Part shown: positions 1 to 64,000 of the stretch, in pieces
How the letters are laid out: each line of letters starts with the position of its first letter
Position numbering within the stretch: position 1 is the first letter of the stretch
Assembly (NCBI RefSeq): GCF_014652655.1
Contig: NZ_BMZF01000001.1
Location: 1-64,000, forward strand
Source of the DNA: Paramylibacter ulvae
GTDB taxonomy: Bacteria > Pseudomonadota > Alphaproteobacteria > Rhodobacterales > Rhodobacteraceae
DNA length: 64,000 bases
Direction: 5' to 3'
Program-made: the position numbers and the translations under genes
The notes under the pieces: generated by a model
Seen by the model: only the letters and a program-made list of their open reading frames with translations
The model's database searches: none
Told to the model about the DNA's origin: nothing

Positions 1-134
1 AAACGCAACACCATCAATCAGCGCCGCTTGCAACACTTCAGAAAAGCGGCATAATCAAATCAACGACGAACCAGAGCCTCCATTAATTTATAAGCTCACG
101 TGTTCCAATTTATCTGACGACGGACACCATGGTT

Positions 135-1499
135 TCACGTGGCTGTGGGGATTTTTATGTTGATTGTCAAACCAACAACGGTATTTGTGAATGAAAATTC
201 ACCGCCAAGATTTTCAATAACTTTTATAGCAATCGGCAAGCCCAAACCGCTGCCCTGACTTCCGCTTGTTTGACCAAAACGGTTTCTTACAAGCGAAATA
301 TCCTCCGGTTTTATGCCGACACCGTTGTCAGCTATCGTGAGTTCCACATGCGATGCTTTCTTTTGCAAAACAATTTCGATTTCTGATAAATTTTCGCCGC
401 CATGAATGACGGCGTTGTTTAATAGATTGATCAACGCCTCTTGCATCATAAGCGGATCACATAACACTGTTGCTGGTTCGGATGGAACATTCGAACGTAT
501 GGCGATGGTTTGGGGTGCCATTTTGGATTTAAATTTGGCTACGGTTTCGCTTATCAAAGTTGTTAAATCGATCTCTTGCATCGTTTCTGTGCGCTCTGTT
601 CCTTTCGCGCGCTCAAAGGAAAGCAATTGATTGGTCAGGTGGCTTGCCTCACGCGCGGCCAGCACCAATTCTGAACTGCGCTCGCTCATCGCTTTGGCGT
701 TTGGGGCGGTTTGTACGGATTCTGCGAGCGCTAATACGCCTGCGATTGGATTGCGCATTTGATGGGCTGCATTAGATATGAATTCATCTTTAGAGCTAAT
801 ACGCCTTGATACACGATCAAGTAATGTGTTGAGCGTTGAAACTAACCCACGTATTTCAATGGGAACACTTCGTTGGATAGGTTCCAGCTCGCTTGGTGAG
901 CGTTTCGCTATGGCTTCTTGCAGATCTAGTAGAGGGCGCAAACCGAGGTTGACACCGAACCAGACAATCAGAGCAACGGATGCAATAAGAAATGCTATCA
1001 CTGAAAATGACCGTGTGACCACGTCTTGTACAAAATCTTGGCGTACATTCGAATTTTGCCAAACCGTAATTGTGAACAGGCCAGATATTTCCCCAATTTT
1101 TGCGGTGTCCTGCACGCGCAATACGCGTACGCTTCGGCGTTGGTACAGTCCATCGCTGTATTTTGGTTCTTGAAAACTTGAAAGTGCACTGCTGGATAAT
1201 ACGGGTGGGGTTGCATAACCTGTGACAAACACGCCATCAGGCGCAAAAACGTGATAAAATACTTCGCCACCTGACGTGTTACTGATCAACAGGCGTGAAG
1301 AAGGTGTGAGCGCATCGCCACCCGTCACAGACATATCGCGCGTAATGGCCAATGCAGCAGACAGCAGACCGCGATCAAAAATATCTTCGGCGCGTTCGGT
1401 TGCATTTTTGAACTGCCATGCGCCGGCGGCGATCGACACCACCAATAGGGGACCTAGAATAATGATAATAAGGCGTGCGCGTAGCGAGTTGAGTTTCAT
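135..1499 (-). CDS. TctE-like sensor histidine kinase
   Basis: Membrane histidine kinase of 454 aa, partner of the response regulator just upstream. Seen: TM helix at about 10-27, a periplasmic sensor region at about 30-160, a second TM at about 165-187, an H-box (SNAAHQMRNP, phospho-acceptor His246), an N-box around INLLNNAVIHG, and the ATP-lid motifs DNGVGI and GSGLGLPI. The short sensor domain is typical of TctE-type kinases. Its start codon overlaps the regulator stop by 4 nt (ATGA), so the two are co-translated. Divergence from a tctC-tctA operon suggests it senses a tricarboxylate or related acid. That ligand is inferred from context only. Confidence 0.9.
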   Translation of the reverse strand: MKLNSLRARLIIIILGPLLVVSIAAGAWQFKNATERAEDIFDRGLLSAALAITRDMSVTGGDALTPSSRLLISNTSGGEVFYHVFAPDGVFVTGYATPPVLSSSALSSFQEPKYSDGLYQRRSVRVLRVQDTAKIGEISGLFTITVWQNSNVRQDFVQDVVTRSFSVIAFLIASVALIVWFGVNLGLRPLLDLQEAIAKRSPSELEPIQRSVPIEIRGLVSTLNTLLDRVSRRISSKDEFISNAAHQMRNPIAGVLALAESVQTAPNAKAMSERSSELVLAAREASHLTNQLLSFERAKGTERTETMQEIDLTTLISETVAKFKSKMAPQTIAIRSNVPSEPATVLCDPLMMQEALINLLNNAVIHGGENLSEIEIVLQKKASHVELTIADNGVGIKPEDISLVRNRFGQTSGSQGSGLGLPIAIKVIENLGGEFSFTNTVVGLTINIKIPTAT

Positions 1500-2170
1500 T
1501 CCGCTTCACTTGTCATGATTTGATAGCCCAAGCCACGCTGGGCGCGAATGGAAACACCATATGGTTTTAGCCGCCGCCGAAGGCGAGAAACATACACCTC
1601 AACTACGGTTTCCTCGACATCCGCACCAACGCCATAACAAAAATCCAACAAACTATTTTTTGACACTAATCGACCCTCTGCGTTGAGTAAGCATTCAAAT
1701 AACGATAATTCTCGGCGTGGAATTTCAAGCGGGTTGCCATCTGCAAATAATTGTCGTGCAGGTGCATCAAATCGAAGCCGGCCAAAGTTTTGGAATTGTC
1801 GTTGTGGTGTTGTGCGGCGTCTTGATAGTGCGCGAACTCTGGCCTCTAACTCTGCGATTTCAAAAGGTTTTATCAGATAATCATCGGCCCCTGCGTCTAG
1901 CCCTATGATACGATCTTCGGTTTGTGCGCGTGCGGTTAATAGGATGATCGGGCGCATGTCTTCACGGCTACGCAATTCTTTGAGTAGTGTTAGCCCGTCT
2001 TTGCCAGGTAGGTTAATATCAAGAATAATTAGATCAGATTGATCATCCAGCAAAAACGCAGATGCTTCGGTTCCATCGTGCAGTATATCAACGGCATGGC
2101 CAGTATCCTCAAGCCGATAGGCAATCCCTTTAGCTAGGCTGATGTTATCTTCAACGAGGGTGATGCGCAT
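1496..2170 (-). CDS. TctD-like OmpR-family response regulator
   Basis: DNA-binding response regulator of 224 aa. The receiver domain (1-115) has the acidic pair E7/D8, phospho-acceptor Asp51 in LIILDINLPGKDG and the conserved Lys in LIKPF. The C-terminal winged helix (about 125-220) includes VVEVYVSRLRRRL. It heads a two-gene operon with the downstream kinase. The 134-bp space to the divergent tctC-like gene is where it would be expected to act. TctD is the natural analogue because the cluster encodes a tripartite tricarboxylate transporter; QseB/PmrA-type regulators look similar. Confidence 0.9.
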   Translation of the reverse strand: MRITLVEDNISLAKGIAYRLEDTGHAVDILHDGTEASAFLLDDQSDLIILDINLPGKDGLTLLKELRSREDMRPIILLTARAQTEDRIIGLDAGADDYLIKPFEIAELEARVRALSRRRTTPQRQFQNFGRLRFDAPARQLFADGNPLEIPRRELSLFECLLNAEGRLVSKNSLLDFCYGVGADVEETVVEVYVSRLRRRLKPYGVSIRAQRGLGYQIMTSEAE

Positions 2171-2304
2171 TTATGTTTTCTTTGTCATGCAAGTTTTACG
2201 CAAGGTTCGCAGATCATAAAGGCAAAATCAACAAGGGCGGACACCCTTACGATTCTATGACGAGGTGCAGTTTTGAATTGTGCCGATTTTAAAGGGAGGA
2301 ACAT

Positions 2305-3411
2305 ATGTCCAAATTTAAAGCCACGCAACGCGTGACCGCAAGCTTTGCTGCGACTGCAGCGGCGCTTATCGGTTTTCAAGCTCAAGCGGACGACCATGCC
2401 ATCGATCTTACGGGTAAAACTGTTGAATGGGTGATTCCGTTTTCTGAAACAGGTGGTTCAGCGAAATGGGCAAATTTTTATGCGCCATTATTGTCAGAAG
2501 CATTGCCAGGCCAACCAACGGTTGTTGTCAAATTCATGCCGGGTGCGGGTTCAACCAAAGGTGCCAACTATTTCCAAGGTCAAGAATACAAAGATGGCAC
2601 ATTGATTTTTGGATCATCTGGTTCGACACAATTCCCATATTTGTTGGGCGATCCACGTGTGAAATATGAATATTCTGATTGGAATGTTGTATTGGCATCA
2701 GGGACAGGGGGCGTTGCCTATCTGACACCTGAATTGGCTGCATCAATGGACGGCATGGATGCCACGCCATTGCAAGGCACCGATTTTATTTACGGTAGCC
2801 AAGGTGCAACACGTCTTGATCTGGTGCCATTGCTGGCTTGGGAAATGTTGGGTCTGAATGTTGAGCCTGTGTTTGGCATCAAAGGTCGCGGTGATGGCCG
2901 ATTGATGTTCGAACGTGGCGAAGCCAATATCGATTATCAAACATCATCTTCATACCTGAAAGGTGTAACACCATTGGTCGAGGCTGGTACTGCCGTTCCA
3001 ATGATGAGCTGGGGCGCGTTGGACGACGATGGCAACATCGTGCGTGACCCAACATTCCCAGATATGCCAACATTCAAAGAGATCTGCGAAGCGACACCAT
3101 CTTGTGAAACATCAGGCGATCAATGGGAAGCATGGAAGTCATTCTTTATCGCGGGTTTCCCAGCGCAAAAGATGGTATTTTTGCCAGCAGGCGCGCCAGA
3201 AGCGGCAATCGCTACCTATTCAGAAGCATTTGAAAAGGTCAAAGCACGCGCTGATTTCGCAGAAATTTCTGCAAACAATCTGGGTAAATACCCACAGATG
3301 ACTGGAGCAAAAGCAAAAGGTGCACTGAAAAGTGGGACTGATGTTCCACAATCAGCTAAAGACTTTGTCGTGAATTGGCTCCAAGAACGATACGGCGTTT
3401 CAATTAAGTAA
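2305..3411 (+). CDS. Tripartite tricarboxylate transporter substrate-binding protein (TctC-like)
   Basis: Periplasmic solute-binding protein of 368 aa for a secondary (ion-driven) tripartite tricarboxylate transporter. An N-terminal signal peptide ends near GFQAQA (residue about 28). The mature part begins with the family-typical strand ending in WVIPFSETGGSAKWANF and contains the PGAGSTKGANYF segment that lines the ligand pocket in TctC/Bug proteins. It is slightly longer than usual (about 320 aa). The RBS GGGAGG sits 6 nt before the ATG. A terminator hairpin follows, then the permease gene, the usual arrangement for making the binding protein in excess. Substrate unknown; a citrate-, aconitate- or tricarballylate-like acid fits the neighbours. 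Confidence 0.88.
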   Translation: MSKFKATQRVTASFAATAAALIGFQAQADDHAIDLTGKTVEWVIPFSETGGSAKWANFYAPLLSEALPGQPTVVVKFMPGAGSTKGANYFQGQEYKDGTLIFGSSGSTQFPYLLGDPRVKYEYSDWNVVLASGTGGVAYLTPELAASMDGMDATPLQGTDFIYGSQGATRLDLVPLLAWEMLGLNVEPVFGIKGRGDGRLMFERGEANIDYQTSSSYLKGVTPLVEAGTAVPMMSWGALDDDGNIVRDPTFPDMPTFKEICEATPSCETSGDQWEAWKSFFIAGFPAQKMVFLPAGAPEAAIATYSEAFEKVKARADFAEISANNLGKYPQMTGAKAKGALKSGTDVPQSAKDFVVNWLQERYGVSIK

Positions 3412-3426
3412 CCCCGTTTTGTTACC

Positions 3427-3461
3427 GCTCCGTCGCGCTCAGCGGCGGAGCATTTTTTTTT
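3427..3461 (+). terminator. Intra-operon terminator/attenuator between tctC-like and tctA-like genes
   Basis: A GC-rich hairpin (arms GCTCCG/CGGAGC with an inner CGC/GCG pairing, 3427-3451) is followed at once by nine T residues. It lies between the binding-protein stop and the permease RBS, so it probably reduces read-through into the permease gene rather than ending the operon. Confidence 0.8.
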
Positions 3462-3486
3462 CTTTAAAATCGTAGGAGGTAGGGAC

Positions 3487-5514
3487 ATGGACGTGTTTCT
3501 TTCGGCATTGCCTGCCTTGGGTGACGCTTGGGGGCTTATTCTTCAACCCGTTGTTCTTGGCTATCTTGTACTTGGCGTAATTATGGGGCTGTGTATCGGC
3601 GTTTTCCCAGGACTTGGCGGTATCGCTGGGCTGTCTTTGCTGTTGCCATTCATGTTCGGAATGGATCCGATTTTGGGGCTGGCATTGATGGTGGGGATGG
3701 TGGCAGTTGTGCCAACGTCCGATACATTTGCCAGTGTGTTGATGGGCATACCTGGATCATCAGCGTCACAGGCAACCGTGTTGGATGGTTTCCCAATGGC
3801 CAAACGTGGACAGGCGGCTCGCGCATTATCCGCAGCTTTCGCCTCATCATTATTTGGTGGGCTGGTTGGCGCAACTTTTCTTACGGTTTTTATCCTGATC
3901 GCACGTCCAATCGTGTTGGAATTTCGCACCCCTGAATTGTTGATGATCACTATCTTTGGCCTGTCGATGGTGGGTATCTTGGCAGGGCGCGTTGCAATCA
4001 AAGGTTTGGTTGCGGCGGGGCTCGGCATGTTGATCGGTACAATCGGTGAGGGCGCGTCATCGGGCGATTTGCGCATGTCGACATATGATCTGCCTTATCT
4101 TGCCGATGGGTTGAAATTGGTGATCGTTGGTTTGGGCATTTTTGCGATCCCTGAAATTATTTCGCTGTTGCGCCAAGATCGCGCCATTTCCGCAGAACCA
4201 CAAATCGGTGGTGGCTGGATCGAGGGCATCAAAGATTGGTACGCCAATATCTGGCTGTCGGTACGATGTTCGATCATTGGTGTGATTGTTGGTGTTATAC
4301 CTGGCCTTGGTGGATCGGTTGTGGATTGGATTGCCTATGGGCATGCCGTGCAAACAACCAAGGATAAGTCCAATTTTGGCAAGGGTGAAGTGCGCGGCAT
4401 TATCGGGCCAGAAAGTTCAAACAACGCCAAAGAGGGCGGCGGTTTGGTCCCAACATTATTGTTTGGTATCCCGGGTTCCGGTTCCATGGCGATTTTCATT
4501 GGTGCGATTGCACTGCTTGGCTCTGGTCAGATCGAGGTCGGGCCCGCGATGTTGAAAAACAACCTTGATATCACATATTCCATCGTTTGGTTGCTGGCAC
4601 TTGCCAATGTGGTGGGTACGATTATCTGTATATTTATCTCGGGTGGTATTGCAAAGCTCACAACAATTCGTTTCGCACTGCTCGCGCCGTTTTTGTTCAT
4701 GATCATTAGCTTTGCCGCATTCCAGTCTGGGCAAAACCTGATGGATTTGGTGGCCTTGCTTGCAATTGGTTTGTTGGGCATTTTGATGCGCCGCTTTGAT
4801 TGGTCGCGCCCTGCGTTTTTAATCGGGTTTGTTTTATCCAACCCCGCAGAAACATATGCAAACCAAGCATTGCAAATCGCTTCATCGCGTTTTCGCAAAA
4901 GCTTTGGCGAAGGTATTGATTATCTGTTTTCACCCATCGTGATTGTGCTGATCATCATTACCGTTGTTTCGGTTGTTTTGGGATTGCGTCAGGCAAAGAA
5001 CATCATGGCAGAGGGTGATGTGAAATCAGGCAGCAAACGCGCGCCGTTCATATTCTTGATCGCCATCACCGGCTATATCGCATTTGCGTATTTCAACGCA
5101 TGGATGATCCCAGAATACAGCCGTGATCGCGTGTTCCCGATGTTCGTTGGAGGCGTCTGTTTGATTGGCTGTATTGCATTGATCATACGCATGATGATGA
5201 AACCTGAAACCGATACGATTTTTGCAGATCGTGAAATGGATGGTGATGATGCGACCGCGACGCATGGTCTTTGGCCGACATTGGCTTGGTTTGCGGGTCT
5301 GTTGATCCTGACGTCATTGTTTGGGTTTATCATCGCGCTGGCTGTATTTTTGTTCAGCTTCCTTAAAATCCGCGCGGGAATGAGCACGCTTTATTGTGCC
5401 GCATATACCGCATGTGGATTGGCGTTCATGTGTGCGATGGCGTGGTTGTTGAACCGCGACTTCCCACCGGGATTGTTGCAAGGGTATTTTGATCTGCCAT
5501 GGCCGTTCACATGA
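3487..5514 (+). CDS. TctA permease fused to a TctB-like domain
   Basis: Large inner-membrane permease of a tripartite tricarboxylate transporter. Residues 1 to about 500 are the TctA domain, with many TM helices and the repeated glycine-rich motifs FPGLGGIAGLSLLLPF and GVIPGLGGSVVDWIAYGHA. Residues about 510-675 add four more hydrophobic helices resembling the small TctB subunit (from APFIFLIAITGYIAF onward). TctA alone is about 500 aa and TctB about 150 aa, so 675 aa indicates a fusion. No separate tctB exists in the cluster. RBS AGGAGG precedes the ATG. The next gene overlaps its end by 4 nt. Confidence 0.9.
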   Translation: MDVFLSALPALGDAWGLILQPVVLGYLVLGVIMGLCIGVFPGLGGIAGLSLLLPFMFGMDPILGLALMVGMVAVVPTSDTFASVLMGIPGSSASQATVLDGFPMAKRGQAARALSAAFASSLFGGLVGATFLTVFILIARPIVLEFRTPELLMITIFGLSMVGILAGRVAIKGLVAAGLGMLIGTIGEGASSGDLRMSTYDLPYLADGLKLVIVGLGIFAIPEIISLLRQDRAISAEPQIGGGWIEGIKDWYANIWLSVRCSIIGVIVGVIPGLGGSVVDWIAYGHAVQTTKDKSNFGKGEVRGIIGPESSNNAKEGGGLVPTLLFGIPGSGSMAIFIGAIALLGSGQIEVGPAMLKNNLDITYSIVWLLALANVVGTIICIFISGGIAKLTTIRFALLAPFLFMIISFAAFQSGQNLMDLVALLAIGLLGILMRRFDWSRPAFLIGFVLSNPAETYANQALQIASSRFRKSFGEGIDYLFSPIVIVLIIITVVSVVLGLRQAKNIMAEGDVKSGSKRAPFIFLIAITGYIAFAYFNAWMIPEYSRDRVFPMFVGGVCLIGCIALIIRMMMKPETDTIFADREMDGDDATATHGLWPTLAWFAGLLILTSLFGFIIALAVFLFSFLKIRAGMSTLYCAAYTACGLAFMCAMAWLLNRDFPPGLLQGYFDLPWPFT

Positions 5515-6602
5515 CCCAGACAGCAATTCCATACCTGCTCATGCGTGGTGGTACATCACGTGGGCCGTATATGAACCGCGCGGATCTGCCAGATGATCTG
5601 GATCAACTGGCAGAGGTGTTAATCGCCATCGTTGGATCAGGACATACATTGAACATTGATGGGCTTGGTGGTGGCGCAGCCGTCACCACCAAGGTTGCGA
5701 TGTTATCAAAATCAAATGACGACTGGGCGGATGTTGATTACTTTTTCGCCCAAGTCAGCGTCACGGACAAACTGGTCGATTTCAAACCGACCTGTGGCAA
5801 CATCCTGTCGGGTGTTGGCCCCGCCGCGATTGAAATGGGGTTGGTATCGCCGCAGGATGGTGAAACCAACGTCAATATTTTGGCTGTGAACACAGGTGCG
5901 CGTGTTGCGGCCAGTGTTCAAACTCCAAATGGCGACGTGAGCTATGTAGGGGATGCACAGATTGATGGCGTCCCTGGCACATCTGCACCCGTGGCATTGC
6001 GTTTCATGGACACTGTTGGTGGTATTACGGGTGCGTTTACACCCACGGGGAACCTTACCGATACGATCAATGGGATTACGGTAACCTGTATGGATGTGGC
6101 GATGCCGATGGTCATTGCACGCGCATCGGAATTTGGTCTTACGGGGTATGAAACCGCGACAGAGCTGGATGAAAACAAAGCGTTTTTTGAACGGATGGAA
6201 GCGGTGCGCATCGCAGCGGGTGAAAAAATGGGCATGGGTGATGTATCAAAATCCGTGGCCCCCAAATTTGGTCTGCTTGCCCCTGCCAACCAAGGCGGGA
6301 GCGTTGCTGCGCGGTATTTCATGCCATGGAATTGTCATCCAACGATGGCCGTGACTGGCGCGCAGTGTTTGGCATCTTGTTTGCTGACCCCAAACACCAT
6401 CGCCGATGGGCTGGCGGATCGTTCCAATGAAACCCCTGCAAAGGTCACGTTGGAACATCCATCGGGTTTGATTGATGTTCTGGTCGATTATGAAATCGGT
6501 GCGGATGGCTTTGCGCTAAATTCCGCAGGATTGGTGCGCACAGCACGCAAAATCGCATCTGGCGAGGTATATATCCCCAAATCTGTTTGGAGTGGAAATT
6601 AG
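5511..6602 (+). CDS. PrpF/GalD-family isomerase (4-oxalomesaconate tautomerase-like)
   Basis: Protein of 363 aa of the PrpF (DUF453) family, which moves a C=C bond in aconitate-like tricarboxylates (2-methylaconitate isomerase PrpF, oxalomesaconate tautomerase GalD). Seen: the N-terminal signature LLMRGGTSRGPYMN, the NIDGLGGGAAVTTKVAM segment, the central CGNILSGVGP motif with its conserved Cys, and the C-terminal EHPSG. The ATG at 5511 gives an ATGA overlap with the permease stop; an in-frame ATG at 5499 is the alternative. With an adjacent tricarballylate-type dehydrogenase, an aconitate isomer is a likely substrate. That is inference; gallate-pathway GalD cannot be excluded by sequence alone. 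Confidence 0.82.
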   Translation: MTQTAIPYLLMRGGTSRGPYMNRADLPDDLDQLAEVLIAIVGSGHTLNIDGLGGGAAVTTKVAMLSKSNDDWADVDYFFAQVSVTDKLVDFKPTCGNILSGVGPAAIEMGLVSPQDGETNVNILAVNTGARVAASVQTPNGDVSYVGDAQIDGVPGTSAPVALRFMDTVGGITGAFTPTGNLTDTINGITVTCMDVAMPMVIARASEFGLTGYETATELDENKAFFERMEAVRIAAGEKMGMGDVSKSVAPKFGLLAPANQGGSVAARYFMPWNCHPTMAVTGAQCLASCLLTPNTIADGLADRSNETPAKVTLEHPSGLIDVLVDYEIGADGFALNSAGLVRTARKIASGEVYIPKSVWSGN

Positions 6603-6606
6603 GGGC

Positions 6607-6644
6607 TTGTACATATTGTATCCAAGTGTATACAATATGTACAA
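6607..6644. promoter_or_regulatory. Paired-arm operator inside the tricarboxylate cluster
   Basis: A perfect inverted repeat with 15-bp arms (TTGTACATATTGTAT and its reverse complement, 6607-6621 and 6630-6644) around an 8-bp spacer. Each arm is itself an imperfect TACA-N3-TGTA palindrome, as expected of two adjacent sites for a GntR- or LacI-like dimer. It lies 38 bp upstream of the hydroxyacid dehydrogenase ATG. There is no T tract after it, so it is unlikely to be a terminator. The matching regulator is not evident in the window. Confidence 0.65.
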
Positions 6645-6682
6645 ATCGCGCATAACGCGCCAGAGGCAGGGGCTGTTCCTAA

Positions 6683-7657
6683 ATGAAAGTTCATATTTTA
6701 GATGATTGGTTTAACACGTTGCGCAATTTGCAGTGTTTCAAGAAACTGAATGGGCATGACGTGACGGTTTGGACGGATCATGAACCCGATCCATCCGCGC
6801 TGGCCACACGTATTCAAGATGCAGAAGCTCTCGTTTTGTTTCGTGAGCGGACCAAAATTTCTGCTGAATTACTGGATCAATTGCCCAATCTAAATTTGAT
6901 TTCACAGCGTAGCGTTTATCCCCATATCGATGTGGAAGCCTGTACTAAAAATAACATTTTGCTTTGTTCCAATATGCATTCGGACACGCCATCTTATGCG
7001 GCGGCAGAACATACATTGGCGTTAATCCTTGCCAGTTATCGACAAATTCCACAGCAAATAGAGTCGCTGAAATCTGGAAAATGGCAATCTGGGGTGGGGC
7101 GCACGTTACGCGGGCGTACACTTGGGCTTTATGGGTATGGGCGTATAGCGCGCTCTGTCGCGGGTTATGCCCGCGCGATTGGCATGAATGTGCAATGGTG
7201 GTCGTCTGATGAGGGGCGAATGCGAGCAATTGAGAATGGCGAAGTCGTTGCATCGTCACGCGCTGAATTTTTTGCAAGCTCTGACATTGTATCGCTGCAT
7301 GTGCGTTTGAAACCCGGCACGCGTGGGATCATCACGGCAGATGATTTGGAGGCGATGTCACCGCGAAGCCTTTTTGTAAACACATCGCGTTCGGGTTTGG
7401 TCGCCACAGGAGCATTAGAGGCAGAAATCGCCAAAGGGCGCATTCACGCTGCCATCGATGTGTTTGAAACAGAGCCAATGCTGGACACAAAAAACATTTT
7501 GTTAACGCACCCAAATGTCATCGCGACGCCACATCTTGGTTATGTAACCGAGGACGAATTTGATCTGCAATTTTCAGACATTTTCGATCAAATCAACGCG
7601 TTTGATAACAACAATCCCATTCACATGATTAATCCGCAGGTTTGGAACACAAAATGA
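6683..7657 (+). CDS. D-2-hydroxyacid dehydrogenase family protein
   Basis: NAD(P)-dependent dehydrogenase of 324 aa, oxidising or reducing 2-hydroxy/2-oxo acids. The Rossmann domain carries GLYGYGRIARSVAGYA, where the usual third glycine of GxGxxG is Ala. The catalytic set is visible: Arg in LHVRLKPGTRG, Glu in FETEP and His in TPHLGY. It starts a second transcription unit just after the paired operator and is coupled by ATGA to the flavoprotein gene downstream. Its acid substrate is not deducible; members of this family are often placed beside transporters for the same acid. Confidence 0.85.
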   Translation: MKVHILDDWFNTLRNLQCFKKLNGHDVTVWTDHEPDPSALATRIQDAEALVLFRERTKISAELLDQLPNLNLISQRSVYPHIDVEACTKNNILLCSNMHSDTPSYAAAEHTLALILASYRQIPQQIESLKSGKWQSGVGRTLRGRTLGLYGYGRIARSVAGYARAIGMNVQWWSSDEGRMRAIENGEVVASSRAEFFASSDIVSLHVRLKPGTRGIITADDLEAMSPRSLFVNTSRSGLVATGALEAEIAKGRIHAAIDVFETEPMLDTKNILLTHPNVIATPHLGYVTEDEFDLQFSDIFDQINAFDNNNPIHMINPQVWNTK

Positions 7658-9123
7658 AAAATGTCATCATCGCTGGATCAGGTAACGCGGCCCTTTGCGC
7701 AGGAATCGCAGCCCTTGAAAATGGCGCCAAGGTTTTAATGCTGGAAAAGGCTGATCAGGACATGTCAGGCGGTAACACAAAATACACCGCTGGTGCGATG
7801 CGTTTTGCCTATGAAAACGGGAGTTCATTGTTGCCACTGCTGCAAAACCCAGATGATCCACGCATTGCAACCACCGATTTCGGTAGCTATCCACGTGAAA
7901 AATTTGCTAGCGATTTGTTGGGCTTCAACGGTGGGCGTCCATTGAGCGTTGAACAAGAAACACTCGTGAGCGAAAGCTATGACGCCATGGCGTGGTTGTC
8001 ATCCCACGATGTGAAGTTCGATCCGATTTACGCGCGTCAAAGTTTCAAAAAAGACGGGCGCGATGTGTTTTGGGGTGGCCTGACCCTTGCTAGTGCAAAC
8101 GAAGGTGTTGGTCTGTTTGACCAAGAATTGGACGCGTTCACCCGCATGGGCGGTGAAATCCGTTACAACTGTGCGGTAACGGAATTGGTTACCGATGGCG
8201 ATGCTGTGACAGGTGTGAAAACCAGCACCCGTGAAACGTTGATGGCGGATTCTGTGATCCTTGCTTGTGGCGGTTTTGAGGCTAACGCCGATTTACGCAA
8301 AACTCATATCGGCGATGATTGGGACAAAGCAAAAGTTCGCGGAACCCCTCATAATACGGGCGATGGTTTGGTTATGGCACAAAAATTGGGTGCCCAAACA
8401 TATGGATTTTTTGGTGGGTGCCATGCAACGCCAATGGATTTGCATATGGTTGACTACGGCAATCTGGATATCCCCGCTGGCGAGCGTAAAAATTATCGCA
8501 AAATTTGTTATTTTCTGGGTGTAATGTTGAACGCAAAAGGCGATCGGTTTGTGGATGAGGGCATTAATTTTCGCAACTATACCTATGCTCAATTCGGCGC
8601 GGCAATAATGGAGCAGCCCGAGCATTTCGCATGGCAAATTTTTGATGCCAAGGTGGCCGATTTGCTCTACGCCGAATATAATTTCCACGACGCTCATTAT
8701 GTCGAGGCCGAGAGTTTAGATGAATTGATCACCAAATTGGACGGTGTCGATCAGGCGGGCGCAACGGCTACCTTGTCTGCGTATAATGATGCAGTGAATG
8801 ACGATGTTGCATTTGATCCTACGGTTTTAGATGGCAAATCGACAACTGGATTGGCGTTGGCCAAATCGAACTGGGCACAAAAAATAGATCAGGGACCATT
8901 TCGCGCCTATCCTGTAACAGGGGGCATTACATTTACCTATGGTGGATTAAAGGTGAACGGACAGGGGTGTATACTCCATGAAAACGGTGCGCCGATTTCA
9001 GGTCTGTATGCCTGTGGTGAAATGGTTGGGGGTGTGTTTTTTGAAGGATACCCTGGGGGCTCTGGTTTAACTTCCGGTGTGGTGTTTGGGCGGCGCGCAG
9101 GCAAGGGCGCGGCTGGTTCCTAA
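7654..9123 (+). CDS. tcuA: FAD-dependent tricarballylate dehydrogenase-like flavoprotein
   Basis: Flavoprotein of 489 aa in the fumarate reductase/succinate dehydrogenase A superfamily, closest by eye to TcuA, which oxidises tricarballylate to cis-aconitate. Seen: N-terminal FAD-binding motif VIIAGSGNAALCAGIAALE, the MSGGNTKYTAGAMRFAY segment, and the C-terminal FAD-contact stretch GLYACGEMVGGVFFEGYPGG. The start at 7654 overlaps the upstream stop (ATGA). In enterobacteria TcuA works with the membrane electron-transfer protein TcuB and the transporter TcuC; neither is here, and the TctCAB system may supply transport. Other FAD-binding acid dehydrogenases of the superfamily remain possible. 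Confidence 0.8.
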   Translation: MKNVIIAGSGNAALCAGIAALENGAKVLMLEKADQDMSGGNTKYTAGAMRFAYENGSSLLPLLQNPDDPRIATTDFGSYPREKFASDLLGFNGGRPLSVEQETLVSESYDAMAWLSSHDVKFDPIYARQSFKKDGRDVFWGGLTLASANEGVGLFDQELDAFTRMGGEIRYNCAVTELVTDGDAVTGVKTSTRETLMADSVILACGGFEANADLRKTHIGDDWDKAKVRGTPHNTGDGLVMAQKLGAQTYGFFGGCHATPMDLHMVDYGNLDIPAGERKNYRKICYFLGVMLNAKGDRFVDEGINFRNYTYAQFGAAIMEQPEHFAWQIFDAKVADLLYAEYNFHDAHYVEAESLDELITKLDGVDQAGATATLSAYNDAVNDDVAFDPTVLDGKSTTGLALAKSNWAQKIDQGPFRAYPVTGGITFTYGGLKVNGQGCILHENGAPISGLYACGEMVGGVFFEGYPGGSGLTSGVVFGRRAGKGAAGS

Positions 9124-9162
9124 GGATTTTGCCATCCGTCAGTTAACGCGATTGCAAGCAAA

Positions 9163-10002
9163 TCATAATGCACTAAAATATTCTTCCCAGCTTTGATGGG
9201 GGCGACCCGTTACGGCTTGAAAATCGCTTGGTGTATCGTAAATACCTTGACGGATACCTTCATAAATACCCCCGATAATTGGCCCGATAAAGTCACCTAG
9301 CTCAACTGTGCGGTCTGCAATAAATTCGTCGGGTGTCATTTCACGGTAAACGAGAGACGTGCCAAATGCGTTGTTTAGATAATCGGCCAGTTGTGATTGG
9401 GTAATTGGTGTTCCATAGAGGTTAACTGTTTGTCCGTTAAAGATATCGTTGGTGAGCAGACTGGTATACGCAAAAGCGAGTTCCGATCGGGTGGTATAGC
9501 CACATTTACCCGCACCCGCACTATTGGCGATTTCTCCGCGTGTTTTGTAGCTTTCAATATATTCGACATCTGGTTCAATATAGATGCCGTTGCGCCCGAT
9601 GGCATAGTCAAGCCCTGATGCGCGTACGTCTGACTCTGTCTGGCGATTGCTTTGCACCACGGGTGAAAAGGCAGTACCTTGTTCGACGCCTTGGATGCTG
9701 GTGTAAACGATTTTTTTCACACCTGCCGATTTGGCGGCATCGATAACGTTGCGGTGCTGTTGAATGCGCGCATCGGGTGCATCCATCCCAGAGACAAGCA
9801 GCAAGGTGTCAACACCAGCAAGAGAGGCACACAGTTGATCTGGTCGGCCATAGTCACCCGCGCGGATTTCGACACCAAGATCACCAACATTGGCAGGGGT
9901 GCGCGCAAGGCCGATGATGGTTTGATCTGGCTGCGTTTCGATCAGAGCACGGGCGATTGCGCCGCCCAATTGGCCGGAAACTGCTGTTACTGCGATGGTC
10001 AT
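9163..10002 (-). CDS. NmrA/YtfG-like NAD(P)-binding oxidoreductase
   Basis: Atypical short-chain dehydrogenase of 279 aa, similar in layout to NmrA-type proteins and quinone oxidoreductase YtfG (QorB). The N-terminal nucleotide-binding motif is MTIAVTAVSGQLGGAIARALIE; the body contains LLLVSGMDAP and GVKKIVYTSIQG typical of NmrA-like folds. No complete Tyr-x-x-x-Lys catalytic pair is obvious, consistent with that subgroup. It is last in a minus-strand run with two NTF2-fold genes and a DUF2218 gene, divergent from a LysR regulator. Confidence 0.8.
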   Translation of the reverse strand: MTIAVTAVSGQLGGAIARALIETQPDQTIIGLARTPANVGDLGVEIRAGDYGRPDQLCASLAGVDTLLLVSGMDAPDARIQQHRNVIDAAKSAGVKKIVYTSIQGVEQGTAFSPVVQSNRQTESDVRASGLDYAIGRNGIYIEPDVEYIESYKTRGEIANSAGAGKCGYTTRSELAFAYTSLLTNDIFNGQTVNLYGTPITQSQLADYLNNAFGTSLVYREMTPDEFIADRTVELGDFIGPIIGGIYEGIRQGIYDTPSDFQAVTGRPHQSWEEYFSAL

Positions 10003-10059
10003 ATGGTCTCACCTTGAATGGAATGATGCGGGCGCGATATTCGCCCGCATGTTTTGGTT

Positions 10060-10551
10060 TTATCCATGATACGCTTTGCTAACTGCAAAACTATCTTCGA
10101 ACCAGTTCCACAATACAACCTGACCATCGCGGACTTTCGCGCGCAGTGCAAAGGTGAATTCACCGATTTCCTTGCCGCTATGGGTGGTGATGCCGTTCAT
10201 GCGACCAAATACAGCAACGGTGTCAGCCGATGCAAAGGCATCTGTGTTTTCCCACTTCGTGGTTTGAAAATTGGACGAGAACACACCCAGAAATTCAAAG
10301 ATCGCGTCTTTGCCAACGGTTTCACCAACCCACGGCAGGGTCGTGTCGCCTTCGTTGTGCCAGATCATGTCGTCTGCCATCAATTTGCCCATTGCATCCA
10401 TGTCGCCAGTGCCCATGGCACCCATGAACCCCATGACCGTGTCAAAACTTGCTTGTGTTGTTTCGTCCATGTCTTGTGCTCCTGCTTGTGTTCCAAGGAT
10501 CAACGCTAGCGTTGCGCCAAGGGACGTTGTGAGTAATGTTCTGCGTTGCAT
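10060..10551 (-). CDS. Exported NTF2/SnoaL-fold protein
   Basis: Protein of 163 aa with an N-terminal signal-like segment (MQRRTLLTTSLGATLALILG, then TQAGAQ) containing a basic patch before a hydrophobic stretch, so probably exported. The mature domain (about 40-163) resembles the nuclear transport factor 2-like fold (SnoaL/KSI type): MGAMGTGDMDAMGKLMADDMIWHNEGD. The start at 10551 was chosen because AAGGAG lies 5 nt upstream; an in-frame ATG at 10671 has no such support. Function unknown; NTF2-fold proteins include isomerases, cyclases and non-enzymatic binders. Confidence 0.8.
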   Translation of the reverse strand: MQRRTLLTTSLGATLALILGTQAGAQDMDETTQASFDTVMGFMGAMGTGDMDAMGKLMADDMIWHNEGDTTLPWVGETVGKDAIFEFLGVFSSNFQTTKWENTDAFASADTVAVFGRMNGITTHSGKEIGEFTFALRAKVRDGQVVLWNWFEDSFAVSKAYHG

Positions 10552-10603
10552 ATTGCGCTCCTTTGGTTTGGCCCAGAATGATCTGGGCCATCGGTGTTGT
10601 TGA

Positions 10604-11074
10604 TTATTTGCCCGCAAGCTGTTGTAAAGCGCCTGCCCAGTCTTCGATGTGGTAAGTGCGTGTAATAACACCGGCTTCCAACTCGTGAATATCGATGGTC
10701 ATGATGTCAAAGCTGCGGCCCTCACCATCAACACCAAAGAATGGTGCGACCGGTGTACCTGTTGCACGGCTGCGCACGATGACTGTGTCGCCGTCTTGGT
10801 GTATGTCCTGAATGGCCCAGTTTAAATCAGGGATAAGTTGGGCAAAGCCACCCATTTGACCCAAAAAGGCCTCGCGGGATTTATTGTTGCCGGAATAGTC
10901 ACCTTGGCTAAACCAGTCTTCAGACGTTGCAGCCTGAAATTCGGCAACGAGTTCTTGAGACCCTGGATTGCTCAGTAGGTCATAAAATGTGGTCACGGTT
11001 GCGGTGTCATCTGCGAATGCGCCTGTTGCAGATGTCGCAATGATTGCAGATGTAATAAGCGATTTAAGTGTCAT
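10604..11074 (-). CDS. Exported SnoaL-like (ester cyclase-type) protein
   Basis: Protein of 156 aa with a signal peptide (MTLKSLITSAIIATSATGAFA, cleavage after about residue 21) and an NTF2/SnoaL-like domain containing EAFLGQMGGFAQLIPDLNWAIQD and VVRSRATGTPVAPFFGV, the pattern seen in SnoaL-like polyketide cyclases. It sits between another exported NTF2-fold gene and a DUF2218 gene. Two secreted NTF2-fold proteins in a row suggest a recent duplication followed by divergence, or a functional pair. Substrate unknown. Confidence 0.8.
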   Translation of the reverse strand: MTLKSLITSAIIATSATGAFADDTATVTTFYDLLSNPGSQELVAEFQAATSEDWFSQGDYSGNNKSREAFLGQMGGFAQLIPDLNWAIQDIHQDGDTVIVRSRATGTPVAPFFGVDGEGRSFDIMTIDIHELEAGVITRTYHIEDWAGALQQLAGK

Positions 11075-11097
11075 GTGTTTTTCCAGTTTTTGGTTGA

Positions 11098-11391
11098 TTA
11101 AGCGGCGGTCTTATGGTGCCACGTGATGTTGGGGTTTTCGCGAAAGGCAAACCGTTCAAGGTGGCTGGCAATAACGCGGCTGGTCTTCATTTGGCCGGCT
11201 TGTGTTTCGGCACTAACGGTCAGGAACAGATTGTCTGGCGTTGCGCTCAGTGCACAGTGTCCAAACGTCAAGGCAATATCACCAGACACTGGGTCAAAGC
11301 GCACTTCGACCTTATGTCCAAAATGTTTGCACAATTGTTGCAAATAAATGCTCGCGCGTTTTGTCGTTATTGTGGCGGTGCTTACAAACAT
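11098..11391 (-). CDS. DUF2218 family protein
   Basis: Small cytosolic protein of 97 aa matching the DUF2218 pattern: an N-terminal helix SIYLQQLCKHFGHKVEV, a central Gly-Cys segment (DIALTFGHCALSAT), the LERFAFRENPNITWH C-terminal signature and a terminal His-His. DUF2218 proteins are often found near siderophore or iron genes, but no such gene is here. It is first in a minus-strand run that faces away from the LysR gene at 11486, making it a likely target of that regulator. Confidence 0.75.
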   Translation of the reverse strand: MFVSTATITTKRASIYLQQLCKHFGHKVEVRFDPVSGDIALTFGHCALSATPDNLFLTVSAETQAGQMKTSRVIASHLERFAFRENPNITWHHKTAA

Positions 11392-11485
11392 TGTTCTGTC
11401 CTTTCTGCTGAAACAATAAATAGACAGAAGTTATCTTTTTGATTATCCCAATAAATGAGAAATCATTTTTACAGGAATTAGAAAG

Positions 11486-12379
11486 ATGATTGATGATTAT
11501 CGCAGCCTCGCAGTGTTTGTAGCGATTGCCGACACTGGGAGCTTAAGCGCGGCGGGGCGCCGTCTTAAACTTTCCACTTCCGTGATCAGCCATCATTTGT
11601 CGCGGCTAGAGGATCGCCAAGGTGTCACGCTGTTTTTTCGCTCGACGCGTTCGATGTCATTAACGCCAGAGGGTCATATCGCACTTGAACCCGCGCGCCG
11701 CATGGTGGCGGCAGGCGAAGAGGCGTTGGATGCAATTAATGCTGAAAATGACGAACCTGTTGGTGCGTTGCACATTGCAATGCCAGCATTTGGGGAACAG
11801 AGCCGATTGCACGCGGCTCTTTGGGATTTTGCAAATCAACACCCGATGGTTGCGATTTCTCTGCATTGCAGCGATACGCCGACCGATCTGATCAAAGATG
11901 GATTTGATCTGGCGATCAGGCTTGGCACGTTGCGCAGCAGTAGTCTCAAAAGCCGTCGCATTGGCAGTTTCAAACGGCGGCTTGTTGCTTCGCCCGAGTA
12001 TTTAGCAAAACGAGAGACGATAAAGTCACCAGATGATCTCATAGAGCAAGATTTCATTGCCGTTACACAAATTCCGTCGCAAGTGACTGTGGAGAACAAA
12101 GGGCGGTCGATACAAATCGATCCGGCGAGTATACGCGTGGAGGTTAACACCGTGTCGGCCGCAAAGGCCGCTGTGTTAGCTGGGCTTGGTATTTGGCATC
12201 TACCATTGGGTGAAATAGAACAGGAGCTTGCGCAGGGTCGCTTGATCCCTGTTCTGTCAGATTGGAATCTGCCCGAACTGGGAATCTACGCGGTCTGGCC
12301 AGACATAGGTCCGCAGAAAGCACTCACCCGCCGACTAATCGACCACTTCCTAGAAGATAGGACGGAATTGATGCTTTGA
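11486..12379 (+). CDS. LysR-family transcriptional regulator
   Basis: Regulator of 297 aa with an N-terminal winged HTH (residues 4-62, including SAAGRRLKLSTSVISHHLSRLEDRQG) and a C-terminal effector-binding domain (about 90-290). It resembles the CrgA/DmlR-type group that regulates a divergent oxidoreductase operon. The 94-bp divergent space to the DUF2218 gene is AT-rich. The most likely targets are itself and the 11391-9163 operon. Effector unknown. Confidence 0.88.
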   Translation: MIDDYRSLAVFVAIADTGSLSAAGRRLKLSTSVISHHLSRLEDRQGVTLFFRSTRSMSLTPEGHIALEPARRMVAAGEEALDAINAENDEPVGALHIAMPAFGEQSRLHAALWDFANQHPMVAISLHCSDTPTDLIKDGFDLAIRLGTLRSSSLKSRRIGSFKRRLVASPEYLAKRETIKSPDDLIEQDFIAVTQIPSQVTVENKGRSIQIDPASIRVEVNTVSAAKAAVLAGLGIWHLPLGEIEQELAQGRLIPVLSDWNLPELGIYAVWPDIGPQKALTRRLIDHFLEDRTELML

Positions 12380-12912
12380 GATAGTAGAGCGGGGGGCATT
12401 TGCCACTCAAGTTCAGTTTCGTATGACAGCTTAGATTTTTCATAGTTATCTATTGGCACGTATATTTCCCGCAAATACCAACATTCATATCGTTTTAGTT
12501 TACTGACCAAGAGTTTAGCTCGACCAAGGTTGAAACATAAAACCAAACCATTCTGAATTGGTCTGTTTTTTTGAAACTCAATCTCGGAACGTTGATCGAA
12601 ATCTATGGACGGTTGCATATCTATCTGAGCTATCACTTGGGGTTTTTCCGACTTAAATACTTTCCCAAGCGTTACATCGCTGAGTTGCTTTGCGCCTGTC
12701 GAAGAAAAGACCCAAGTGCCTGCATGAGCAAAGACCAGATTATGCCGAACTATTGAATTTACGGCGCTTAAAACTGTAATGCGAAGTTGTTTTCCTGTCT
12801 TTGTGTGCAGCCGCTTTCGAGTGCATCGATTTCTGTGTCGTGCTCAACTCCTCATTATTAACATGAACCAGGAACCATCCACAATTGGAGCACAGATTAC
12901 CAAACCACGTTT
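12380..12912. other. 533-bp intergenic stretch with no recognised gene
   Basis: Between the ends of the LysR gene and the minus-strand AraC gene. Short open frames exist on both strands, but none has a convincing RBS, family motif or codon pattern. No tRNA, terminator with a T tract or clear repeat was seen. It could hold a decayed gene; nothing specific is supported. Confidence 0.5.
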
Positions 12913-13806
12913 TTAGGTCACGGCCCCAGTGCCACTTTGGGTGTCGCTCCATTGTCTCGGGGACTGTCCGTACATCCGTTTGAACTCTCGGCTGAACTGT
13001 GACGGGCTTACGTATCCCACATCCATGGCCGCTTCGTTCACGGTCAAGCCTCCATTAATCTTCATTGCGGCGGTGTTGAGACGCATGGATTTTACAAACT
13101 GGATTGGCGACATCGTTGTTGCCTGTTTAAACTTGCGGTGAAACACTGCGCGGCTCATATGCGCACGGGCGGCCATTTCGTCTATCGATACTGGATCTTT
13201 CAGATTGGAAGACACATGCGCGATCGACCGTGCAATGGCATTTCCTGCACCAAAAGCTCGTCGTGAAAAATAGCCTGCTTCGCCTTTCAGGATCGCGTAA
13301 TAAAGTTCTCGCAGACGCGTGGCACCAAGGACGGCTGTATCCGTGTCATCATCGCCCAATTGCAACAAACGCAACAACGCATCTGTAAACGCTGCATCCC
13401 AACGTGCGAGCCTGATCCCGCGTGGGTTTGTGCTCACTCCGTCCGACGGTGGTGCGTCACCTGCGTTGTCTATCTCTGTAACCAGTTCATTCATTACGCG
13501 CTGCTCAAGCGATATAATCACCCCGTACAACGGATTGTCTGGTGACGCTGTTGGTGTCCCTGCCTTTACTGGCATCGAGGTTGGGCAACACATGTACTGG
13601 CTGCTGTCATAGACATGATGTTCGCCATCCAGCACGGCCTCTTTTGTTCCGCTCACGATGGCAATCACACAGGGATCATATACGGCTGGTGCACAGGGAA
13701 TGGTAGCGGTCGCCCTAAATAACCTGACCCCCGTGACCCCAGTTTCGACAAGGCCATCCGTTGTTATTCTGCTTTGGATTATTTGCATGATGTGTTGTTT
13801 GCTCAT
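12913..13806 (-). CDS. AraC-family transcriptional regulator
   Basis: Regulator of 297 aa. The N-terminal cupin-like AraC ligand-binding region (about 15-170, with AVLDGEHHVYDSSQYMCCP and ASPDNPLYGVIISLE) matches the AraC_N type of regulator. Two C-terminal HTH motifs follow (DEMAARAHMSRAVFHRKFK and NEAAMDVGYVSPSQFSREFKRMYG). It is divergent from the short-chain dehydrogenase at 13969, with a 162-bp space between; in this subgroup the regulator usually controls a neighbouring oxidoreductase. Confidence 0.88.
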   Translation of the reverse strand: MSKQHIMQIIQSRITTDGLVETGVTGVRLFRATATIPCAPAVYDPCVIAIVSGTKEAVLDGEHHVYDSSQYMCCPTSMPVKAGTPTASPDNPLYGVIISLEQRVMNELVTEIDNAGDAPPSDGVSTNPRGIRLARWDAAFTDALLRLLQLGDDDTDTAVLGATRLRELYYAILKGEAGYFSRRAFGAGNAIARSIAHVSSNLKDPVSIDEMAARAHMSRAVFHRKFKQATTMSPIQFVKSMRLNTAAMKINGGLTVNEAAMDVGYVSPSQFSREFKRMYGQSPRQWSDTQSGTGAVT

Positions 13807-13968
13807 GCGGTAAATCTATGCTCATCACAACGGTGTTGGCAACCACTGTGATACAATCAGGCAAGTATTTGCGACGATATCGTCTATTTTTTGATGATTA
13901 TGAGAGCTATTTGATAATCAAGTTAACCACAATATTTCGCGCGGCTTAGCGCCATAAGGATCAAAACG

Positions 13969-14916
13969 ATGACAGACACAACATTTGGACCAAAGGGCTG
14001 GACGCCCGAACGCCTCGGCTCACTTGGTGGCAAAACTTACGTCATAACTGGGGGCAACGCCGGTGCGGGGTTTCAGGCATCTCGTATCCTATTGTCGAAA
14101 GGTGCACGTGTCGTCATGCTAAACCGTAGTAGCGAAAAATCGACCGCTGCCCTGAACACGCTAAAAGACGAGTTTGGCGCGGGCGCAGAAGTGAGCTTCA
14201 TCCGTATGGATTTGGCCGAACTCGCCAGTGTGCGGAATGCAGCGGAAATATTGCGCAAAACCGTTCCCCAGATTAACGCGCTGATTTGCAACGCGGCAAT
14301 CGCGCAGGTGCCAACACAAAAGCTCACTGTTGACGGTTTCGAAAGCCAACTTGGAACCAACCATTACGGCCATTTTCTGCTTTGTGGGATGCTGTTTGAT
14401 CGTATCGAGGAATCGAAAGGTCGGATCGTGGTCGTCGCTAGCCTTGGTTATAAGTTGGGGAGTAGAACAATCCAGTTCGACGACATGAATTGGGATAAAA
14501 ACTACAGTGCAAACTCCGTTTACAGTCAAAGCAAGCTCGCGCAGATGATGTTTGCCTATGAATTGCAGGATCGCATCAAGGCGGCAAAAAAGAATGTGGA
14601 GGTCTATGTCTGTCATCCAGGCGCGTCGGCGACATCGTTGATCAGCACAAGCGGTGGCTTATTGACCAGGTTTGCATGGTGGCTTATGACCAAATCCCCC
14701 ATGGTTCAAACCGCGCAACAGGGTGCATATCCCGAAGTCATGTGTGCCACCCAAGATGGATTGCAACAGCGTGCGCTTCACGGCCCCACTGGACGCATGG
14801 AAGTTGTCGGCGCAGTCGGTCAAGGCACGTTAGAACCCCACGCATATGATAAGGATGTTATGACCAAGTTGTGGGACGTGTCGGAAAAGGCAACCGCATT
14901 TAGCTGGAATTTCTGA
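13969..14916 (+). CDS. Short-chain dehydrogenase/reductase (protochlorophyllide reductase-like group)
   Basis: NAD(P)-dependent oxidoreductase of 315 aa. The Rossmann motif is TGGNAGAGFQASRILLSKGA, followed by the ICNAAIA strand; the catalytic Tyr-Lys pair is in VYSQSKLAQ and the Ser in VVASLGYKLGS. Length and layout fit the retinol-dehydrogenase/protochlorophyllide-reductase-like SDR group; no photosynthesis role is implied. It is divergent from the AraC gene and probably its target. Confidence 0.85.
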   Translation: MTDTTFGPKGWTPERLGSLGGKTYVITGGNAGAGFQASRILLSKGARVVMLNRSSEKSTAALNTLKDEFGAGAEVSFIRMDLAELASVRNAAEILRKTVPQINALICNAAIAQVPTQKLTVDGFESQLGTNHYGHFLLCGMLFDRIEESKGRIVVVASLGYKLGSRTIQFDDMNWDKNYSANSVYSQSKLAQMMFAYELQDRIKAAKKNVEVYVCHPGASATSLISTSGGLLTRFAWWLMTKSPMVQTAQQGAYPEVMCATQDGLQQRALHGPTGRMEVVGAVGQGTLEPHAYDKDVMTKLWDVSEKATAFSWNF

Positions 14917-15171
14917 TTAACCAAAGGCGCATTATATACCACGGATACGCGCCCACAAAGAGTGGTGAGAGCAGGGTTTCGAAGCAGTCACGTTGGGCGA
15001 ATTCTTTATCTTATGACATTTTGGATTCACCTCACACGTGAGGATCAAATATGGCGCAGATAATAAATGGCATGTCCGAAATACTTGTCATGAAAGTGGC
15101 AATTGGGGCGTCGCGCTGTACCCACGAGGTTGTCACAAGTTGCGTAAGTATATTGGCATTATTCAAGACAC
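14917..15171. other. Intergenic region between SDR gene and glutaredoxin terminator
   Basis: No gene supported. It contains a short inverted repeat (CCTCAC-AC-GTGAGG, about 15030-15043). The short open frames starting at 15038 and 15051 run straight through the terminator stem at 15172-15205 and are not credible genes. Confidence 0.4.
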
Positions 15172-15205
15172 AAAAAAACGCGCCAAACAATCGGGCGCGT
15201 TTTTT
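15172..15205. terminator. Bidirectional Rho-independent terminator
   Basis: Inverted repeat with arms AAAAAACGCGCC (15173-15184) and GGCGCGTTTTTT (15194-15205) around a 9-nt loop. It gives a T tract on either strand. On the minus strand it ends the glutaredoxin transcript 20 bp after its stop codon. Confidence 0.88.
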
Positions 15206-15224
15206 CGTTTATTTGATGAAAAGC

Positions 15225-15587
15225 TTAGGCGTTTGATTCACGGATTTTATCGGCCGCATCTTTGTTGAATGTCACACCATTTGTTTCCAACAATGTGTCC
15301 AATTCACCAGACAGGGTCATTTCGGTGATGATGTCACAGCCACCCAAAAATTCACCTTTTACATAAAGCTGGGGAATTGTTGGCCAATCGGAAAAGTCTT
15401 TGATGCCTTGGCGGATATTTTCATCAGCCAACACATTCACATCTTGGTATTTCACTTCCATATAATTTAGCACGCCAGCGACGCGGGATGAAAACCCACA
15501 TTGCGGCATTTCTGATGTGCCTTTCATAAACAAAACAACATCGTTGCCGTCTACGGTTTCTTTGATTTGCGCTTGTGCGTCGCTCAT
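15225..15587 (-). CDS. grxD: Monothiol glutaredoxin, Grx4 family
   Basis: Monothiol glutaredoxin of 120 aa that carries [2Fe-2S] clusters with BolA proteins. Seen: the CGFS active-site motif in MPQCGFSSRV, the preceding lysine in VLFMKGTSEMPQ, WPTIPQLYVKGEFLGGCDI (glutathione-binding TVP-like turn), and the C-terminal acidic/hydrophobic helix. Start 15587 is chosen because AAGG lies about 9 nt upstream; ATG 15596 is an alternative. The bolA gene lies close upstream, which supports a Grx-BolA iron-sulfur partnership. Confidence 0.93.
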   Translation of the reverse strand: MSDAQAQIKETVDGNDVVLFMKGTSEMPQCGFSSRVAGVLNYMEVKYQDVNVLADENIRQGIKDFSDWPTIPQLYVKGEFLGGCDIITEMTLSGELDTLLETNGVTFNKDAADKIRESNA

Positions 15588-15695
15588 GGCGTTCATCCTT
15601 GGATAGTGATCTGATTTACCTGCCACATTTAGCGCAGTTTCGCGCCAACGCAAGCCCTGTCACCCAGAATTGATAGGGCGGGGTGTTTTGTGGCG

Positions 15696-15971
15696 CTATT
15701 TCGATTGGGGTTTGATCTTTGCCGCACCTTTTTGGGCGTATCTGTTGCGATCCTCAATTGTGCGGTTCATCTGCATATCTGCTCTGAACTGATCCATATC
15801 AATCTCTTCGGTGCCCAATTCTGGTTTGGTTTCGGTCGCTTCGTTTTCGGTCGCACCAAAATATTCGGACAGATTCCGTTTTGGGCGGTTGCGGCGCAGG
15901 TAAGCCTCGATCCCGACAGCGAAGATCAGGATGATCGCACCAATACCAACCCAAAACAGAAGGCTGTTCAT
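15696..15971 (-). CDS. Small single-pass membrane protein, unknown function
   Basis: Protein of 91 aa: one N-terminal TM helix (about 4-24), then a charged cytoplasmic tail with RRNRPKRNLSEYFG and an acidic stretch ETKPELGTEEIDMDQF. It lies between bolA and grxD and overlaps the bolA stop by 4 nt, so it is likely co-expressed with them. No family recognised. Confidence 0.65.
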   Translation of the reverse strand: MNSLLFWVGIGAIILIFAVGIEAYLRRNRPKRNLSEYFGATENEATETKPELGTEEIDMDQFRADMQMNRTIEDRNRYAQKGAAKIKPQSK

Positions 15972-16204
15972 TCTTTGACCCGAGTGGTTAAGGCAAGCGC
16001 GTGTAATTCACCCGCTGGTCCGTCCATTTTGCCCTTAAGTGCTGCGTAAACCATGCGTTGTTGTTGCACGCGATTTTTGCCCGCAAATTCGGTTGCAGCC
16101 ACTTCGGCGGTCATGTGAACGCCGTCATCGCCCGATACGATAATATCGGCGGTGGGAAACGTTTCGCGCAACAAGGCTTCTATTTGTGATGCATGCATTG
16201 CCAT
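15968..16204 (-). CDS. BolA-family protein
   Basis: BolA/YrbA-like protein of 78 aa that forms [2Fe-2S] heterocomplexes with CGFS glutaredoxins. Seen: the helix IEALLRETFPTADIIV, a DDGVHMTAEVAATEF strand-helix region and the QQQRMVYAALKG helix with the conserved R-x-V-Y segment. The ATG at 16204 is preceded by AAGGAC; upstream in-frame ATGs lack an RBS. Neighbouring grxD and purL are the usual alphaproteobacterial setting. Confidence 0.88.
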   Translation of the reverse strand: MAMHASQIEALLRETFPTADIIVSGDDGVHMTAEVAATEFAGKNRVQQQRMVYAALKGKMDGPAGELHALALTTRVKE

Positions 16205-16238
16205 TGGAATGTCCTTTGTGTTTGTCTTTGCATCAACT

Positions 16239-17303
16239 TTACAAGCTGGTGAACAGCGCTTCAACCCGTCGTCGCAGCGGTGGGATGCAAAATATCCCAC
16301 GCATGATGATATTGCGCATCCACACTGCGATGGGGTTTTTCAGAGTCAGAACGTAACGCATGCGTTCGGTGATTGTCGCGTAAAACTGTGCTTGGGCCAC
16401 GCGATCTGTGCTAAACTGTGTGAAATCATTGTTGATAAAACACTGTGCCAACGCCGCCGCGTCCTGCATTGCCAAATTCATACCCCGCGCCCCAAGGGGG
16501 GTGTGAATATGCGCTGCATCCCCGATTAAAAACACCCGCCCGATTTGAAATTTGTCAACTGCGCGCACCCCTGCGTGAAAGGTCGCGACGCGGTTGGTTT
16601 TGCGCAATCCAACATCACTTGGGATCGCTGCCAGCGCATCCGTATGGCTTGAAAATGCGCGATAGCGTTTGTTGCCAATGGGCACAGCACCGGCGAAATG
16701 CCCGCCGCGCAATAGCCAGACCGACAAATCGTCGGGCAAATTGTCGGCATAAAAATCCGCAATCGACCACGGGTCGGGCAGGGTGAAACCATGGTGTTCT
16801 TGCCCAACCTGTTCGCGTACCACCGAATTGACCCCATCTGCGCCGATCACGTGGTGATAGATTTCCAACCGATCATTGATGGTTGCATGAACCGCGCCCG
16901 AAGTTTGGGATAATTCGGACAGATGGTGCGAAAACCGAACCGTGCCACCATGCGTTTCGAAATCCTGGCGGAGCAATGTTTCGGTTTCATCTTGGGGTAG
17001 GCCATAAACCTTGTGCATGTCACCTTCGGGAAAATTTATTCTGATCAAAGGTTTGCGGTTCATATGTAATGTCGCACCGTTCATTTGATGCGACGCGGTA
17101 CAGATCGTTTTTCGCAAATCATTGGGCAATAATTTTAGTGTTTTGGGAAACACACCCACCGCACGGCTCAGGTTATTTGGCGCATGGCGTTGTTCGATCA
17201 CATCCGCAATGATGCCCGCACGTGCCAATAATAATGCGAGCGTTAATCCCGCAGGGCCAGCGCCGACAATAAGGATGCGATTTGTTTGCTTGGTTTGGGT
17301 CAT
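16239..17303 (-). CDS. FAD-dependent monooxygenase (aromatic hydroxylase family)
   Basis: Flavin monooxygenase of 354 aa in the PHBH/UbiH superfamily. Seen: N-terminal dinucleotide motif ILIVGAGPAGLTLALLLARAG, the middle motif HHVIGADGVNSVVREQVG (DG motif) and the FAD-ribityl motif GRVFLIGDAAHIHTPLGARG. It lies between bolA and purL. It is shorter than TfdB/PheA enzymes, which carry an extra C-terminal thioredoxin-like domain. Substrate unknown. Confidence 0.85.
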   Translation of the reverse strand: MTQTKQTNRILIVGAGPAGLTLALLLARAGIIADVIEQRHAPNNLSRAVGVFPKTLKLLPNDLRKTICTASHQMNGATLHMNRKPLIRINFPEGDMHKVYGLPQDETETLLRQDFETHGGTVRFSHHLSELSQTSGAVHATINDRLEIYHHVIGADGVNSVVREQVGQEHHGFTLPDPWSIADFYADNLPDDLSVWLLRGGHFAGAVPIGNKRYRAFSSHTDALAAIPSDVGLRKTNRVATFHAGVRAVDKFQIGRVFLIGDAAHIHTPLGARGMNLAMQDAAALAQCFINNDFTQFSTDRVAQAQFYATITERMRYVLTLKNPIAVWMRNIIMRGIFCIPPLRRRVEALFTSL

Positions 17304-17357
17304 TTGGGTTTCCCAATCTTTGGAAAACCCTAGTGGGGGATAACCCCGATTGTCAAA

Positions 17358-19520
17358 TTACATCACGCGTGATGGCAGACCATTTTCAAATGCGGCCTTT
17401 GCATCGGACAGAGATAGTTTCGCATCACCCAATGCGATGTCTTTGCCGCCAAATGTGCCAATAACGGCCGCGGGAACGCCCGCTGATTTTGCCGCTGCGA
17501 TCAAACCATCTGCATTTTTTGTACCCAACAAATACCGCGCCTGATCTTCGCCAAAGAACCAGCCAGTGTCACCTGCGTTAAGTTTCACGCCAACGCCCGC
17601 CGCCATCGCCATTTCTGCCGCGGCCAGCGCCAAACCACCATCAGACAAATCATGTGCCGATGTGATTAGGTTTTGGCCATGAGCAGCGCGCACAAATTCA
17701 CCCGCATTGCGTTCCGCCGCCAGATCAACATGAGGGGCATCGCCATCTTCGCGGTCAAAAAGCTCTTTCAGAAGGGCAGATTGCCCAAGATGACCATCTG
17801 TTTTGCCGATTAATACCAGCGTATCGCCATCATTTGGTACATTGCTGATCATTTCATCGATATGGTTTAACAACCCAACCGCACCGATTGTGGGGGTTGG
17901 CAAGATACCCGCACCATCGGTTTCGTTATACAATGATACGTTGCCAGAAACGATGGGCATATCAAGTGCAGAAACAGCCTCGGCGATACCTTTGATACAG
18001 CCCACGAATTGCCCCATGATTTCGGGCTTTTCTGGATTACCAAAGTTCATGTTGTCGGTGGTGGCCAGCCCACGCGCACCTGTGGCGCACAGGTTGCGAT
18101 ATGCTTCTGCCACGGCTTGCTTGCCACCCTCGAACGGGTTGGCCTTGCAATATCGTGGGGTCACATCAGATGTGAATGCAACCGCCTTGTCCGTGCCATG
18201 CACGCGTACAACGCCCGCGTCGGAACCGGGGCGCGCGATTGTATCCGCACCTACCATTGAATCGTATTGCTCATAGACCCAGCGACGGGACGAATAATTG
18301 GCACTGCCCAGCAATTGGTGCAACGCATCGGCGGCATCAACGCTTGGTACATCTGTTAATGGTGCCGCTGCGGGTGTTTCCACCCATGGGCGGTCATATT
18401 CAGGGGCGGTGCCTGACAATGCCTTGAGCGGTAAATCGGCCTTCACTTCGCCATTATGAACAATTAAGAAACGATCCTCTGGGATGGTTTCACCAACGAT
18501 GGCAAAATCCAGATCCCATTTTTCAAACACGGCGCGTGCCTCTGCTTCTAATTCGGGTTTCAGAACCATCAACATGCGTTCTTGGGATTCTGACAGCATC
18601 ATTTCATAGGCTGTCATATTCTCTTCGCGTTGCGGCACATCTTCGAGGTTTAGCTTGACGCCAAGGTTCCCCTTGTCACCCATTTCAACGGCGGAACAAG
18701 TTAGACCAGCCGCACCCATGTCCTGAATTGAAATCACCGCACCCGTTGCCATTAATTCAAGGGTTGCCTCCATTAGGCGTTTTTCTGTGAATGGGTCACC
18801 CACCTGAACAGTGGGGCGTTTTTCTTCGATCGTGTCGTCAAATTCTGCGGATGCCATGGTTGCGCCGCCAACGCCATCACGACCCGTTTTTGCACCCAGA
18901 TAAACAACGGGCATACCAACGCCAGAGGCCGCAGAATAAAAAATCTTGTCCGTATCGGCCAGACCTGCGGCAAACGCGTTAACCAAACAGTTGTTGTTAT
19001 AAGCGGAATGAAAACGCACCTCGCCACCCACGGTGGGGACACCGAAACAATTGCCGTAACCGCCAACGCCTTCGACCACGCCATTGATCAATGATTTTGT
19101 TTTACGGTGTGAAAATTCACCAAATGACAGGCTATTCATCGCTGCAATCGGGCGCGCACCCATGGTGAAAACATCGCGCAGAATGCCGCCAACACCCGTG
19201 GCCGCACCTTGGTAGGGCTCGATATATGATGGGTGGTTATGGCTTTCCATTTTGAAAACGATGCACTGACCATCGCCTATATCCACGATGCCTGCGTTTT
19301 CACCAGGGCCACAGATAACCTGTGGGCCTTCTGTGGGCAGGGTGCGTAGCCATTTTTTTGATGATTTATATGAACAATGTTCGTTCCACATCGCAGAAAA
19401 AATACCAAGCTCGGTATATGTTGGCACGCGGCCAATGATTTCCAGCAAACGTTCGTATTCGTCGGGCGAAATCCCGTGTGATGCGATCAGTTCTTGGTTG
19501 ATTTCTGGTTCGTTCGACAT
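17358..19520 (-). CDS. purL: Phosphoribosylformylglycinamidine synthase subunit PurL
   Basis: Synthetase subunit of 720 aa for step four of purine synthesis (FGAR to FGAM). The length fits the small-type PurL that works with separate PurS and PurQ, which are not in the window. Seen: the N-terminal ATP region [33 protein letters not shown], the [13 protein letters not shown] segment and [18 protein letters not shown] near the C-terminus. A 54-bp space separates it from the flavin monooxygenase gene downstream. Confidence 0.96.
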
Positions 19521-19648
19521 GGGGCGCCCTCAGTATAGGATTCTCTGCCCGCCTTTTATGGGTTCCAAGCCTTGGGGAAAAGCCAGAAAAGACGGGCAAA
19601 TTGGCGCGTATGTCAAAAAACGCGAATTTTTATCGCATTTGGGTGGGT

Positions 19649-20686
19649 TTAGGCGACGTTACCAACGCGAATAACGCGTTTGCCGAAGGCTTCACCGTTG
19701 AGCAATCCGATAAATGCCTCTGGGGCGTTTTCCAACCCGTCGATGATTTCTTCTCGGTATTTGATTTTTCCTTCTTTGATCCAACCAATCATTTGTGCGG
19801 CAAATTCTGGGTACAGATGACCAAAATCGTCAAAGATAATAAAACCGCGCATTGTAATGCGACGCGTCAACAATTGCCCCATCAACATTCCCATCCGATC
19901 AGGGCCATCGGGTAGGGATGTGGCGTTATATTGCGAAATCAAACCACACAACGGAATACGCGCACCCGTGTTTAACAACGGCATCACCGCATCAAACACT
20001 TTGCCACCGACGTTTTCGAAATAAATGTCGATCCCATCGGGGGTGGCCGCGGCTAGATCACCGTTCAACGTATCGGTTTTGTAATCTACACAGGCATCAA
20101 AACCCAGTTCATCAACGGCATAAGCACATTTTTCTGCGCCCCCCGCAATGCCAACCACACGACAGCCAAGGATTTTGGCAATCTGCCCAACGGTTGCACC
20201 AACAGGGCCCGTTGCGCCGCCGACCACCACGGTTTCACCCGCCTTTGGCATCCCAATTTGGGTCAAACCCGCCCAGGCGGTGAATCCCGGCATGCCCAAC
20301 ACACCCAGCGCCCATGACGGGTTTTGGGGTGTTGTGCCCAATGAATTGACCATCGTACCATCCGATATCGCATAATCCTGCCAGCCGCTGAACGATACGA
20401 CATATTCGCCTTTGCTGAATTTTGGATTGTTGGACGCGATCACCTCTGCCACCGTACCACCAACCATCACATCGCCAATTTCTACCGGATCAGCATAAGA
20501 TTTCGCCGCGCTCATGCGCCCACGCATGTAAGGGTCGAGCGACAAGAATTGCGTGCGCAGCAACATTTCACCATTCTGTGGTGTTGGAATATCGGCAGTT
20601 TCCATGCGCAATGTGTTTTCGTTTGGCTCACCGTTGGGCCGTTCGGCCAAGACAAGACGGCGGTTGGTTTTTGATGTTTGTGGCAT
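19649..20686 (-). CDS. NADP-dependent oxidoreductase, MDR superfamily (CurA/YncB-like)
   Basis: Medium-chain reductase of 345 aa of the zinc-independent leukotriene B4 dehydrogenase/CurA group, which reduces enones with NADPH. Seen: SLDPYMRGRM near the N-terminus, the nucleotide motif GATGPVGATVGQIAKILG with GIAGGAEK, and DIYFENVGGKVFDAV. ATG 20686 is chosen over 20719 because GAGGG lies upstream. It has its own promoter region and no clear operon partner. Confidence 0.88.
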   Translation of the reverse strand: MPQTSKTNRRLVLAERPNGEPNENTLRMETADIPTPQNGEMLLRTQFLSLDPYMRGRMSAAKSYADPVEIGDVMVGGTVAEVIASNNPKFSKGEYVVSFSGWQDYAISDGTMVNSLGTTPQNPSWALGVLGMPGFTAWAGLTQIGMPKAGETVVVGGATGPVGATVGQIAKILGCRVVGIAGGAEKCAYAVDELGFDACVDYKTDTLNGDLAAATPDGIDIYFENVGGKVFDAVMPLLNTGARIPLCGLISQYNATSLPDGPDRMGMLMGQLLTRRITMRGFIIFDDFGHLYPEFAAQMIGWIKEGKIKYREEIIDGLENAPEAFIGLLNGEAFGKRVIRVGNVA

Positions 20687-20796
20687 GTATTTCCCTCTGG
20701 GGTTCGAGTTTGTTAGCATTGCTTACTTTGAAGGTATGCAAGTCACAACACCAAGGTGAATGTATCACAGAGTGTTGAAGTTAATTTTCGATTGGA

Positions 20797-20827
20797 CAAA
20801 AAAAGAGGCCGAGCAAAAGCTCGGCCT
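20797..20827 (-). terminator. Rho-independent terminator of candidate sRNA
   Basis: Perfect 9-bp stem AGGCCGAGC/GCTCGGCCT with an AAAA loop (20806-20827). On the minus strand it is followed by CTTTTTTT. It is a strong minus-strand terminator about 180 nt after the LysR stop codon. Confidence 0.9.
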
Positions 20828-20883
20828 AAGTCCAACAGGGAGGTGAAGATAACAGGAGCACGAAGCTCTACTGTCGTCTTCAT
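20798..20883 (-). ncRNA. Candidate small regulatory RNA downstream of LysR gene
   Basis: About 86 nt. Read on the minus strand: a 5' stem-loop (GAAGA/TCTTC, ACAG/CTGT and GAGC/GCTC pairings around a TTCGT loop, roughly 20844-20880), an unpaired linker containing CACCTCCCTG, and the terminator stem. The CCUCCC linker is complementary to Shine-Dalgarno sequences, as in several alphaproteobacterial trans-acting sRNAs. A TATAGT -10-like box lies at 20891-20896. It could alternatively be processed from the 3' UTR of the LysR mRNA. Confidence 0.6.
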
Positions 20884-20924
20884 GAATGAAACTATAAGTT
20901 AGAAGGGTTAATAACAACTTCCGA

Positions 20925-20947
20925 AACTGCATAACCGTTATGCAGTT
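20925..20947. promoter_or_regulatory. LysR-type operator-like palindrome upstream of the sRNA
   Basis: Perfect palindrome with 11-bp arms (AACTGCATAAC, one central base, GTTATGCAGTT) containing a T-N11-A core. Its centre is about 53 bp upstream of the predicted sRNA start, the normal activator position for LysR regulators. The half-site GTTATGC also occurs at 21981-21987 in front of the LysR gene. Confidence 0.6.
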
Positions 20948-21008
20948 CATTCATAACTTGGTCATTATTTGTGCAACGCATTGATAATGCGGGTTAATTG
21001 TTACGCAA

Positions 21009-21920
21009 TTACATCACATTTTCGCGTTGATCAACGGCGCGGCGGTACGCTTTTATCTCTTCTACGACGAAATCACGGAATGCATTGACGCGTTTTGAAT
21101 GGCGAAGTTCCTCTGGATAGGCCAAAAATACGGGGATTTCTTTGCTCTCGTCATTGGGCAAAACGCGCACCAATTCGGGCACCAAGGATGAGACATAATC
21201 GGGCATGACTCCGATTCCAACATCATGCATTGTGGCCTGCATCACGCCGAAATAATTATTCACGGTCATATGTTTGATATGCTGTTCATCGGCCAAAACG
21301 GTTTTCAACCATGACACGCTTTCGTTCACTTGGCGTGCGGTCAAACTTTGGCTGATAATGCGGTGGCTTTGCAAATCCTCCACCGTTTCGGGGGTGCCGT
21401 GTTTATCCAAATAGGGTTGGCTGGCATAAAGCTGCATATTCACCGTCATGATGCGTCGGCGCACCAGATCGGCCTGTGATGGCTCTTTCATACGAATGGC
21501 AACATCGGCCTCGCGCATGGGTAAATCCAAAACGCGCTCTTCAAGGATCAGATCGATTTTCAGCTCTGGGTATAATTCGTATAATCGTCCCATACGCGGC
21601 GCGAGCCAAAGCGTGCCAAAACCCGTCGTCGTGGTCACGCGCAATTCACCAAACACCTCATCTTCGCTATCGCGAATGCGTGCCTCTGCTGTTTCCAGCT
21701 TTTTGGACATGTCTTGGGTTGCGGTAAATAACAATTCGCCTTGTTCCGTTAGGATAAGCCCACGCGCATGTCGGTGGAACAGGATCACGTTAAGGCTTTC
21801 TTCGAGCGATCGAATTTGGCGGCTGACAGCGGATTGCGACAGGTGCAATTTGTCACCCGCATGGGTCAAACTGCCAATATCGGCCACTGCATGAAAAATG
21901 CGTAACTTGTCCCAATCCAT
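21009..21920 (-). CDS. LysR-family transcriptional regulator adjacent to candidate sRNA
   Basis: Regulator of 303 aa. N-terminal winged HTH (MDWDKLRIFHAVADIGSLTH, then HLSQSAVSRQIRSLEESL, residues 1-60) and an effector domain (about 90-290) with VTTTTGFGTLWLAPRMGRLY. The RBS GGGAGG precedes the ATG. The next element downstream on the same strand is a palindrome followed by a candidate sRNA. The sequence matches my recollection of a LysR group well conserved in Rhodobacteraceae. Target genes unknown. Confidence 0.9.
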   Translation of the reverse strand: MDWDKLRIFHAVADIGSLTHAGDKLHLSQSAVSRQIRSLEESLNVILFHRHARGLILTEQGELLFTATQDMSKKLETAEARIRDSEDEVFGELRVTTTTGFGTLWLAPRMGRLYELYPELKIDLILEERVLDLPMREADVAIRMKEPSQADLVRRRIMTVNMQLYASQPYLDKHGTPETVEDLQSHRIISQSLTARQVNESVSWLKTVLADEQHIKHMTVNNYFGVMQATMHDVGIGVMPDYVSSLVPELVRVLPNDESKEIPVFLAYPEELRHSKRVNAFRDFVVEEIKAYRRAVDQRENVM

Positions 21921-22026
21921 GTGGGAACCTCCCTGAGAAGCTATGTTGGCTGCACAGTTCTGCTATGCATTTTTTGCAAAGTTATGCGAATTTTCAAAGC
22001 GTGGAAAGTACGAAAGTGACGCAAAG

Positions 22027-22254
22027 TTAACTTTTGCGCAGAAAATAGACCTGCGGATCGCTATCGGTGTCGGATGCGACCAATTGATGGCCTTGTTCAG
22101 TGCAAAAATGGGGCACATCAATGATGGCAGCAGGGTCATCGGCCAACATGCGCAACACTTGTCCTGAATCCAATGCCATCAACCGTTTGCGCGCACGCAA
22201 TACGGGCAGGGGGCACAACAGGCCCGTCGCATCAAGTTCAGCATCATAATCCAT
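22027..22254 (-). CDS. TusA-family sulfurtransferase
   Basis: SirA/TusA-like protein of 75 aa carrying persulfide sulfur. The N-terminal motif LDATGLLCPLPVLRARKRLMAL contains the catalytic Cys in the CPxP motif; the remainder forms the two-layer fold (VLRMLADDPAAIIDVPHFCTEQGHQLV). It has its own start 104 bp before the divergent hydrolase-like gene. A role in tRNA thiolation or general sulfur relay is expected. Confidence 0.88.
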   Translation of the reverse strand: MDYDAELDATGLLCPLPVLRARKRLMALDSGQVLRMLADDPAAIIDVPHFCTEQGHQLVASDTDSDPQVYFLRKS

Positions 22255-22357
22255 GGCTGTGATCTAGGGCGTTAATGTAAAATTGTCCAGTGATTGCACA
22301 GGGTTACTTTCTGGAAATTCTCTGCTTATATGATGGCGAAAGATATGTAAGGCGAGC

Positions 22358-23560
22358 ATGGCAGATCAAAATTCATTCGTGAAAAAGCGCAAGGTGTTTT
22401 ACGTGCCGGGCTATGATCCGATGTTGCCGCGTCGATACCGCGAACGCTATCGCAGTGAAGGCGCAGCACAGGCCGAAATCTCAGGCTATGAATTGGCAAT
22501 TAAGGGGCGCACAGGTGGGCGTGACAATTACGGCTGGTCGGTGAATGCGCAAATTGATGGACATGAAACCGAAACCCAAATTGATTTCCTGCTTTGGTCG
22601 GATATCGTTGAAAACCAGATGAAAACCAGCGTGTTCGCTAGTTTCATTACCCTGTTAAAAACCCATTGGATTTACATTGGCTCAGGTGCTGTATGGCAAT
22701 TGTTCCGCATGCCAAATATGCCAATGATTGCAGCACTTTATCCATCCATCGCATTGATATTACAGATAATCATTGCGGCCTTGATCGTGTGGGGTGGCGC
22801 GGCCATGTTGGGTTGGATTGGCGCGTTGGTTGGTATTGCATTGGCGTGGGGTTTTTTACATTGGATCAAGCGATATGACAATAAAACCTATGTCAATTAT
22901 TTGCTGACCGATTATGCATTTGCATCCTACAAGGCGGGGGAATATTCGCCCGATATGTCCGCACGCATGGCGGAATTTTCAAATACGATCCACGCCGCGA
23001 TGACCGAAGATGTGGACGAGGTTTTGATCGTTGGCCATTCTTGCGGTGCGCATTTGTCCGTTACGATCCTTGCGGATGTGTTGCGCAAAGGAATGCCCGA
23101 TAATGCGCCCAAGCTGGCGTTTTTGTCATTGGGACAGGTCACGCCAATGGTTAGCTTTCTGCCCAATGCGTGGCGATTGCGCCGTGATTTGAACTTCCTT
23201 TCAAACCGGGATGACATCACATGGGTGGATGTGACCGCCCCTGGTGATGGCGCCTGTCATGCGCTGTGTGATCCTGTCAAAGTGTCGGGTGTTGCTCCCG
23301 CAGATGCACGTTGGCCCTTGGTGATTTCGGCATCATTTTCGCAATCTCTAAAACCCGAAACATTCAAAAAGCTGCGCTATCAATTTTTCCGAATGCATTT
23401 TCAATATCTTTGCGCATTTGATCAGCCAAAAGATTACGATTATTTCCAGATCACGGCGGGGCCATTAACCCTGCGGGATCGGTATCATGGGCGCAACCCA
23501 AGCCCGTCGCGGATTGAAAAACCATATGCGAAATATCGGTCCATGGAACCAAGCGTATGA
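22358..23560 (+). CDS. Membrane alpha/beta-hydrolase-like protein of unknown function
   Basis: Protein of 400 aa. It begins with a strand-like RKVFYVPGYDP, has two to three hydrophobic helices at about 105-170 (including the IALILQIIIAALIVWGG helix), then a nucleophile elbow VLIVGHSCGAHLSV with Ser228 in G-H-S-C-G, typical of alpha/beta hydrolases. The membrane insertion between the first strand and the elbow is unusual. It overlaps the cytochrome P450 gene by 4 nt (ATGA), so the two are translated together. No named family recognised; lipase/esterase activity is a guess from the GHSCG motif. Confidence 0.75.
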   Translation: MADQNSFVKKRKVFYVPGYDPMLPRRYRERYRSEGAAQAEISGYELAIKGRTGGRDNYGWSVNAQIDGHETETQIDFLLWSDIVENQMKTSVFASFITLLKTHWIYIGSGAVWQLFRMPNMPMIAALYPSIALILQIIIAALIVWGGAAMLGWIGALVGIALAWGFLHWIKRYDNKTYVNYLLTDYAFASYKAGEYSPDMSARMAEFSNTIHAAMTEDVDEVLIVGHSCGAHLSVTILADVLRKGMPDNAPKLAFLSLGQVTPMVSFLPNAWRLRRDLNFLSNRDDITWVDVTAPGDGACHALCDPVKVSGVAPADARWPLVISASFSQSLKPETFKKLRYQFFRMHFQYLCAFDQPKDYDYFQITAGPLTLRDRYHGRNPSPSRIEKPYAKYRSMEPSV

Positions 23561-24921
23561 GTGATGATATCACCCCACCAAAACCCAGCGCGCGCAAGGA
23601 ACGCGTTTCAGTTTTTACCCATATCCGTTTGTTTCGACAGGATATTTTTGCATCACAACCTGCGAAATTATACCGTGCATGGATGGCAGAATTTCGCATG
23701 TTGTTATTCAAATCCTATTTCATCAACGATCCCAATTTGGTTGGAACCGTGTTAAAAAAACGCTCCGATGATTTTCCAAAATCGGAAATCGTCACGGCGG
23801 GTTTGTTTTCGTTATTGGGCAAAAGTGTCTTTGTCACCAATGGTGACTTATGGAAAAAACAACGCCGTATCATTGATCCCGCGTTCGAGGGCGGGCGTCT
23901 GCGCGATGTGTTCCCATCCATGTTGGCGGCGGCGAATGAAAGTGTGGGGCGTTTAGGCCCCTTGGCGGATGGAACGCCCGTTGAAATAGAAGAGCAAACA
24001 TCGCAATTGGCCGCCGATGTGATTTTTCGTACCCTGTTTTCCATCCCGATCAGCGATGAAATCGCCAGTGAAACATTTGAAAAATTCCGTGCCTATCAAC
24101 GCACACAGCCCTTGTTAAATATCGCGGCATTCTTGAAACGCCCAAGCTGGGTGCCAAAAATGCAGCGACGCGCCACCAAACGCGCCGCGCACGATGTACG
24201 CACGATGCTCACCCGTTTGACGATGGATCGCGCGGCGATGATTGCAAATGGCGCTGCACCCGATGATTTGGCGACAAAAATCATGACGACACGCGACCCT
24301 GAAACCGGTGATTTGTTTACATCCAATGAAATGGTGGATCAGGTGGCGATTTTTTTCCTTGCGGGGCATGAAACATCGGCCTCTGCGCTGGCTTGGGCAT
24401 TATATCTGTTGGCGCTGGATCAAGATGCGCAGGCGCGGGTGTTTGATGAAATATCAACACTTGATGAATTCACTTTTGGCAACCTTTCGAAACTGCCATT
24501 CACCCGCGATGTGTTTCGTGAAACGCTGCGCTTGTATCCGCCCGTGCCGATGATGGTGCGCGAAACCACGCGCCCTGAAATTTTTCGCGAACGTAAGATA
24601 AAGGTGGGGTCACAAATCATCCTGTCGCCATGGCACATCCAACGCCACGAACGCCTGTGGGATCGCCCAGATGTTTTTGATCCTGATCGTTGGAAAACGG
24701 ATGAAACCCGCAAATGCGCACGTGAAGCCTATATGCCGTTTTCGGCGGGTACACGCGTGTGCACGGGGGCAGGTTTCGCAATGGTCGAAGGTGTTGTTTT
24801 GCTCACCACCTTAATACGAGCATATAAATTTGAAGTGGTTGCTGGACAGATTCCTACACCCGTTGCGCATCTGACGGTGCGTGCCAAGGATGGAATTTAT
24901 GTACGGCTGACCAAACGATAA
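23557..24921 (+). CDS. Cytochrome P450
   Basis: Heme-thiolate monooxygenase of 454 aa. I-helix motif FFLAGHETSASAL (AGHET at 269-273), K-helix ExxR in RETLRLYPPVPM (322-325), PERF-like FDPDRW and heme-binding FSAGTRVCTGAGFA with the proximal Cys at 402. The AGHET and YPPVP features are typical of fatty-acid or terpenoid-type P450s such as CYP102/CYP4-like groups, but the substrate cannot be read. No ferredoxin or reductase gene is adjacent. It is translationally coupled to the hydrolase-like membrane protein upstream. Confidence 0.92.
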   Translation: MSDDITPPKPSARKERVSVFTHIRLFRQDIFASQPAKLYRAWMAEFRMLLFKSYFINDPNLVGTVLKKRSDDFPKSEIVTAGLFSLLGKSVFVTNGDLWKKQRRIIDPAFEGGRLRDVFPSMLAAANESVGRLGPLADGTPVEIEEQTSQLAADVIFRTLFSIPISDEIASETFEKFRAYQRTQPLLNIAAFLKRPSWVPKMQRRATKRAAHDVRTMLTRLTMDRAAMIANGAAPDDLATKIMTTRDPETGDLFTSNEMVDQVAIFFLAGHETSASALAWALYLLALDQDAQARVFDEISTLDEFTFGNLSKLPFTRDVFRETLRLYPPVPMMVRETTRPEIFRERKIKVGSQIILSPWHIQRHERLWDRPDVFDPDRWKTDETRKCAREAYMPFSAGTRVCTGAGFAMVEGVVLLTTLIRAYKFEVVAGQIPTPVAHLTVRAKDGIYVRLTKR

Positions 24922-25079
24922 TTCATTTTGCCATAGATTTCCGCGAATAATGCGTCCTCTTCGGCAGGGGTCAGCCATTTGCGTTTCTTAACAGCATCAA
25001 CGTTGTTTTTGGCGCTTGCCTGATTAGAACCGACTGGTGTTGCAGATTTAAAGTCAGCGAATTTCAAAAAACGTGTCAT
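24897..25079 (-). CDS. Small basic protein, unknown function
   Basis: Protein of 60 aa, starting MTRFLKFADFKSATPVG, with a predicted helix KKRKWLTPAEEDALFAEIYGKM. An AAGGG sequence sits about 9 nt before the ATG, supporting expression. It overlaps the P450 3' end by 25 nt on the opposite strand. No family recognised. Confidence 0.45.
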   Translation of the reverse strand: MTRFLKFADFKSATPVGSNQASAKNNVDAVKKRKWLTPAEEDALFAEIYGKMNYRLVSRT

Positions 25080-25169
25080 TGCTCGATACCCTTGTTTTTG
25101 TTTTGTTATACTTAGTTAGATAGGAACCAAATTTAAGATTTTTGCGTTCTTATTTAGGTAACAATATGT

Positions 25170-25406
25170 TCAACGGGGGGTGATTTGATCTTGGTAATGC
25201 GCCAGAACATATAACCGTATTGCAGAGGCTAATCCTGTTGAAACACCGCGATCTGCGTCGATTTCTGCGGCCAAAACATTGATTGGCAATCCGCGTTGCT
25301 GGGCGATGTGTTTGAACGCCCGCCAAAACGGTTCTTCCAGCGACACGCTTGTACGGTGCCCCTTGAGTGTCAAAGAATGTTTTTGTGGTCTTGCGTCATC
25401 GGCCAT
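25170..25406 (-). CDS. Ribbon-helix-helix domain protein
   Basis: Protein of 78 aa with the RHH_4-type pattern KHSLTLKGHRTSVSLEEPFWRAF, then IAQQRGLPINVLAAEIDA and GLASAIRLYVLAHY. Such proteins are small DNA-binding or antitoxin-like factors common near fumC and sspB in Rhodobacterales. ATG 25406 starts the family-typical N-terminus; an in-frame ATG at 25448 is the alternative. No toxin gene is adjacent. Confidence 0.75.
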   Translation of the reverse strand: MADDARPQKHSLTLKGHRTSVSLEEPFWRAFKHIAQQRGLPINVLAAEIDADRGVSTGLASAIRLYVLAHYQDQITPR

Positions 25407-25494
25407 GATGTTTGATTGGCGGATTGAATATGGTTTGTCTAGTAACATTGCGTTGTGCGGTCCGATCCCCCCAGATCAGACCGCACAGCGGCAA

Positions 25495-25680
25495 TTATTC
25501 GCCTGCAAAAACGTTATTTGTGTAATCCATTTCGCGCGGTGTGCCTTCGAAGGTTGAACCAATCATTTTCAACATTGATACATCCACACGTGGTGCATTT
25601 GCACCACCAAGTTTCAGCGGAAGCATGATAACGTTGCTGCGGTTTTCGTCGTTAGAATGTGAAATATAATCCAAAGGCAT
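25495..25680 (-). CDS. Small hypothetical protein
   Basis: Protein of 61 aa (MPLDYISHSNDENRSNVIML...). Contains LPLKLGGANAPRVDVSMLKMIG and ends FEGTPREMDYTNNVFAGE. No TM or signal. An in-frame GTG at 25713 could extend it by 11 aa. Composition looks coding, but no family is recognised. It lies between the RHH gene and fumC on the same strand. Confidence 0.5.
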   Translation of the reverse strand: MPLDYISHSNDENRSNVIMLPLKLGGANAPRVDVSMLKMIGSTFEGTPREMDYTNNVFAGE

Positions 25681-25789
25681 AATACTAAGTTCCCAATTAA
25701 GTTTTTCGCTCACCCCCTAAATGAACTGGGAAATGTGAATTTTCAGGGCTGAATTAGGGCGATATTGTGCCAAATGGTTAAAATGAATG

Positions 25790-25818
25790 CGCCGACACGG
25801 GGGAAACCCGCATCGGCG
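25790..25818 (-). terminator. Hairpin downstream of fumC, probable terminator
   Basis: Stem CGCCGA/TCGGCG plus CGGG/CCCG around a GAAA loop, 23 bp after the fumC stop. On the minus strand it is followed only by ATTCATTTT, a weak T tract; on the plus strand by TAAAAAA. Confidence 0.55.
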
Positions 25819-25841
25819 TAAAAAATAGTGTTTATTTTTGG

Positions 25842-27233
25842 TTACTTAGGGCCAATCATATCTTTTGGCTGAACCACACGATCAAATGTTTCGGCGTCAA
25901 CAAAACCCAAATTAATCGCTTCTTCCTTTAAAGTTGTGCGATTTTTATGGGCCGTTTTGGCCACTTTGGTTGCATTGTCATAACCAATTTCGGGCGCAAG
26001 TGCGGTGACCAGCATCAATGATTCCCACATCAATGTGCTGATACGGTCTTCGTCTGCCTCGATGCCATCAACGCAATTGTCGGTGAATGCAACGGATGCA
26101 TCGCCCAGCAATTGCATGGATTGCAAAACGTTATAGGCCATCATTGGTTTATAGACGTTTAATTCAAAATGGCCTTGGCTGCCTGCGAAACCAACAGCGG
26201 CGTCGTTGCCCATCACATGCGCACAAACTTGGGTTAATGCTTCGCATTGTGTTGGGTTTACTTTGCCAGGCATAATGGATGAACCAGGTTCGTTTTCGGG
26301 CAACATCAATTCGCCCAGACCACAACGCGGGCCAGATCCCAGCAAGCGAATGTCATTGGCGATTTTGAACAATGAACCTGCGACGGTTTTCAATGCGCCT
26401 GACATTTCAACCAATGCGTCATGCGCGGCCAGGGCTTCGAATTTATTGGGCGCGGTCACAAATGGCAAACCCGTGATTGCCGCCATGTTCGCCGCAACCT
26501 TTTCACCCCAACCAATGGGCGTGTTCAAACCCGTGCCAACGGCGGTGCCACCCTGTGCCAATGGATAGATATTTTCCAGCGCGTGTTTGACGCGTTTGAT
26601 ACCCTGTTCCACCTGAAACGCATAACCGCCAAATTCCTGACCAAGGGTGAGGGGTGTTGCATCTTGCGTATGCGTGCGGCCAATTTTGATGATGTCTTTG
26701 AATGATTTTGCTTTGGCATCCAATGCTGCGTGCAATTTTTCCAAACCTGGGATCAACACGTCATGCGCGGTCATGGCGATACCGATATGCATGGCCGTGG
26801 GGAACGTATCGTTTGATGATTGCCCCATGTTACAGTGATCATTGGGGTGCACGGGGGTTTTTGAACCCATTTCACCGCCCAACATTTCAATCGCGCGGTT
26901 TGAAATCACCTCGTTCGCATTCATGTTGGATTGTGTGCCAGAACCCGTTTGCCACACAACCAATGGGAAATGATCATCCAGTTTTCCTGTAACCACCTCG
27001 TTCGCGGCGGCAATCATCACATCGGCCAAATCGGCGGGGATTTTGCCCAGATCACGGTTTGCCTCGGCACAGGCCTGTTTGATCACGCCAAGTGCGCGCA
27101 CGATGGCAACGGGTTGTTTTTCCCAACCGATGGGGAAATTCATCAGGCTACGCTGTGTTTGCGCGCCCCAATATTTATGTGCTGGAACATCAAGGGGGCC
27201 AAAACTATCTGTTTCGGTGCGAATGGCGGACAT
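25842..27233 (-). CDS. fumC: Class II fumarate hydratase
   Basis: Iron-independent fumarase of 463 aa (fumarate to L-malate, TCA cycle), homotetrameric in the family. Seen: early [19 protein letters not shown], the [19 protein letters not shown] region, [17 protein letters not shown], and the superfamily signature [14 protein letters not shown] 27233 is chosen because GGAG lies 9 nt upstream and it gives the family's usual length; ATG 27248 would add five residues. Confidence 0.96.
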
Positions 27234-27321
27234 GGGGATTTTCTCCATAATTAAAAATCAAGCGATCTATAATATGGAAAATGCCAATTGCCAATTGCGC
27301 AGATTGTCTTGACCCAATGAT

Positions 27322-28032
27322 TTAGATCGCCTTTTGATTCACGCGCGCCGAAAGTTCAGCAGCGGTTTCCACGCGTTCGGAATAACGATCCACCAGATGT
27401 TCCTTGATATCGCGCGTCAGTGTGGTGAATTTTACCAATTCCTCCATCACATCAACCATACGATTGTAATAAGGGCTGGGTTTCATCCGCCCATCTTCAT
27501 CAAATTCTAAAAATGCCTTGGCCACCGATGATTGGTTGGGAATGGTTAACAGGCGCATCCAGCGGCCAAGAATGCGCAACTGGTTCACAGTGTTAAAGCT
27601 CTGTGATCCACCGTTGACTTGCATCAGGGCCAGCGTTTTGCCCTGTGTGGGGCGCACACCGCCCAAGGATAGCGGGATCCAGTCGATTTGCGATTTCATA
27701 ATCCCAGTCATGGCGCCGTGACGTTCAGGCGAACACCACACCATGCCCTCTGACCAAGTGACCAAATCGCGCAGCTCGGCAATTTTGGGGTGATCGGCGT
27801 CCACGCTATCGGGTTGGGGCAGGTCGGTTGGGTTAAATATGCGGGTCTCTGCGCCCAATTTGCGCAAAACGCGTGCGGCTTCTTCCGTCATCAGGCGGCT
27901 GAATGATCGTTCGCGCAGTGATCCGTATAACAACAGGATGCGCGGCGCATGTGTGGCGCGATCGGTTGGGAACAGTGCGTCTTGGCTCGTTGGGTTTAAA
28001 CAGTCATTTTCGATGTTGGGGAGGGTATCCAA
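27322..28032 (-). CDS. arsH: ArsH-like NADPH-dependent FMN reductase
   Basis: Flavodoxin-fold reductase of 236 aa linked to organoarsenical resistance. Seen: the FMN loop [49 protein letters not shown] and [17 protein letters not shown], the ArsH pattern. Start is uncertain: TTG 28032 has an AGAG upstream and gives the family length, while the ATG at 28119 would lie inside the arsR coding region. It follows arsR on the same strand. No arsenite efflux gene is adjacent. Confidence 0.85.
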
Positions 28033-28060
28033 TGTATTGCTCTTTCTATTCGTCGCGGCG

Positions 28061-28393
28061 CTAACATTTGCACGCGACTTGTTCCAAAAAGGGTTTGCAT
28101 TCATCAACATTGCCACCACAGCAATCTTTCAACATGAACCCGATCAAATCGGCCATCGCGGGCATATCCGCGAAATAGCGGATGCCGCGCCCCTCGCGGG
28201 TTTTGCGAATGAGCCCAGCATTGAGCATCACCAACAGATTGGCCGACATGGTGTTTTGGCGCACATTCAGTTTTTCGCCAATCTCACCGGCGAGCAATCC
28301 AGTTTTCCCCGCCTGCACCAACAGGCGAAAAACATCCAACCGTGTGGGCTGGCTTAATGCGGCAAAGGCTGTGGTTGCTTTAGTTGTATCCAT
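28061..28393 (-). CDS. ArsR-family metalloregulator
   Basis: Winged-helix repressor of 110 aa ([31 protein letters not shown], then [26 protein letters not shown]). C-terminal cysteines in LKDCCGG and EQVACKC could bind As(III), matching the As-responsive type with cysteines outside the DNA helix. First gene of arsR-arsH. An ATATCA-N8-TGATAT palindrome lies immediately before its start codon. Confidence 0.9.
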
Positions 28394-28413
28394 ATATCAT
28401 GAATTATTGATAT
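28394..28413. promoter_or_regulatory. Probable ArsR operator
   Basis: Perfect 6-bp inverted repeat ATATCA/TGATAT with an 8-bp AT-rich spacer, directly abutting the arsR ATG. Size and position fit an autoregulatory ArsR site. The regulator-site match is inferred. Confidence 0.55.
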
Positions 28414-28460
28414 AATGAGTGCATGTCAATGCCATTAAAAAAAATCAACACGGCAGGGGG

Positions 28461-28943
28461 CTATTTTCGGAAACTATCCAATGAAACCACCTCGGCATCG
28501 CCGCGTGGTTTTTCATCCAATTGATCCAGCTCGGTATCGATTTCAATCATTGGGCTTTCCAGTTCATCGTCATCGATCAGCGGTTCAATATCCGCATGTT
28601 CAAACCGCAAACCAAATTCAACCGATGGATCCACGAATGTTTTGATCGCATCAAATGGAATAACTAATGGTTCGGGGCTATCGCCAAAATTTAGCGTGAT
28701 GGTGAAGTAATCGTCAAACACGTTCAAATCTTCGAACCAATGTTGCACAACCACGGTCATATCTTCGGGGTAACGCTCGCGCAGCCAATTCGCGATCTTG
28801 ACATCTTCATGCGTTGTATCAAAGGTGATGAAAAAATGGTGCTCGCCTGGCAATCCATTTGCCGAAATATCGCGCAACAATTCCGCCAGCAAACCGCGCA
28901 TGGCATTATGCATCAAATGTCCGTAATTGATCGTGTCGTTCAT
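28461..28943 (-). CDS. SspB-like ClpXP adaptor protein
   Basis: Alphaproteobacterial SspB homologue of 160 aa that delivers ssrA-tagged proteins to ClpXP. Seen: NYGHLMHNAMRGLLAELLRDI, GEHHFFITFDTTHEDVKIANWLRERYPEDMTVVVQHWF, FGDSPEPLVIPFDAI, and an acidic C-terminal tail. ATG 28943 has AGGGA 8-9 nt upstream; ATG 28967 does not. It lies next to the tmRNA gene (same strand), whose tag it would recognise. Confidence 0.9.
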   Translation of the reverse strand: MNDTINYGHLMHNAMRGLLAELLRDISANGLPGEHHFFITFDTTHEDVKIANWLRERYPEDMTVVVQHWFEDLNVFDDYFTITLNFGDSPEPLVIPFDAIKTFVDPSVEFGLRFEHADIEPLIDDDELESPMIEIDTELDQLDEKPRGDAEVVSLDSFRK

Positions 28944-29060
28944 AAATTCAGTCCCTAGTTTGTGCATAGCATAGCAAAGTCAGAAACGGAGGGAAGTGCG
29001 AAAATGAAAATGGATGCCATGGATTTGCAAAATATCGCAACGCACACGGACTATGTATGA

Positions 29061-29152
29061 AAGTGGAGGTTTCTGTTGCCCACGATTTTTGCCGACAGGC
29101 AAAATATCGGAATGCTGCAATCGCTGGGAGTTAAGTGGAGGTTTCTGTTGCC
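29061..29152. repeat. 20-bp direct repeat duplicating the tmRNA 3' end
   Basis: The 20-mer starting AAGTGGAGGT is present exactly at 29061-29080 and 29133-29152. The second copy is the 3' end of the tmRNA coding piece (minus strand, including its final ACCTCC stem arm). The other copy lies 72 bp downstream of it. Between them is an inverted repeat TTTTGCC-GACA-GGCAAAA (about 29086-29103). Confidence 0.8.
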
Positions 29153-29450
29153 AGGTACCTCCGAACCCCGCTTAGGCCAGCAGGCCCAAGGCTAAGTTTT
29201 CCAATATTTGGAACTGCTTACGCAGCTACAGCCATCGGTGCTTTGTTGTCATTTGCAACTAGCTTAAGTGGGTCGATAACAGCGACACCGCACCGGGCAA
29301 AAGCAAACATCTTTAGACGTCCGTCGATCCTATTTCGACCCCATGCCAACCGTCAAATGAACGATATGTTTGGTGGAGTCGCCGGGTACCGCCCCCGGGT
29401 CCGATCCGCTTATTACATGCGCGTTTATTACCATAGTCCCCGAAGGAACA
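29130..29450 (-). ncRNA. ssrA: Two-piece (permuted) transfer-messenger RNA
   Basis: Alphaproteobacterial circularly permuted tmRNA. Read on the minus strand, the acceptor piece comes first (about 29450-29371) with a T-arm-like GGACCCGGGGGCGG...CCCGG region and an end ...CGACTCCACCA. After a short spacer the coding piece begins at 29342 with GGGGTCG. These two ends pair as a 7-bp acceptor stem with a G-U at the third pair, the alanine identity element. The tag frame follows, then hairpins CTTAG/CTAAG and GGAGGT/ACCTCC close the piece near 29135. Exact processing ends are estimated. Confidence 0.93.
29218..29256 (-). other. tmRNA proteolysis-tag reading frame
   Basis: Resume codon GCA, then codons for ANDNKAPMAVAA and stop TAA. 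The ANDN start and the hydrophobic AVAA end are the alphaproteobacterial tag type recognised by SspB and ClpXP. Confidence 0.92.
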
Positions 29451-29556
29451 TTATGAATATACGCCCAATTAGTGTGGATTTAAAGGGGTGATCACAGCCC
29501 ATTGATACAAATTCCTCTAACACCCGCAGAAAATTCAAAAAACACCACCAATTTGG

Positions 29557-29600
29557 ACAATATAGTGGTTCACGATTTGCAATCTTCAAGATATAGTGAT
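29557..29600. promoter_or_regulatory. Candidate tandem NrdR-like boxes upstream of thyX
   Basis: Two TATAGTG cores (29561-29567 and 29592-29598) exactly 31 bp apart, about three helical turns. The second is embedded in CAAGATATAGTGA and the first in ACAATATAGTGG, resembling NrdR boxes (consensus about acaCwAtATaTwGtgt). Left halves are degenerate. About 50-90 bp upstream of the thyX ATG. Confidence 0.4.
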
Positions 29601-29649
29601 GATTGAATCATAAAAAAGACTATAAAACATCGCGAAATTGGGGATAGCA

Positions 29650-30561
29650 ATGCCATTAACCGCCGAACAAGCTGCAGAAATCGAAGAGCAACGCGCCCAA
29701 ACGGGCACCACGCGCCGCGCCATAAGCGAGGGCATGGAAGAACATCTTTATAAGGCGCACGAGGTTCTGGATCACGGGCTGATCCGCGTCATTGATTACA
29801 TGGGCAACGATAGCGCGATCACACAGGCCGCGCGCGTGTCATACGGCAAGGGCACCAAGGCCGTTTCCAATGACGAGGGTTTGATCCGCTATCTGATGCG
29901 CCACTGGCATTCCACACCGTTTGAAATGTGCGAGGTGAAATTCCACGTCAAACTCCCCGTATTTGTCGCCCGCCAATGGATCCGCCACCGCACCGCAAAC
30001 GTGAATGAATATTCCGCGCGTTATTCCATTTTGGATCGCGAATTTTACATCCCAAAACCCGAACATCTGGCCGCACAATCCGTGATCAATAATCAGGGGC
30101 GCGGCGAAGCGTTGACAGGGGCAGAGGCCGAAGCCGTGCTAAAATACCTGCGCGATGATAGCGACAAAGCATATGATCATTACGAAGAAATGATGGCCGA
30201 AGGCGATGATGATAAACAAGGTTTGGCACGCGAACTTGCCCGCATGAACCTGCCCGCCAATGTCTATACCCAATGGTATTGGAAGGTTGATTTGCACAAC
30301 CTGTTCCATTTCCTACGCCTGCGCGCCGATAGCCACGCCCAATACGAAATCCGAGTCTATGCCGAAAAAATGTGCGAGATTGTGAAAGATTGGGTGCCAG
30401 CGGCCTATAGCGCTTTTGAGGATTACCGCATGGGTGGCGCGAATATTTCCGAAAAAGGTCTCGATTGCATCCGCCGCCGCTTGGCTGGTGAAGAAGTCAC
30501 GCAAGAGAACAGCGGCATGAGCAAAGGTGAGTGGCGCGAGTTTGAGGGGATGTTGGGGTAG
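29650..30561 (+). CDS. thyX: Flavin-dependent thymidylate synthase
   Basis: ThyX of 303 aa: methylates dUMP using methylene-tetrahydrofolate with FAD and NADPH. The diagnostic ThyX motif [14 protein letters not shown] is present in full, along with the upstream [19 protein letters not shown] and the [12 protein letters not shown] helix. ATG 29650 follows GGGGATA; the upstream ATG at 29638 adds four residues. The AT-rich gene downstream begins immediately after its stop. Confidence 0.96.
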
Positions 30562-30562
30562 G

Positions 30563-31345
30563 GTGAAGAATTATTTTGATGGAATTTTTGCTCAAGGAAT
30601 TTTTATTGGGCTTGTTTTAGCAATAGTAGGGTCATTATTTTTTGATGGTTCTTTAGGGAAATTAGCCAACGACAAAACTTGGGTTGCGGGAATCATAACT
30701 GCTGTAATCGTCGCGCTGATAGGGCTTATCGGTGTCTTTATGTCCATTGAAGAGGCGAGGAACGCAAGAATTGAGGCTAGAAAGGACGCGGATGCTGCCA
30801 CTGTATTGGAAATTTTTGCTAAGCTACAAAAGATTGCTAATAATTTTTACACTTTAGGTAAGTATGTAGAAGATGCATACGCTCTCGTTGGGGGAGATTA
30901 TTCAGCCCCCAACCCAGCTGCATTTGTGCGGGGATTAGCTAGCCACCCAGAGAGAATTGAGTTCACAAGCTTTGAAAAAGCTACCTTGCTAAGATTAGGA
31001 GCTCATGACCAGTTTGGCGAAATTTCCGAGATTGATGACTTGCACAATTCAACTATTGGAGCGTTTATTAAGTATGGGGAGTTGCGCGAGCGTTTTTGCA
31101 GTACCGTACCCGCAGAGATGGACGGCGAAATTGGAACATCCACTTTTAATGAAGAAGAATTCAGAGCTATCGCTCCTTTGCTCGCGGAAATGAATTTATT
31201 ACTAAATCAAATAATTACGGGACTAAAGTCAGACCTGCTCAAGGCAATGAATGCCCTTCAATCTTTCGAAGTCATCGTTAGAGAACATGGGAAAATTAAG
31301 ATTACTTGGGCGGAACAAAAGGACATCAGTGAACTGTTAGTTTGA
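30563..31345 (+). CDS. AT-rich orphan membrane protein, unknown function
   Basis: Protein of 260 aa from a GTG one base after the thyX stop. Two TM helices (about 10-27 and 41-60) are followed by a long cytoplasmic region: a charged coiled-coil-like segment SIEEARNARIEARKDADAATVLEIFAKLQ and a helical C-terminal domain. Codon use is clearly more AT-rich and less biased than in thyX, suggesting acquisition by transfer. An in-frame start at 30527 would lie inside thyX. No family recognised; a two-TM anchor plus cytoplasmic helical domain is seen in some defence effectors, but no diagnostic motif is present. Confidence 0.7.
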   Translation: MKNYFDGIFAQGIFIGLVLAIVGSLFFDGSLGKLANDKTWVAGIITAVIVALIGLIGVFMSIEEARNARIEARKDADAATVLEIFAKLQKIANNFYTLGKYVEDAYALVGGDYSAPNPAAFVRGLASHPERIEFTSFEKATLLRLGAHDQFGEISEIDDLHNSTIGAFIKYGELRERFCSTVPAEMDGEIGTSTFNEEEFRAIAPLLAEMNLLLNQIITGLKSDLLKAMNALQSFEVIVREHGKIKITWAEQKDISELLV

Positions 31346-31409
31346 CAGGCTGTGGAAACTCTATGATTACATTTTGGGGCAAAAAGAAACGTGCTGTGAT
31401 GTAAAACCA

Positions 31410-31481
31410 GCGCCAGAACCTCGGGTGGGCGTTTGCGCCCTCCCATGGGGGAGGTTCGGGCGCGGGCGGCTTGCGCCGCCC
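31410..31481. repeat. REP-like palindromic element
   Basis: Two strong hairpins in tandem. The first has outer arms GCGCCAGAACCTC (31410-31422) and GAGGTTCGGGCGC (31451-31463), 12 of 13 paired, enclosing an inner GGGCG-TTTG-CGCCC stem. The second is GGGCGGC-TTGC-GCCGCCC (31464-31481). GC-rich, without a T tract. It lies between the AT-rich gene and the HigBA remnant. No second copy was noticed in the window. Confidence 0.6.
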
Positions 31482-31603
31482 TTGGTGATTGCCGCAACCC
31501 TTCGGACTTAACCACCCATTAACCAATCCTTAAACCACAGCGCGCATCATTCGTGCACATCTTGACAGAACTCCAAATTTTACATATTACGTAAAGCGTA
31601 AAA

Positions 31604-31885
31604 ATGATTCAGACCTTTGCTTGCCGCAAAACCAAAGAATTGCACTATAACAATATTGCGCATCGCCAGTTTCGTGCATTTGCACCTGCGGCAAAACGCA
31701 AATTGATGATGTTACATGCGGCGGTCAATATTTCGGATTTGCGAACACCGCCCAGCAATCGTTTGGAAAAACTTGTTGGTGATCGGGCAGGGTGATATTC
31801 CATTCGGATCAACGCGCAATGGCGAATATGTTTTCGCTGGAAAGACAAGGATGCTTACGATGTTGAAATCTGCGACTATCATTAA
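31604..31885 (+). pseudogene. HigB-like toxin interrupted by an in-frame TGA
   Basis: The reading frame MIQTFACRKTKEL...RKLMMLHAAVNISDLRTPPSNRLEKLVGDRAG stops at TGA (31793-31795, codon 64), but the same frame continues YSIRINAQWRICFRWKDKDAYDVEICDYH to TAA at 31885. Together that is a complete RelE/HigB ribosome-dependent mRNA interferase of 93 residues. No frameshift is needed; one codon is changed. Loss of the C-terminal catalytic strands should inactivate the toxin unless the stop is read through. The antitoxin gene follows. Confidence 0.8.
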
Positions 31886-32171
31886 ACCGATTCATCCCGG
31901 TGAAATCCTGCGTGTGGAATTTCTGGATGAACTTGGCCTCTCTGCCAATGCGCTGGCCAATCGTTTGGGCGTGCCCGCCAATCGCATCACCCGCGTGATA
32001 AACGGGCAGGCGAACATCACCGCGCAAACCGCCAGCCTGCTATCCGCCGCCTTTGGCACAACTGCGCAATTTTGGTTGAACCTGCAAATGCAATATGATC
32101 TGGAAATGGTTGCCCAAGATGCGGTTTTTCACGAAAAAATTGCCACAATCAAACCCTTTGCCACTGCATAA
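31860..32171 (+). CDS. higA: HigA-like antitoxin (HTH XRE family)
   Basis: Antitoxin of 103 aa with the HigA signature IIKPIHPGEILRVEFLDELGLSANALANRLGVPANRITRVINGQ and a C-terminal TTAQFWLNLQMQYDLE helix. ATG 31860 has AAGGA 8 nt upstream and overlaps the toxin's original 3' end by 26 nt; ATG 31851 is an alternative. It normally neutralises HigB and represses the pair. Here the toxin is interrupted, so it may persist as a plain repressor or cross-antitoxin. Confidence 0.88.
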   Translation: MLKSATIIKPIHPGEILRVEFLDELGLSANALANRLGVPANRITRVINGQANITAQTASLLSAAFGTTAQFWLNLQMQYDLEMVAQDAVFHEKIATIKPFATA

Positions 32172-32248
32172 TACCGTCCGCCACATGTCCCCCATGTGTC
32201 CGACGGATGTCCGACAGTTGTCCCACGGGCCAAATATTTGAAATCACA

Positions 32249-32277
32249 CAAAAAAACGGCGCCCGAAGGGGGCGCCG
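32249..32277 (-). terminator. Rho-independent terminator of cspA
   Basis: Stem CGGCGCCC/GGGCGCCG with loop GAAGG (32257-32277), preceded on the plus strand by seven A residues, i.e. a T tract on the minus strand. It lies 23 bp after the cspA stop. Confidence 0.88.
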
Positions 32278-32299
32278 CTTATAATTAATTAACAAATGA

Positions 32300-32506
32300 T
32301 TAAACCAATGCGATATTGACCGCGTTCTGTTTGCCATTGCGACCTTCTTCAAGGTCATAAGTGACTTTCTGATCGTCGTTCAAACCTTGCAGGCCGGCCG
32401 CCTGGACAGCGGTGATATGTACGAATACATCATTGCCGCCATCTTCGGGTGCAATGAAACCATAACCTTTGGTTTGGTTGAACCATTTTACGGTGCCGTT
32501 AGCCAT
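32300..32506 (-). CDS. Cold-shock protein, CspA family
   Basis: Single-domain cold-shock RNA chaperone of 68 aa. Starts MANGTVKWFNQTKGYGFIAPEDGG with RNP1 KGYGFI and RNP2 DVFVHI both present. AGGAG precedes the ATG. A long structured stretch lies upstream (32508-32760) that could form a 5' leader. Confidence 0.95.
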   Translation of the reverse strand: MANGTVKWFNQTKGYGFIAPEDGGNDVFVHITAVQAAGLQGLNDDQKVTYDLEEGRNGKQNAVNIALV

Positions 32507-32876
32507 TTCCGTAGTCTCCTAAAATATGCCCCGACATTATGCCAAGGCTTGAATGTGTAGCTTAGTCTATCTCGGTCTATGCTACTTGTAGAAGTCATCG
32601 GATCGGCGAATAGTAAACTCACACCATCAAGTTGTGGGCATTCCGATTCAAAGTCAAGTAATCTGTAACGGGGGGCGGCAACGCGAACGGGGCCGTGCGT
32701 TGCCGCCGATCTGGTGGGTGCAAACGGGGAGAGAAGGCCACCAAGATACAGTGATTTCACCCTAGAAAATAAGGGGTTTGATGAAAGTGACGATAATCAC
32801 CGATTGGTGGTTTTTCTATGTGCGGATTTATGCCAACATGGATAGGGATAAAATTTAAGTGAATGGGATACGTGAA
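32507..32876. other. 370-bp divergent intergenic region with two strong hairpins
   Basis: Between cspA (minus) and the ArsC-like gene (plus). It contains an 11-bp perfect stem GGCGGCAACGC/GCGTTGCCGCC (32674-32707) and a second stem ATCTGGTGG/CCACC-A-AGAT with a 20-nt loop (32709-32747). Neither has a T tract. The second loop is CTCTCCCC-rich on the minus strand. It may be the cspA leader or a separate structured RNA; no protein gene is supported. Confidence 0.5.
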
Positions 32877-33209
32877 ATGGCACTGACACTTTATGGTTTG
32901 AAAAACTGCGATACGTGCCGCAAGGCGCTAAAGGTTTGTCGTGCATTTGACGATGAAACCACCTTTGTTGATGTGCGCGCCGATGGTATCAGCCGCGCCG
33001 ATCTGGAACGGTTTTACGGCGCATTTGGCGCAGCATTGTTAAACACCCGTTCCACCACTTGGCGTGGTTTGGATGACGCGGAACGCACGCGCGATCCGAT
33101 TGATTTGTTGATGGCACATCCCGCATTGATGAAACGCCCCGTGATTGATCATGATGGTGATCTAACTTTGGGGTGGGGCGCTGATGTCGCGGCGAAATTC
33201 ACCGCTTGA
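32877..33209 (+). CDS. ArsC/Spx-family protein (YffB-like)
   Basis: Thioredoxin-fold protein of 110 aa. The N-terminal MALTLYGLKNCDTCRKAL carries the CxxC pair, then FVDVRADGISRADLERF, LLNTRSTTWRGLDD and HPALMKRPVIDHDGDLTLGW as in the Spx/MgsR/YffB branch. Although often annotated arsenate reductase, this branch lacks proven arsenate activity, and no ars gene is adjacent. ATG 32877 is family-typical; GTG 32859 is possible. Confidence 0.82.
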   Translation: MALTLYGLKNCDTCRKALKVCRAFDDETTFVDVRADGISRADLERFYGAFGAALLNTRSTTWRGLDDAERTRDPIDLLMAHPALMKRPVIDHDGDLTLGWGADVAAKFTA

Positions 33210-33259
33210 AAACACAAGGTTTCATCCCCACATTGATGGCGTAAGATAAGGATAAGTTT

Positions 33260-33619
33260 ATGCGCAGAACAGCACTGATCTTGGGGATTATTTCCGGCAT
33301 TTGGGGAATGATCGTTGGCTTTTTCGGATATGGCTATACCGAATTTATCAACTGGTTTGGTGAAATTCCTGACATCGCAGAACAGGTTGATAACGTTAAT
33401 AAAACACGGTTTCTGGCGTTGATCGCACCAATCTTTGCGCTGGTCGGTGGTGGCATGGCAGTGAGCCTGCCGTTGGTGGCAGGCGTGTTGCTGTTATTAT
33501 CCGCCGCTGGCATGTATCTTGGCTTTGAATTCGGAGCCTTCACCATGTTCCCCATCACGCTATGTTTGGTGGCGGGAATATTGGCGTTAACAGCGGGACT
33601 TTTGAAAAAAGAAGATTAG
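33260..33619 (+). CDS. Small four-helix membrane protein (DUF4064-like)
   Basis: Protein of 119 aa with hydrophobic helices at about 4-24, 50-68, 68-86 and 92-112. The opening MRRTALILGIISGIWGMIVGFFGYG and the layout resemble DUF4064 proteins. Converges on the DoxX gene with a 4-nt overlap at the stops. Function unknown. Confidence 0.65.
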   Translation: MRRTALILGIISGIWGMIVGFFGYGYTEFINWFGEIPDIAEQVDNVNKTRFLALIAPIFALVGGGMAVSLPLVAGVLLLLSAAGMYLGFEFGAFTMFPITLCLVAGILALTAGLLKKED

Positions 33620-34152
33620 GGCGTTTTACAAAAACGATCCAATGAAATTGGCCCCGCGCCCTTGATCAAAAGTGTGGCAAACAGCAGATACCAAAACAGG
33701 CGTTGATCGGCGATCAGCTCACCTGATTGGTTGTTAAACCAGCCGCCAAATTTCGCGCCGTGCCCTGTGACATCAACCAATGTTTGCACCGCAACGAACC
33801 CCATCATGCCAAGTGCCGCCAAACGCGTGAACAGGCCAAGCACGATAAACAAAGGCAGGATCAATTCCGCCCAAGTCCCAGCAATCGCGATCAGTTTGTA
33901 GATAAAGCCAAGTTGGCTAGGGTCATAACCAACCGCCTCCATTGCCTTGGGGAAAATTTGCACATATCCGTTTGGGTCAAGCGCGAACAACCCGCTAAAG
34001 CCTTCGCCCAATTTGGTGGCGGCGGATTTCCAGAAATACATCAACAGGGTCGCTGCAAAAATGAAACGCGCAAATGTGGGTAAAAACCACCCCGCCAACA
34101 TCGCCGAAATCCGTGCAAAAATGCGATCGTGTAGCTGTAAAATCCAAGTCAT
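33616..34152 (-). CDS. DoxX-family membrane protein of the bufferin cluster
   Basis: Inner-membrane protein of 178 aa with four hydrophobic helices: RFIFAATLLMYFWKSAATKLG early, then LIAIAGTWAELILPLFIVLGLFTR, the DoxX signature region. Last gene of the bufA-bufB-bufC-doxX order known for DUF692/MNIO RiPP clusters. DoxX proteins there are thought to support redox chemistry or export at the membrane, without a settled role. Confidence 0.85.
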   Translation of the reverse strand: MTWILQLHDRIFARISAMLAGWFLPTFARFIFAATLLMYFWKSAATKLGEGFSGLFALDPNGYVQIFPKAMEAVGYDPSQLGFIYKLIAIAGTWAELILPLFIVLGLFTRLAALGMMGFVAVQTLVDVTGHGAKFGGWFNNQSGELIADQRLFWYLLFATLLIKGAGPISLDRFCKTP

Positions 34153-34161
34153 GTTTTCCCC

Positions 34162-34923
34162 TTAACCCTTTATTTTATTGATGATACCCGTAGAAATCAT
34201 CATAGTGATGACATTTGATATATCAAATTCGTTATCAATCTGTTGCGTCTGTTCAAACGCAGTTTCAAGTGTTTCGCCACATTGGATATGTTCCAGAAAG
34301 TGCGCGATGCTCGGGCTGATTAGCGCGGCGTCCACGTCAAATTCGGGGCGGAATATCAACACGGTTTCGCCGTGTGGCGCAACAGGGTGCGCATTGTCGA
34401 TCATGTTGTGATGCCAGATGCTCTGAATCGGGTGTTCGGACCGAATAATCTGCGCCGCTGGTACCAGATCAAAACGGGATTGCAACAATGCATCCTCGGG
34501 CATATCAACCAGTGTTTGTGGATCAAAGCCAAGCGCATCTGCTGCGTGGTATGATTGTCGCCGCGCCAATTCCAACCGCGCCACATCGGGCAAATAGGCC
34601 AGATGCGCCACGGGTTCGAATGTGGATAAAAATGCTGGAAATTCAGTGCCATAAAACATCAGCATTGGATTTTCAGGGGGAAATTCGCGCACATAAACAC
34701 CCGCCATCGCGTTGAAAAATTCGGTGCCAACCAATTTGTGAATAACGGGAAATGCGGTTTGCATCGCATCAATCAAGCTGGTGACAACATTATTGCGATA
34801 AACGTCAAATCGTTTGCCGGCGGGGCGACCGGTTGGATCAATCAATCCAGGTGGTGTTGGCAAATCTGGGTCGAGAACCGCGTCGGTGAAAATCGGTTGG
34901 CTAACCACCATCGGATCGGCCAT
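34162..34923 (-). CDS. BufC/HvfC-like MNIO partner protein (DUF2063)
   Basis: Partner protein of 253 aa for a multinuclear iron oxygenase. The N-terminal DUF2063 domain (about 10-110, with GKRFDVYRNNVVTSLIDAMQTAFPVIHKLVG and FNAMAGVYVREFPPENP) and a C-terminal domain match HvfC/BufC. These bind the precursor leader and deliver it to the DUF692 enzyme. It overlaps the bufB stop by one base (TGATG), so it is coupled. The start at 34923 is set by that overlap. Confidence 0.85.
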   Translation of the reverse strand: MADPMVVSQPIFTDAVLDPDLPTPPGLIDPTGRPAGKRFDVYRNNVVTSLIDAMQTAFPVIHKLVGTEFFNAMAGVYVREFPPENPMLMFYGTEFPAFLSTFEPVAHLAYLPDVARLELARRQSYHAADALGFDPQTLVDMPEDALLQSRFDLVPAAQIIRSEHPIQSIWHHNMIDNAHPVAPHGETVLIFRPEFDVDAALISPSIAHFLEHIQCGETLETAFEQTQQIDNEFDISNVITMMISTGIINKIKG

Positions 34924-35792
34924 CACGCGACCTTTTGCACGGTGTTTGCCAGCAATGCGTCGGCCTGTGCAGCCTCTGATGCCAGAACGTCCCATGATGG
35001 GATATCATTGTCCCATTCGATCAATGTCGGACGTGGTCCAGAACGGGCAAGCGTGTATTCATAAAGCGCCCAAACGGGATCGACGACCGCGCGCGAGTGG
35101 CTGTCGATAAGCAAGGTCTCACCGTGATCATCGGCGTCTTCTTCATGCCCGCCAAGATGGATTTCCCCAACATGTTCAAGAGGATAGGCATCAATATAGC
35201 CTTGTGGCGAATACTGTTGGTTGGTGGCGGAGACAAACACATTGTTTACATCCAGTAACAAGCCACAGCCCGTGCGTTTGGCAACCGCCGACAGAAAATC
35301 AATTTCTGACATATCGCTTTCGGCAAAGGCGACATATGTGCTGGGATTTTCCAATAACATTTGGCGCCCAACGGTGTCTTGCACCTGATTGATATGATCA
35401 ACCACACGATCAACCACATCCTGTGTGTAGGGCACAGGGAGGAGATCGTTCAAAAAATGCGTGTCATGCGTGGACCACGCCAGATGTTCCGAAAACAGGG
35501 CAGGGTTGAGCCAGTCGACCAGATGTTTCAAACGCGCAAGGTGATCCGCATCGAGCGGACCCTCAGCACCGATAGACAGGCCAACACCGTGGCAAGAAAT
35601 AGGGTAAATTTCGGCCAGATGTTTAAGTTGGGCAATCGGTCGTCCGCCATCGCCCATGTAATTTTCGGCGTGGATTTCCAGCCAAGAAATGACAGAGGTG
35701 TCTTTTAAAATGTCGTTTAAATGTTGCGCCTTATAGCCAACGCCCGCACGGTTGGGCATGGGATTAGGTGCGGATTTTGATTGATCCAACAT
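34923..35792 (-). CDS. MNIO-family (DUF692/UPF0276) RiPP-modifying enzyme, BufB/HvfB-like
   Basis: Enzyme of 289 aa of the multinuclear non-heme iron oxygenase family (MbnB, TglH, BufB, HvfB), TIM-barrel fold. Conserved metal-site segments visible: EIHAENYMGDGG, SCHGVGLSIG, FSEHLAWSTHD, LENPSTYVAF, LLDVNNVFVSATN, GEIHLGGHEED and IDSHSRAVVDPVW. In the family it converts precursor cysteines to thiooxazole/oxazolone-type groups that bind copper. ATG 35792 gives the family length; upstream in-frame starts would run back through most of the gap to the precursor gene. Confidence 0.92.
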   Translation of the reverse strand: MLDQSKSAPNPMPNRAGVGYKAQHLNDILKDTSVISWLEIHAENYMGDGGRPIAQLKHLAEIYPISCHGVGLSIGAEGPLDADHLARLKHLVDWLNPALFSEHLAWSTHDTHFLNDLLPVPYTQDVVDRVVDHINQVQDTVGRQMLLENPSTYVAFAESDMSEIDFLSAVAKRTGCGLLLDVNNVFVSATNQQYSPQGYIDAYPLEHVGEIHLGGHEEDADDHGETLLIDSHSRAVVDPVWALYEYTLARSGPRPTLIEWDNDIPSWDVLASEAAQADALLANTVQKVA

Positions 35793-35847
35793 TATAAAAA
35801 GCTCCCCTTGAAAATAAATGGGGGCAGCATTGCCACCCCCAAATGGC

Positions 35848-36144
35848 TTAGGATGGGATGTCGCGATCCAAGGCTTCCAATGAACCTTTGCGCGCCATGC
35901 CATCGTCGGCCGCTGGCAATTCCATTGTTACGCACGAGCCTTCTGCAACCAATTTCCAAGCGTTACCTTGGTAATCAACTGTTGATGTACCTGCACATGA
36001 TGTGCCTGGACCCGCCGCACAACCGTTTTCACCGGCCAATGCAACGCCGTAACATTTTACGTTTGCTGCGTGGGCAGCGCCTGCGATTGATGCTGCTGCT
36101 GCAACTGCTGATGCGATTGCCACCTTTTTAACTGATTTCGCCAT
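35848..36144 (-). CDS. Bufferin-type RiPP precursor (BufA1/DUF2282-like)
   Basis: Protein of 98 aa. An N-terminal Sec signal (residues 1-26, ending AGAAHA) is followed by a core with four cysteines at 31, 42, 50 and 71: [17 protein letters not shown] and EGSC. This is the DUF2282/bufferin pattern in which some Cys residues are oxidised by an MNIO enzyme to give a periplasmic copper-binding peptide. It is the first gene of bufA-bufB-bufC-doxX. The start is chosen at 36144, where the signal peptide begins. Copper role is by family, not shown here. Confidence 0.87.
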
Positions 36145-36288
36145 AAGATTTTTCCTCTGGTATAACTGTTGAACAAGTATCGCGTTCTTGCGATGGGATA
36201 GTGTTAGCAAAGATTTTTTATAACGCGCCACTCACATGGTTGTTATACACGCGTGGTTTATCTGTTGTAACATTTATAAGCAGTGCCA

Positions 36289-36317
36289 CAAAAAAGGGCA
36301 GGCAAACGCCCACCCTT
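36289..36317 (-). terminator. Rho-independent terminator of the fpr transcript
   Basis: Interrupted stem AAGGG/CCCTT plus GGC/GCC with an AAAC loop (36294-36317); six T residues follow on the minus strand. It separates the sulfate-assimilation operon from the bufferin operon, so the latter has its own promoter in 36145-36288. Confidence 0.75.
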
Positions 36318-36343
36318 GATGCAATGAATTGTTCGTTTTTGGT

Positions 36344-37150
36344 TTAACCAACGAATGCTTTTTCTAGTACGAATTCGGCGGGGCTGCTGTTGGAACCCTC
36401 TGTAAAGCCTGCATTTTCACAGATTTCTTTGATGTCCACGTTTAACCCCATTGACCCACAAATCATCACACGATCTGTTGCTGGATTCAGAGGCGGCAAC
36501 CCAAGGTCTGCCGCAACCGTTCCATCCTTCAATAGGGTGGTAATGCGCCCCATTTTTTGGCTCTCTTCTTGGGTTGTTGTGGGGTAATATTTCAATTTAT
36601 CGCCGACAAATTCACCAATCAATGGATCATCTGCAAGGCTCGCGACCAAATCAGCACCGTATTTCAGCTCTGCCACTTCGCGACAGGTGTGGCACATGAT
36701 GACCTCGTCATAACGCTCGTAGAGGTCAGGGTCGCGCATCAATGATGCGAATGGCGCAATGCCTGTGCCTGTTGCGATGAAATACATGCGTTTGGCGGGC
36801 AGCAATGCATCCAAAACCAATGTTCCCACGGGTTTGGGGCGCACGATGACTTCGTCGCCAACCTGAATATTCTGCAATTTAGATGTCAGCGGGCCGTCTT
36901 GGACCTTGATCGAATAAAATTCCAATTCTTCGTCCCATGATGGGGATGCGATGGAATAGGCGCGCAGCAACGGTTTGCCATTGTCGCCCATCAACCCGAT
37001 CATCACAAATTCGCCAGAGCGAAAGCGCAATGATTGCGGGCGTGTCACGCGGAACGAAAACAAACGATCCGTGTAATGGGTAACTTTGGTAACCGTTTGC
37101 GCATCGGGCAATACGGGCTTTGCTTTGGTAACGTTGACTTGTTCGTTCAT
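36344..37150 (-). CDS. fpr: Ferredoxin--NADP reductase
   Basis: FNR of 268 aa. FAD motif LLRAYSIASPSWDEELEFYSI (RxYS), NADP-binding MYFIATGTGIAPFASLMRD, and C-terminal FVLEKAFVG. In this operon it would supply electrons from NADPH, via ferredoxin, to the siroheme sulfite reductase CysI. It is downstream of the DUF934 gene in a 6-gene sulfate-assimilation run. Confidence 0.93.
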   Translation of the reverse strand: MNEQVNVTKAKPVLPDAQTVTKVTHYTDRLFSFRVTRPQSLRFRSGEFVMIGLMGDNGKPLLRAYSIASPSWDEELEFYSIKVQDGPLTSKLQNIQVGDEVIVRPKPVGTLVLDALLPAKRMYFIATGTGIAPFASLMRDPDLYERYDEVIMCHTCREVAELKYGADLVASLADDPLIGEFVGDKLKYYPTTTQEESQKMGRITTLLKDGTVAADLGLPPLNPATDRVMICGSMGLNVDIKEICENAGFTEGSNSSPAEFVLEKAFVG

Positions 37151-37197
37151 CGGTTCAATCTCTGCAATACAAGGGAGGAATTTGTTGCGGCTTTGGC

Positions 37198-37629
37198 TTA
37201 GCCAGCTTTTTTCACATGGTCAAGGTAACTATGGTCGCGCCAATCAGCGCGGAATTGCCATTGATCGGCGGGTTGGCGTTTGGCCAGATCGTCGCTGATT
37301 TCAACTTCGTCAAAGCCAACACGGCGCGCCATTGCGTATTGATCGGCCAAAACATGACCGTTCGCACGCAAACGCCCCGTATAGCCCAACAGGCGCAAAT
37401 GACGTGCTATGGAAAAACCGCGCCCATCGGCAAAGCTTGGGAATGCGATGCGGATCATGGCACAATCGTCAAAGAATGGCACCAAATCGGCAGGGTTTGA
37501 TGTGTTTGGCACATCAATGGCGTAACCATTGGCATGTTGCCAGCGTGACAGGGCGGTATCGTCCCATGCGTGGAAACCATCCGTCCAATCGTCGGGTGCA
37601 AACCCTGTATCTGTTACAATTACGCTCAT
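37198..37629 (-). CDS. DUF934 sulfate-assimilation protein
   Basis: Protein of 143 aa of DUF934. Contains LVPFFDDCAMIRIAFPSFADGRGFSIARHLRLLGYTGRLRANGHVLADQYAMARRVGFDEVEI, the typical central part of the family. Always found with cysI/cysH in alphaproteobacteria; exact role unknown. It overlaps the cysH stop by 4 nt. Confidence 0.88.
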   Translation of the reverse strand: MSVIVTDTGFAPDDWTDGFHAWDDTALSRWQHANGYAIDVPNTSNPADLVPFFDDCAMIRIAFPSFADGRGFSIARHLRLLGYTGRLRANGHVLADQYAMARRVGFDEVEISDDLAKRQPADQWQFRADWRDHSYLDHVKKAG

Positions 37630-38375
37630 GCTTGGTCTCCTGTGCGGGTTGCGCCGCCGTCTGAAAAATGAATGCCACATTCCACCTTGTCAGATCCACG
37701 CCAGCGACCCGAACGCGGGTCTTCGCCAGCAGCGACTTTGGATGTGCATGTGGTTGGCGAACAGCCAATGGATGGATAGCCTTGATCCACCAGCGGATGG
37801 CGGGGCAGGCGGTTATTGATAATATAATCTTGCAAATCTTCGCGGCGCCAATGCGCCAGCGGATTGATTTTAAGGCGTTTGTTTTCCTCTGCCTCGAACA
37901 GATCAAGCGCTGTGCGCGTACCTGCCTGAAACCGTTTGCGCCCTGTGATCCATGCATCAAAATCATTCAGTGCATTTGACAATGGCTCGGTCTTGCGCAG
38001 GTTACAACAGCTTGCTGTATCGGCCAGATGAAGGCGTGCAAATGGATCGCGTTTTTTTACCTGTGCGGCATCGGCGCGAATGGTACGCACATCGGTCAGG
38101 CCCAGTTTTTGTGCGACCTCTGTTTGATAATCCAGCGTTTCTTGAAACAACATTTGCGTGTCGATGAACAAAACGGGCGTATCAGGATTGATCAGCGAAA
38201 TCATGTGCAACAACACAACGCTTTCGGCCCCAAAGGAAGACACCATCGCCACGCGCCCGACCATTGGATCGTTCAGCGCATGGGTCAAGATCGGAATGGC
38301 CGCGTGATGGCGATAGCTATGGTTAAGCTGTTCAACACGCTCCTCAATCGTCAATTCTGGTGCTTCAAATGGCAT
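37626..38375 (-). CDS. cysH: Phosphoadenylyl/adenylyl-sulfate reductase
   Basis: Reductase of 249 aa turning (P)APS into sulfite. The PP-loop region MVSSFGAESVVLLHMI and C-terminal KVECGIH active-site Cys are present. CCNLRKTEPL gives the first Cys pair of the [4Fe-4S] APS-reductase type. The second pair is atypical: GCSPTTC (CX4C) instead of the usual CX2C. Coupled to DUF934 (4-nt overlap) and close to cysI. Preference for APS or PAPS cannot be settled by eye. Confidence 0.92.
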   Translation of the reverse strand: MPFEAPELTIEERVEQLNHSYRHHAAIPILTHALNDPMVGRVAMVSSFGAESVVLLHMISLINPDTPVLFIDTQMLFQETLDYQTEVAQKLGLTDVRTIRADAAQVKKRDPFARLHLADTASCCNLRKTEPLSNALNDFDAWITGRKRFQAGTRTALDLFEAEENKRLKINPLAHWRREDLQDYIINNRLPRHPLVDQGYPSIGCSPTTCTSKVAAGEDPRSGRWRGSDKVECGIHFSDGGATRTGDQA

Positions 38376-38379
38376 GGGA

Positions 38380-40047
38380 TTATTCCGCCGCTATTTTGGT
38401 TTCAGGATAAAGCGCCGCCTTAAACGGTTCGGCGCCCAGACGTTGATATGTTTGTAAAAATGTTTCGTGCTCATCCGCGCGAATTTCAAGATAACCATAG
38501 ATCAAGCGTTCAATCGCTGGCAGCAATTCATCGGCACTGAACCCAGGGCCCGCACGTTCGCCAATGGCAGCGGTTTCTGTACCATCACCACCCAGCGTGA
38601 TTTGATAGTTTTCAACGCCTGCGCGATCCAGACCCAAAATCCCGATATGTCCCACATGGTGATGACCACAGGCATTTATACAGCCAGAGATTTTGATTTT
38701 CAGTGCGCCAATTTCATGTTCAAGTTTCAATTCATCAAAACGGGTGGCGATTTCTTGGGCCACGGGGATTGAACGCGCCGTTGCCAACGCACAGTAATCC
38801 ATGCCGGGGCAGGCGATGATATCGGAAATCAGACCGATATTCGCAGTGCCAAGGCCAACGGCCTGCAAGGTTTTGTAAACCTCATGCAGATGGGATTTAT
38901 GCACATGTGGCAGTATCACGTTTTGCTCGTGGCTGATACGCAATTCATCGTGGCCAAATTTTTCGGCCAAATCCGCCATCACGCGCATCTGTTCGGATGT
39001 GGCATCGCCCGGCGTGTCGCCTTGTTTTTTTATCGAAATCGAAACAATCGCATATTCATCGTTTTTATGCGCGGATAGGTTGGTATCCACGAATGAACGA
39101 AACGCTGGGTCAGATGATTTTGCCGCATCAAACGCATCGGTGGATGCACTGATATAGGGGGGTGGAGCAAATGCGGCTTCGATATCGTTAAACAATGCGT
39201 GGTTGAATTCACCAAATGCTGCGCGTTGCAGGACAAAGCGTTCTTCGACTAATTCGCGGATTCTTTCGATACCGTTTTCATGCACGGTGATTTTGATCCG
39301 CGCTTTGTATTTGTTATCGCGACGCCCAAGGATGTTATAAACCTGAAGGATGCTTTCCACATAGGGCAACAAATCTTCGCGGGGCAAAAATTCGCGCAAG
39401 ACTTTGCCAATCATCGGTGTGCGGCCAAGACCACCACCAACGATCACCTCAAAACCGGGTTCGCCAGCATCATTGCGCACCATGCGCAGGCCAATATCAT
39501 GTGCCTTGGTCACAGCGCGATCATTTGGTGATCCTGTGATCGCAATTTTGAATTTACGCCCCAAGAATGCAAATTCGGGGTGATCGGTTGACCATTGGCG
39601 CAACAATTCTGCTGTTGGGCGTGGGTCTTCGATTTCATCGGCGGCAGCACCTGCAAAATGATCGGCGGTGACATTGCGCACACAGTTGCCAGATGTTTGA
39701 ATAGCGTGCATTTCCACATCGGCAAGTGCTTGCAAAATATCGGGCACTTCGTTCAATTTTGGCCAGTTATATTGGATATTCTGGCGTGTGGTGAAATGGC
39801 CGTAACCCTTGTCAAATTTATCGGCAATCATCGCAAGCTGACGCATTTTTGCAGAATTCAGCGTGCCATAAGGGATCGCCACGCGCAGCATATAGGCGTG
39901 CAATTGCAAATAGAGACCATTCATCAAACGCAGGGGGCGGAATTCTTCTTCGGTTAGTGAACCATCGATACGGCGTTCAACCTGCGCGCGGAATTGATCA
40001 ACGCGGGTTTGAACGAAATCTTTGTCAAACTGGGAATAGCTGTACAT
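38380..40047 (-). CDS. cysI: Siroheme-dependent sulfite reductase hemoprotein
   Basis: Nitrite/sulfite reductase of 555 aa with duplicated ferredoxin-like and siroheme/[4Fe-4S] halves. Cluster ligands are in TSGNCVRN and in the CINACGHHHVGHIG motif; siroheme-binding RQNIQYNWP and HEQNVILPHVHK are also present. Six-electron reduction of sulfite to sulfide, presumably fed by the Fpr gene of the same operon. Lies 3 bp after the DUF2849 gene. Confidence 0.92.
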   Translation of the reverse strand: MYSYSQFDKDFVQTRVDQFRAQVERRIDGSLTEEEFRPLRLMNGLYLQLHAYMLRVAIPYGTLNSAKMRQLAMIADKFDKGYGHFTTRQNIQYNWPKLNEVPDILQALADVEMHAIQTSGNCVRNVTADHFAGAAADEIEDPRPTAELLRQWSTDHPEFAFLGRKFKIAITGSPNDRAVTKAHDIGLRMVRNDAGEPGFEVIVGGGLGRTPMIGKVLREFLPREDLLPYVESILQVYNILGRRDNKYKARIKITVHENGIERIRELVEERFVLQRAAFGEFNHALFNDIEAAFAPPPYISASTDAFDAAKSSDPAFRSFVDTNLSAHKNDEYAIVSISIKKQGDTPGDATSEQMRVMADLAEKFGHDELRISHEQNVILPHVHKSHLHEVYKTLQAVGLGTANIGLISDIIACPGMDYCALATARSIPVAQEIATRFDELKLEHEIGALKIKISGCINACGHHHVGHIGILGLDRAGVENYQITLGGDGTETAAIGERAGPGFSADELLPAIERLIYGYLEIRADEHETFLQTYQRLGAEPFKAALYPETKIAAE

Positions 40048-40050
40048 GTA

Positions 40051-40350
40051 TTATGCCTCTGCCTGTTTGCCGTGGTCGTAATTTGATGGGCCACGGGTGC
40101 GAAATGCTTCGCGAAAATGGGTGGGAACGGGTTTGCCGCGTTCCAATACGGCATCCGCCAAATAAGGGCCAACCAGCAAATAAGATTGCGCATTGGCCTG
40201 TGCCAACAAATCATTTGCCTCGGCTTCGTCCTCGATAAACATCGCGTTTTCATGGGCGCTGACCCATTCGCCATTTGCGGCGTAATACACAACGTCGCCT
40301 TCGATCAAACGATTGGCGGTTAAAACTTTGGGTTTAAATGGGCGTGCCAT
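40051..40350 (-). CDS. DUF2849 protein of the sulfate operon
   Basis: Protein of 99 aa. Contains NRLIEGDVVYYAANGEWVSAHENAMFIEDEAEANDLLAQA, the DUF2849 pattern. Fixed position between cysG and cysI in alphaproteobacteria. Overlaps the cysG stop by one base (TAATG). Function unknown. Confidence 0.87.
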   Translation of the reverse strand: MARPFKPKVLTANRLIEGDVVYYAANGEWVSAHENAMFIEDEAEANDLLAQANAQSYLLVGPYLADAVLERGKPVPTHFREAFRTRGPSNYDHGKQAEA

Positions 40351-41747
40351 TATGCGAATTCCTGTTCTTCTAATGTGTCGATTGCATCCAATGCGGCGCG
40401 GGGCGCAAGACCCAGCAAGATAATGGCAGGGCCATCCAATGCCACCTGATCCATCAGATCGGGCAACGCACCAAGGGATGTGGAAAGAATATGTTGATCC
40501 GCGCGTGATGCGTTTTCAACAATGGTGATTGGGATCGCACTGTCTGCGCCATGCATCAACAAACGCCCCGCCAAAAAACGCGATGCACGTTTGCCCATGT
40601 AAATGGCGGCGGTGCTGCCTGATTTTGCAAGTGCGCGCCAATCGTGATCGGCAAAGCCATCAACATCATGGCCCGTCAGGATGCGAAATGTTGAATTGCG
40701 CCCACGTTTGGTAAGCGATTGCCCAATGCTGGCCGCCGCCGCACTGGCCGATGTGATGCCAGGGATAATGTCAAACGGAATGCCCGCGTTTGATAGCGCA
40801 TCCATTTCTTCGTCCAAGCGGCCAAAGATCACGGGATCACCTGATTTTAGGCGCACAACATGATGCCCCTGTGCCGCGTGTTTAATCATCAAGGCGTTAA
40901 TATCGTCTTGTTTCCATGATTTTCCAAAACCGCGCTTACCTGTTTCAACAACAATCGCCTCGCGTCGCGCCAATTCCAAAATCGGCGCAGATACCAATTG
41001 ATCGTGGATCACAACATCGGCCTCGTGCAACAAATTACGCGCCTTAAGGGTGAGCAATTCTGGATCACCGGGGCCAGCGCCCATCAAATGCACACGGCCA
41101 GACGCCGCACGTGTGTTCAGCGCATCATCCAACAGGTGATTCAGGGTTTCTTGCACAGCAATCTTGCCGCCACGATCCAATGCACGCGGGCCTGCGTTAA
41201 AATAAAACCGTGACCAAAAATCGCGGCGTTTGCGCCCCATGGGCAATGCATCGGCGGCAGGGCGAAATGCCTGACCGATCCGCGCCAAAATGCCAAGATT
41301 CGCGGGCAAAGATTCTTCGACCTGTTGTTTGATTTTGCGCGCGAGCACAGGGGCGGCGCCCTCTGTCCCAATCGCCACGGTCACAGGGTCACGATCCACA
41401 ATGGCAGGGGTGATAAATTGGCTGTCGTCCAGATTATCAACGATATTGGTTAGCTGGCTTACACCACGTCCGATGGCGGCAACACGCGCATCTTCGGCCG
41501 CATCATCATTTGCGGCGTAAAACAATACGCTTTCTGTAATGTTATCATTTTGCAATGCACGCGATGTAAGTGTGATTTTACCCGCATCCGCCCAATCGCG
41601 CACAACATCGACAGGATCTGCGCCAAATACGTGAATATCCGCCTCTGTACGCAACAACAAACGTAGCTTGGCCACAGCGCATTCGCCCGCGCCAGACACG
41701 ACAACGCGTTTGTTGGAGAGATCGACAAAGACTGGAAAGTGTCGCAT
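40350..41747 (-). CDS. cysG: Siroheme synthase (fused dehydrogenase/chelatase and uroporphyrinogen-III methyltransferase)
   Basis: Fused CysG of 465 aa. The N-terminal half (about 1-150, with RHFPVFVDLSNKRVVVSGAGECAVAKL) is precorrin-2 dehydrogenase/ferrochelatase. The C-terminal half from VHLMGAGPGDPELLTLKARNLL is the SAM-dependent methyltransferase, with RLKSGDPVIFGR and IIPGITSASAAAASIG. Makes siroheme for the CysI product in the same operon. ATG 41762 would add five residues. Confidence 0.93.
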   Translation of the reverse strand: MRHFPVFVDLSNKRVVVSGAGECAVAKLRLLLRTEADIHVFGADPVDVVRDWADAGKITLTSRALQNDNITESVLFYAANDDAAEDARVAAIGRGVSQLTNIVDNLDDSQFITPAIVDRDPVTVAIGTEGAAPVLARKIKQQVEESLPANLGILARIGQAFRPAADALPMGRKRRDFWSRFYFNAGPRALDRGGKIAVQETLNHLLDDALNTRAASGRVHLMGAGPGDPELLTLKARNLLHEADVVIHDQLVSAPILELARREAIVVETGKRGFGKSWKQDDINALMIKHAAQGHHVVRLKSGDPVIFGRLDEEMDALSNAGIPFDIIPGITSASAAAASIGQSLTKRGRNSTFRILTGHDVDGFADHDWRALAKSGSTAAIYMGKRASRFLAGRLLMHGADSAIPITIVENASRADQHILSTSLGALPDLMDQVALDGPAIILLGLAPRAALDAIDTLEEQEFA

Positions 41748-41900
41748 TGGGCTTGCTTTCATTAAATTGGTTTCGTAGACGATATAGGCGATTTGGAATA
41801 ATTTTCCAAGAAAGACCTGTCGAAAGCAGATTTTAAAGGAAATAATTTCTCACAATTGCGATTGTAAGTGAAAAAATCCATGATTTAAGGGAAAAGCAGA

Positions 41901-42362
41901 ATGACCGCCCAATTAGACGCGATAGATCGGAAAATTTTGGTAGAATTGCAGATCGACGCCTCGCAATCGCTTGATGAAATCGCGAAAAAGGTTGGCGCAT
42001 CAAAAACCCCCGTTTGGAACCGCATTCGCAAACTGCGCGATAGCGGCTTAATCAAGCGGGAAACGGTGTTGTTGGATGCGGATAAATTGGGGTTAGAAGC
42101 ATGTTTTTTCGTACTGGTGCGCACATCCGAGCATGAAAAATCATGGCAGGATAAGTTTTTGAAAACATTAAAAGAACGACCCGAAGTATTAGAAGCACAC
42201 CGCCTTGCAGGGGATATTGATTACATCCTTAAGGTGCGCGTGCGAAACGCCAAAGCATATGATAAATTTTACCAAGCATTGATTGGTGAGGTGAAAATTT
42301 TCAACGTCACGGCATTGCTGTCGATGGAAGAAATTAAATCGACGACGTTCCTACCTGTATAA
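41901..42362 (+). CDS. Lrp/AsnC-family regulator divergent from the cys operon
   Basis: Lrp-type regulator of 153 aa: HTH AIDRKILVELQIDASQSLDEIAKKVGASKTPVWNRIRKLRDSG, then the RAM ligand-binding fold with HRLAGDIDYILKVRV. It is divergent from cysG with 153 bp between, and is the likely regulator of the sulfate operon. Its effector is probably an amino acid or sulfur metabolite, inferred only. Confidence 0.9.
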   Translation: MTAQLDAIDRKILVELQIDASQSLDEIAKKVGASKTPVWNRIRKLRDSGLIKRETVLLDADKLGLEACFFVLVRTSEHEKSWQDKFLKTLKERPEVLEAHRLAGDIDYILKVRVRNAKAYDKFYQALIGEVKIFNVTALLSMEEIKSTTFLPV

Positions 42363-42365
42363 GAT

Positions 42366-42794
42366 TTATTTCAACTTCTTGGATTTTTCCAAACGCTCTG
42401 ATTTTTTGCGCACAATCACGGATCGCAAATCATGCATAGCCATCAATAAATCATCGGCGAATGCATCGACCTCTGCGTCGGTGGCGCGTGATTGAAACAT
42501 ATGCGCAGTTAATGAAATCGTATCGATGGTTTGACGAATTTCGTCCGCTTGTTGTTGTGCGATCAATTCTTGGCGCGCGCTAATCCATTCTTGCATGGAT
42601 TGGGTTTCAGCGGCGGTTAATATCGCATCGCCTTGCGATTTAATTTCACCCGTTTTGGTGTTCACATTGGCGATTTGTTGTAATTCCAAACGGCGCTGGC
42701 GGTTTTCCGTATCAACGCGAAAAACAGCGGCACCGTTTTCTTTGACGCGAAAGAATAGACTGTCTGGTTTTTTCATTGCGACGACTTTTCCCAT
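42366..42794 (-). CDS. Hypothetical protein, possibly coiled-coil
   Basis: Protein of 142 aa (MGKVVAMKKPDSLFFRVKENG...) with a long helical C-terminal half rich in Gln, Glu and Ala (AAETQSMQEWISARQELIAQQQADE). No TM, no signal. Converges on the Lrp gene with 3 bp between stops. Looks coding by composition; family not recognised. Confidence 0.65.
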   Translation of the reverse strand: MGKVVAMKKPDSLFFRVKENGAAVFRVDTENRQRRLELQQIANVNTKTGEIKSQGDAILTAAETQSMQEWISARQELIAQQQADEIRQTIDTISLTAHMFQSRATDAEVDAFADDLLMAMHDLRSVIVRKKSERLEKSKKLK

Positions 42795-42866
42795 GATTTC
42801 AATCCTTTACTCGTGATACATCATGTTAAGTAAGGTTTGAATTAGCATTTTTGTGTTTGAAATATG

Positions 42867-44452
<1,586 letters not shown>

Positions 44453-44527
44453 TTTTCGACGCCTTAAGAACTTGTTTGAATTTATCGTTCAAAACATCCG
44501 CAAGCAGTCAACAGCGGAGAAACGAGC

Positions 44528-45037
44528 ATGAGCATACATTCAAACATGAACGGACGGGGCAGCGGCCCCGAATCCCAAGACTTTTTGGGCAATTATCTGG
44601 AATCCTTGGCAATGGTGGAACGGTTGCACCGTTTATTGTTGGATGTGGTGAAAGATGAATTCGAACGATTAAATCTGTTGGATATCAATTCTGTGCAGGC
44701 ATTGTTGCTGTTTAACATTGGCGATAACGAGGTAACTGCGGGCGAATTGAAATCGCGGGGTTATTATCAAGGGTCGAATGTTTCCTATAACCTGAAAAAA
44801 CTGGTTGAATGTGGCTACATGCATCACAAACGATGCGAGGTTGATCGCCGTGCCGTACGTGTGAAATTGACCGACGAGGGGCAAAATGTGCGTAAAATTG
44901 TTGCCGAATTATTCCAACGCCACGCGGTCGGCATGAAAGAACGCGGTGTTCTGACCGAAAGTACTTTGCAAGATATCACCAATTCATTGCACCGTGTGGA
45001 ACGGTATTGGGGCGATCAAATCCGTTACATTTACTAA
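44528..45037 (+). CDS. ldtR: LdtR/PetP-like MarR-type regulator
   Basis: Winged-helix regulator of 169 aa of the alphaproteobacterial LdtR/PetP group: [29 protein letters not shown], then the recognition region [28 protein letters not shown] and wing [18 protein letters not shown]. LdtR is known to regulate L,D-transpeptidase and stress genes in related bacteria. GGAG precedes the ATG. It lies 102 bp before hemA. Confidence 0.88.
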
Positions 45038-45106
45038 TAATTTGTGCTTTTGGTGACGAATCGCACGATGCGGCGATTTGGAACTTAAGCCCTTGGTCGC
45101 ATTGCT

Positions 45107-45127
45107 CTATGGTGGCATCGACCATAG
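45107..45127 (+). promoter_or_regulatory. Hairpin in the hemA leader
   Basis: Perfect 7-bp inverted repeat CTATGGT/ACCATAG with a 7-nt loop, ending 11 bp before the hemA start codon. Could be an operator or a leader structure affecting ribosome access. No regulator assigned. Confidence 0.35.
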
Positions 45128-45138
45128 TGGAATCAGTT

Positions 45139-46362
45139 ATGAATTATTCAAATCGCATCGACCAAGCCGTTAACCAGCTGCATGACGAAGGGCGCTATCG
45201 CGTGTTTCAGGATATCTGTCGTAAAAACCAATCCTTTCCAAAGGCGGTTTGGACAGATGCAGATGGTGTTGAAAAAGACATCACCGTTTGGTGCGGAAAT
45301 GATTATTTGGGCATGGGCCAACATCCCGCCGTGATTGATGCGATGCACGATGCGATTGAAAATGCGGGAGCGGGTTCTGGTGGCACGCGCAATATTTCGG
45401 GCAATACCGTATATCACAAGGCGTTGGAATCAGAGCTTGCAGATTTGCATGCCAAGGATGCTGCACTTGTGTTCACATCGGCGTATAACGCGAACGAGGC
45501 GACGCTATCTGCGTTGCCAAAATTGTTCCCAGGACTGGTGATTTTTTCCGATGCATTGAACCATGCATCCATGATCGAAGGTATTCGCCATGGCAATTGT
45601 GAAAAACACATCTTCCGCCATAACGATGTTGATCATCTACGTGAATTGTTAGCGCAGCATCCAAAGGATGCACCAAAACTGATCGCATTTGAATCCGTTT
45701 ATTCCATGGATGGTGATTTCGCACCGATTGAACAAATCTGTGATTTAGCAAATGAATTCAATGCATTGACATATATTGACGAGGTCCACGCCGTGGGCAT
45801 GTATGGTGCAACAGGTGCCGGCGTATTGGAGTTACAAGGATTGCAAGATCGCGTTGATATCGTGAACGGTACCTTGGCCAAAGCATACGGTGTGATGGGT
45901 GGTTATATTGCAGCGGACGCCAATATGGTGGATGCAATCCGATCATATGCACCGGGTTTTATTTTCACCACGTCATTACCACCCGCGATTGCGGCAGGTG
46001 CACAGGCATCGGTGGCGCATCTGAAATTGGATACGCAATTACGTGCAAAACACCAAGCCGTTGCATCCGAATTAAAGGATCGTTTTCGCGCGCTTGGCCT
46101 GCCACTTGATGATCACGGGAGCCATATCGTGCCTGTCCATGTTGGCAACCCGCAGATGTGCAAAATGATATCGGATCGGTTGCTATCTGATTTTGGTATT
46201 TACGTTCAACCGATCAATTTCCCCACGGTTCCGCGCGGCACCGAACGTTTGCGTTTCACGCCATCGCCAGTGCACGACCAGAAAATGATTAACGATTTGG
46301 TTGATGCGATGGATCAGTTATGGGCGCACTGCGAATTGAATAGGTCAGAAATCGCCTGTTAA
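45139..46362 (+). CDS. hemA: 5-aminolevulinate synthase
   Basis: PLP enzyme of 407 aa making ALA from glycine and succinyl-CoA (Shemin pathway), the first step of heme and siroheme synthesis. Seen: [49 protein letters not shown] and the PLP-Lys motif [15 protein letters not shown]. Start at 45139 ([11 protein letters not shown]) matches the family; upstream extension overlaps ldtR. Confidence 0.96.
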
Positions 46363-46477
46363 GTGCCTATTAACACTTGAAGACTTTGCAAAAGTCACTA
46401 TTTGGCCATATAGTTATCGTAATGATAAAAAGGTGACGCGGATTCTACGCCGTCTACACTTTGAGGTAAGAGGGAAA

Positions 46478-47692
46478 ATGGGTATGACAGACGCTGTCGA
46501 TCCAGCAACAAATACTGAAGAACTACTTGGTTTTGATCAGTTTGAGATTACCCTAGGCGATGAAATGCGGGGTGAACGCGCGACTCTTGGCAAAAGTTTA
46601 CATGACGTCGCGGATTCCCTGAAAATCAATCAAAAATATCTTGAAGCGATTGAAAATTGCGATCTGACCGTTTTTCCAACACCCAGCTTTATTTCTGGGC
46701 ATGTCCGTTCCTATGCTAAATATCTGGGCATGGATCCGCAAAAATCGTTTGAACGGTTCTGCGAGCAAAGCGGATTTGACGGGGTGCGCCCTGCGCTCAG
46801 CGAAGCAGATGCAAAATCGAAAAAGTCAAAAACATCTGCATTAAGCCCACGTTCACAAGCGTTGATGAACGACCCGATTTTCAACCCACGCGTTCCCAAT
46901 CGCCCCGCGCCAGTGGGCGTGTTTGAAATGATTTCCGTATCAGGAATCGTTTCAACGGCGCTGTTATGTGCATTGATCGCAGGCGTTGGTTACGGTGGTT
47001 ATTCGGTTTTACAAGAAGTGCAGCGCGTACAATTCGCACCGATCAACGAAACACCAGGCGTCGCATCGGATACGGTGAACCTTGATCTGGCGCTGATTGA
47101 CGACATCAGCACCGAAACAACATCACTCAATGTCGCCGAAAGCTCTGGCATGACATTAGAAGATTTGTATCGTCCGCAAGAATTGGAAATTCCACAGCTT
47201 GTCGCACGTGATGGCCCGATTGTGGCACTTGATCCGCAATTGGTTGGCACAATGCCCGTCGCACCACAGCAACCCGAAATTCAGGTCGCCGCGATCGAGG
47301 TGGAACAGCAACCAACCAAGGTAAAAGTTGTCGAAGATGGCCCACCGGCCGTTGATATCGTTGCATTGCGCCCAGCATGGGTGCGAGTTTTTCAAAAATC
47401 TGGTGGCATATTGTTTGAAAAAACATTGGATGCAGGTGAGCGGTATCGCGTACCAGCCGATGTGCAAGATGCATTGTTACGCGCGGGTAATTCAGGTTCC
47501 GTTTACGTCATGGTTGGCGATAAAACATATGGCCCCGTTGGGGTAAAAACAGGTGTTGCGCGCAAGGTGCCATTGGGGGCCAGCGAAGTCTCCGAAAAAT
47601 TTGCCGAAGTGACGGATTTGTTTGATTCCCCGCTCGCGCCACCGGTGAACACCGCGCAATTGGCCGACGTGGCGGAAATCACGACCGATTAA
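46478..47692 (+). CDS. RodZ-like HTH/DUF4115 membrane protein
   Basis: Protein of 404 aa. N-terminal XRE-type HTH (LGKSLHDVADSLKINQKYLEAIENCDLTVFP, PTPSFISGHVRSYAKYLG), a TM helix around GIVSTALLCALIAGVGYGGY, then a periplasmic region ending in a DUF4115 beta domain (ALRPAWVRVFQKSGGILFEKTLDAGERYRVP). This RodZ-type layout links cell-shape machinery to MreB. Directly upstream of ispG, as is common. ATG 46478 has GAGGG just upstream. Confidence 0.88.
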   Translation: MGMTDAVDPATNTEELLGFDQFEITLGDEMRGERATLGKSLHDVADSLKINQKYLEAIENCDLTVFPTPSFISGHVRSYAKYLGMDPQKSFERFCEQSGFDGVRPALSEADAKSKKSKTSALSPRSQALMNDPIFNPRVPNRPAPVGVFEMISVSGIVSTALLCALIAGVGYGGYSVLQEVQRVQFAPINETPGVASDTVNLDLALIDDISTETTSLNVAESSGMTLEDLYRPQELEIPQLVARDGPIVALDPQLVGTMPVAPQQPEIQVAAIEVEQQPTKVKVVEDGPPAVDIVALRPAWVRVFQKSGGILFEKTLDAGERYRVPADVQDALLRAGNSGSVYVMVGDKTYGPVGVKTGVARKVPLGASEVSEKFAEVTDLFDSPLAPPVNTAQLADVAEITTD

Positions 47693-47782
47693 TTCATCAC
47701 CCCAATGTGATATTTTTCGGTGTGAAACCACGCTAATTCCGCGTATATCAAACCAGAACACAGAACAAATTAGGCCAGTGTT

Positions 47783-48913
47783 ATGTCATTGAATGAAATT
47801 CGCCCGTGGCGAAATATCTATCGCCGCAAAAGCCGCCAAATTCACGTGGGCAATGTGCCTGTTGGCGGGGATGCTCCGATCAGCGTGCAAACCATGACCA
47901 ACACATTAACCCATGATGTGAAGGCAACCATTGCGCAAATTCAGGCCTGTGCCGATGCGGGGGCGGATATCGTACGGGTCAGCTGCCCAGACGAGGCGGC
48001 GACAAATGCTATGCACGAAATTGTCCGCGAAAGCCCAGTACCATTGGTTGCAGACATTCATTTTCATTACAAACGCGCAATCGAGGCCGCCGAGGCGGGT
48101 GCTGCCTGTTTGCGGATCAACCCTGGCAACATTGGGTCGCCTGAGCGTGTGCGCGAAGTGATCAAGGCCGCTCGTGATCACAATTGTTCCATCCGCATCG
48201 GCGTGAATGGCGGGTCGTTGGAAAAACATCTGTTGGATAAATACGGCGAACCATGCCCCGATGCGATGATCGAAAGTGGGATGGATCATATTCGCATTTT
48301 ACAGGACAATGATTTTCACGAATTCAAAATTTCGGTGAAAGCATCTGATGTGTTTATGTCCGCCGCCGCGTACCAAGGTTTGGCCGAGGCGACAGATGCC
48401 CCCATCCATATCGGTATTACCGAAGCAGGGGGATTAACATCGGGCACGATCAAATCCGCCATTGGATTGGGCAATTTATTGTGGATGGGCATTGGCGATA
48501 CGATGCGCGTTTCCCTGTCCGCCGATCCCGTGGAAGAGGTCAAAGTTGGCTTTGAAATCCTCAAATCACTCGGGCTTCGCCATCGCGGCGTGAATATCAT
48601 TTCCTGTCCATCATGTGCGCGCCAAGGGTTTAACGTGATCGACACCGTTGCCGAATTGGAAAAACGTCTGGAACATATTAAAACGCCTATGTCTTTGTCA
48701 ATTATTGGCTGTGTTGTGAACGGCCCAGGTGAGGCATTGATGACAGATGTTGGTTTCACGGGTGGTGGTGCTGGCTCTGGTATGGTTTACATGGCTGGTA
48801 AGCAAGATCACAAAACCGATAATGCGGGTATGGTTGATCATATCGTTGATTTGGTTGAACAACGCGCCGCGGTGCTTGATGCGCAAAACGCTCAGGACAC
48901 GGCGGCAGAATAG
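47783..48913 (+). CDS. ispG: 4-hydroxy-3-methylbut-2-en-1-yl diphosphate synthase
   Basis: IspG (GcpE) of 376 aa, penultimate step of the MEP isoprenoid pathway; [4Fe-4S] enzyme. Start region [28 protein letters not shown]; cluster cysteines in [13 protein letters not shown] and [15 protein letters not shown]-barrel motif [31 protein letters not shown] present. Confidence 0.96.
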
Positions 48914-49384
48914 GTGAGCAAGAAAATGGTTGGATTAATCGTCTTGGCAATTGCCTTGGGTGGGTATTTTTACATGCGGTTCCGTATGGATCGTTTGGTG
49001 TTGGACAGCGAAATCTGGCACATCAATTCCGAAAGCCAAGCGGCTGAACTGACCAAGCCGAACGGCTATACTTTGTCGGAGGATGACGCGGGTGTATTCC
49101 CAATTCATGCAACCGAACTGGCGCAAAAATTCGATGATTTTGCAATGGCACAGCCATCGACCACGCGCCTGTCTGGGGATGTTGAAACAGGTAAAATCAC
49201 ATATGTTCAACGCACGAAATTGATGCGCTATCCCGATGTGATTACGGTGCGTTTTCGTGAAATCGATGCGGATAATTCAACGTTTACAATGTTTTCGCGT
49301 TCCGTTGTCGGCCATTCTGATTTAGGGGTGAACCAAAAGCGCGCTTTGCAATGGTTGGACAGTTTCGCCCAAATCGCGCGATGA
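48914..49384 (+). CDS. DUF1499-like membrane-anchored protein
   Basis: Protein of 156 aa starting at a GTG directly after the ispG stop. One N-terminal TM helix (VGLIVLAIALGGYFYMRF), then a domain with TYVQRTKLMRYPDVITVRFREID and FTMFSRSVVGHSDLGVNQKRALQWL, the DUF1499 pattern. Likely co-transcribed with ispG. Function unknown. Its 3' end overlaps the antisense gene at 49322-49606 by 63 nt. Confidence 0.8.
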   Translation: MSKKMVGLIVLAIALGGYFYMRFRMDRLVLDSEIWHINSESQAAELTKPNGYTLSEDDAGVFPIHATELAQKFDDFAMAQPSTTRLSGDVETGKITYVQRTKLMRYPDVITVRFREIDADNSTFTMFSRSVVGHSDLGVNQKRALQWLDSFAQIAR

Positions 49385-49606
49385 GCTGAGGCATTCATTC
49401 GCGCTCACCTCTCGCCACATCGGCACATTGAGCGACATTTCGCACCGCGCGGTATAGCTGCGCCCGTCAACTTGCATACAAATTTGCTGGCCAAGCTCGA
49501 TGCGTGCACCGTTGCGATCTGTGCAATAACATTCGGGCCATTCAATTGGGTCTGCGTTGGCAATGCCCTGAAAACCCACGAAAAAGATCAAAATGAACCT
49601 GTTCAT
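49322..49606 (-). CDS. Small secreted Cys-containing protein
   Basis: Protein of 94 aa with a signal peptide MNRFILIFFVGFQGIANA (cleavage near residue 18), then PIEWPECYCTDRNGARIELGQQICM and YTARCEMSLNVPMWREV with four to five cysteines, suggesting disulfides in the periplasm. The longer frame from 49729 lacks a signal and is not supported. Convergent overlap of 63 nt with the DUF1499 gene. No named function. Confidence 0.7.
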   Translation of the reverse strand: MNRFILIFFVGFQGIANADPIEWPECYCTDRNGARIELGQQICMQVDGRSYTARCEMSLNVPMWREVSANECLSSSRDLGETVQPLQSALLVHP

Positions 49607-49683
49607 CCCAACAGCGTAACATATTTTTAAGCAAAAATCACCTGTGCCCTTGACCAAACGCGCGCAACACGCAATGTGACGCC

Positions 49684-50739
49684 ATGGTACCAGAACATAA
49701 ATTAGAACAGATCCTGTCCCGTTTCGCATTTCTAGAGGCGAAAATGGCCGATGGGTCTGCGGCGGATGAAATCGCCACCTTGTCCAAGGAATATTCCGAT
49801 CTGCGCCCCGTTGTGGAACAGATCGAGGCGTATCGCGCCCTTGTCAATGAAATGACAGAGGCCGAGGACATGTTATCTGATCCCGAAATGAAAGCGCTGG
49901 CAGAAGAAGAATTGCCGCGCCTTAAATCCGAATTGCCAACGGCGGAACATAATTTACAATTGGCATTGCTGCCCAAGGACGAGGCGGATGACCGCCCCGC
50001 AATTCTTGAAATTCGTGCAGGCACAGGGGGGGACGAGGCGGCCTTATTCGCCGCTGATTTGTTACGCATGTATCAACGGTTTTGCGAAAAAACGGGTTTC
50101 AAATTCGAAATGGTATCCGAGAGCGCAACAGAGCTTGGCGGATACAAAGAGGTGATTGCCAATATTCGCGGCGACGGTGTTTTTGCGCGATTGAAATTTG
50201 AATCGGGCGTGCACCGTGTGCAACGTGTGCCCACAACCGAAAGCGGGGGGCGGGTGCACACATCGGCCGCCACCGTTGCGATCATGCCAGAGGCACAGAT
50301 CGTTGACGTTGATATCCCCGCAACCGACATTCGCATTGATACAATGCGAGCATCTGGTTCGGGTGGTCAGCACGTGAATACAACCGATTCCGCGGTGCGC
50401 ATTACTCATCTGCCAACGGGGATTATCGTTGTGAGCGCAGAAAAATCACAGCACCGAAATCGTGAAATTGCGATGAATGTATTGCGTACACGGCTCTATG
50501 ATTTGCAACGCCAGACGGCGGCAGATGAACGGGCCGAGGCACGCAAAGATCAGGTGGGATCAGGCGATCGATCAGAGCGCATTCGCACCTATAATTTCCC
50601 ACAGGGGCGCTTGACGGATCATCGCATTAACCTCACGCTTTATAAGCTGGATCAAGTTATGCAGGGCGATTTGGACGAAATCGTTGATGCATTGATAGCG
50701 GATGATCAGGCCACGCGATTGGCCGAAATGAACCCGTGA
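49684..50739 (+). CDS. prfA: Peptide chain release factor 1
   Basis: RF1 of 351 aa, terminates at UAA/UAG. The catalytic GGQ motif is in [25 protein letters not shown], and the codon-recognition loop [12 protein letters not shown] lies upstream. Usual length. Overlaps prmC by 4 nt; PrmC methylates the GGQ glutamine of this factor. Confidence 0.97.
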
Positions 50740-51602
50740 CCACCAGCGTTCAGGACCTGTTGGATGGCGCGTTTGCAACGCTGCACCCCATTTTGGGTGA
50801 TGATTGTGCGCGCGATGCACAGATCATTTTGGCGCATGTTTTGGGGATTTCGACGGCCAGTTTGCGTATGCGCATGACGGATGATGTAACGCGCGATCAA
50901 TCACTGGCGTTCAATACAAAAATCGCACAACGCGCGGCGTTTCAACCCGTATCGCAAATCATTGGAACGCGCGAATTTTGGGGGCGTGAATTTTTGGTCA
51001 CCCCCGATGTGTTAGACCCGCGCCCCGATACCGAAACCTTAATCGAGGCGGCATTGGAATTACCCGCACCCAATCGCATTTTGGATTTGGGGCTGGGGAC
51101 GGGCTGTATCCTGTTTACATTGCTTGCGGAATGGCGCAATGCGACGGGCGTTGGGATTGATGTGTCACCCGCCGCGCTGGCAGTGGCCAAACAGAATGCA
51201 AATGCGTTGCATGTCGCCAATCGTGCGGAATTGCAGTTGGGCGATTGGTTTAACACGTTGGATGAAAAGTTTGATCTGATCGTCAGCAATCCGCCCTATA
51301 TCACCGCAAGCGAAATGAATGATCTGTCGCGTGATGTGGCCGATTGGGAACCCCATTTGGCGCTGACACCGGGCGGGGATGGCTTGGGTGCGTATCGCAT
51401 CATCGCGGCCAAAGCACAGGCGTATTTAAACGAGGGTGGAAACCTGATGTTGGAAATCGGTTGGCAACAATCAGAATCGGTTAGCGATCTGTTAAAACAG
51501 CATGGTTGGGCTGATTTACGCATTTTGCGTGATTTAGGCGGGAATACGCGTGTAATTTGTGCAAAACCACCGAAAATTCGGGCAAAACAACCGCTCAAAT
51601 GA
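50736..51602 (+). CDS. prmC: Release-factor glutamine methyltransferase
   Basis: SAM-dependent methyltransferase of 288 aa acting on the GGQ Gln of release factors. SAM motif [17 protein letters not shown] and catalytic NPPY in [13 protein letters not shown]. Translationally coupled to prfA (ATGA-type overlap with a GTG start). Confidence 0.95.
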
Positions 51603-51750
51603 TGAAATGAAACCTTTAGTCTTGTCATTATCGCAAGCAACAGTATAAGCTATTCCAGACGATTGATCACGGGGGTCTCGTCGCAACCAAGCAAAACATT
51701 CTTGGACCTCGCGCAAAGCGCGCCAATTCACAAAACAGGACTTTCTATTT

Positions 51751-52386
51751 ATGCGCCCTTCGAACAAGCGTTCACGAAATAAGAATAATAATAATCGCCG
51801 TAATCAAGGCGGCAATATCATCAATCGTGTATTCGACTCTTCTGGTCCAGAGGGCAAGGTGCGCGGCACGCCCCAGCAAATCATTGAAAAATACCAAACC
51901 TTGGCGCGTGACGCACAATTGTCAGGTGATCGTATTGCACATGAAAGCTTTCTGCAATTTTCGGAACATTATTTGCGCATGTTGAACGAAGCACAGCGCG
52001 AAATCGAAGAACGCAAAGAAGCGCAGCAAAAACAACAAAGCCAGCAGAACAATAATAATCAACAGAATAACAACCAACAGCCTCGCAATACTGCGGCGAA
52101 TGGCACAGGCGATCAGCCAGATGTTTCAGGTTCAAATTCAAATGATTTGTTCCCAGCCCAAGATGAAACCAGCGATCTGGTACAAACACCAGAAAGCGAT
52201 GCAAAGGCGGAAAAACCAGCGCCCAAGCCACGCGCAAAACGCACACCCAAGCCAAAGCCCACAACAGATCAAAACGAACAGCCCGCAATGCCGACTTTCG
52301 TGACCGAGCCGTTGAAAAAACCGAGCGCTAAAAAGATAGAAAAATCCGTGGAAACAACACCTTCTGCGGACGAAAAAGCCAGCTAA
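51751..52386 (+). CDS. DUF4167 low-complexity protein
   Basis: Protein of 211 aa. N-terminal DUF4167 domain ([61 protein letters not shown]), then a Gln/Asn-rich coil and a Lys/Pro/Ala-rich basic tail. Typical of alphaproteobacteria, always near prmC. Possibly RNA-binding; unproven. Its stop overlaps the rsmA stop by 2 bases, convergent. Confidence 0.88.
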
Positions 52387-53213
52387 AGGTTGCGCGCAAT
52401 CGTGCAGAATTGTTCAATTGTTAATTGTTCTGCACGCTCCGTTGGTTTCACCCCTGAGGCCAATAAAATATCTTCGATATTTGGATGAATTGATTTCAGG
52501 CTAGCGCGCAACATTTTGCGACGCTGGCCAAATGCCATACCCACAACACGTTCCAATGTTTTGCGATCCGCCGCGAATTTGGGTTGATCCAAACGTGTGA
52601 TATGCACGACGGCGGATGTGACCTTGGGCGGGGGCGTGAATGCTTGTGGTGGAATTTCCATCACGATTTTTGCATCACTGCGCCATTGCGCCAATATCGA
52701 CAGACGCCCATATGCCTTGGACCCTGGTTTTGCGACGATGCGCTGTGCGACTTCTTTTTGGAACATCAAGGTCAGACTATCCCAAAATGGCGGCCAATTA
52801 TCGGGGGTGAGCCAACGGATCAATAATTCTGTGCCCACGTTATAGGGCAGGTTGGCCACGACCTTTATCGGGGCTTGCATGTGGTCAAGCGGATTGATTT
52901 CAAGCGCATCACCACTGATCACTTGTAAACGATGATCGCTCGCATCTGTGATCTCTGCGAGTGCTGGCAAACAGCGTTCATCGCGTTCAATCGCAACGAC
53001 CTTTCGCGCACCTTCCATCAACAGACCACGGGTTAAACCACCGGGACCCGGACCAATTTCCAACACGTCATGGCCCGATAAATCACCTGCCATCCGCGCG
53101 ATTTTCGATGTGAGGTTTAAATCCAGCAAAAAATTTTGCCCCAGCGATTTTCGCGCATTCAAGCCGTGTTCGGCGATCACCTCGCGCAACGGTGGAAGGT
53201 TATTCAGCGTCAT
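52383..53213 (-). CDS. rsmA: 16S rRNA dimethyladenosine transferase
   Basis: KsgA/RsmA of 276 aa, dimethylates two adenines in helix 45 of 16S rRNA. Seen: [13 protein letters not shown] motif [31 protein letters not shown] and the C-terminal [12 protein letters not shown]. Overlaps pdxA by 14 nt and continues the surA-pdxA-rsmA run. Confidence 0.96.
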
Positions 53214-54198
53214 ATCGTGCCCTGTTCTGTGCCATATCGCCTGCGCATTTTAATGCCGCGATCAAGCTGCTTGCATCTGCAATGCCTTTGCCAGCGATAT
53301 CAAATGCGGTGCCATGATCGGGTGATGTGCGAATAAAGGGTAAGCCCAATGTTGTGTTCACACCCTCGCTAAAGTTAAGCGTTTTCAATGGGATCAATGC
53401 TTGGTCATGATACATGCAGATGGCGGTATCATATTTTTCGCGCGCGGCAGGGTGAAACATCGTATCGGCGGGCAGTGGGCCTGCAATATCCAATCCAGCG
53501 CTACGTAATTGATCAACCGTGGGGCGGATCATGTCGATTTCATCATGCCCCATGGCACCACCTTCGCCAGCGTGGGGGTTTAATCCCGCAATCGCAAGAC
53601 GGGGCTGTTTGATACCAAAATCACGCTGCAATGCGTGATGTGTTGCGCTGATCGTTGCGCCTAACAATTCAGGTGTCAGGGCAGATTGCACAGCGGATAG
53701 GGCGATGTGAATGGTCACGGGAACCACGCGCAATTCGGGTGCGAGCAACATCATAAATGATCGATCAACACCGCCCAGATGGGCCAGATATTCTGTATGC
53801 CCTGGGTATGCAAACCCAGCGCCGTCATACAAAACCTTTTTATTGATCGGCAATGTACATACCGCACTAGCCGCGCCAGATTGTGCGAATGCCACGGCGC
53901 GATCAATGGATGCGATGGTGCTGGTGGCATTTGCGGGATGTTCCACACCGATTTTTGGACGTTCACCAAATGGACAATGCAATACTGGCAACCCTGTTTT
54001 CGCCGCCGTGGTCGTTTCATCGGGTGTTGCGATTTGCACCACCATTTGTCCTGATGTCGCGGCCAGTTCGCGCATGTAATCGACATCGGCAATCAGGAAA
54101 AACGGCAGTTTTTCACGCAATGCGCCCCACGCAGACAGGGCAATTTCCAGACCAACGCCGCTTGGATCGCCGCTGGTCAATGCGATGGGCGCACTCAT
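53200..54198 (-). CDS. pdxA: 4-hydroxythreonine-4-phosphate dehydrogenase
   Basis: PdxA of 332 aa, vitamin B6 synthesis. Starts [20 protein letters not shown]; metal-binding [11 protein letters not shown] and [53 protein letters not shown] near the C-terminus. Overlaps surA by 4 nt. The order lptD-surA-pdxA-rsmA is conserved in proteobacteria. Confidence 0.96.
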
Positions 54199-55394
54199 TT
54201 GTATTCGATATATGCTGAGCCCTTGAGCTCTTGCAAATAACCGTTGCCAAGCCCTGCGATTTTGCGATTGAAAATGTTGCCACGCAACGCTTCACGCTCA
54301 CCTTCTTGTAATTCTGTTGTGCGGCTGCACAGCATAATCACAGACATGCCACCTGCGGAATTAGCGTAATATCCTGCCTCGTTACGATCCAGTTTTGCCA
54401 ATTCCATTGCGATGGTTTGGGGCAATTCGGATTGTAACGCCGCGGATTCTTGATATGCGTTTGCGCCGTATTTCTCCGCGTTTGCACGCAAATCCAAACA
54501 CCGATCAGATTTGTTGATCAACACGCGAGCGGCCGCGATTTGTTTTTTCAGTTCAACACCCGTAGGCAGGGGAACCTGTGCATAGGATACTGTTGTTTCC
54601 TTGGCTGCGGTTGCATCGCGCCGTGTACCTCGCAGTTGGAAAATCGCTGTGGCATTGTTTAATTCAAGGGGGCCTGTGACCTCGTTATTTTCAAGCGCGA
54701 GCAATTGTGTGATGATGGATGTCGGCAGGTTCGCCGCTGGCACCCAATCCAAACGCCCACCATTACGCGCAGATGGCGAACGTGAATAACGCCGCGCCGC
54801 GGATGAAAACGCGCCTTGGCTCTTGATTGAATCAGACAATTGTTGCGCCAATTGTTTAGCACCATCGGGGCCACGTTCGATGTGTGGAATAACAATTTCT
54901 GAAATTAGCAGGGATAACGCACCCTGATTTGCACCGCCCAATGCATTGTCAATTTCGTTATCTGTAACGGTCGCTTGGCGTGAAAACCGTGCGCGTACAA
55001 CTTGGCGCCACAACAAACCGTTGGTGACAAAATCGCGAAAGCTTTGTTCTTCAATTCCGCGCGCGGCCAAATATTGAATGATCTGTTCGGTGCTTAGGTT
55101 ACCACGATTTGCAAATTCTTCCATGCCCTCGGCGATTTCGTCTTCGCCGACAGTGACGTTGATCAGATTTGCAGCGTGTTGATACAGGCGCTCGTCGATC
55201 AATTGGTTCACCGCGGTATCACGTGTGTCGCCACCACCGCCAAATGCCGTAATCATCGCTGTGCGTTGGGAAATTTCATAATTGGTGATGATGCCGTCAT
55301 TCACGGCGATCGCCGTGTTAAACGGTGCTTGTGCATATGCGATTTGCGCACATACCATAAAACAACCCAAGACCAATGACATCAATTTATTCAT
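54195..55394 (-). CDS. surA: SurA-like periplasmic peptidyl-prolyl isomerase
   Basis: Chaperone of 399 aa for outer-membrane proteins. Signal peptide 1-22 (LGCFMVCAQIAYAQA), SurA N-terminal domain (NDGIITNYEISQRTAMITAFGG, LIDERLYQHAANLINV), then a rotamase-like region SLLISEIVIPHIERGPDGAKQLAQQL. Shorter than E. coli SurA, with one clear PPIase domain. Lies just after lptD, whose product it helps fold. Confidence 0.88.
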   Translation of the reverse strand: MNKLMSLVLGCFMVCAQIAYAQAPFNTAIAVNDGIITNYEISQRTAMITAFGGGGDTRDTAVNQLIDERLYQHAANLINVTVGEDEIAEGMEEFANRGNLSTEQIIQYLAARGIEEQSFRDFVTNGLLWRQVVRARFSRQATVTDNEIDNALGGANQGALSLLISEIVIPHIERGPDGAKQLAQQLSDSIKSQGAFSSAARRYSRSPSARNGGRLDWVPAANLPTSIITQLLALENNEVTGPLELNNATAIFQLRGTRRDATAAKETTVSYAQVPLPTGVELKKQIAAARVLINKSDRCLDLRANAEKYGANAYQESAALQSELPQTIAMELAKLDRNEAGYYANSAGGMSVIMLCSRTTELQEGEREALRGNIFNRKIAGLGNGYLQELKGSAYIEYK

Positions 55395-55408
55395 ATTACA
55401 TTACCAAC

Positions 55409-57535
55409 TTAGAGCCCACAGCGACGGGCGAATTTAGGTTTCGATTTACGCGCGCCCAATCCCTCGAGTGAGATTTTAAGCCCGAATTCGCGCGTTAGCT
55501 TACCAAGGGCTTCGTTTTGAAGCGAGACCGAAAAGGCTATTTTTGCACATTCATTTTCATATTCCACGCCCAAAGTACGTTCGGTTGCATCATTTGCCTC
55601 GAGATCATGGCGCCATTCGGCATTGAACAACCAATTTTGATTGGCTTGATACCGAGCATCCAGCGCGATTTCGTGCTGGCGATCATTTTCGTCCAATACC
55701 ACCTGTTCATCAAGCCAGACATATGACGCATCCAAATCCAGCTTTTTATAAGTTGTGGAAAACCGCGTTTCGTTTTTGGAAACCTTGCCCCGTCCATCGA
55801 ATAATGCGCGGCTGGACAGGCTGAATTGATTTGGAAAGCGAAGGTTAAACGCGCCAACATAATCGGATACGATACCATCTAGCCCCGCTGATACGCTGTC
55901 TGGAAATTGGTTTAAATCACGCTGGCGAAACACCCGCCCGACAGTGACACCCAATTCCCAGCCGCGCGGATCATAACGCAGATAATTCACCCCGACATTT
56001 AACCGCAAACCACGTTCGGATTCGTCAAATCCTTGAAACCGATCAGTGGAAAACAGATTGTTTTCGGAAAATTCTGCCTGTGGGGAATCTTCGTTCGGGC
56101 TGTCGAATGCGCGATCCGGTGACCAGACAAGCTGTGCAATGGGTTCGATCACATGAATGGCGTTGCCAACGGTTTTGGATAATGGATAGCGTAATTCAAC
56201 CGCGGCGGTTGGGGTGAAATTGGTGTAATGGCGTTCGGGGTATTCGGTGGAGTTTGACACCAGATATGTGTTGCCCTCGACCTTGGTTTCGGCATTTAAC
56301 AATAATCCATTGTTGAATTGCCAGTTGTTATACCAATCAAGCTGTCCGCCAACACGTGCAACGCGGCTCCCGTCTGTGCGGATCAATGAAACGGTTTGTG
56401 CGGTATAGCCAAACCGCCCTGGCAGTGCATCAAAATCAAGGTTTTTGCGATAATATACTTGTGGGAAAACCAATGGAATTTCTTCGTCAACTTCATCTGC
56501 GCGCAGGCTTTGGGTGAAGGATGCGCCAAGCGAGAAAAAGCTGTCATCCGTGGTTTTTTCCAGAGTGATGAAATTGAACAATCGGTCATCGTCGTTAAAA
56601 TCATATTGATCCAGAAATGTATTATCCGATGATAGATCCAGTTTAAACGCTAATTGGTAATCACGGCGTAAATTGAAATCGCCCGTTACGGTGGCAAAGC
56701 TGCGAAACCGTGTATCGCTGAGCGGATCTGCCAATGCGATTGCCCCGTTCGCGGTGATTTGTCCATTAACAAAACGATGGCGATATTCGCCCTCTACGAC
56801 AAAGCTTTCAGCGGAGGCAATGGACGGCGTTATGGTGGCATCGCGGTGATCATCAATCGCAATATAATACGGTAAATCAACGCGATAACCCAGATTGGAT
56901 GAATGGCGAAATGATGGGATTAAAAAACCCGTTGCACGCGAAACGGTTGGGTCTGGGGTGCTTAAATACGGCAGGTATAACACTGGCACACCCAGCAAGC
57001 GCAGGCTTGGGTTTTCAAAGTGAATGCGGCGTTCCTGTTCATCGTGCACCACGCGTTTTGACCTGATTTGCCAAAACGGAACCTTGTTATCGTAACAGAT
57101 ATTACAGGTGGACGCGACAACCTGTTGCATCACCTTGTATCGGCCTTGGCTACGTGAAAAATCCGATGCGGCCATCTGGAATTGATCGTTGATCAAAATT
57201 TGCGCGCCTGTGATCAACCCGCGTGTGGCCTTATCATCCAATGTCGCGGATGTGCCCGTGACCACGGTGCCATCATCAGACACCAATTCAAATGCGGCAG
57301 GCAGGGTCAATTCGCCCGTCGCTTGGTTATAAATGACGCGATCTGTGGTCAGAACCTGATCGTTGTAAATGACGCGCACATTGCCCGTGGCGATCAATGA
57401 TTTGGCATCGGGATCATATGAAATTTGATCAGCAAACAACCCAACGCCTGCGGGTGCGGTTTGCGCATGTGAAACCACACTGGCCGACAAAAACAAGGAC
57501 AGGGCCGCAAATGCTATGTTCTGAAACCGTTTCAA
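55409..57535 (-). CDS. lptD: LPS-assembly outer-membrane protein LptD
   Basis: LptD of 708 aa, inserts LPS in the outer membrane with LptE. Signal peptide (about 1-24), N-terminal OstA/LptA-like domain (GLFADQISYDPDAKSLIATGNVRVIYNDQVLTTDRVIYN), STCNICYDNKVPFWQIRSKR and a long C-terminal beta barrel ending in CGL. Between lptG and surA, as usual. Confidence 0.94.
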   Translation of the reverse strand: MKRFQNIAFAALSLFLSASVVSHAQTAPAGVGLFADQISYDPDAKSLIATGNVRVIYNDQVLTTDRVIYNQATGELTLPAAFELVSDDGTVVTGTSATLDDKATRGLITGAQILINDQFQMAASDFSRSQGRYKVMQQVVASTCNICYDNKVPFWQIRSKRVVHDEQERRIHFENPSLRLLGVPVLYLPYLSTPDPTVSRATGFLIPSFRHSSNLGYRVDLPYYIAIDDHRDATITPSIASAESFVVEGEYRHRFVNGQITANGAIALADPLSDTRFRSFATVTGDFNLRRDYQLAFKLDLSSDNTFLDQYDFNDDDRLFNFITLEKTTDDSFFSLGASFTQSLRADEVDEEIPLVFPQVYYRKNLDFDALPGRFGYTAQTVSLIRTDGSRVARVGGQLDWYNNWQFNNGLLLNAETKVEGNTYLVSNSTEYPERHYTNFTPTAAVELRYPLSKTVGNAIHVIEPIAQLVWSPDRAFDSPNEDSPQAEFSENNLFSTDRFQGFDESERGLRLNVGVNYLRYDPRGWELGVTVGRVFRQRDLNQFPDSVSAGLDGIVSDYVGAFNLRFPNQFSLSSRALFDGRGKVSKNETRFSTTYKKLDLDASYVWLDEQVVLDENDRQHEIALDARYQANQNWLFNAEWRHDLEANDATERTLGVEYENECAKIAFSVSLQNEALGKLTREFGLKISLEGLGARKSKPKFARRCGL

Positions 57536-57541
57536 ATCACG

Positions 57542-58627
57542 TTACCCATCTTCCAAATGCAAAAACATCGCCAAGGCCATCAGACAGGCCGCAAGGGCAG
57601 GGAACCAAGCCGCCATCACAACGGCAACCTGTCCTGCTTCGCCCAAGGTTTTTGCAAAATTCTGCAAGAAGTAAAGCGAAAAACCAAAGCTCAGCGCATA
57701 GAGCATCGCCAAGCCCAAATTACCCATACGCGCATTTTTCAACGTAAACACGGTGCCAATCACAAACATTGCCAAAAATAGTAACGGCCGTGCCAACGAC
57801 ATTTGAAATTGCATGCGATATTTTAGGGATGAAAACCCTGCGTCCTCTATCTGTTTGGCAAAACTGGGCAGCGCCCAAATCGCAATAGTTTCGGGGGCAG
57901 GGAAGCCTTCTAAAATTTGCGCAGGCGTGATGGTGGTGGGAAAACGTTTGATCGCAGGCGTTTGTGCCGTGTTTTCAGGATTTCCAGATTGCACATCCCA
58001 CTGTTTTACGTCCGTCAAAACCAATTCCTCGTCATTCAAAAACGCAACGGTGGCGAAATAACGGTCCACGGCCATGCCCGTTTCATCAAAATCCATTAAT
58101 GTAACATCGCGCAGGATTTTCCCGTTATCATTTGCCGCCGCTGCCTGAACAATCATATTGCCCTTTTGTGATTTCTGGCGGAGCCAAAACCCCGTGTCAT
58201 TCACCGCAACGGTCTGGGTTTTATTGGCATTGCGCAATGTGTTTCGTTTTTCCAGCATTTCATTGGCGAAAGGTTCGAAAAACAAAATGCTGCAAACGCC
58301 CAAAGAGACCGCCAGTAATGCTGTTAAAGCCAAAGATTTCAGCGCAGACATGCCAACGGCGCGTGATACAACAAACTCATTTGATCGCGCCATGCTGACG
58401 CTAAATGATATGCTGGCAAGCATGACGATGATTGGCAATGCTTGGCTGATTAACGATGATACGTTCAACCCGGCCAGTTGAAATGCACGCGTGGTGGCGT
58501 TTTCGCTACTGCCTAGTCGGCTGACGTTTTCCAACAGATCTGCCAAAAACATCAACGCGGCAACGATTAAAAACACACGGATAAATGCAATAATATAGCG
58601 TTGCGCAAAATAGAGCCCCAGCATCAT
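57542..58627 (-). CDS. lptG: LPS export permease LptG
   Basis: YjgP/YjgQ family permease of 361 aa, six TM helices: three N-terminal, then a periplasmic beta-jellyroll domain (about 130-260) and three C-terminal helices (LARPLLFLAMFVIGTVFTL onward). With LptF and the LptB ATPase it extracts LPS from the inner membrane. Overlaps lptF by 4 nt. Confidence 0.93.
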   Translation of the reverse strand: MMLGLYFAQRYIIAFIRVFLIVAALMFLADLLENVSRLGSSENATTRAFQLAGLNVSSLISQALPIIVMLASISFSVSMARSNEFVVSRAVGMSALKSLALTALLAVSLGVCSILFFEPFANEMLEKRNTLRNANKTQTVAVNDTGFWLRQKSQKGNMIVQAAAANDNGKILRDVTLMDFDETGMAVDRYFATVAFLNDEELVLTDVKQWDVQSGNPENTAQTPAIKRFPTTITPAQILEGFPAPETIAIWALPSFAKQIEDAGFSSLKYRMQFQMSLARPLLFLAMFVIGTVFTLKNARMGNLGLAMLYALSFGFSLYFLQNFAKTLGEAGQVAVVMAAWFPALAACLMALAMFLHLEDG

Positions 58628-59763
58628 GGTGCCACCTGTCGCCGTGCGCCAAACATTTGTGCGCGGACTGATTTCAGATCATTGGACCCCAAAAACAACA
58701 ACACAATCAACACGATGACGGCCAATGCCACGGGGGCGTAGGATACGATCCAATGCGCACCATCTGATGATACCCATGATTGGCTGACACCGCGAAACGT
58801 ATCAATGGAAAACATCAACACGATGGACACAATGATACGAAGGATAAACCCTGATCGCGAGAATCCACCGACCAATAGCGTCGCCATGCCAATAACGGGT
58901 GTTAACAACGATAACAGTGGTTTGACAAATCGATCATGTAGGATCGCCACCGCACCCGCTTGGTTTTTTACATCCAATGTGCGTGCCTCGATGTAGTCAT
59001 ACAAATCGGAGGTGAACAATTCATCGGGGCGAGTAACACGCGTTTTAATTGCGGTTTCAAACTGGCTTAGATCGTATGAAAGTGATCCGAATTGTATCAC
59101 GTTAAGCGCCACATCATTCAGCGTGAAGTCTTGGATAGAACCGTTAAATAACAATAATTTGGTCGTGCCGTCCTGTGTCACGGCTTGGCCTTTTTGTGCG
59201 ACATGGGTGACGATCTTGTTTTTCGACACCTGTTCCGAAATCATGATATCACGCAGGGTCCCATCTGCACCTTTTTCACCAAAGAAAAACGTAAACCGCC
59301 CGTCATTACTGACAAATTCGCCCTCTTTGACGATTTGGGTCACGTATTGGCGCCCGATTTCTTCTTGGCGATCTGCAAGCCGTTTTGTGGCGAATGGCGC
59401 CAAATAATGTACGACCAATGACATCGTTAAACAGCATATCAACCCAAACATGAAATAGGGGAATGCAAGGCTTACAACCGAACGCCCTGCGTTCATCATT
59501 ACCACCAATTCCGCCTCTGAAAACAGTCGGTTCGTGACCATAACGGATGCGGCAAAACCCGCGATTGGGATTGCGGCCTCTATGGTTTTTGGCAATAAAT
59601 TGATCGCAAGTTCAACAAATATTGACGCAGGCTGCCCGTTTTCCACAACCACATCAACCAAACCCAACGCACGGTTCAACCATAACAATCCGATAAAGAC
59701 GATCATAAAAAATACAAACGGGCCAAACAGCTGTTTGAGGATGTATTGATCAAGCTGTTTCAA
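58624..59763 (-). CDS. lptF: LPS export permease LptF
   Basis: YjgP/YjgQ permease of 379 aa, first in lptF-lptG-lptD-surA-pdxA-rsmA. Starts DQYILKQLFGPFVFFMIVFIGLLWL with the family N-terminus; six TM helices and a central periplasmic domain (about 125-275, with NDGRFTFFFGEKGADGTL). Divergent from pepA, 135 bp apart, as in many proteobacteria. Confidence 0.93.
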   Translation of the reverse strand: MKQLDQYILKQLFGPFVFFMIVFIGLLWLNRALGLVDVVVENGQPASIFVELAINLLPKTIEAAIPIAGFAASVMVTNRLFSEAELVVMMNAGRSVVSLAFPYFMFGLICCLTMSLVVHYLAPFATKRLADRQEEIGRQYVTQIVKEGEFVSNDGRFTFFFGEKGADGTLRDIMISEQVSKNKIVTHVAQKGQAVTQDGTTKLLLFNGSIQDFTLNDVALNVIQFGSLSYDLSQFETAIKTRVTRPDELFTSDLYDYIEARTLDVKNQAGAVAILHDRFVKPLLSLLTPVIGMATLLVGGFSRSGFILRIIVSIVLMFSIDTFRGVSQSWVSSDGAHWIVSYAPVALAVIVLIVLLFLGSNDLKSVRAQMFGARRQVAP

Positions 59764-59898
59764 ATCGCTATCCCGTTGAAATGGTTCTGGTTATTTTTTC
59801 TAACTTAGTTTTGTAAAAAACAACAGAGCGGAGTGGTGAATTGCGCATAAACACGCTAAGTTTCCATCAAAGTCAAACACGCTATCGGAGTATTTTAA

Positions 59899-61401
59899 AT
59901 GAGCGCCCCAATTACACCAAAGTTTATCGATGTTGATCTGGAGAAATTCGGCGAAATTAGAGGCAAAATCGCCATCGCATTGCCCCCATCAGGCAGCATG
60001 GACAGCGCCGCACGCCGCGTTAACAAATTGACCAAGGGCGTAGTAAAAGCATTCGTTGAATCATCCCGCTTTGAAGAGATGAAACTGGGCGAATTTATCG
60101 AAATCACCGCGCCACTGGGCATGCTAGTGGACAGCGTTTTGGTTTTGAAAATTGATCCACGCACCAAAGCAGAAGAATTGCGCAAAATCGGTGCCGATCT
60201 GGGTAAGGCCGTGGGAACTGAACCTGCGACATTGGCATTTTTAAAACCATTTAAAGTGGCCGAATTGGTATTTGGATTCACGTTGCGTCGCTATGAATTT
60301 AAAGATCATAAAACCGATAAGGAAAAAGGTTTTGGTGATGTGACGGTCATGTCTGACAAATTTGAATCGATTGCTGCCGATTACACGGATTTGGCCGCGG
60401 TGGCCGAAGGCGTGTTTTTCACCCGCGATCTTGTGAATGAACCTGCCAACGTGTTGACCACCACCGAATTTGCCAACCGTTTGATCGATCTGGAAAAACT
60501 GGGCGTTAAGGTCAAGGTTTTGGAAGAAAAGGACATGGAAAAGCTGGGCATGGGATCATTGCTCGGTGTGGGGCAAGGTTCGACCAGCCCATCGAAAATC
60601 GTGATCATGGAATGGAATGGTGGCGGCAAAGAAAAACCATTCGCCTTTGTGGGTAAGGGCGTAGTGTTTGATACGGGCGGCATTTCATTGAAACCAGCGG
60701 GTGGCATGGAAGACATGACAATGGACATGGGTGGTGCTGGTGTTGTTGCGGGTGCGATGAAAACACTGGCATTGCGCAAGGCCAAGGCGAATGTTGTTGG
60801 TCTGGTTGGTTTGGTTGAAAATATGCCTGACGCGTTGGCACAGCGTCCAGGTGATGTTGTGAAATCCATGAAAGGTGACACAATTGAGGTGATCAATACT
60901 GATGCCGAGGGTCGATTGGTTTTGGCTGATGTTCTTTGGTATGCGCAAAAAACGTATAAACCAACGGGTGTGATAAACCTTGCCACTTTGACGGGTGCAA
61001 TCATTATCGGGTTGGGCCATGAAAACGCAGGTGTGTTTTCCAACAATGACGTGTTGGCAGAGAATTTCTTAAAATCCGCAAGTGCGGAGGCCGAAGGCGC
61101 ATGGCGTATGCCGCTGGGTGCGGGGTATGATAAATTGATTGAATCACGCATTGCGGACATCAAAAATGTTGGTGGTCGTGCGGCAGGTTCCATTACAGCG
61201 GCGCAATTCTTGCAACGATTCATCGAACCAGACATGCCATGGATCCATTTGGATATCGCAGGTGTCGCATCGGTGAAAACCGAAACCGATTTTGCACCAA
61301 AAGGTGCAACAGGGTGGGGTGTGCGCGCATTGAACCGTTTGATCGCGGATAAATACGAGGCAAAACCCGCCAAAACAGAAACGCCCGCCAAACCAGTGTA
61401 A
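59899..61401 (+). CDS. pepA: Leucyl aminopeptidase, M17
   Basis: Cytosol aminopeptidase of 500 aa, M17 family with two metal ions. Seen: FVGKGVVFDTGGISLKPAGGMEDMTMDMGGAG and the signature NTDAEGRLVLADVL. N-terminal Macro-like domain about 1-170. Its stop overlaps the holC start by 1 base. Divergent from lptF. Confidence 0.96.
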   Translation: MSAPITPKFIDVDLEKFGEIRGKIAIALPPSGSMDSAARRVNKLTKGVVKAFVESSRFEEMKLGEFIEITAPLGMLVDSVLVLKIDPRTKAEELRKIGADLGKAVGTEPATLAFLKPFKVAELVFGFTLRRYEFKDHKTDKEKGFGDVTVMSDKFESIAADYTDLAAVAEGVFFTRDLVNEPANVLTTTEFANRLIDLEKLGVKVKVLEEKDMEKLGMGSLLGVGQGSTSPSKIVIMEWNGGGKEKPFAFVGKGVVFDTGGISLKPAGGMEDMTMDMGGAGVVAGAMKTLALRKAKANVVGLVGLVENMPDALAQRPGDVVKSMKGDTIEVINTDAEGRLVLADVLWYAQKTYKPTGVINLATLTGAIIIGLGHENAGVFSNNDVLAENFLKSASAEAEGAWRMPLGAGYDKLIESRIADIKNVGGRAAGSITAAQFLQRFIEPDMPWIHLDIAGVASVKTETDFAPKGATGWGVRALNRLIADKYEAKPAKTETPAKPV

Positions 61402-61865
61402 TGAGCGAAATCTTTTTCTATCATTTAACGCATAGCCCACTTGAACAAACCTTGCCCGAATTATTGGGCAAGTGTTTGTCACGCAACTGGCATGTAATTG
61501 TGCGCGGTACTGATACCAAACGCATGGTTTGGCTTGATGAAAAACTGTGGGGTGGAACGCCCGACAGCTTTTTACCCCACGGATTCATGACGGGCGCCAA
61601 CGATGGGCATCAACCCGTATTGCTGACCGAGGCAAAAGCAAATGTGAATAACGCACAGGTGTTAATGCTGGTCGATGGCGCAACCGCGACAGCAGATGAA
61701 ATCAAAGAATACGAGCGTACATGTTTGTTGTTTGATGGCAATAACCCCGTCGCATTGGACGCGGCGCGGGGGGATTGGAAACGCCTGACAGCGGCGGGGA
61801 TCGCCGCACAATATTGGTCACAGGCCGATGGCCGTTGGGCACAAAAGGCCAAATCGGGCGGCTAA
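61401..61865 (+). CDS. holC: DNA polymerase III subunit chi
   Basis: HolC of 154 aa. Starts MSEIFFYHLTHSPLEQTLPELLGKCLSRNWHVIVRG, with RMVWLDEKLWGGTPDSFLPHGF typical of chi. Links the clamp loader to SSB. Coupled to pepA by one-base overlap, the usual neighbour. Confidence 0.93.
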   Translation: MSEIFFYHLTHSPLEQTLPELLGKCLSRNWHVIVRGTDTKRMVWLDEKLWGGTPDSFLPHGFMTGANDGHQPVLLTEAKANVNNAQVLMLVDGATATADEIKEYERTCLLFDGNNPVALDAARGDWKRLTAAGIAAQYWSQADGRWAQKAKSGG

Positions 61866-62023
61866 TTGGGCGCACCTCGAACGATTTTAGGCTATTGAAT
61901 TTGAATACTATTCTTATTTGAAGGTGCATTTTTTGATAAAAAATCGTCGGAACTCCTCTGGCTCTGCGTTCTAACTCTAAGAACAACGAAGAAACATATC
62001 GAGCAGCCCAACGAGGAAAAAAC

Positions 62024-62365
62024 ATGTCTAAACTATTTCGTACAGCCGTAATCAGCCTGATGGTTGCCACAGTGGCCATTCCTGCATCCGCCGCGAATTC
62101 GGACAAGCGTCATCACAAGAATGTTGTGGTTCAAAAACAGGTCACTGTTGTGGAAAAAACCACGACCCATAAGAAAGTGGTCAAACAAAAACAGCATAAA
62201 CACGCCGTTGGAAAACGCGTTCAAAAACAAAACGTGACTGTGATCAAGGATTGGCAACGCCGCGGGTTGCGTAGACCGGCCGCCAATGAGGTTTACGTTG
62301 TTGATGGCAACGATATCTATCTGGCCGCGGCGGCAACAATGTTGATCAAGGCATTAATCGATTAG
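62024..62365 (+). CDS. Periplasmic RcnB-like basic protein
   Basis: Exported protein of 113 aa: signal peptide MSKLFRTAVISLMVATVAIPASA (about 1-23), a Lys/His-rich middle (DKRHHKNVVVQKQ, KVVKQKQHKHAVGKR) and a C-terminal DWQRRGLRRPAANEVYVVDGNDIYLAAAATMLIKAL, matching the RcnB family C-terminal region. RcnB helps nickel/cobalt homeostasis in E. coli; the role here is unknown. Histidines may bind metal. Confidence 0.8.
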   Translation: MSKLFRTAVISLMVATVAIPASAANSDKRHHKNVVVQKQVTVVEKTTTHKKVVKQKQHKHAVGKRVQKQNVTVIKDWQRRGLRRPAANEVYVVDGNDIYLAAAATMLIKALID

Positions 62366-62377
62366 CAAAAAGTCGCG

Positions 62378-62554
62378 CTAGCCAAAGAATTTATAAACGA
62401 GCGCCACACCCAGAAATATCATCACCCAGATACCAGCCTGTTTAATGTGTTTGGACATATCACCGCGGTTTTCACGCATGAAATACCCGCCGAAAAACAG
62501 CATCATCGCGAGATAGGCGAGCAGATAAATAATATTTGCACTTTCGCCTTCCAT
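62378..62554 (-). CDS. Tiny two-helix membrane protein coupled to marC
   Basis: Protein of 58 aa (MEGESANIIY...VYKFFG) with two hydrophobic helices (IIYLLAYLAMMLFFGGYF and GIWVMIFLGVALVYKFF) around a polar RENRGDMSKHIKQ. The order resembles the membrane anchor at the N-terminus of TIGR02281-type aspartic proteases, but no protease domain follows. Its ATG overlaps the marC stop by one base (TAATG), so it is translationally coupled. Function unknown. Confidence 0.7.
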   Translation of the reverse strand: MEGESANIIYLLAYLAMMLFFGGYFMRENRGDMSKHIKQAGIWVMIFLGVALVYKFFG

Positions 62555-63168
62555 TATCCAAACACTCCTAATCCGCGCATGCCGTCAATGATAAATTGAA
62601 TGGCCAATGCAGCCAATAACATGCCGAGCAGACGGGTAATCACATTGATGCCTGTTTGACCTAACATTTTTTCAAATAGGTTGGAAAAGTAAAACAAAAC
62701 ATAGGCGATGATGATCACGCTAAAGGTTGCGGCCAATACAATGGCTGTGGTTTGCCATGCGTTTACGCTATCGCCTGTCATCAAAATGATGGTGGTGATT
62801 GCACCTGGACCCGCGATCAAGGGGGTTGCCAAAGGAAACACAGATGGATCATCGTGATCCTCTTGTTCGGCATCTTCTTCGCGCCGTTTGGAACGTTTGT
62901 TAAACAACATTTCAACCGCGGTCAGAAACAATAACATCCCACCCGCAATGCGAAACGCAGGGAATCCGATGCCGATGAATGACAACAACGCATCCCCCGC
63001 AAAGGCAAATACCGTAAGCAACACCGCGCCAATCAAGCTGGCGTTAAGGGCGACTTTACGGCGATACGATAACCCTTGGCCTTGGGTAAGCGCGATAAAT
63101 ATCGGCAACAGGCCGATGGGATCGATCACCACAAACAGTGTTGCAAAGACAGAAATATATAATTCCAT
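62554..63168 (-). CDS. MarC-family inner-membrane protein
   Basis: Six-helix membrane protein of 204 aa. Starts LYISVFATLFVVIDPIGLLPIFIALTQG, then FPLATPLIAGPGAITTIILM, the MarC/UPF0056 signature. A cytosolic charged loop RSKRREEDAEQEDHDD lies mid-protein. No transport substrate is established for the family. It starts directly after the ABC-F gene and precedes the tiny membrane gene. Confidence 0.9.
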   Translation of the reverse strand: MELYISVFATLFVVIDPIGLLPIFIALTQGQGLSYRRKVALNASLIGAVLLTVFAFAGDALLSFIGIGFPAFRIAGGMLLFLTAVEMLFNKRSKRREEDAEQEDHDDPSVFPLATPLIAGPGAITTIILMTGDSVNAWQTTAIVLAATFSVIIIAYVLFYFSNLFEKMLGQTGINVITRLLGMLLAALAIQFIIDGMRGLGVFG

Positions 63169-64000
63169 TTAACTCTCTTTCGCCGCGTCCAACTTTACCG
63201 TGGCACGTTCCCATAAAATCTCTGCCTTTTTCAAGGCTTGTATGATTTCGGCGTGTTTTTTGGATAATTCTGCAATTTTGGCAGGATCATCGGATGCATA
63301 AAACGATGGATTGGCAAGGCGTCGTTCGATCTGCCCCTTCATTTCCTCTATTTTTGTCACACGCTCTTCGCATTTGGTGACATCCGCTTGCAACGGTTGC
63401 AGGTTCTTGCGTTTGACGATTGTCGCGGGCTTGGGGCCTTTGTCGGCCTTTTTCACCTTTTGCGTTTGGATTTTATCCTTGGCTTTTGCCGTGCCGCCGC
63501 GTTCGGCAAGTAACAGCTTTTTATAGGCTTCCATATCGTCATTAAACGGCAGAACCGTGCCATCCTTAACCAACCAGAGCTGATCGGCGATGGCGTTAAT
63601 CAGGTGTGGATCGTGGCTCACCAAAACAACCGCGCCTTCGTAACTGGCCAAGGCCAACGCCAATGCCTCGCGGCTTTCGATATCAAGGTGGTTTGTCGGT
63701 TCGTCCAAGATTACCAAATGCGGGGAATCAAGGGTGGCCAGTAACATCGACAATCGCGCCTTTTGCCCACCGGACAATTTACCGACCAATGTATCGGCCT
63801 GTTCGGGGCCAATTCCACCTGCGGCCAGTCGGGCGCGTTGTTTGGCCTGACCAGCGGTGGGGATTTCGCGTGCGATATGTTGCAACGGCGTTTCATCCAG
63901 ATGTAATTCATCCACCTGATGTTGCGCAAAATACCCAATTTTCAACTTGGATGAGCGGATCCAATCCCCACCCATTGGTTCAAGTTTGCTCGCTAACAGC
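63169..64000 (-). CDS. ABC-F family ATPase, 3' part (cut by window edge)
   Basis: Partial frame of 276 aa, open at the window end; residues ...LLASKLEPMGG continue before the first ATG at 63975, which is internal. Seen: KIGYFAQHQVDELHLDETP, signature KLSGGQKARLSM, Walker B LVILDEPTNHLD and a C-terminal coiled-coil (TKCEERVTKIEEMKGQIERRL). This is the second nucleotide-binding domain and C-terminal extension of an Uup/YheS-type ribosome-associated ABC-F protein. Confidence 0.92.
   Translation of the reverse strand, partial: LLASKLEPMGGDWIRSSKLKIGYFAQHQVDELHLDETPLQHIAREIPTAGQAKQRARLAAGGIGPEQADTLVGKLSGGQKARLSMLLATLDSPHLVILDEPTNHLDIESREALALALASYEGAVVLVSHDPHLINAIADQLWLVKDGTVLPFNDDMEAYKKLLLAERGGTAKAKDKIQTQKVKKADKGPKPATIVKRKNLQPLQADVTKCEERVTKIEEMKGQIERRLANPSFYASDDPAKIAELSKKHAEIIQALKKAEILWERATVKLDAAKES

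Follow-up and report, generated by a model that had tools for sequence, protein, structure and literature searches.

A candidate regulatory unit of an LsrB/VtlR-type LysR regulator and a SorY-type small RNA in Rhodobacteraceae

What is encoded by the short intergenic stretch behind a LysR-type regulator gene in a Rhodobacteraceae genome, and does the regulator act on it? In the 64,000-nucleotide stretch of DNA analysed here (the window), the minus strand carries, in this order, a TusA-like gene, the LysR gene, an intergenic palindrome with promoter-like boxes and an RNA-like segment. An earlier note on this DNA read the arrangement as a compact unit, in which the regulator would control a small RNA (sRNA) that represses translation by pairing with ribosome-binding sites. 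We propose, with a probability of about four in five, that an alphaproteobacterial LsrB/VtlR-sRNA module is present here in its Rhodobacteraceae version, in which a LysR-activated SorY-type RNA represses uptake mRNAs. The regulator clade, the gene order and an LsrB-like site point to a unit of LsrB-type regulator and sRNA, the RNA being SorY-like and not AbcR. Much of the unit has known relatives, because it joins a SorY gene to a regulator of LsrB/VtlR type. For the window itself we infer binding, activation, RNA production and targets from data on relatives and from comparison. The parts of the locus are as follows.

22027..22254, minus strand: TusA-like sulfurtransferase gene (Pfam TusA, 8.5e-21), 5' neighbour of LysR, given as context only
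21981..21987, minus strand: half-site GCATAAC in the LysR promoter, the GTTATGC of the earlier note (from sequence)
21962..21968, minus strand: half-site GCATAGC in the LysR promoter (from sequence)
21928..21935, minus strand: LysR ribosome-binding site CAGGGAGG, one of five CAGGGAGG-N3-11-ATG matches in its own genome
21009..21920, minus strand: LysR-type regulator of 303 aa, LsrB/VtlR clade, without cysteine (Pfam HTH_1 and LysR_substrate; 9HH1; tree)
20952..20957, minus strand: operator half-site 1, GTTATG, in a symmetric T-N11-A pair with half-site 2
20925..20947, minus strand: perfect palindrome made of half-sites 2 and 3 (sequence; LsrB-type consensus of PMC8844928)
20943-20929, minus strand: LsrB-type operator GCATAACGGTTATGC inside the palindrome (match to the consensus of PMC8844928)
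20912..20917, minus strand: weak -35-like TTGTTA, 15-nt spacer to the -10 (from sequence)
20891..20896, minus strand: -10-like TATAGT (from sequence)
20798..20881, minus strand: SorY-type small RNA of about 84 nt (Rfam, covariance models, fold)
20845..20881, minus strand: 5' hairpin of the sRNA (fold; seen in 20/20 single folds)
20836..20843, minus strand: anti-Shine-Dalgarno (anti-SD) core CCTCCCTG (invariant in 20/20 rows)
20798..20827, minus strand: intrinsic terminator with T run (fold, alignment)

The RNA segment and its kinship with SorY

The segment had been described as a stem-loop, a linker and a strong terminator behind a TATAGT box, and all of these parts are found. The box lies at 20896-20891 and the linker CACCTCCCTG at 20845-20836, and the segment folds at -37.0 kcal/mol, a value that none of 200 shuffles reached (-18.6 +/- 2.8; z -6.5); most of the linker stays unpaired in the predicted fold. 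Several relatives have CTTGT(T/C)G near the place of the -35-like box. Three Rfam families match the window RNA below their thresholds, namely SorY (RF02651; 53.7 bits, E 4.6e-10, gathering cut-off 111), SorX (RF02784; 38.3 bits, gathering 46.6) and suhB/MmgR (RF00519; 37.9 bits, gathering 41), and ar15 (RF02345) gave no match on 20600-21100 at E up to 5. At gathering, tmRNA models are the only Rfam matches in the window; positions 29134-29488 hold an alphaproteobacterial permuted two-piece tmRNA gene (287 bits).

Relatives of the RNA were found by DNA search in 31 of 60 other genomes (27/32 in the genus, 3/4 in the family and 1/24 in the wider class). LysR stands 5' of the RNA on the same strand in 18 of 20 loci including the window, with 68-100% identity; the two exceptions are a contig end (L006) and a stretch without LysR (L008). 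All 20 loci have the core TCACCTCCCTGTT unchanged, as well as most of the terminator stem. A covariance search across relatives had been suggested as a check, and the model built from these loci (R1) detects the RNA in 235 of the family's 248 genomes, many of which carry 2-4 copies in all; LysR, searched for separately at E 1e-40, is present in 242 of the 248. Linkage was counted in the 97 genomes present among the best 150 or so matches of both searches. Among the matches listed, the RNA lies 3' of LysR on the same strand in 95 of the 97, with a median gap of 118 nt and with 92 of the 95 linked genomes within 310 nt; the two exceptions among these matches are a contig end (G271) and a listed copy elsewhere (G090). 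Direct reading of the best 30 R1 loci found LysR in 27, the others being L085, L087 and L088. In one of 31 loci read (G033, L076 1318-1396), a tandem second RNA copy follows the first, as in abcR1-abcR2.

According to the earlier note, the lack of a discrete RNA and of any conserved stem or linker in related genomes would leave only a LysR 3' UTR. Such a reading, with the segment as an untranslated LysR tail that ends in a strong terminator, could appeal to RNAalifold, which in the genus alignment gives the terminator as the only well-conserved helix, plus a small inner pair that is kept. MAFFT columns slip at the 5' hairpin, for which single folds were therefore used, and there the hairpin forms in 20/20. 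Together with an invariant linker and an RNA that occurs in 235/248 genomes, often in more than one copy, and behind LysR in 95 of the 97 listed, this makes a plain 3' UTR scarcely credible.

Among the stretches compared, an oxidoreductase gene as the next gene after the RNA is common only to the window and its nearest relative. In L006, L036, L050 and L096 the next long frame past the RNA or operator is what we take to be a purL-like gene; unlike these four loci, the window has the oxidoreductase gene between the RNA and the position of the purL-like gene.

The R1 match of genome G107 starts at 1,632,643, and the published 5' end of SorY in R. sphaeroides, an RNA with its own promoter, is 1,632,642 (PMC6238624). 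The G107 locus (L096) scores 115 bits with Rfam SorY, over the cut-off of 111, and its LysR ortholog, 71% identical to that of the window, ends at 1,632,461, directly upstream on the same strand. From the SorY position, the Rfam score and the place of LysR, G107 is therefore R. sphaeroides or very near to it. Judged by position and sequence, the window RNA is an ortholog of SorY. The ortholog group, drawn wider than the Rfam cut-off, comprises RNAs that lie at the same locus behind an orthologous LysR and share a homologous core, and both traits are found in the window; L098 (62.1 bits) and L099 (52.8), with the same LysR in front, are likewise under the SorY cut-off. SorY has the same LysR upstream, the same CCTCCCTGTTGGACTT linker and a near-identical terminator, but the window RNA has another 5' hairpin sequence and 2 nt fewer before CCTCCC, and the promoter boxes and operator spacing differ, the operator-like site of the SorY locus lying about 9 bp further upstream by manual count.

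Two other groups of RNAs are built alike. SorX has the same linker and a similar terminator; it is cut from the 3' UTR of an OmpR-family mRNA, whereas the window gene has a promoter-like region (PMC6238624 for SorX). MmgR/alpha-r8 RNAs, including SisA-D of Caulobacter, share with the window RNA a 5' hairpin, an anti-SD core of about 10 nt with CCUCCCU and a terminator, but differ in the bases after CCUCCCU. Anti-SD repression by SisA has been shown by others, and sisA adjoins an N-formylglutamate amidohydrolase gene (PMC12559287).

The example of SorX raises the question whether the window RNA could be cut from the 3' part of the LysR mRNA. LysR and the RNA do share a strand across a short gap (median 118 nt among the matches listed), and SorX, an RNA of the same type, derives from a 3' UTR (PMC6238624). 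SorY, however, is a discrete RNA with its own promoter, and its main 5' end coincides with the start site (PMC6238624). The RNA start is also closely preceded by promoter-like boxes and the operator-like site, which makes processing very unlikely.

A candidate three-part operator and the predicted regulation

The palindrome of the earlier note is present 3' of LysR: AACTGCATAAC-G-GTTATGCAGTT, at 20947-20925, is a perfect inverted repeat of 11 bp, its arms flanking a single central nucleotide. The window has three distinct inverted repeats of arms >=11 and loops <=10, this one included, and the length of the palindrome alone is not decisive, because five Markov copies of the window give 0-2 comparable repeats each. 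Another of the inverted repeats in the window, at 6607-6644 (15-bp arms, 8-nt loop, TTGTACATATTGTAT...ATACAATATGTACAA), looks like the operator of another regulator. The T-N11-A core attributed to the palindrome needs correction: a T-N11-A exists inside it, but is off-centre there and so not a symmetric core. The symmetric pair is formed by the outer GTTATG (20957-20952) with CATAAC (20942-20937), and since this outer GTTATG had not been listed before, there are three half-sites in all.

In S. meliloti, LsrB binds the abcR1 promoter and activates abcR1, at a site GCAT-N3-TG-N3-T located from -61 to -49 (PMC8844928). The window sequence GCATAACGGTTAT, at 20943-20931, is one base off this consensus (G for T); with 20881 taken as the RNA start, it would span about -62 to -50. 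For counting, we allowed up to two mismatches to the wider consensus GCATRNCNGNNATGC between LysR and the RNA, and took dinucleotide shuffles as expectation. Operator-like sites occur in 17/18 genus loci (0.5 expected), 25/25 family loci (2.1), 38/87 loci of other families (6.5) and 78/80 rhizobial loci (9.3), enrichments that are not blind, since the consensus was written after viewing genus, rhizobial and part of the other loci. The pattern corresponding to the symmetric T-N11-A pair, [CT]ATG[CA]-N7-[GT]CAT, is present in 46/87 class loci and 31/80 rhizobial loci, as raw counts outside the shuffle comparison. The earlier picture of a regulator-plus-sRNA unit thus gains on both sides, the order being kept in 95 of the 97 genomes listed and a palindrome-like site in 17/18 genus and 25/25 family loci.

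The exact pattern CATRNCGGNTATGC was read manually 5' of the RNA in 14 of 33 genus genomes. It has three sites in the window's own genome, compared with roughly 0.75 expected as estimated from pattern length. A second copy of the operator pattern (L022 1501-1514, G000:C3:26238) precedes what is presumably an amino-acid ABC binding-protein gene; the site numbers are close to chance. A wider palindrome regulon was rejected, the three genome sites being near chance and the genus loci read holding no second site at such an ABC gene.

In the unit as proposed, the LsrB-type LysR would bind the three half-sites at 20957-20929, the palindromic part having its centre about 55 bp upstream of where the RNA begins, and would activate transcription of the SorY-type RNA from about 20881. 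An alternative is that the SorY-like RNA is under a heat-shock-type sigma factor alone, with LysR a mere neighbour and the palindrome serving another regulator. SorY is indeed listed among the sRNAs controlled by alternative sigma factors, namely RpoE, RpoHI and RpoHII (PMC8307010), and its promoter region, CTTGAA-N16-CCTAAAT, resembles the RpoH1 consensus quoted for abcR2 (PMC8844928). Yet 25/25 family loci preserve the site along with gene order and spacing, and so do rhizobia, where action of LsrB on such a site has been shown (PMC8844928). Moreover, abcR1 and abcR2 exemplify the coexistence of LsrB and RpoH1 inputs in one system. We therefore consider control by a sigma factor alone unlikely. 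A tie between SorY and a LysR protein was not found in the titles and abstract openings of the open-licence literature searched, nor in the available parts of PMC6238624, PMC8307010, PMC7074977, PMC7866481 and PMC11089165.

A possible action of LysR at its own promoter presents a weaker case than at the sRNA promoter. The recurrence of GTTATGC reported for the LysR promoter is real (21981-21987), but weak on its own, because GTTATGC and GCATAAC combined occur 8 times in the 64 kb of the window. Half-sites in the LysR promoter are found in 8/18 genus loci against 0.6 expected and in only 3/25 family loci against 0.9.

In the proposed unit, the RNA has a terminator of its own and would end there, at 20798. 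Through the open linker CACCUCCCUGUU it would pair with ribosome-binding sites such as CAGGGAGG and repress translation, mainly of mRNAs for solute uptake (ABC and TRAP transporters). A transporter mRNA is a reported target of SorY (PMC6238624, PMC8307010), and AbcR1/2 are reported to use anti-SD motifs to repress mRNAs of ABC transporters (PMC8844928). The linker is best complemented by CAGGGAGG-N3-11-ATG, which has five matches in the genome: one precedes LysR, and the others a TRAP binding protein of DctP type, an ABC binding protein (SBP_bac_1), a small protein of the membrane and DctQ; besides LysR, three of the other four thus lie 5' of DctP, SBP_bac_1 and DctQ genes. The nearest relative keeps the site at the ABC protein and at LysR. 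Because some relatives have many such motifs (G107 has 44), the motif is a weak target filter, which names no targets alone; repression of uptake mRNAs via their ribosome-binding sites is nevertheless the likely prediction.

In the window species the RNA may also damp its own regulator. By duplex energies, the CAGGGAGG of LysR and the next T form a 9-nt complement to the sRNA linker. The duplex of sRNA and LysR mRNA ranks in the top 0.0-1.3% of 40-nt windows in L001-L004 and at 3.3% in L010, and the exact self-pairing site is found, among 18 loci, only in the window and L002. In the other 13 of the 18 loci the rank is 6-50%, and LysR-mRNA feedback was accordingly rejected as a conserved feature. 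Pairing with the regulator's mRNA is possible at species level, as the duplex model suggests, and not widely conserved.

The regulator and the RNAs behind it across the class

The best solved relative of the window LysR is 9HH1 (E 1e-84; the next 4.8e-28), which is LsrB of A. tumefaciens (PMC11975290). A class-wide LysR search at E 1e-30 gave matches in 114 of 190 genomes, and 87 loci outside the family were used (E up to 2.1e-72; 27 from the search, 60 by place), five more rows in this E range being omitted as near contig ends or with stops. In a tree of 65 rows, rooted at its midpoint and with weak support for 25 of its 62 inner branches, one clade (96/92) unites family, class and rhizobial rows with 9HH1, and six distant LysRs fall outside. 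By its sequence, the window LysR groups with A. tumefaciens LsrB against other LysRs. Nine divergent rows from genomes of <=2 Mb had been labelled paralogs; the label is partly wrong, as eight fall inside the LsrB clade and one at its edge.

The upstream gene and the cysteines set the window apart from rhizobial loci. A TrxB motif (CA[TV]CDG in the translated frame, and not a domain search) was found 5' of the regulator in 75/87 other-family and 79/80 rhizobial loci, and trxB upstream of lsrB/vtlR has been reported (PMC7486931, PMC11975290). Directly upstream, where trxB would be expected at an LsrB/VtlR locus, the window has TusA instead. Both redox cysteines of rhizobial LsrB, C144 and C273, are present in 80/80 rhizobial rows, one peptide used to find these rows containing the second, and in 0/18 genus, 0/27 family and 0/87 other rows. 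Unlike rhizobial LsrB, the window LysR lacks any cysteine, and its input signal would not be the rhizobial thiol pair. LsrB was called unique to Rhizobiales in a 2025 paper (PMC11975290). Against this view, the tree, the shared neighbours and the shared operator indicate a regulator spread over much of the class.

In rhizobia the lsrB/vtlR gene is followed by the sRNA AbcR1 (PMC8844928). With the LsrB/VtlR-AbcR1/AbcR2 systems of Rhizobiaceae and relatives, the window shares the regulator clade, the downstream same-strand slot for an RNA, the kind of operator near -60 and an anti-SD motif. The RNA itself differs: ar15 gave 14 matches in the slot behind LysR in the 8 loci tested of 80 rhizobial ones, and the window RNA, without an ar15 match at 20600-21100, is not AbcR.

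How far the RNA of the window extends beyond its family was assessed in the 87 loci chosen by LysR alone. In 55 of them an RNA core and terminator lie behind LysR on the same strand, 51 with high score by our own scoring; the typical core is ACGTCTCCCAGACGTGAAGCCTCCCTGTTCAACTT. After dropping L113, L114, L170 and L177, the remaining 47 of the 51 were aligned. CCTCCCTGT is invariant in this alignment, CCTCCC having been required and TGT favoured when the loci were chosen. Of its cells 87.8% pair, against at most 46.0% in slid versions, and two-sided changes occur in 55 cells, where shuffles give 12.8; the class-wide RNA structure is not a product of locus choice. The covariance model from these 47 loci (R2) contains no row of the window's family. 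It nevertheless scores the window RNA at 35.7 bits, the next match in the window having 12.0, and in the window's own genome this RNA is the sole match at E 0.01 (E 7.6e-8). At E 1e-9 or better, the R2 matches listed come from 72 genomes of the class, 66 of them with a listed LysR ortholog; among these, the RNA lies 3' of LysR, same strand and no more than 10 kb away, in 59 of the 66, and within 600 nt in 54, counts that lean to linkage because R2 was trained on linked copies.

On the 80 rhizobial loci R2 gives only weak matches (18.4 bits at most), mostly to the terminator part. R2 does not detect AbcR, and one sequence family for SorY and AbcR was rejected; deep kinship of the two stays possible, since ar15 and suhB share one Rfam clan. 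Many other families have a longer RNA form with core ACGUCUCCCAGACGUGAAGCCUCCCUGUUCAACU, in which, as seen in L100-L126, a hairpin ACGTCTCCCAGACGT precedes the linker. In Rfam no family of its own was found for this form in the 27 loci L100-L126, and partial matches, to SorX, suhB or SorY, occur in 11 of the 27 at E up to 0.01, all under gathering. The 32 of 87 other-family loci without an RNA core beside LysR yielded an RNA to Rfam in one only, L174, which is SorX-like.

It seems to us probable, at a lower confidence than we attach to the window unit, that an LsrB-type regulator, a conserved operator and an anti-SD sRNA form an ancestral alphaproteobacterial module, which has retained its regulator and operator while the RNA has diverged into at least three forms, and whose thiol switch is a late rhizobial trait. 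The forms would be SorY in Rhodobacteraceae, AbcR in rhizobia and the apparently unnamed longer form in many other families. If true, this would unite research on SorY, SorX and AbcR, one apparent system having been studied in two fields, photo-oxidative stress of Rhodobacter (SorY) and root or host colonisation by rhizobia (LsrB/VtlR-AbcR). It predicts LysR control of SorY, which gains a candidate transcriptional regulator, and opens many alphaproteobacteria to tests of whether anti-SD RNAs control uptake genes. It also raises the question of what LsrB responds to in lineages that lack the cysteines.

Rhizobial-type LsrB was also met in two records titled Bacillus subtilis SK6B4 (L282, 70% identity) and Arenimonas MAG (L239, 93%), which are probably mislabelled or mixed assemblies.
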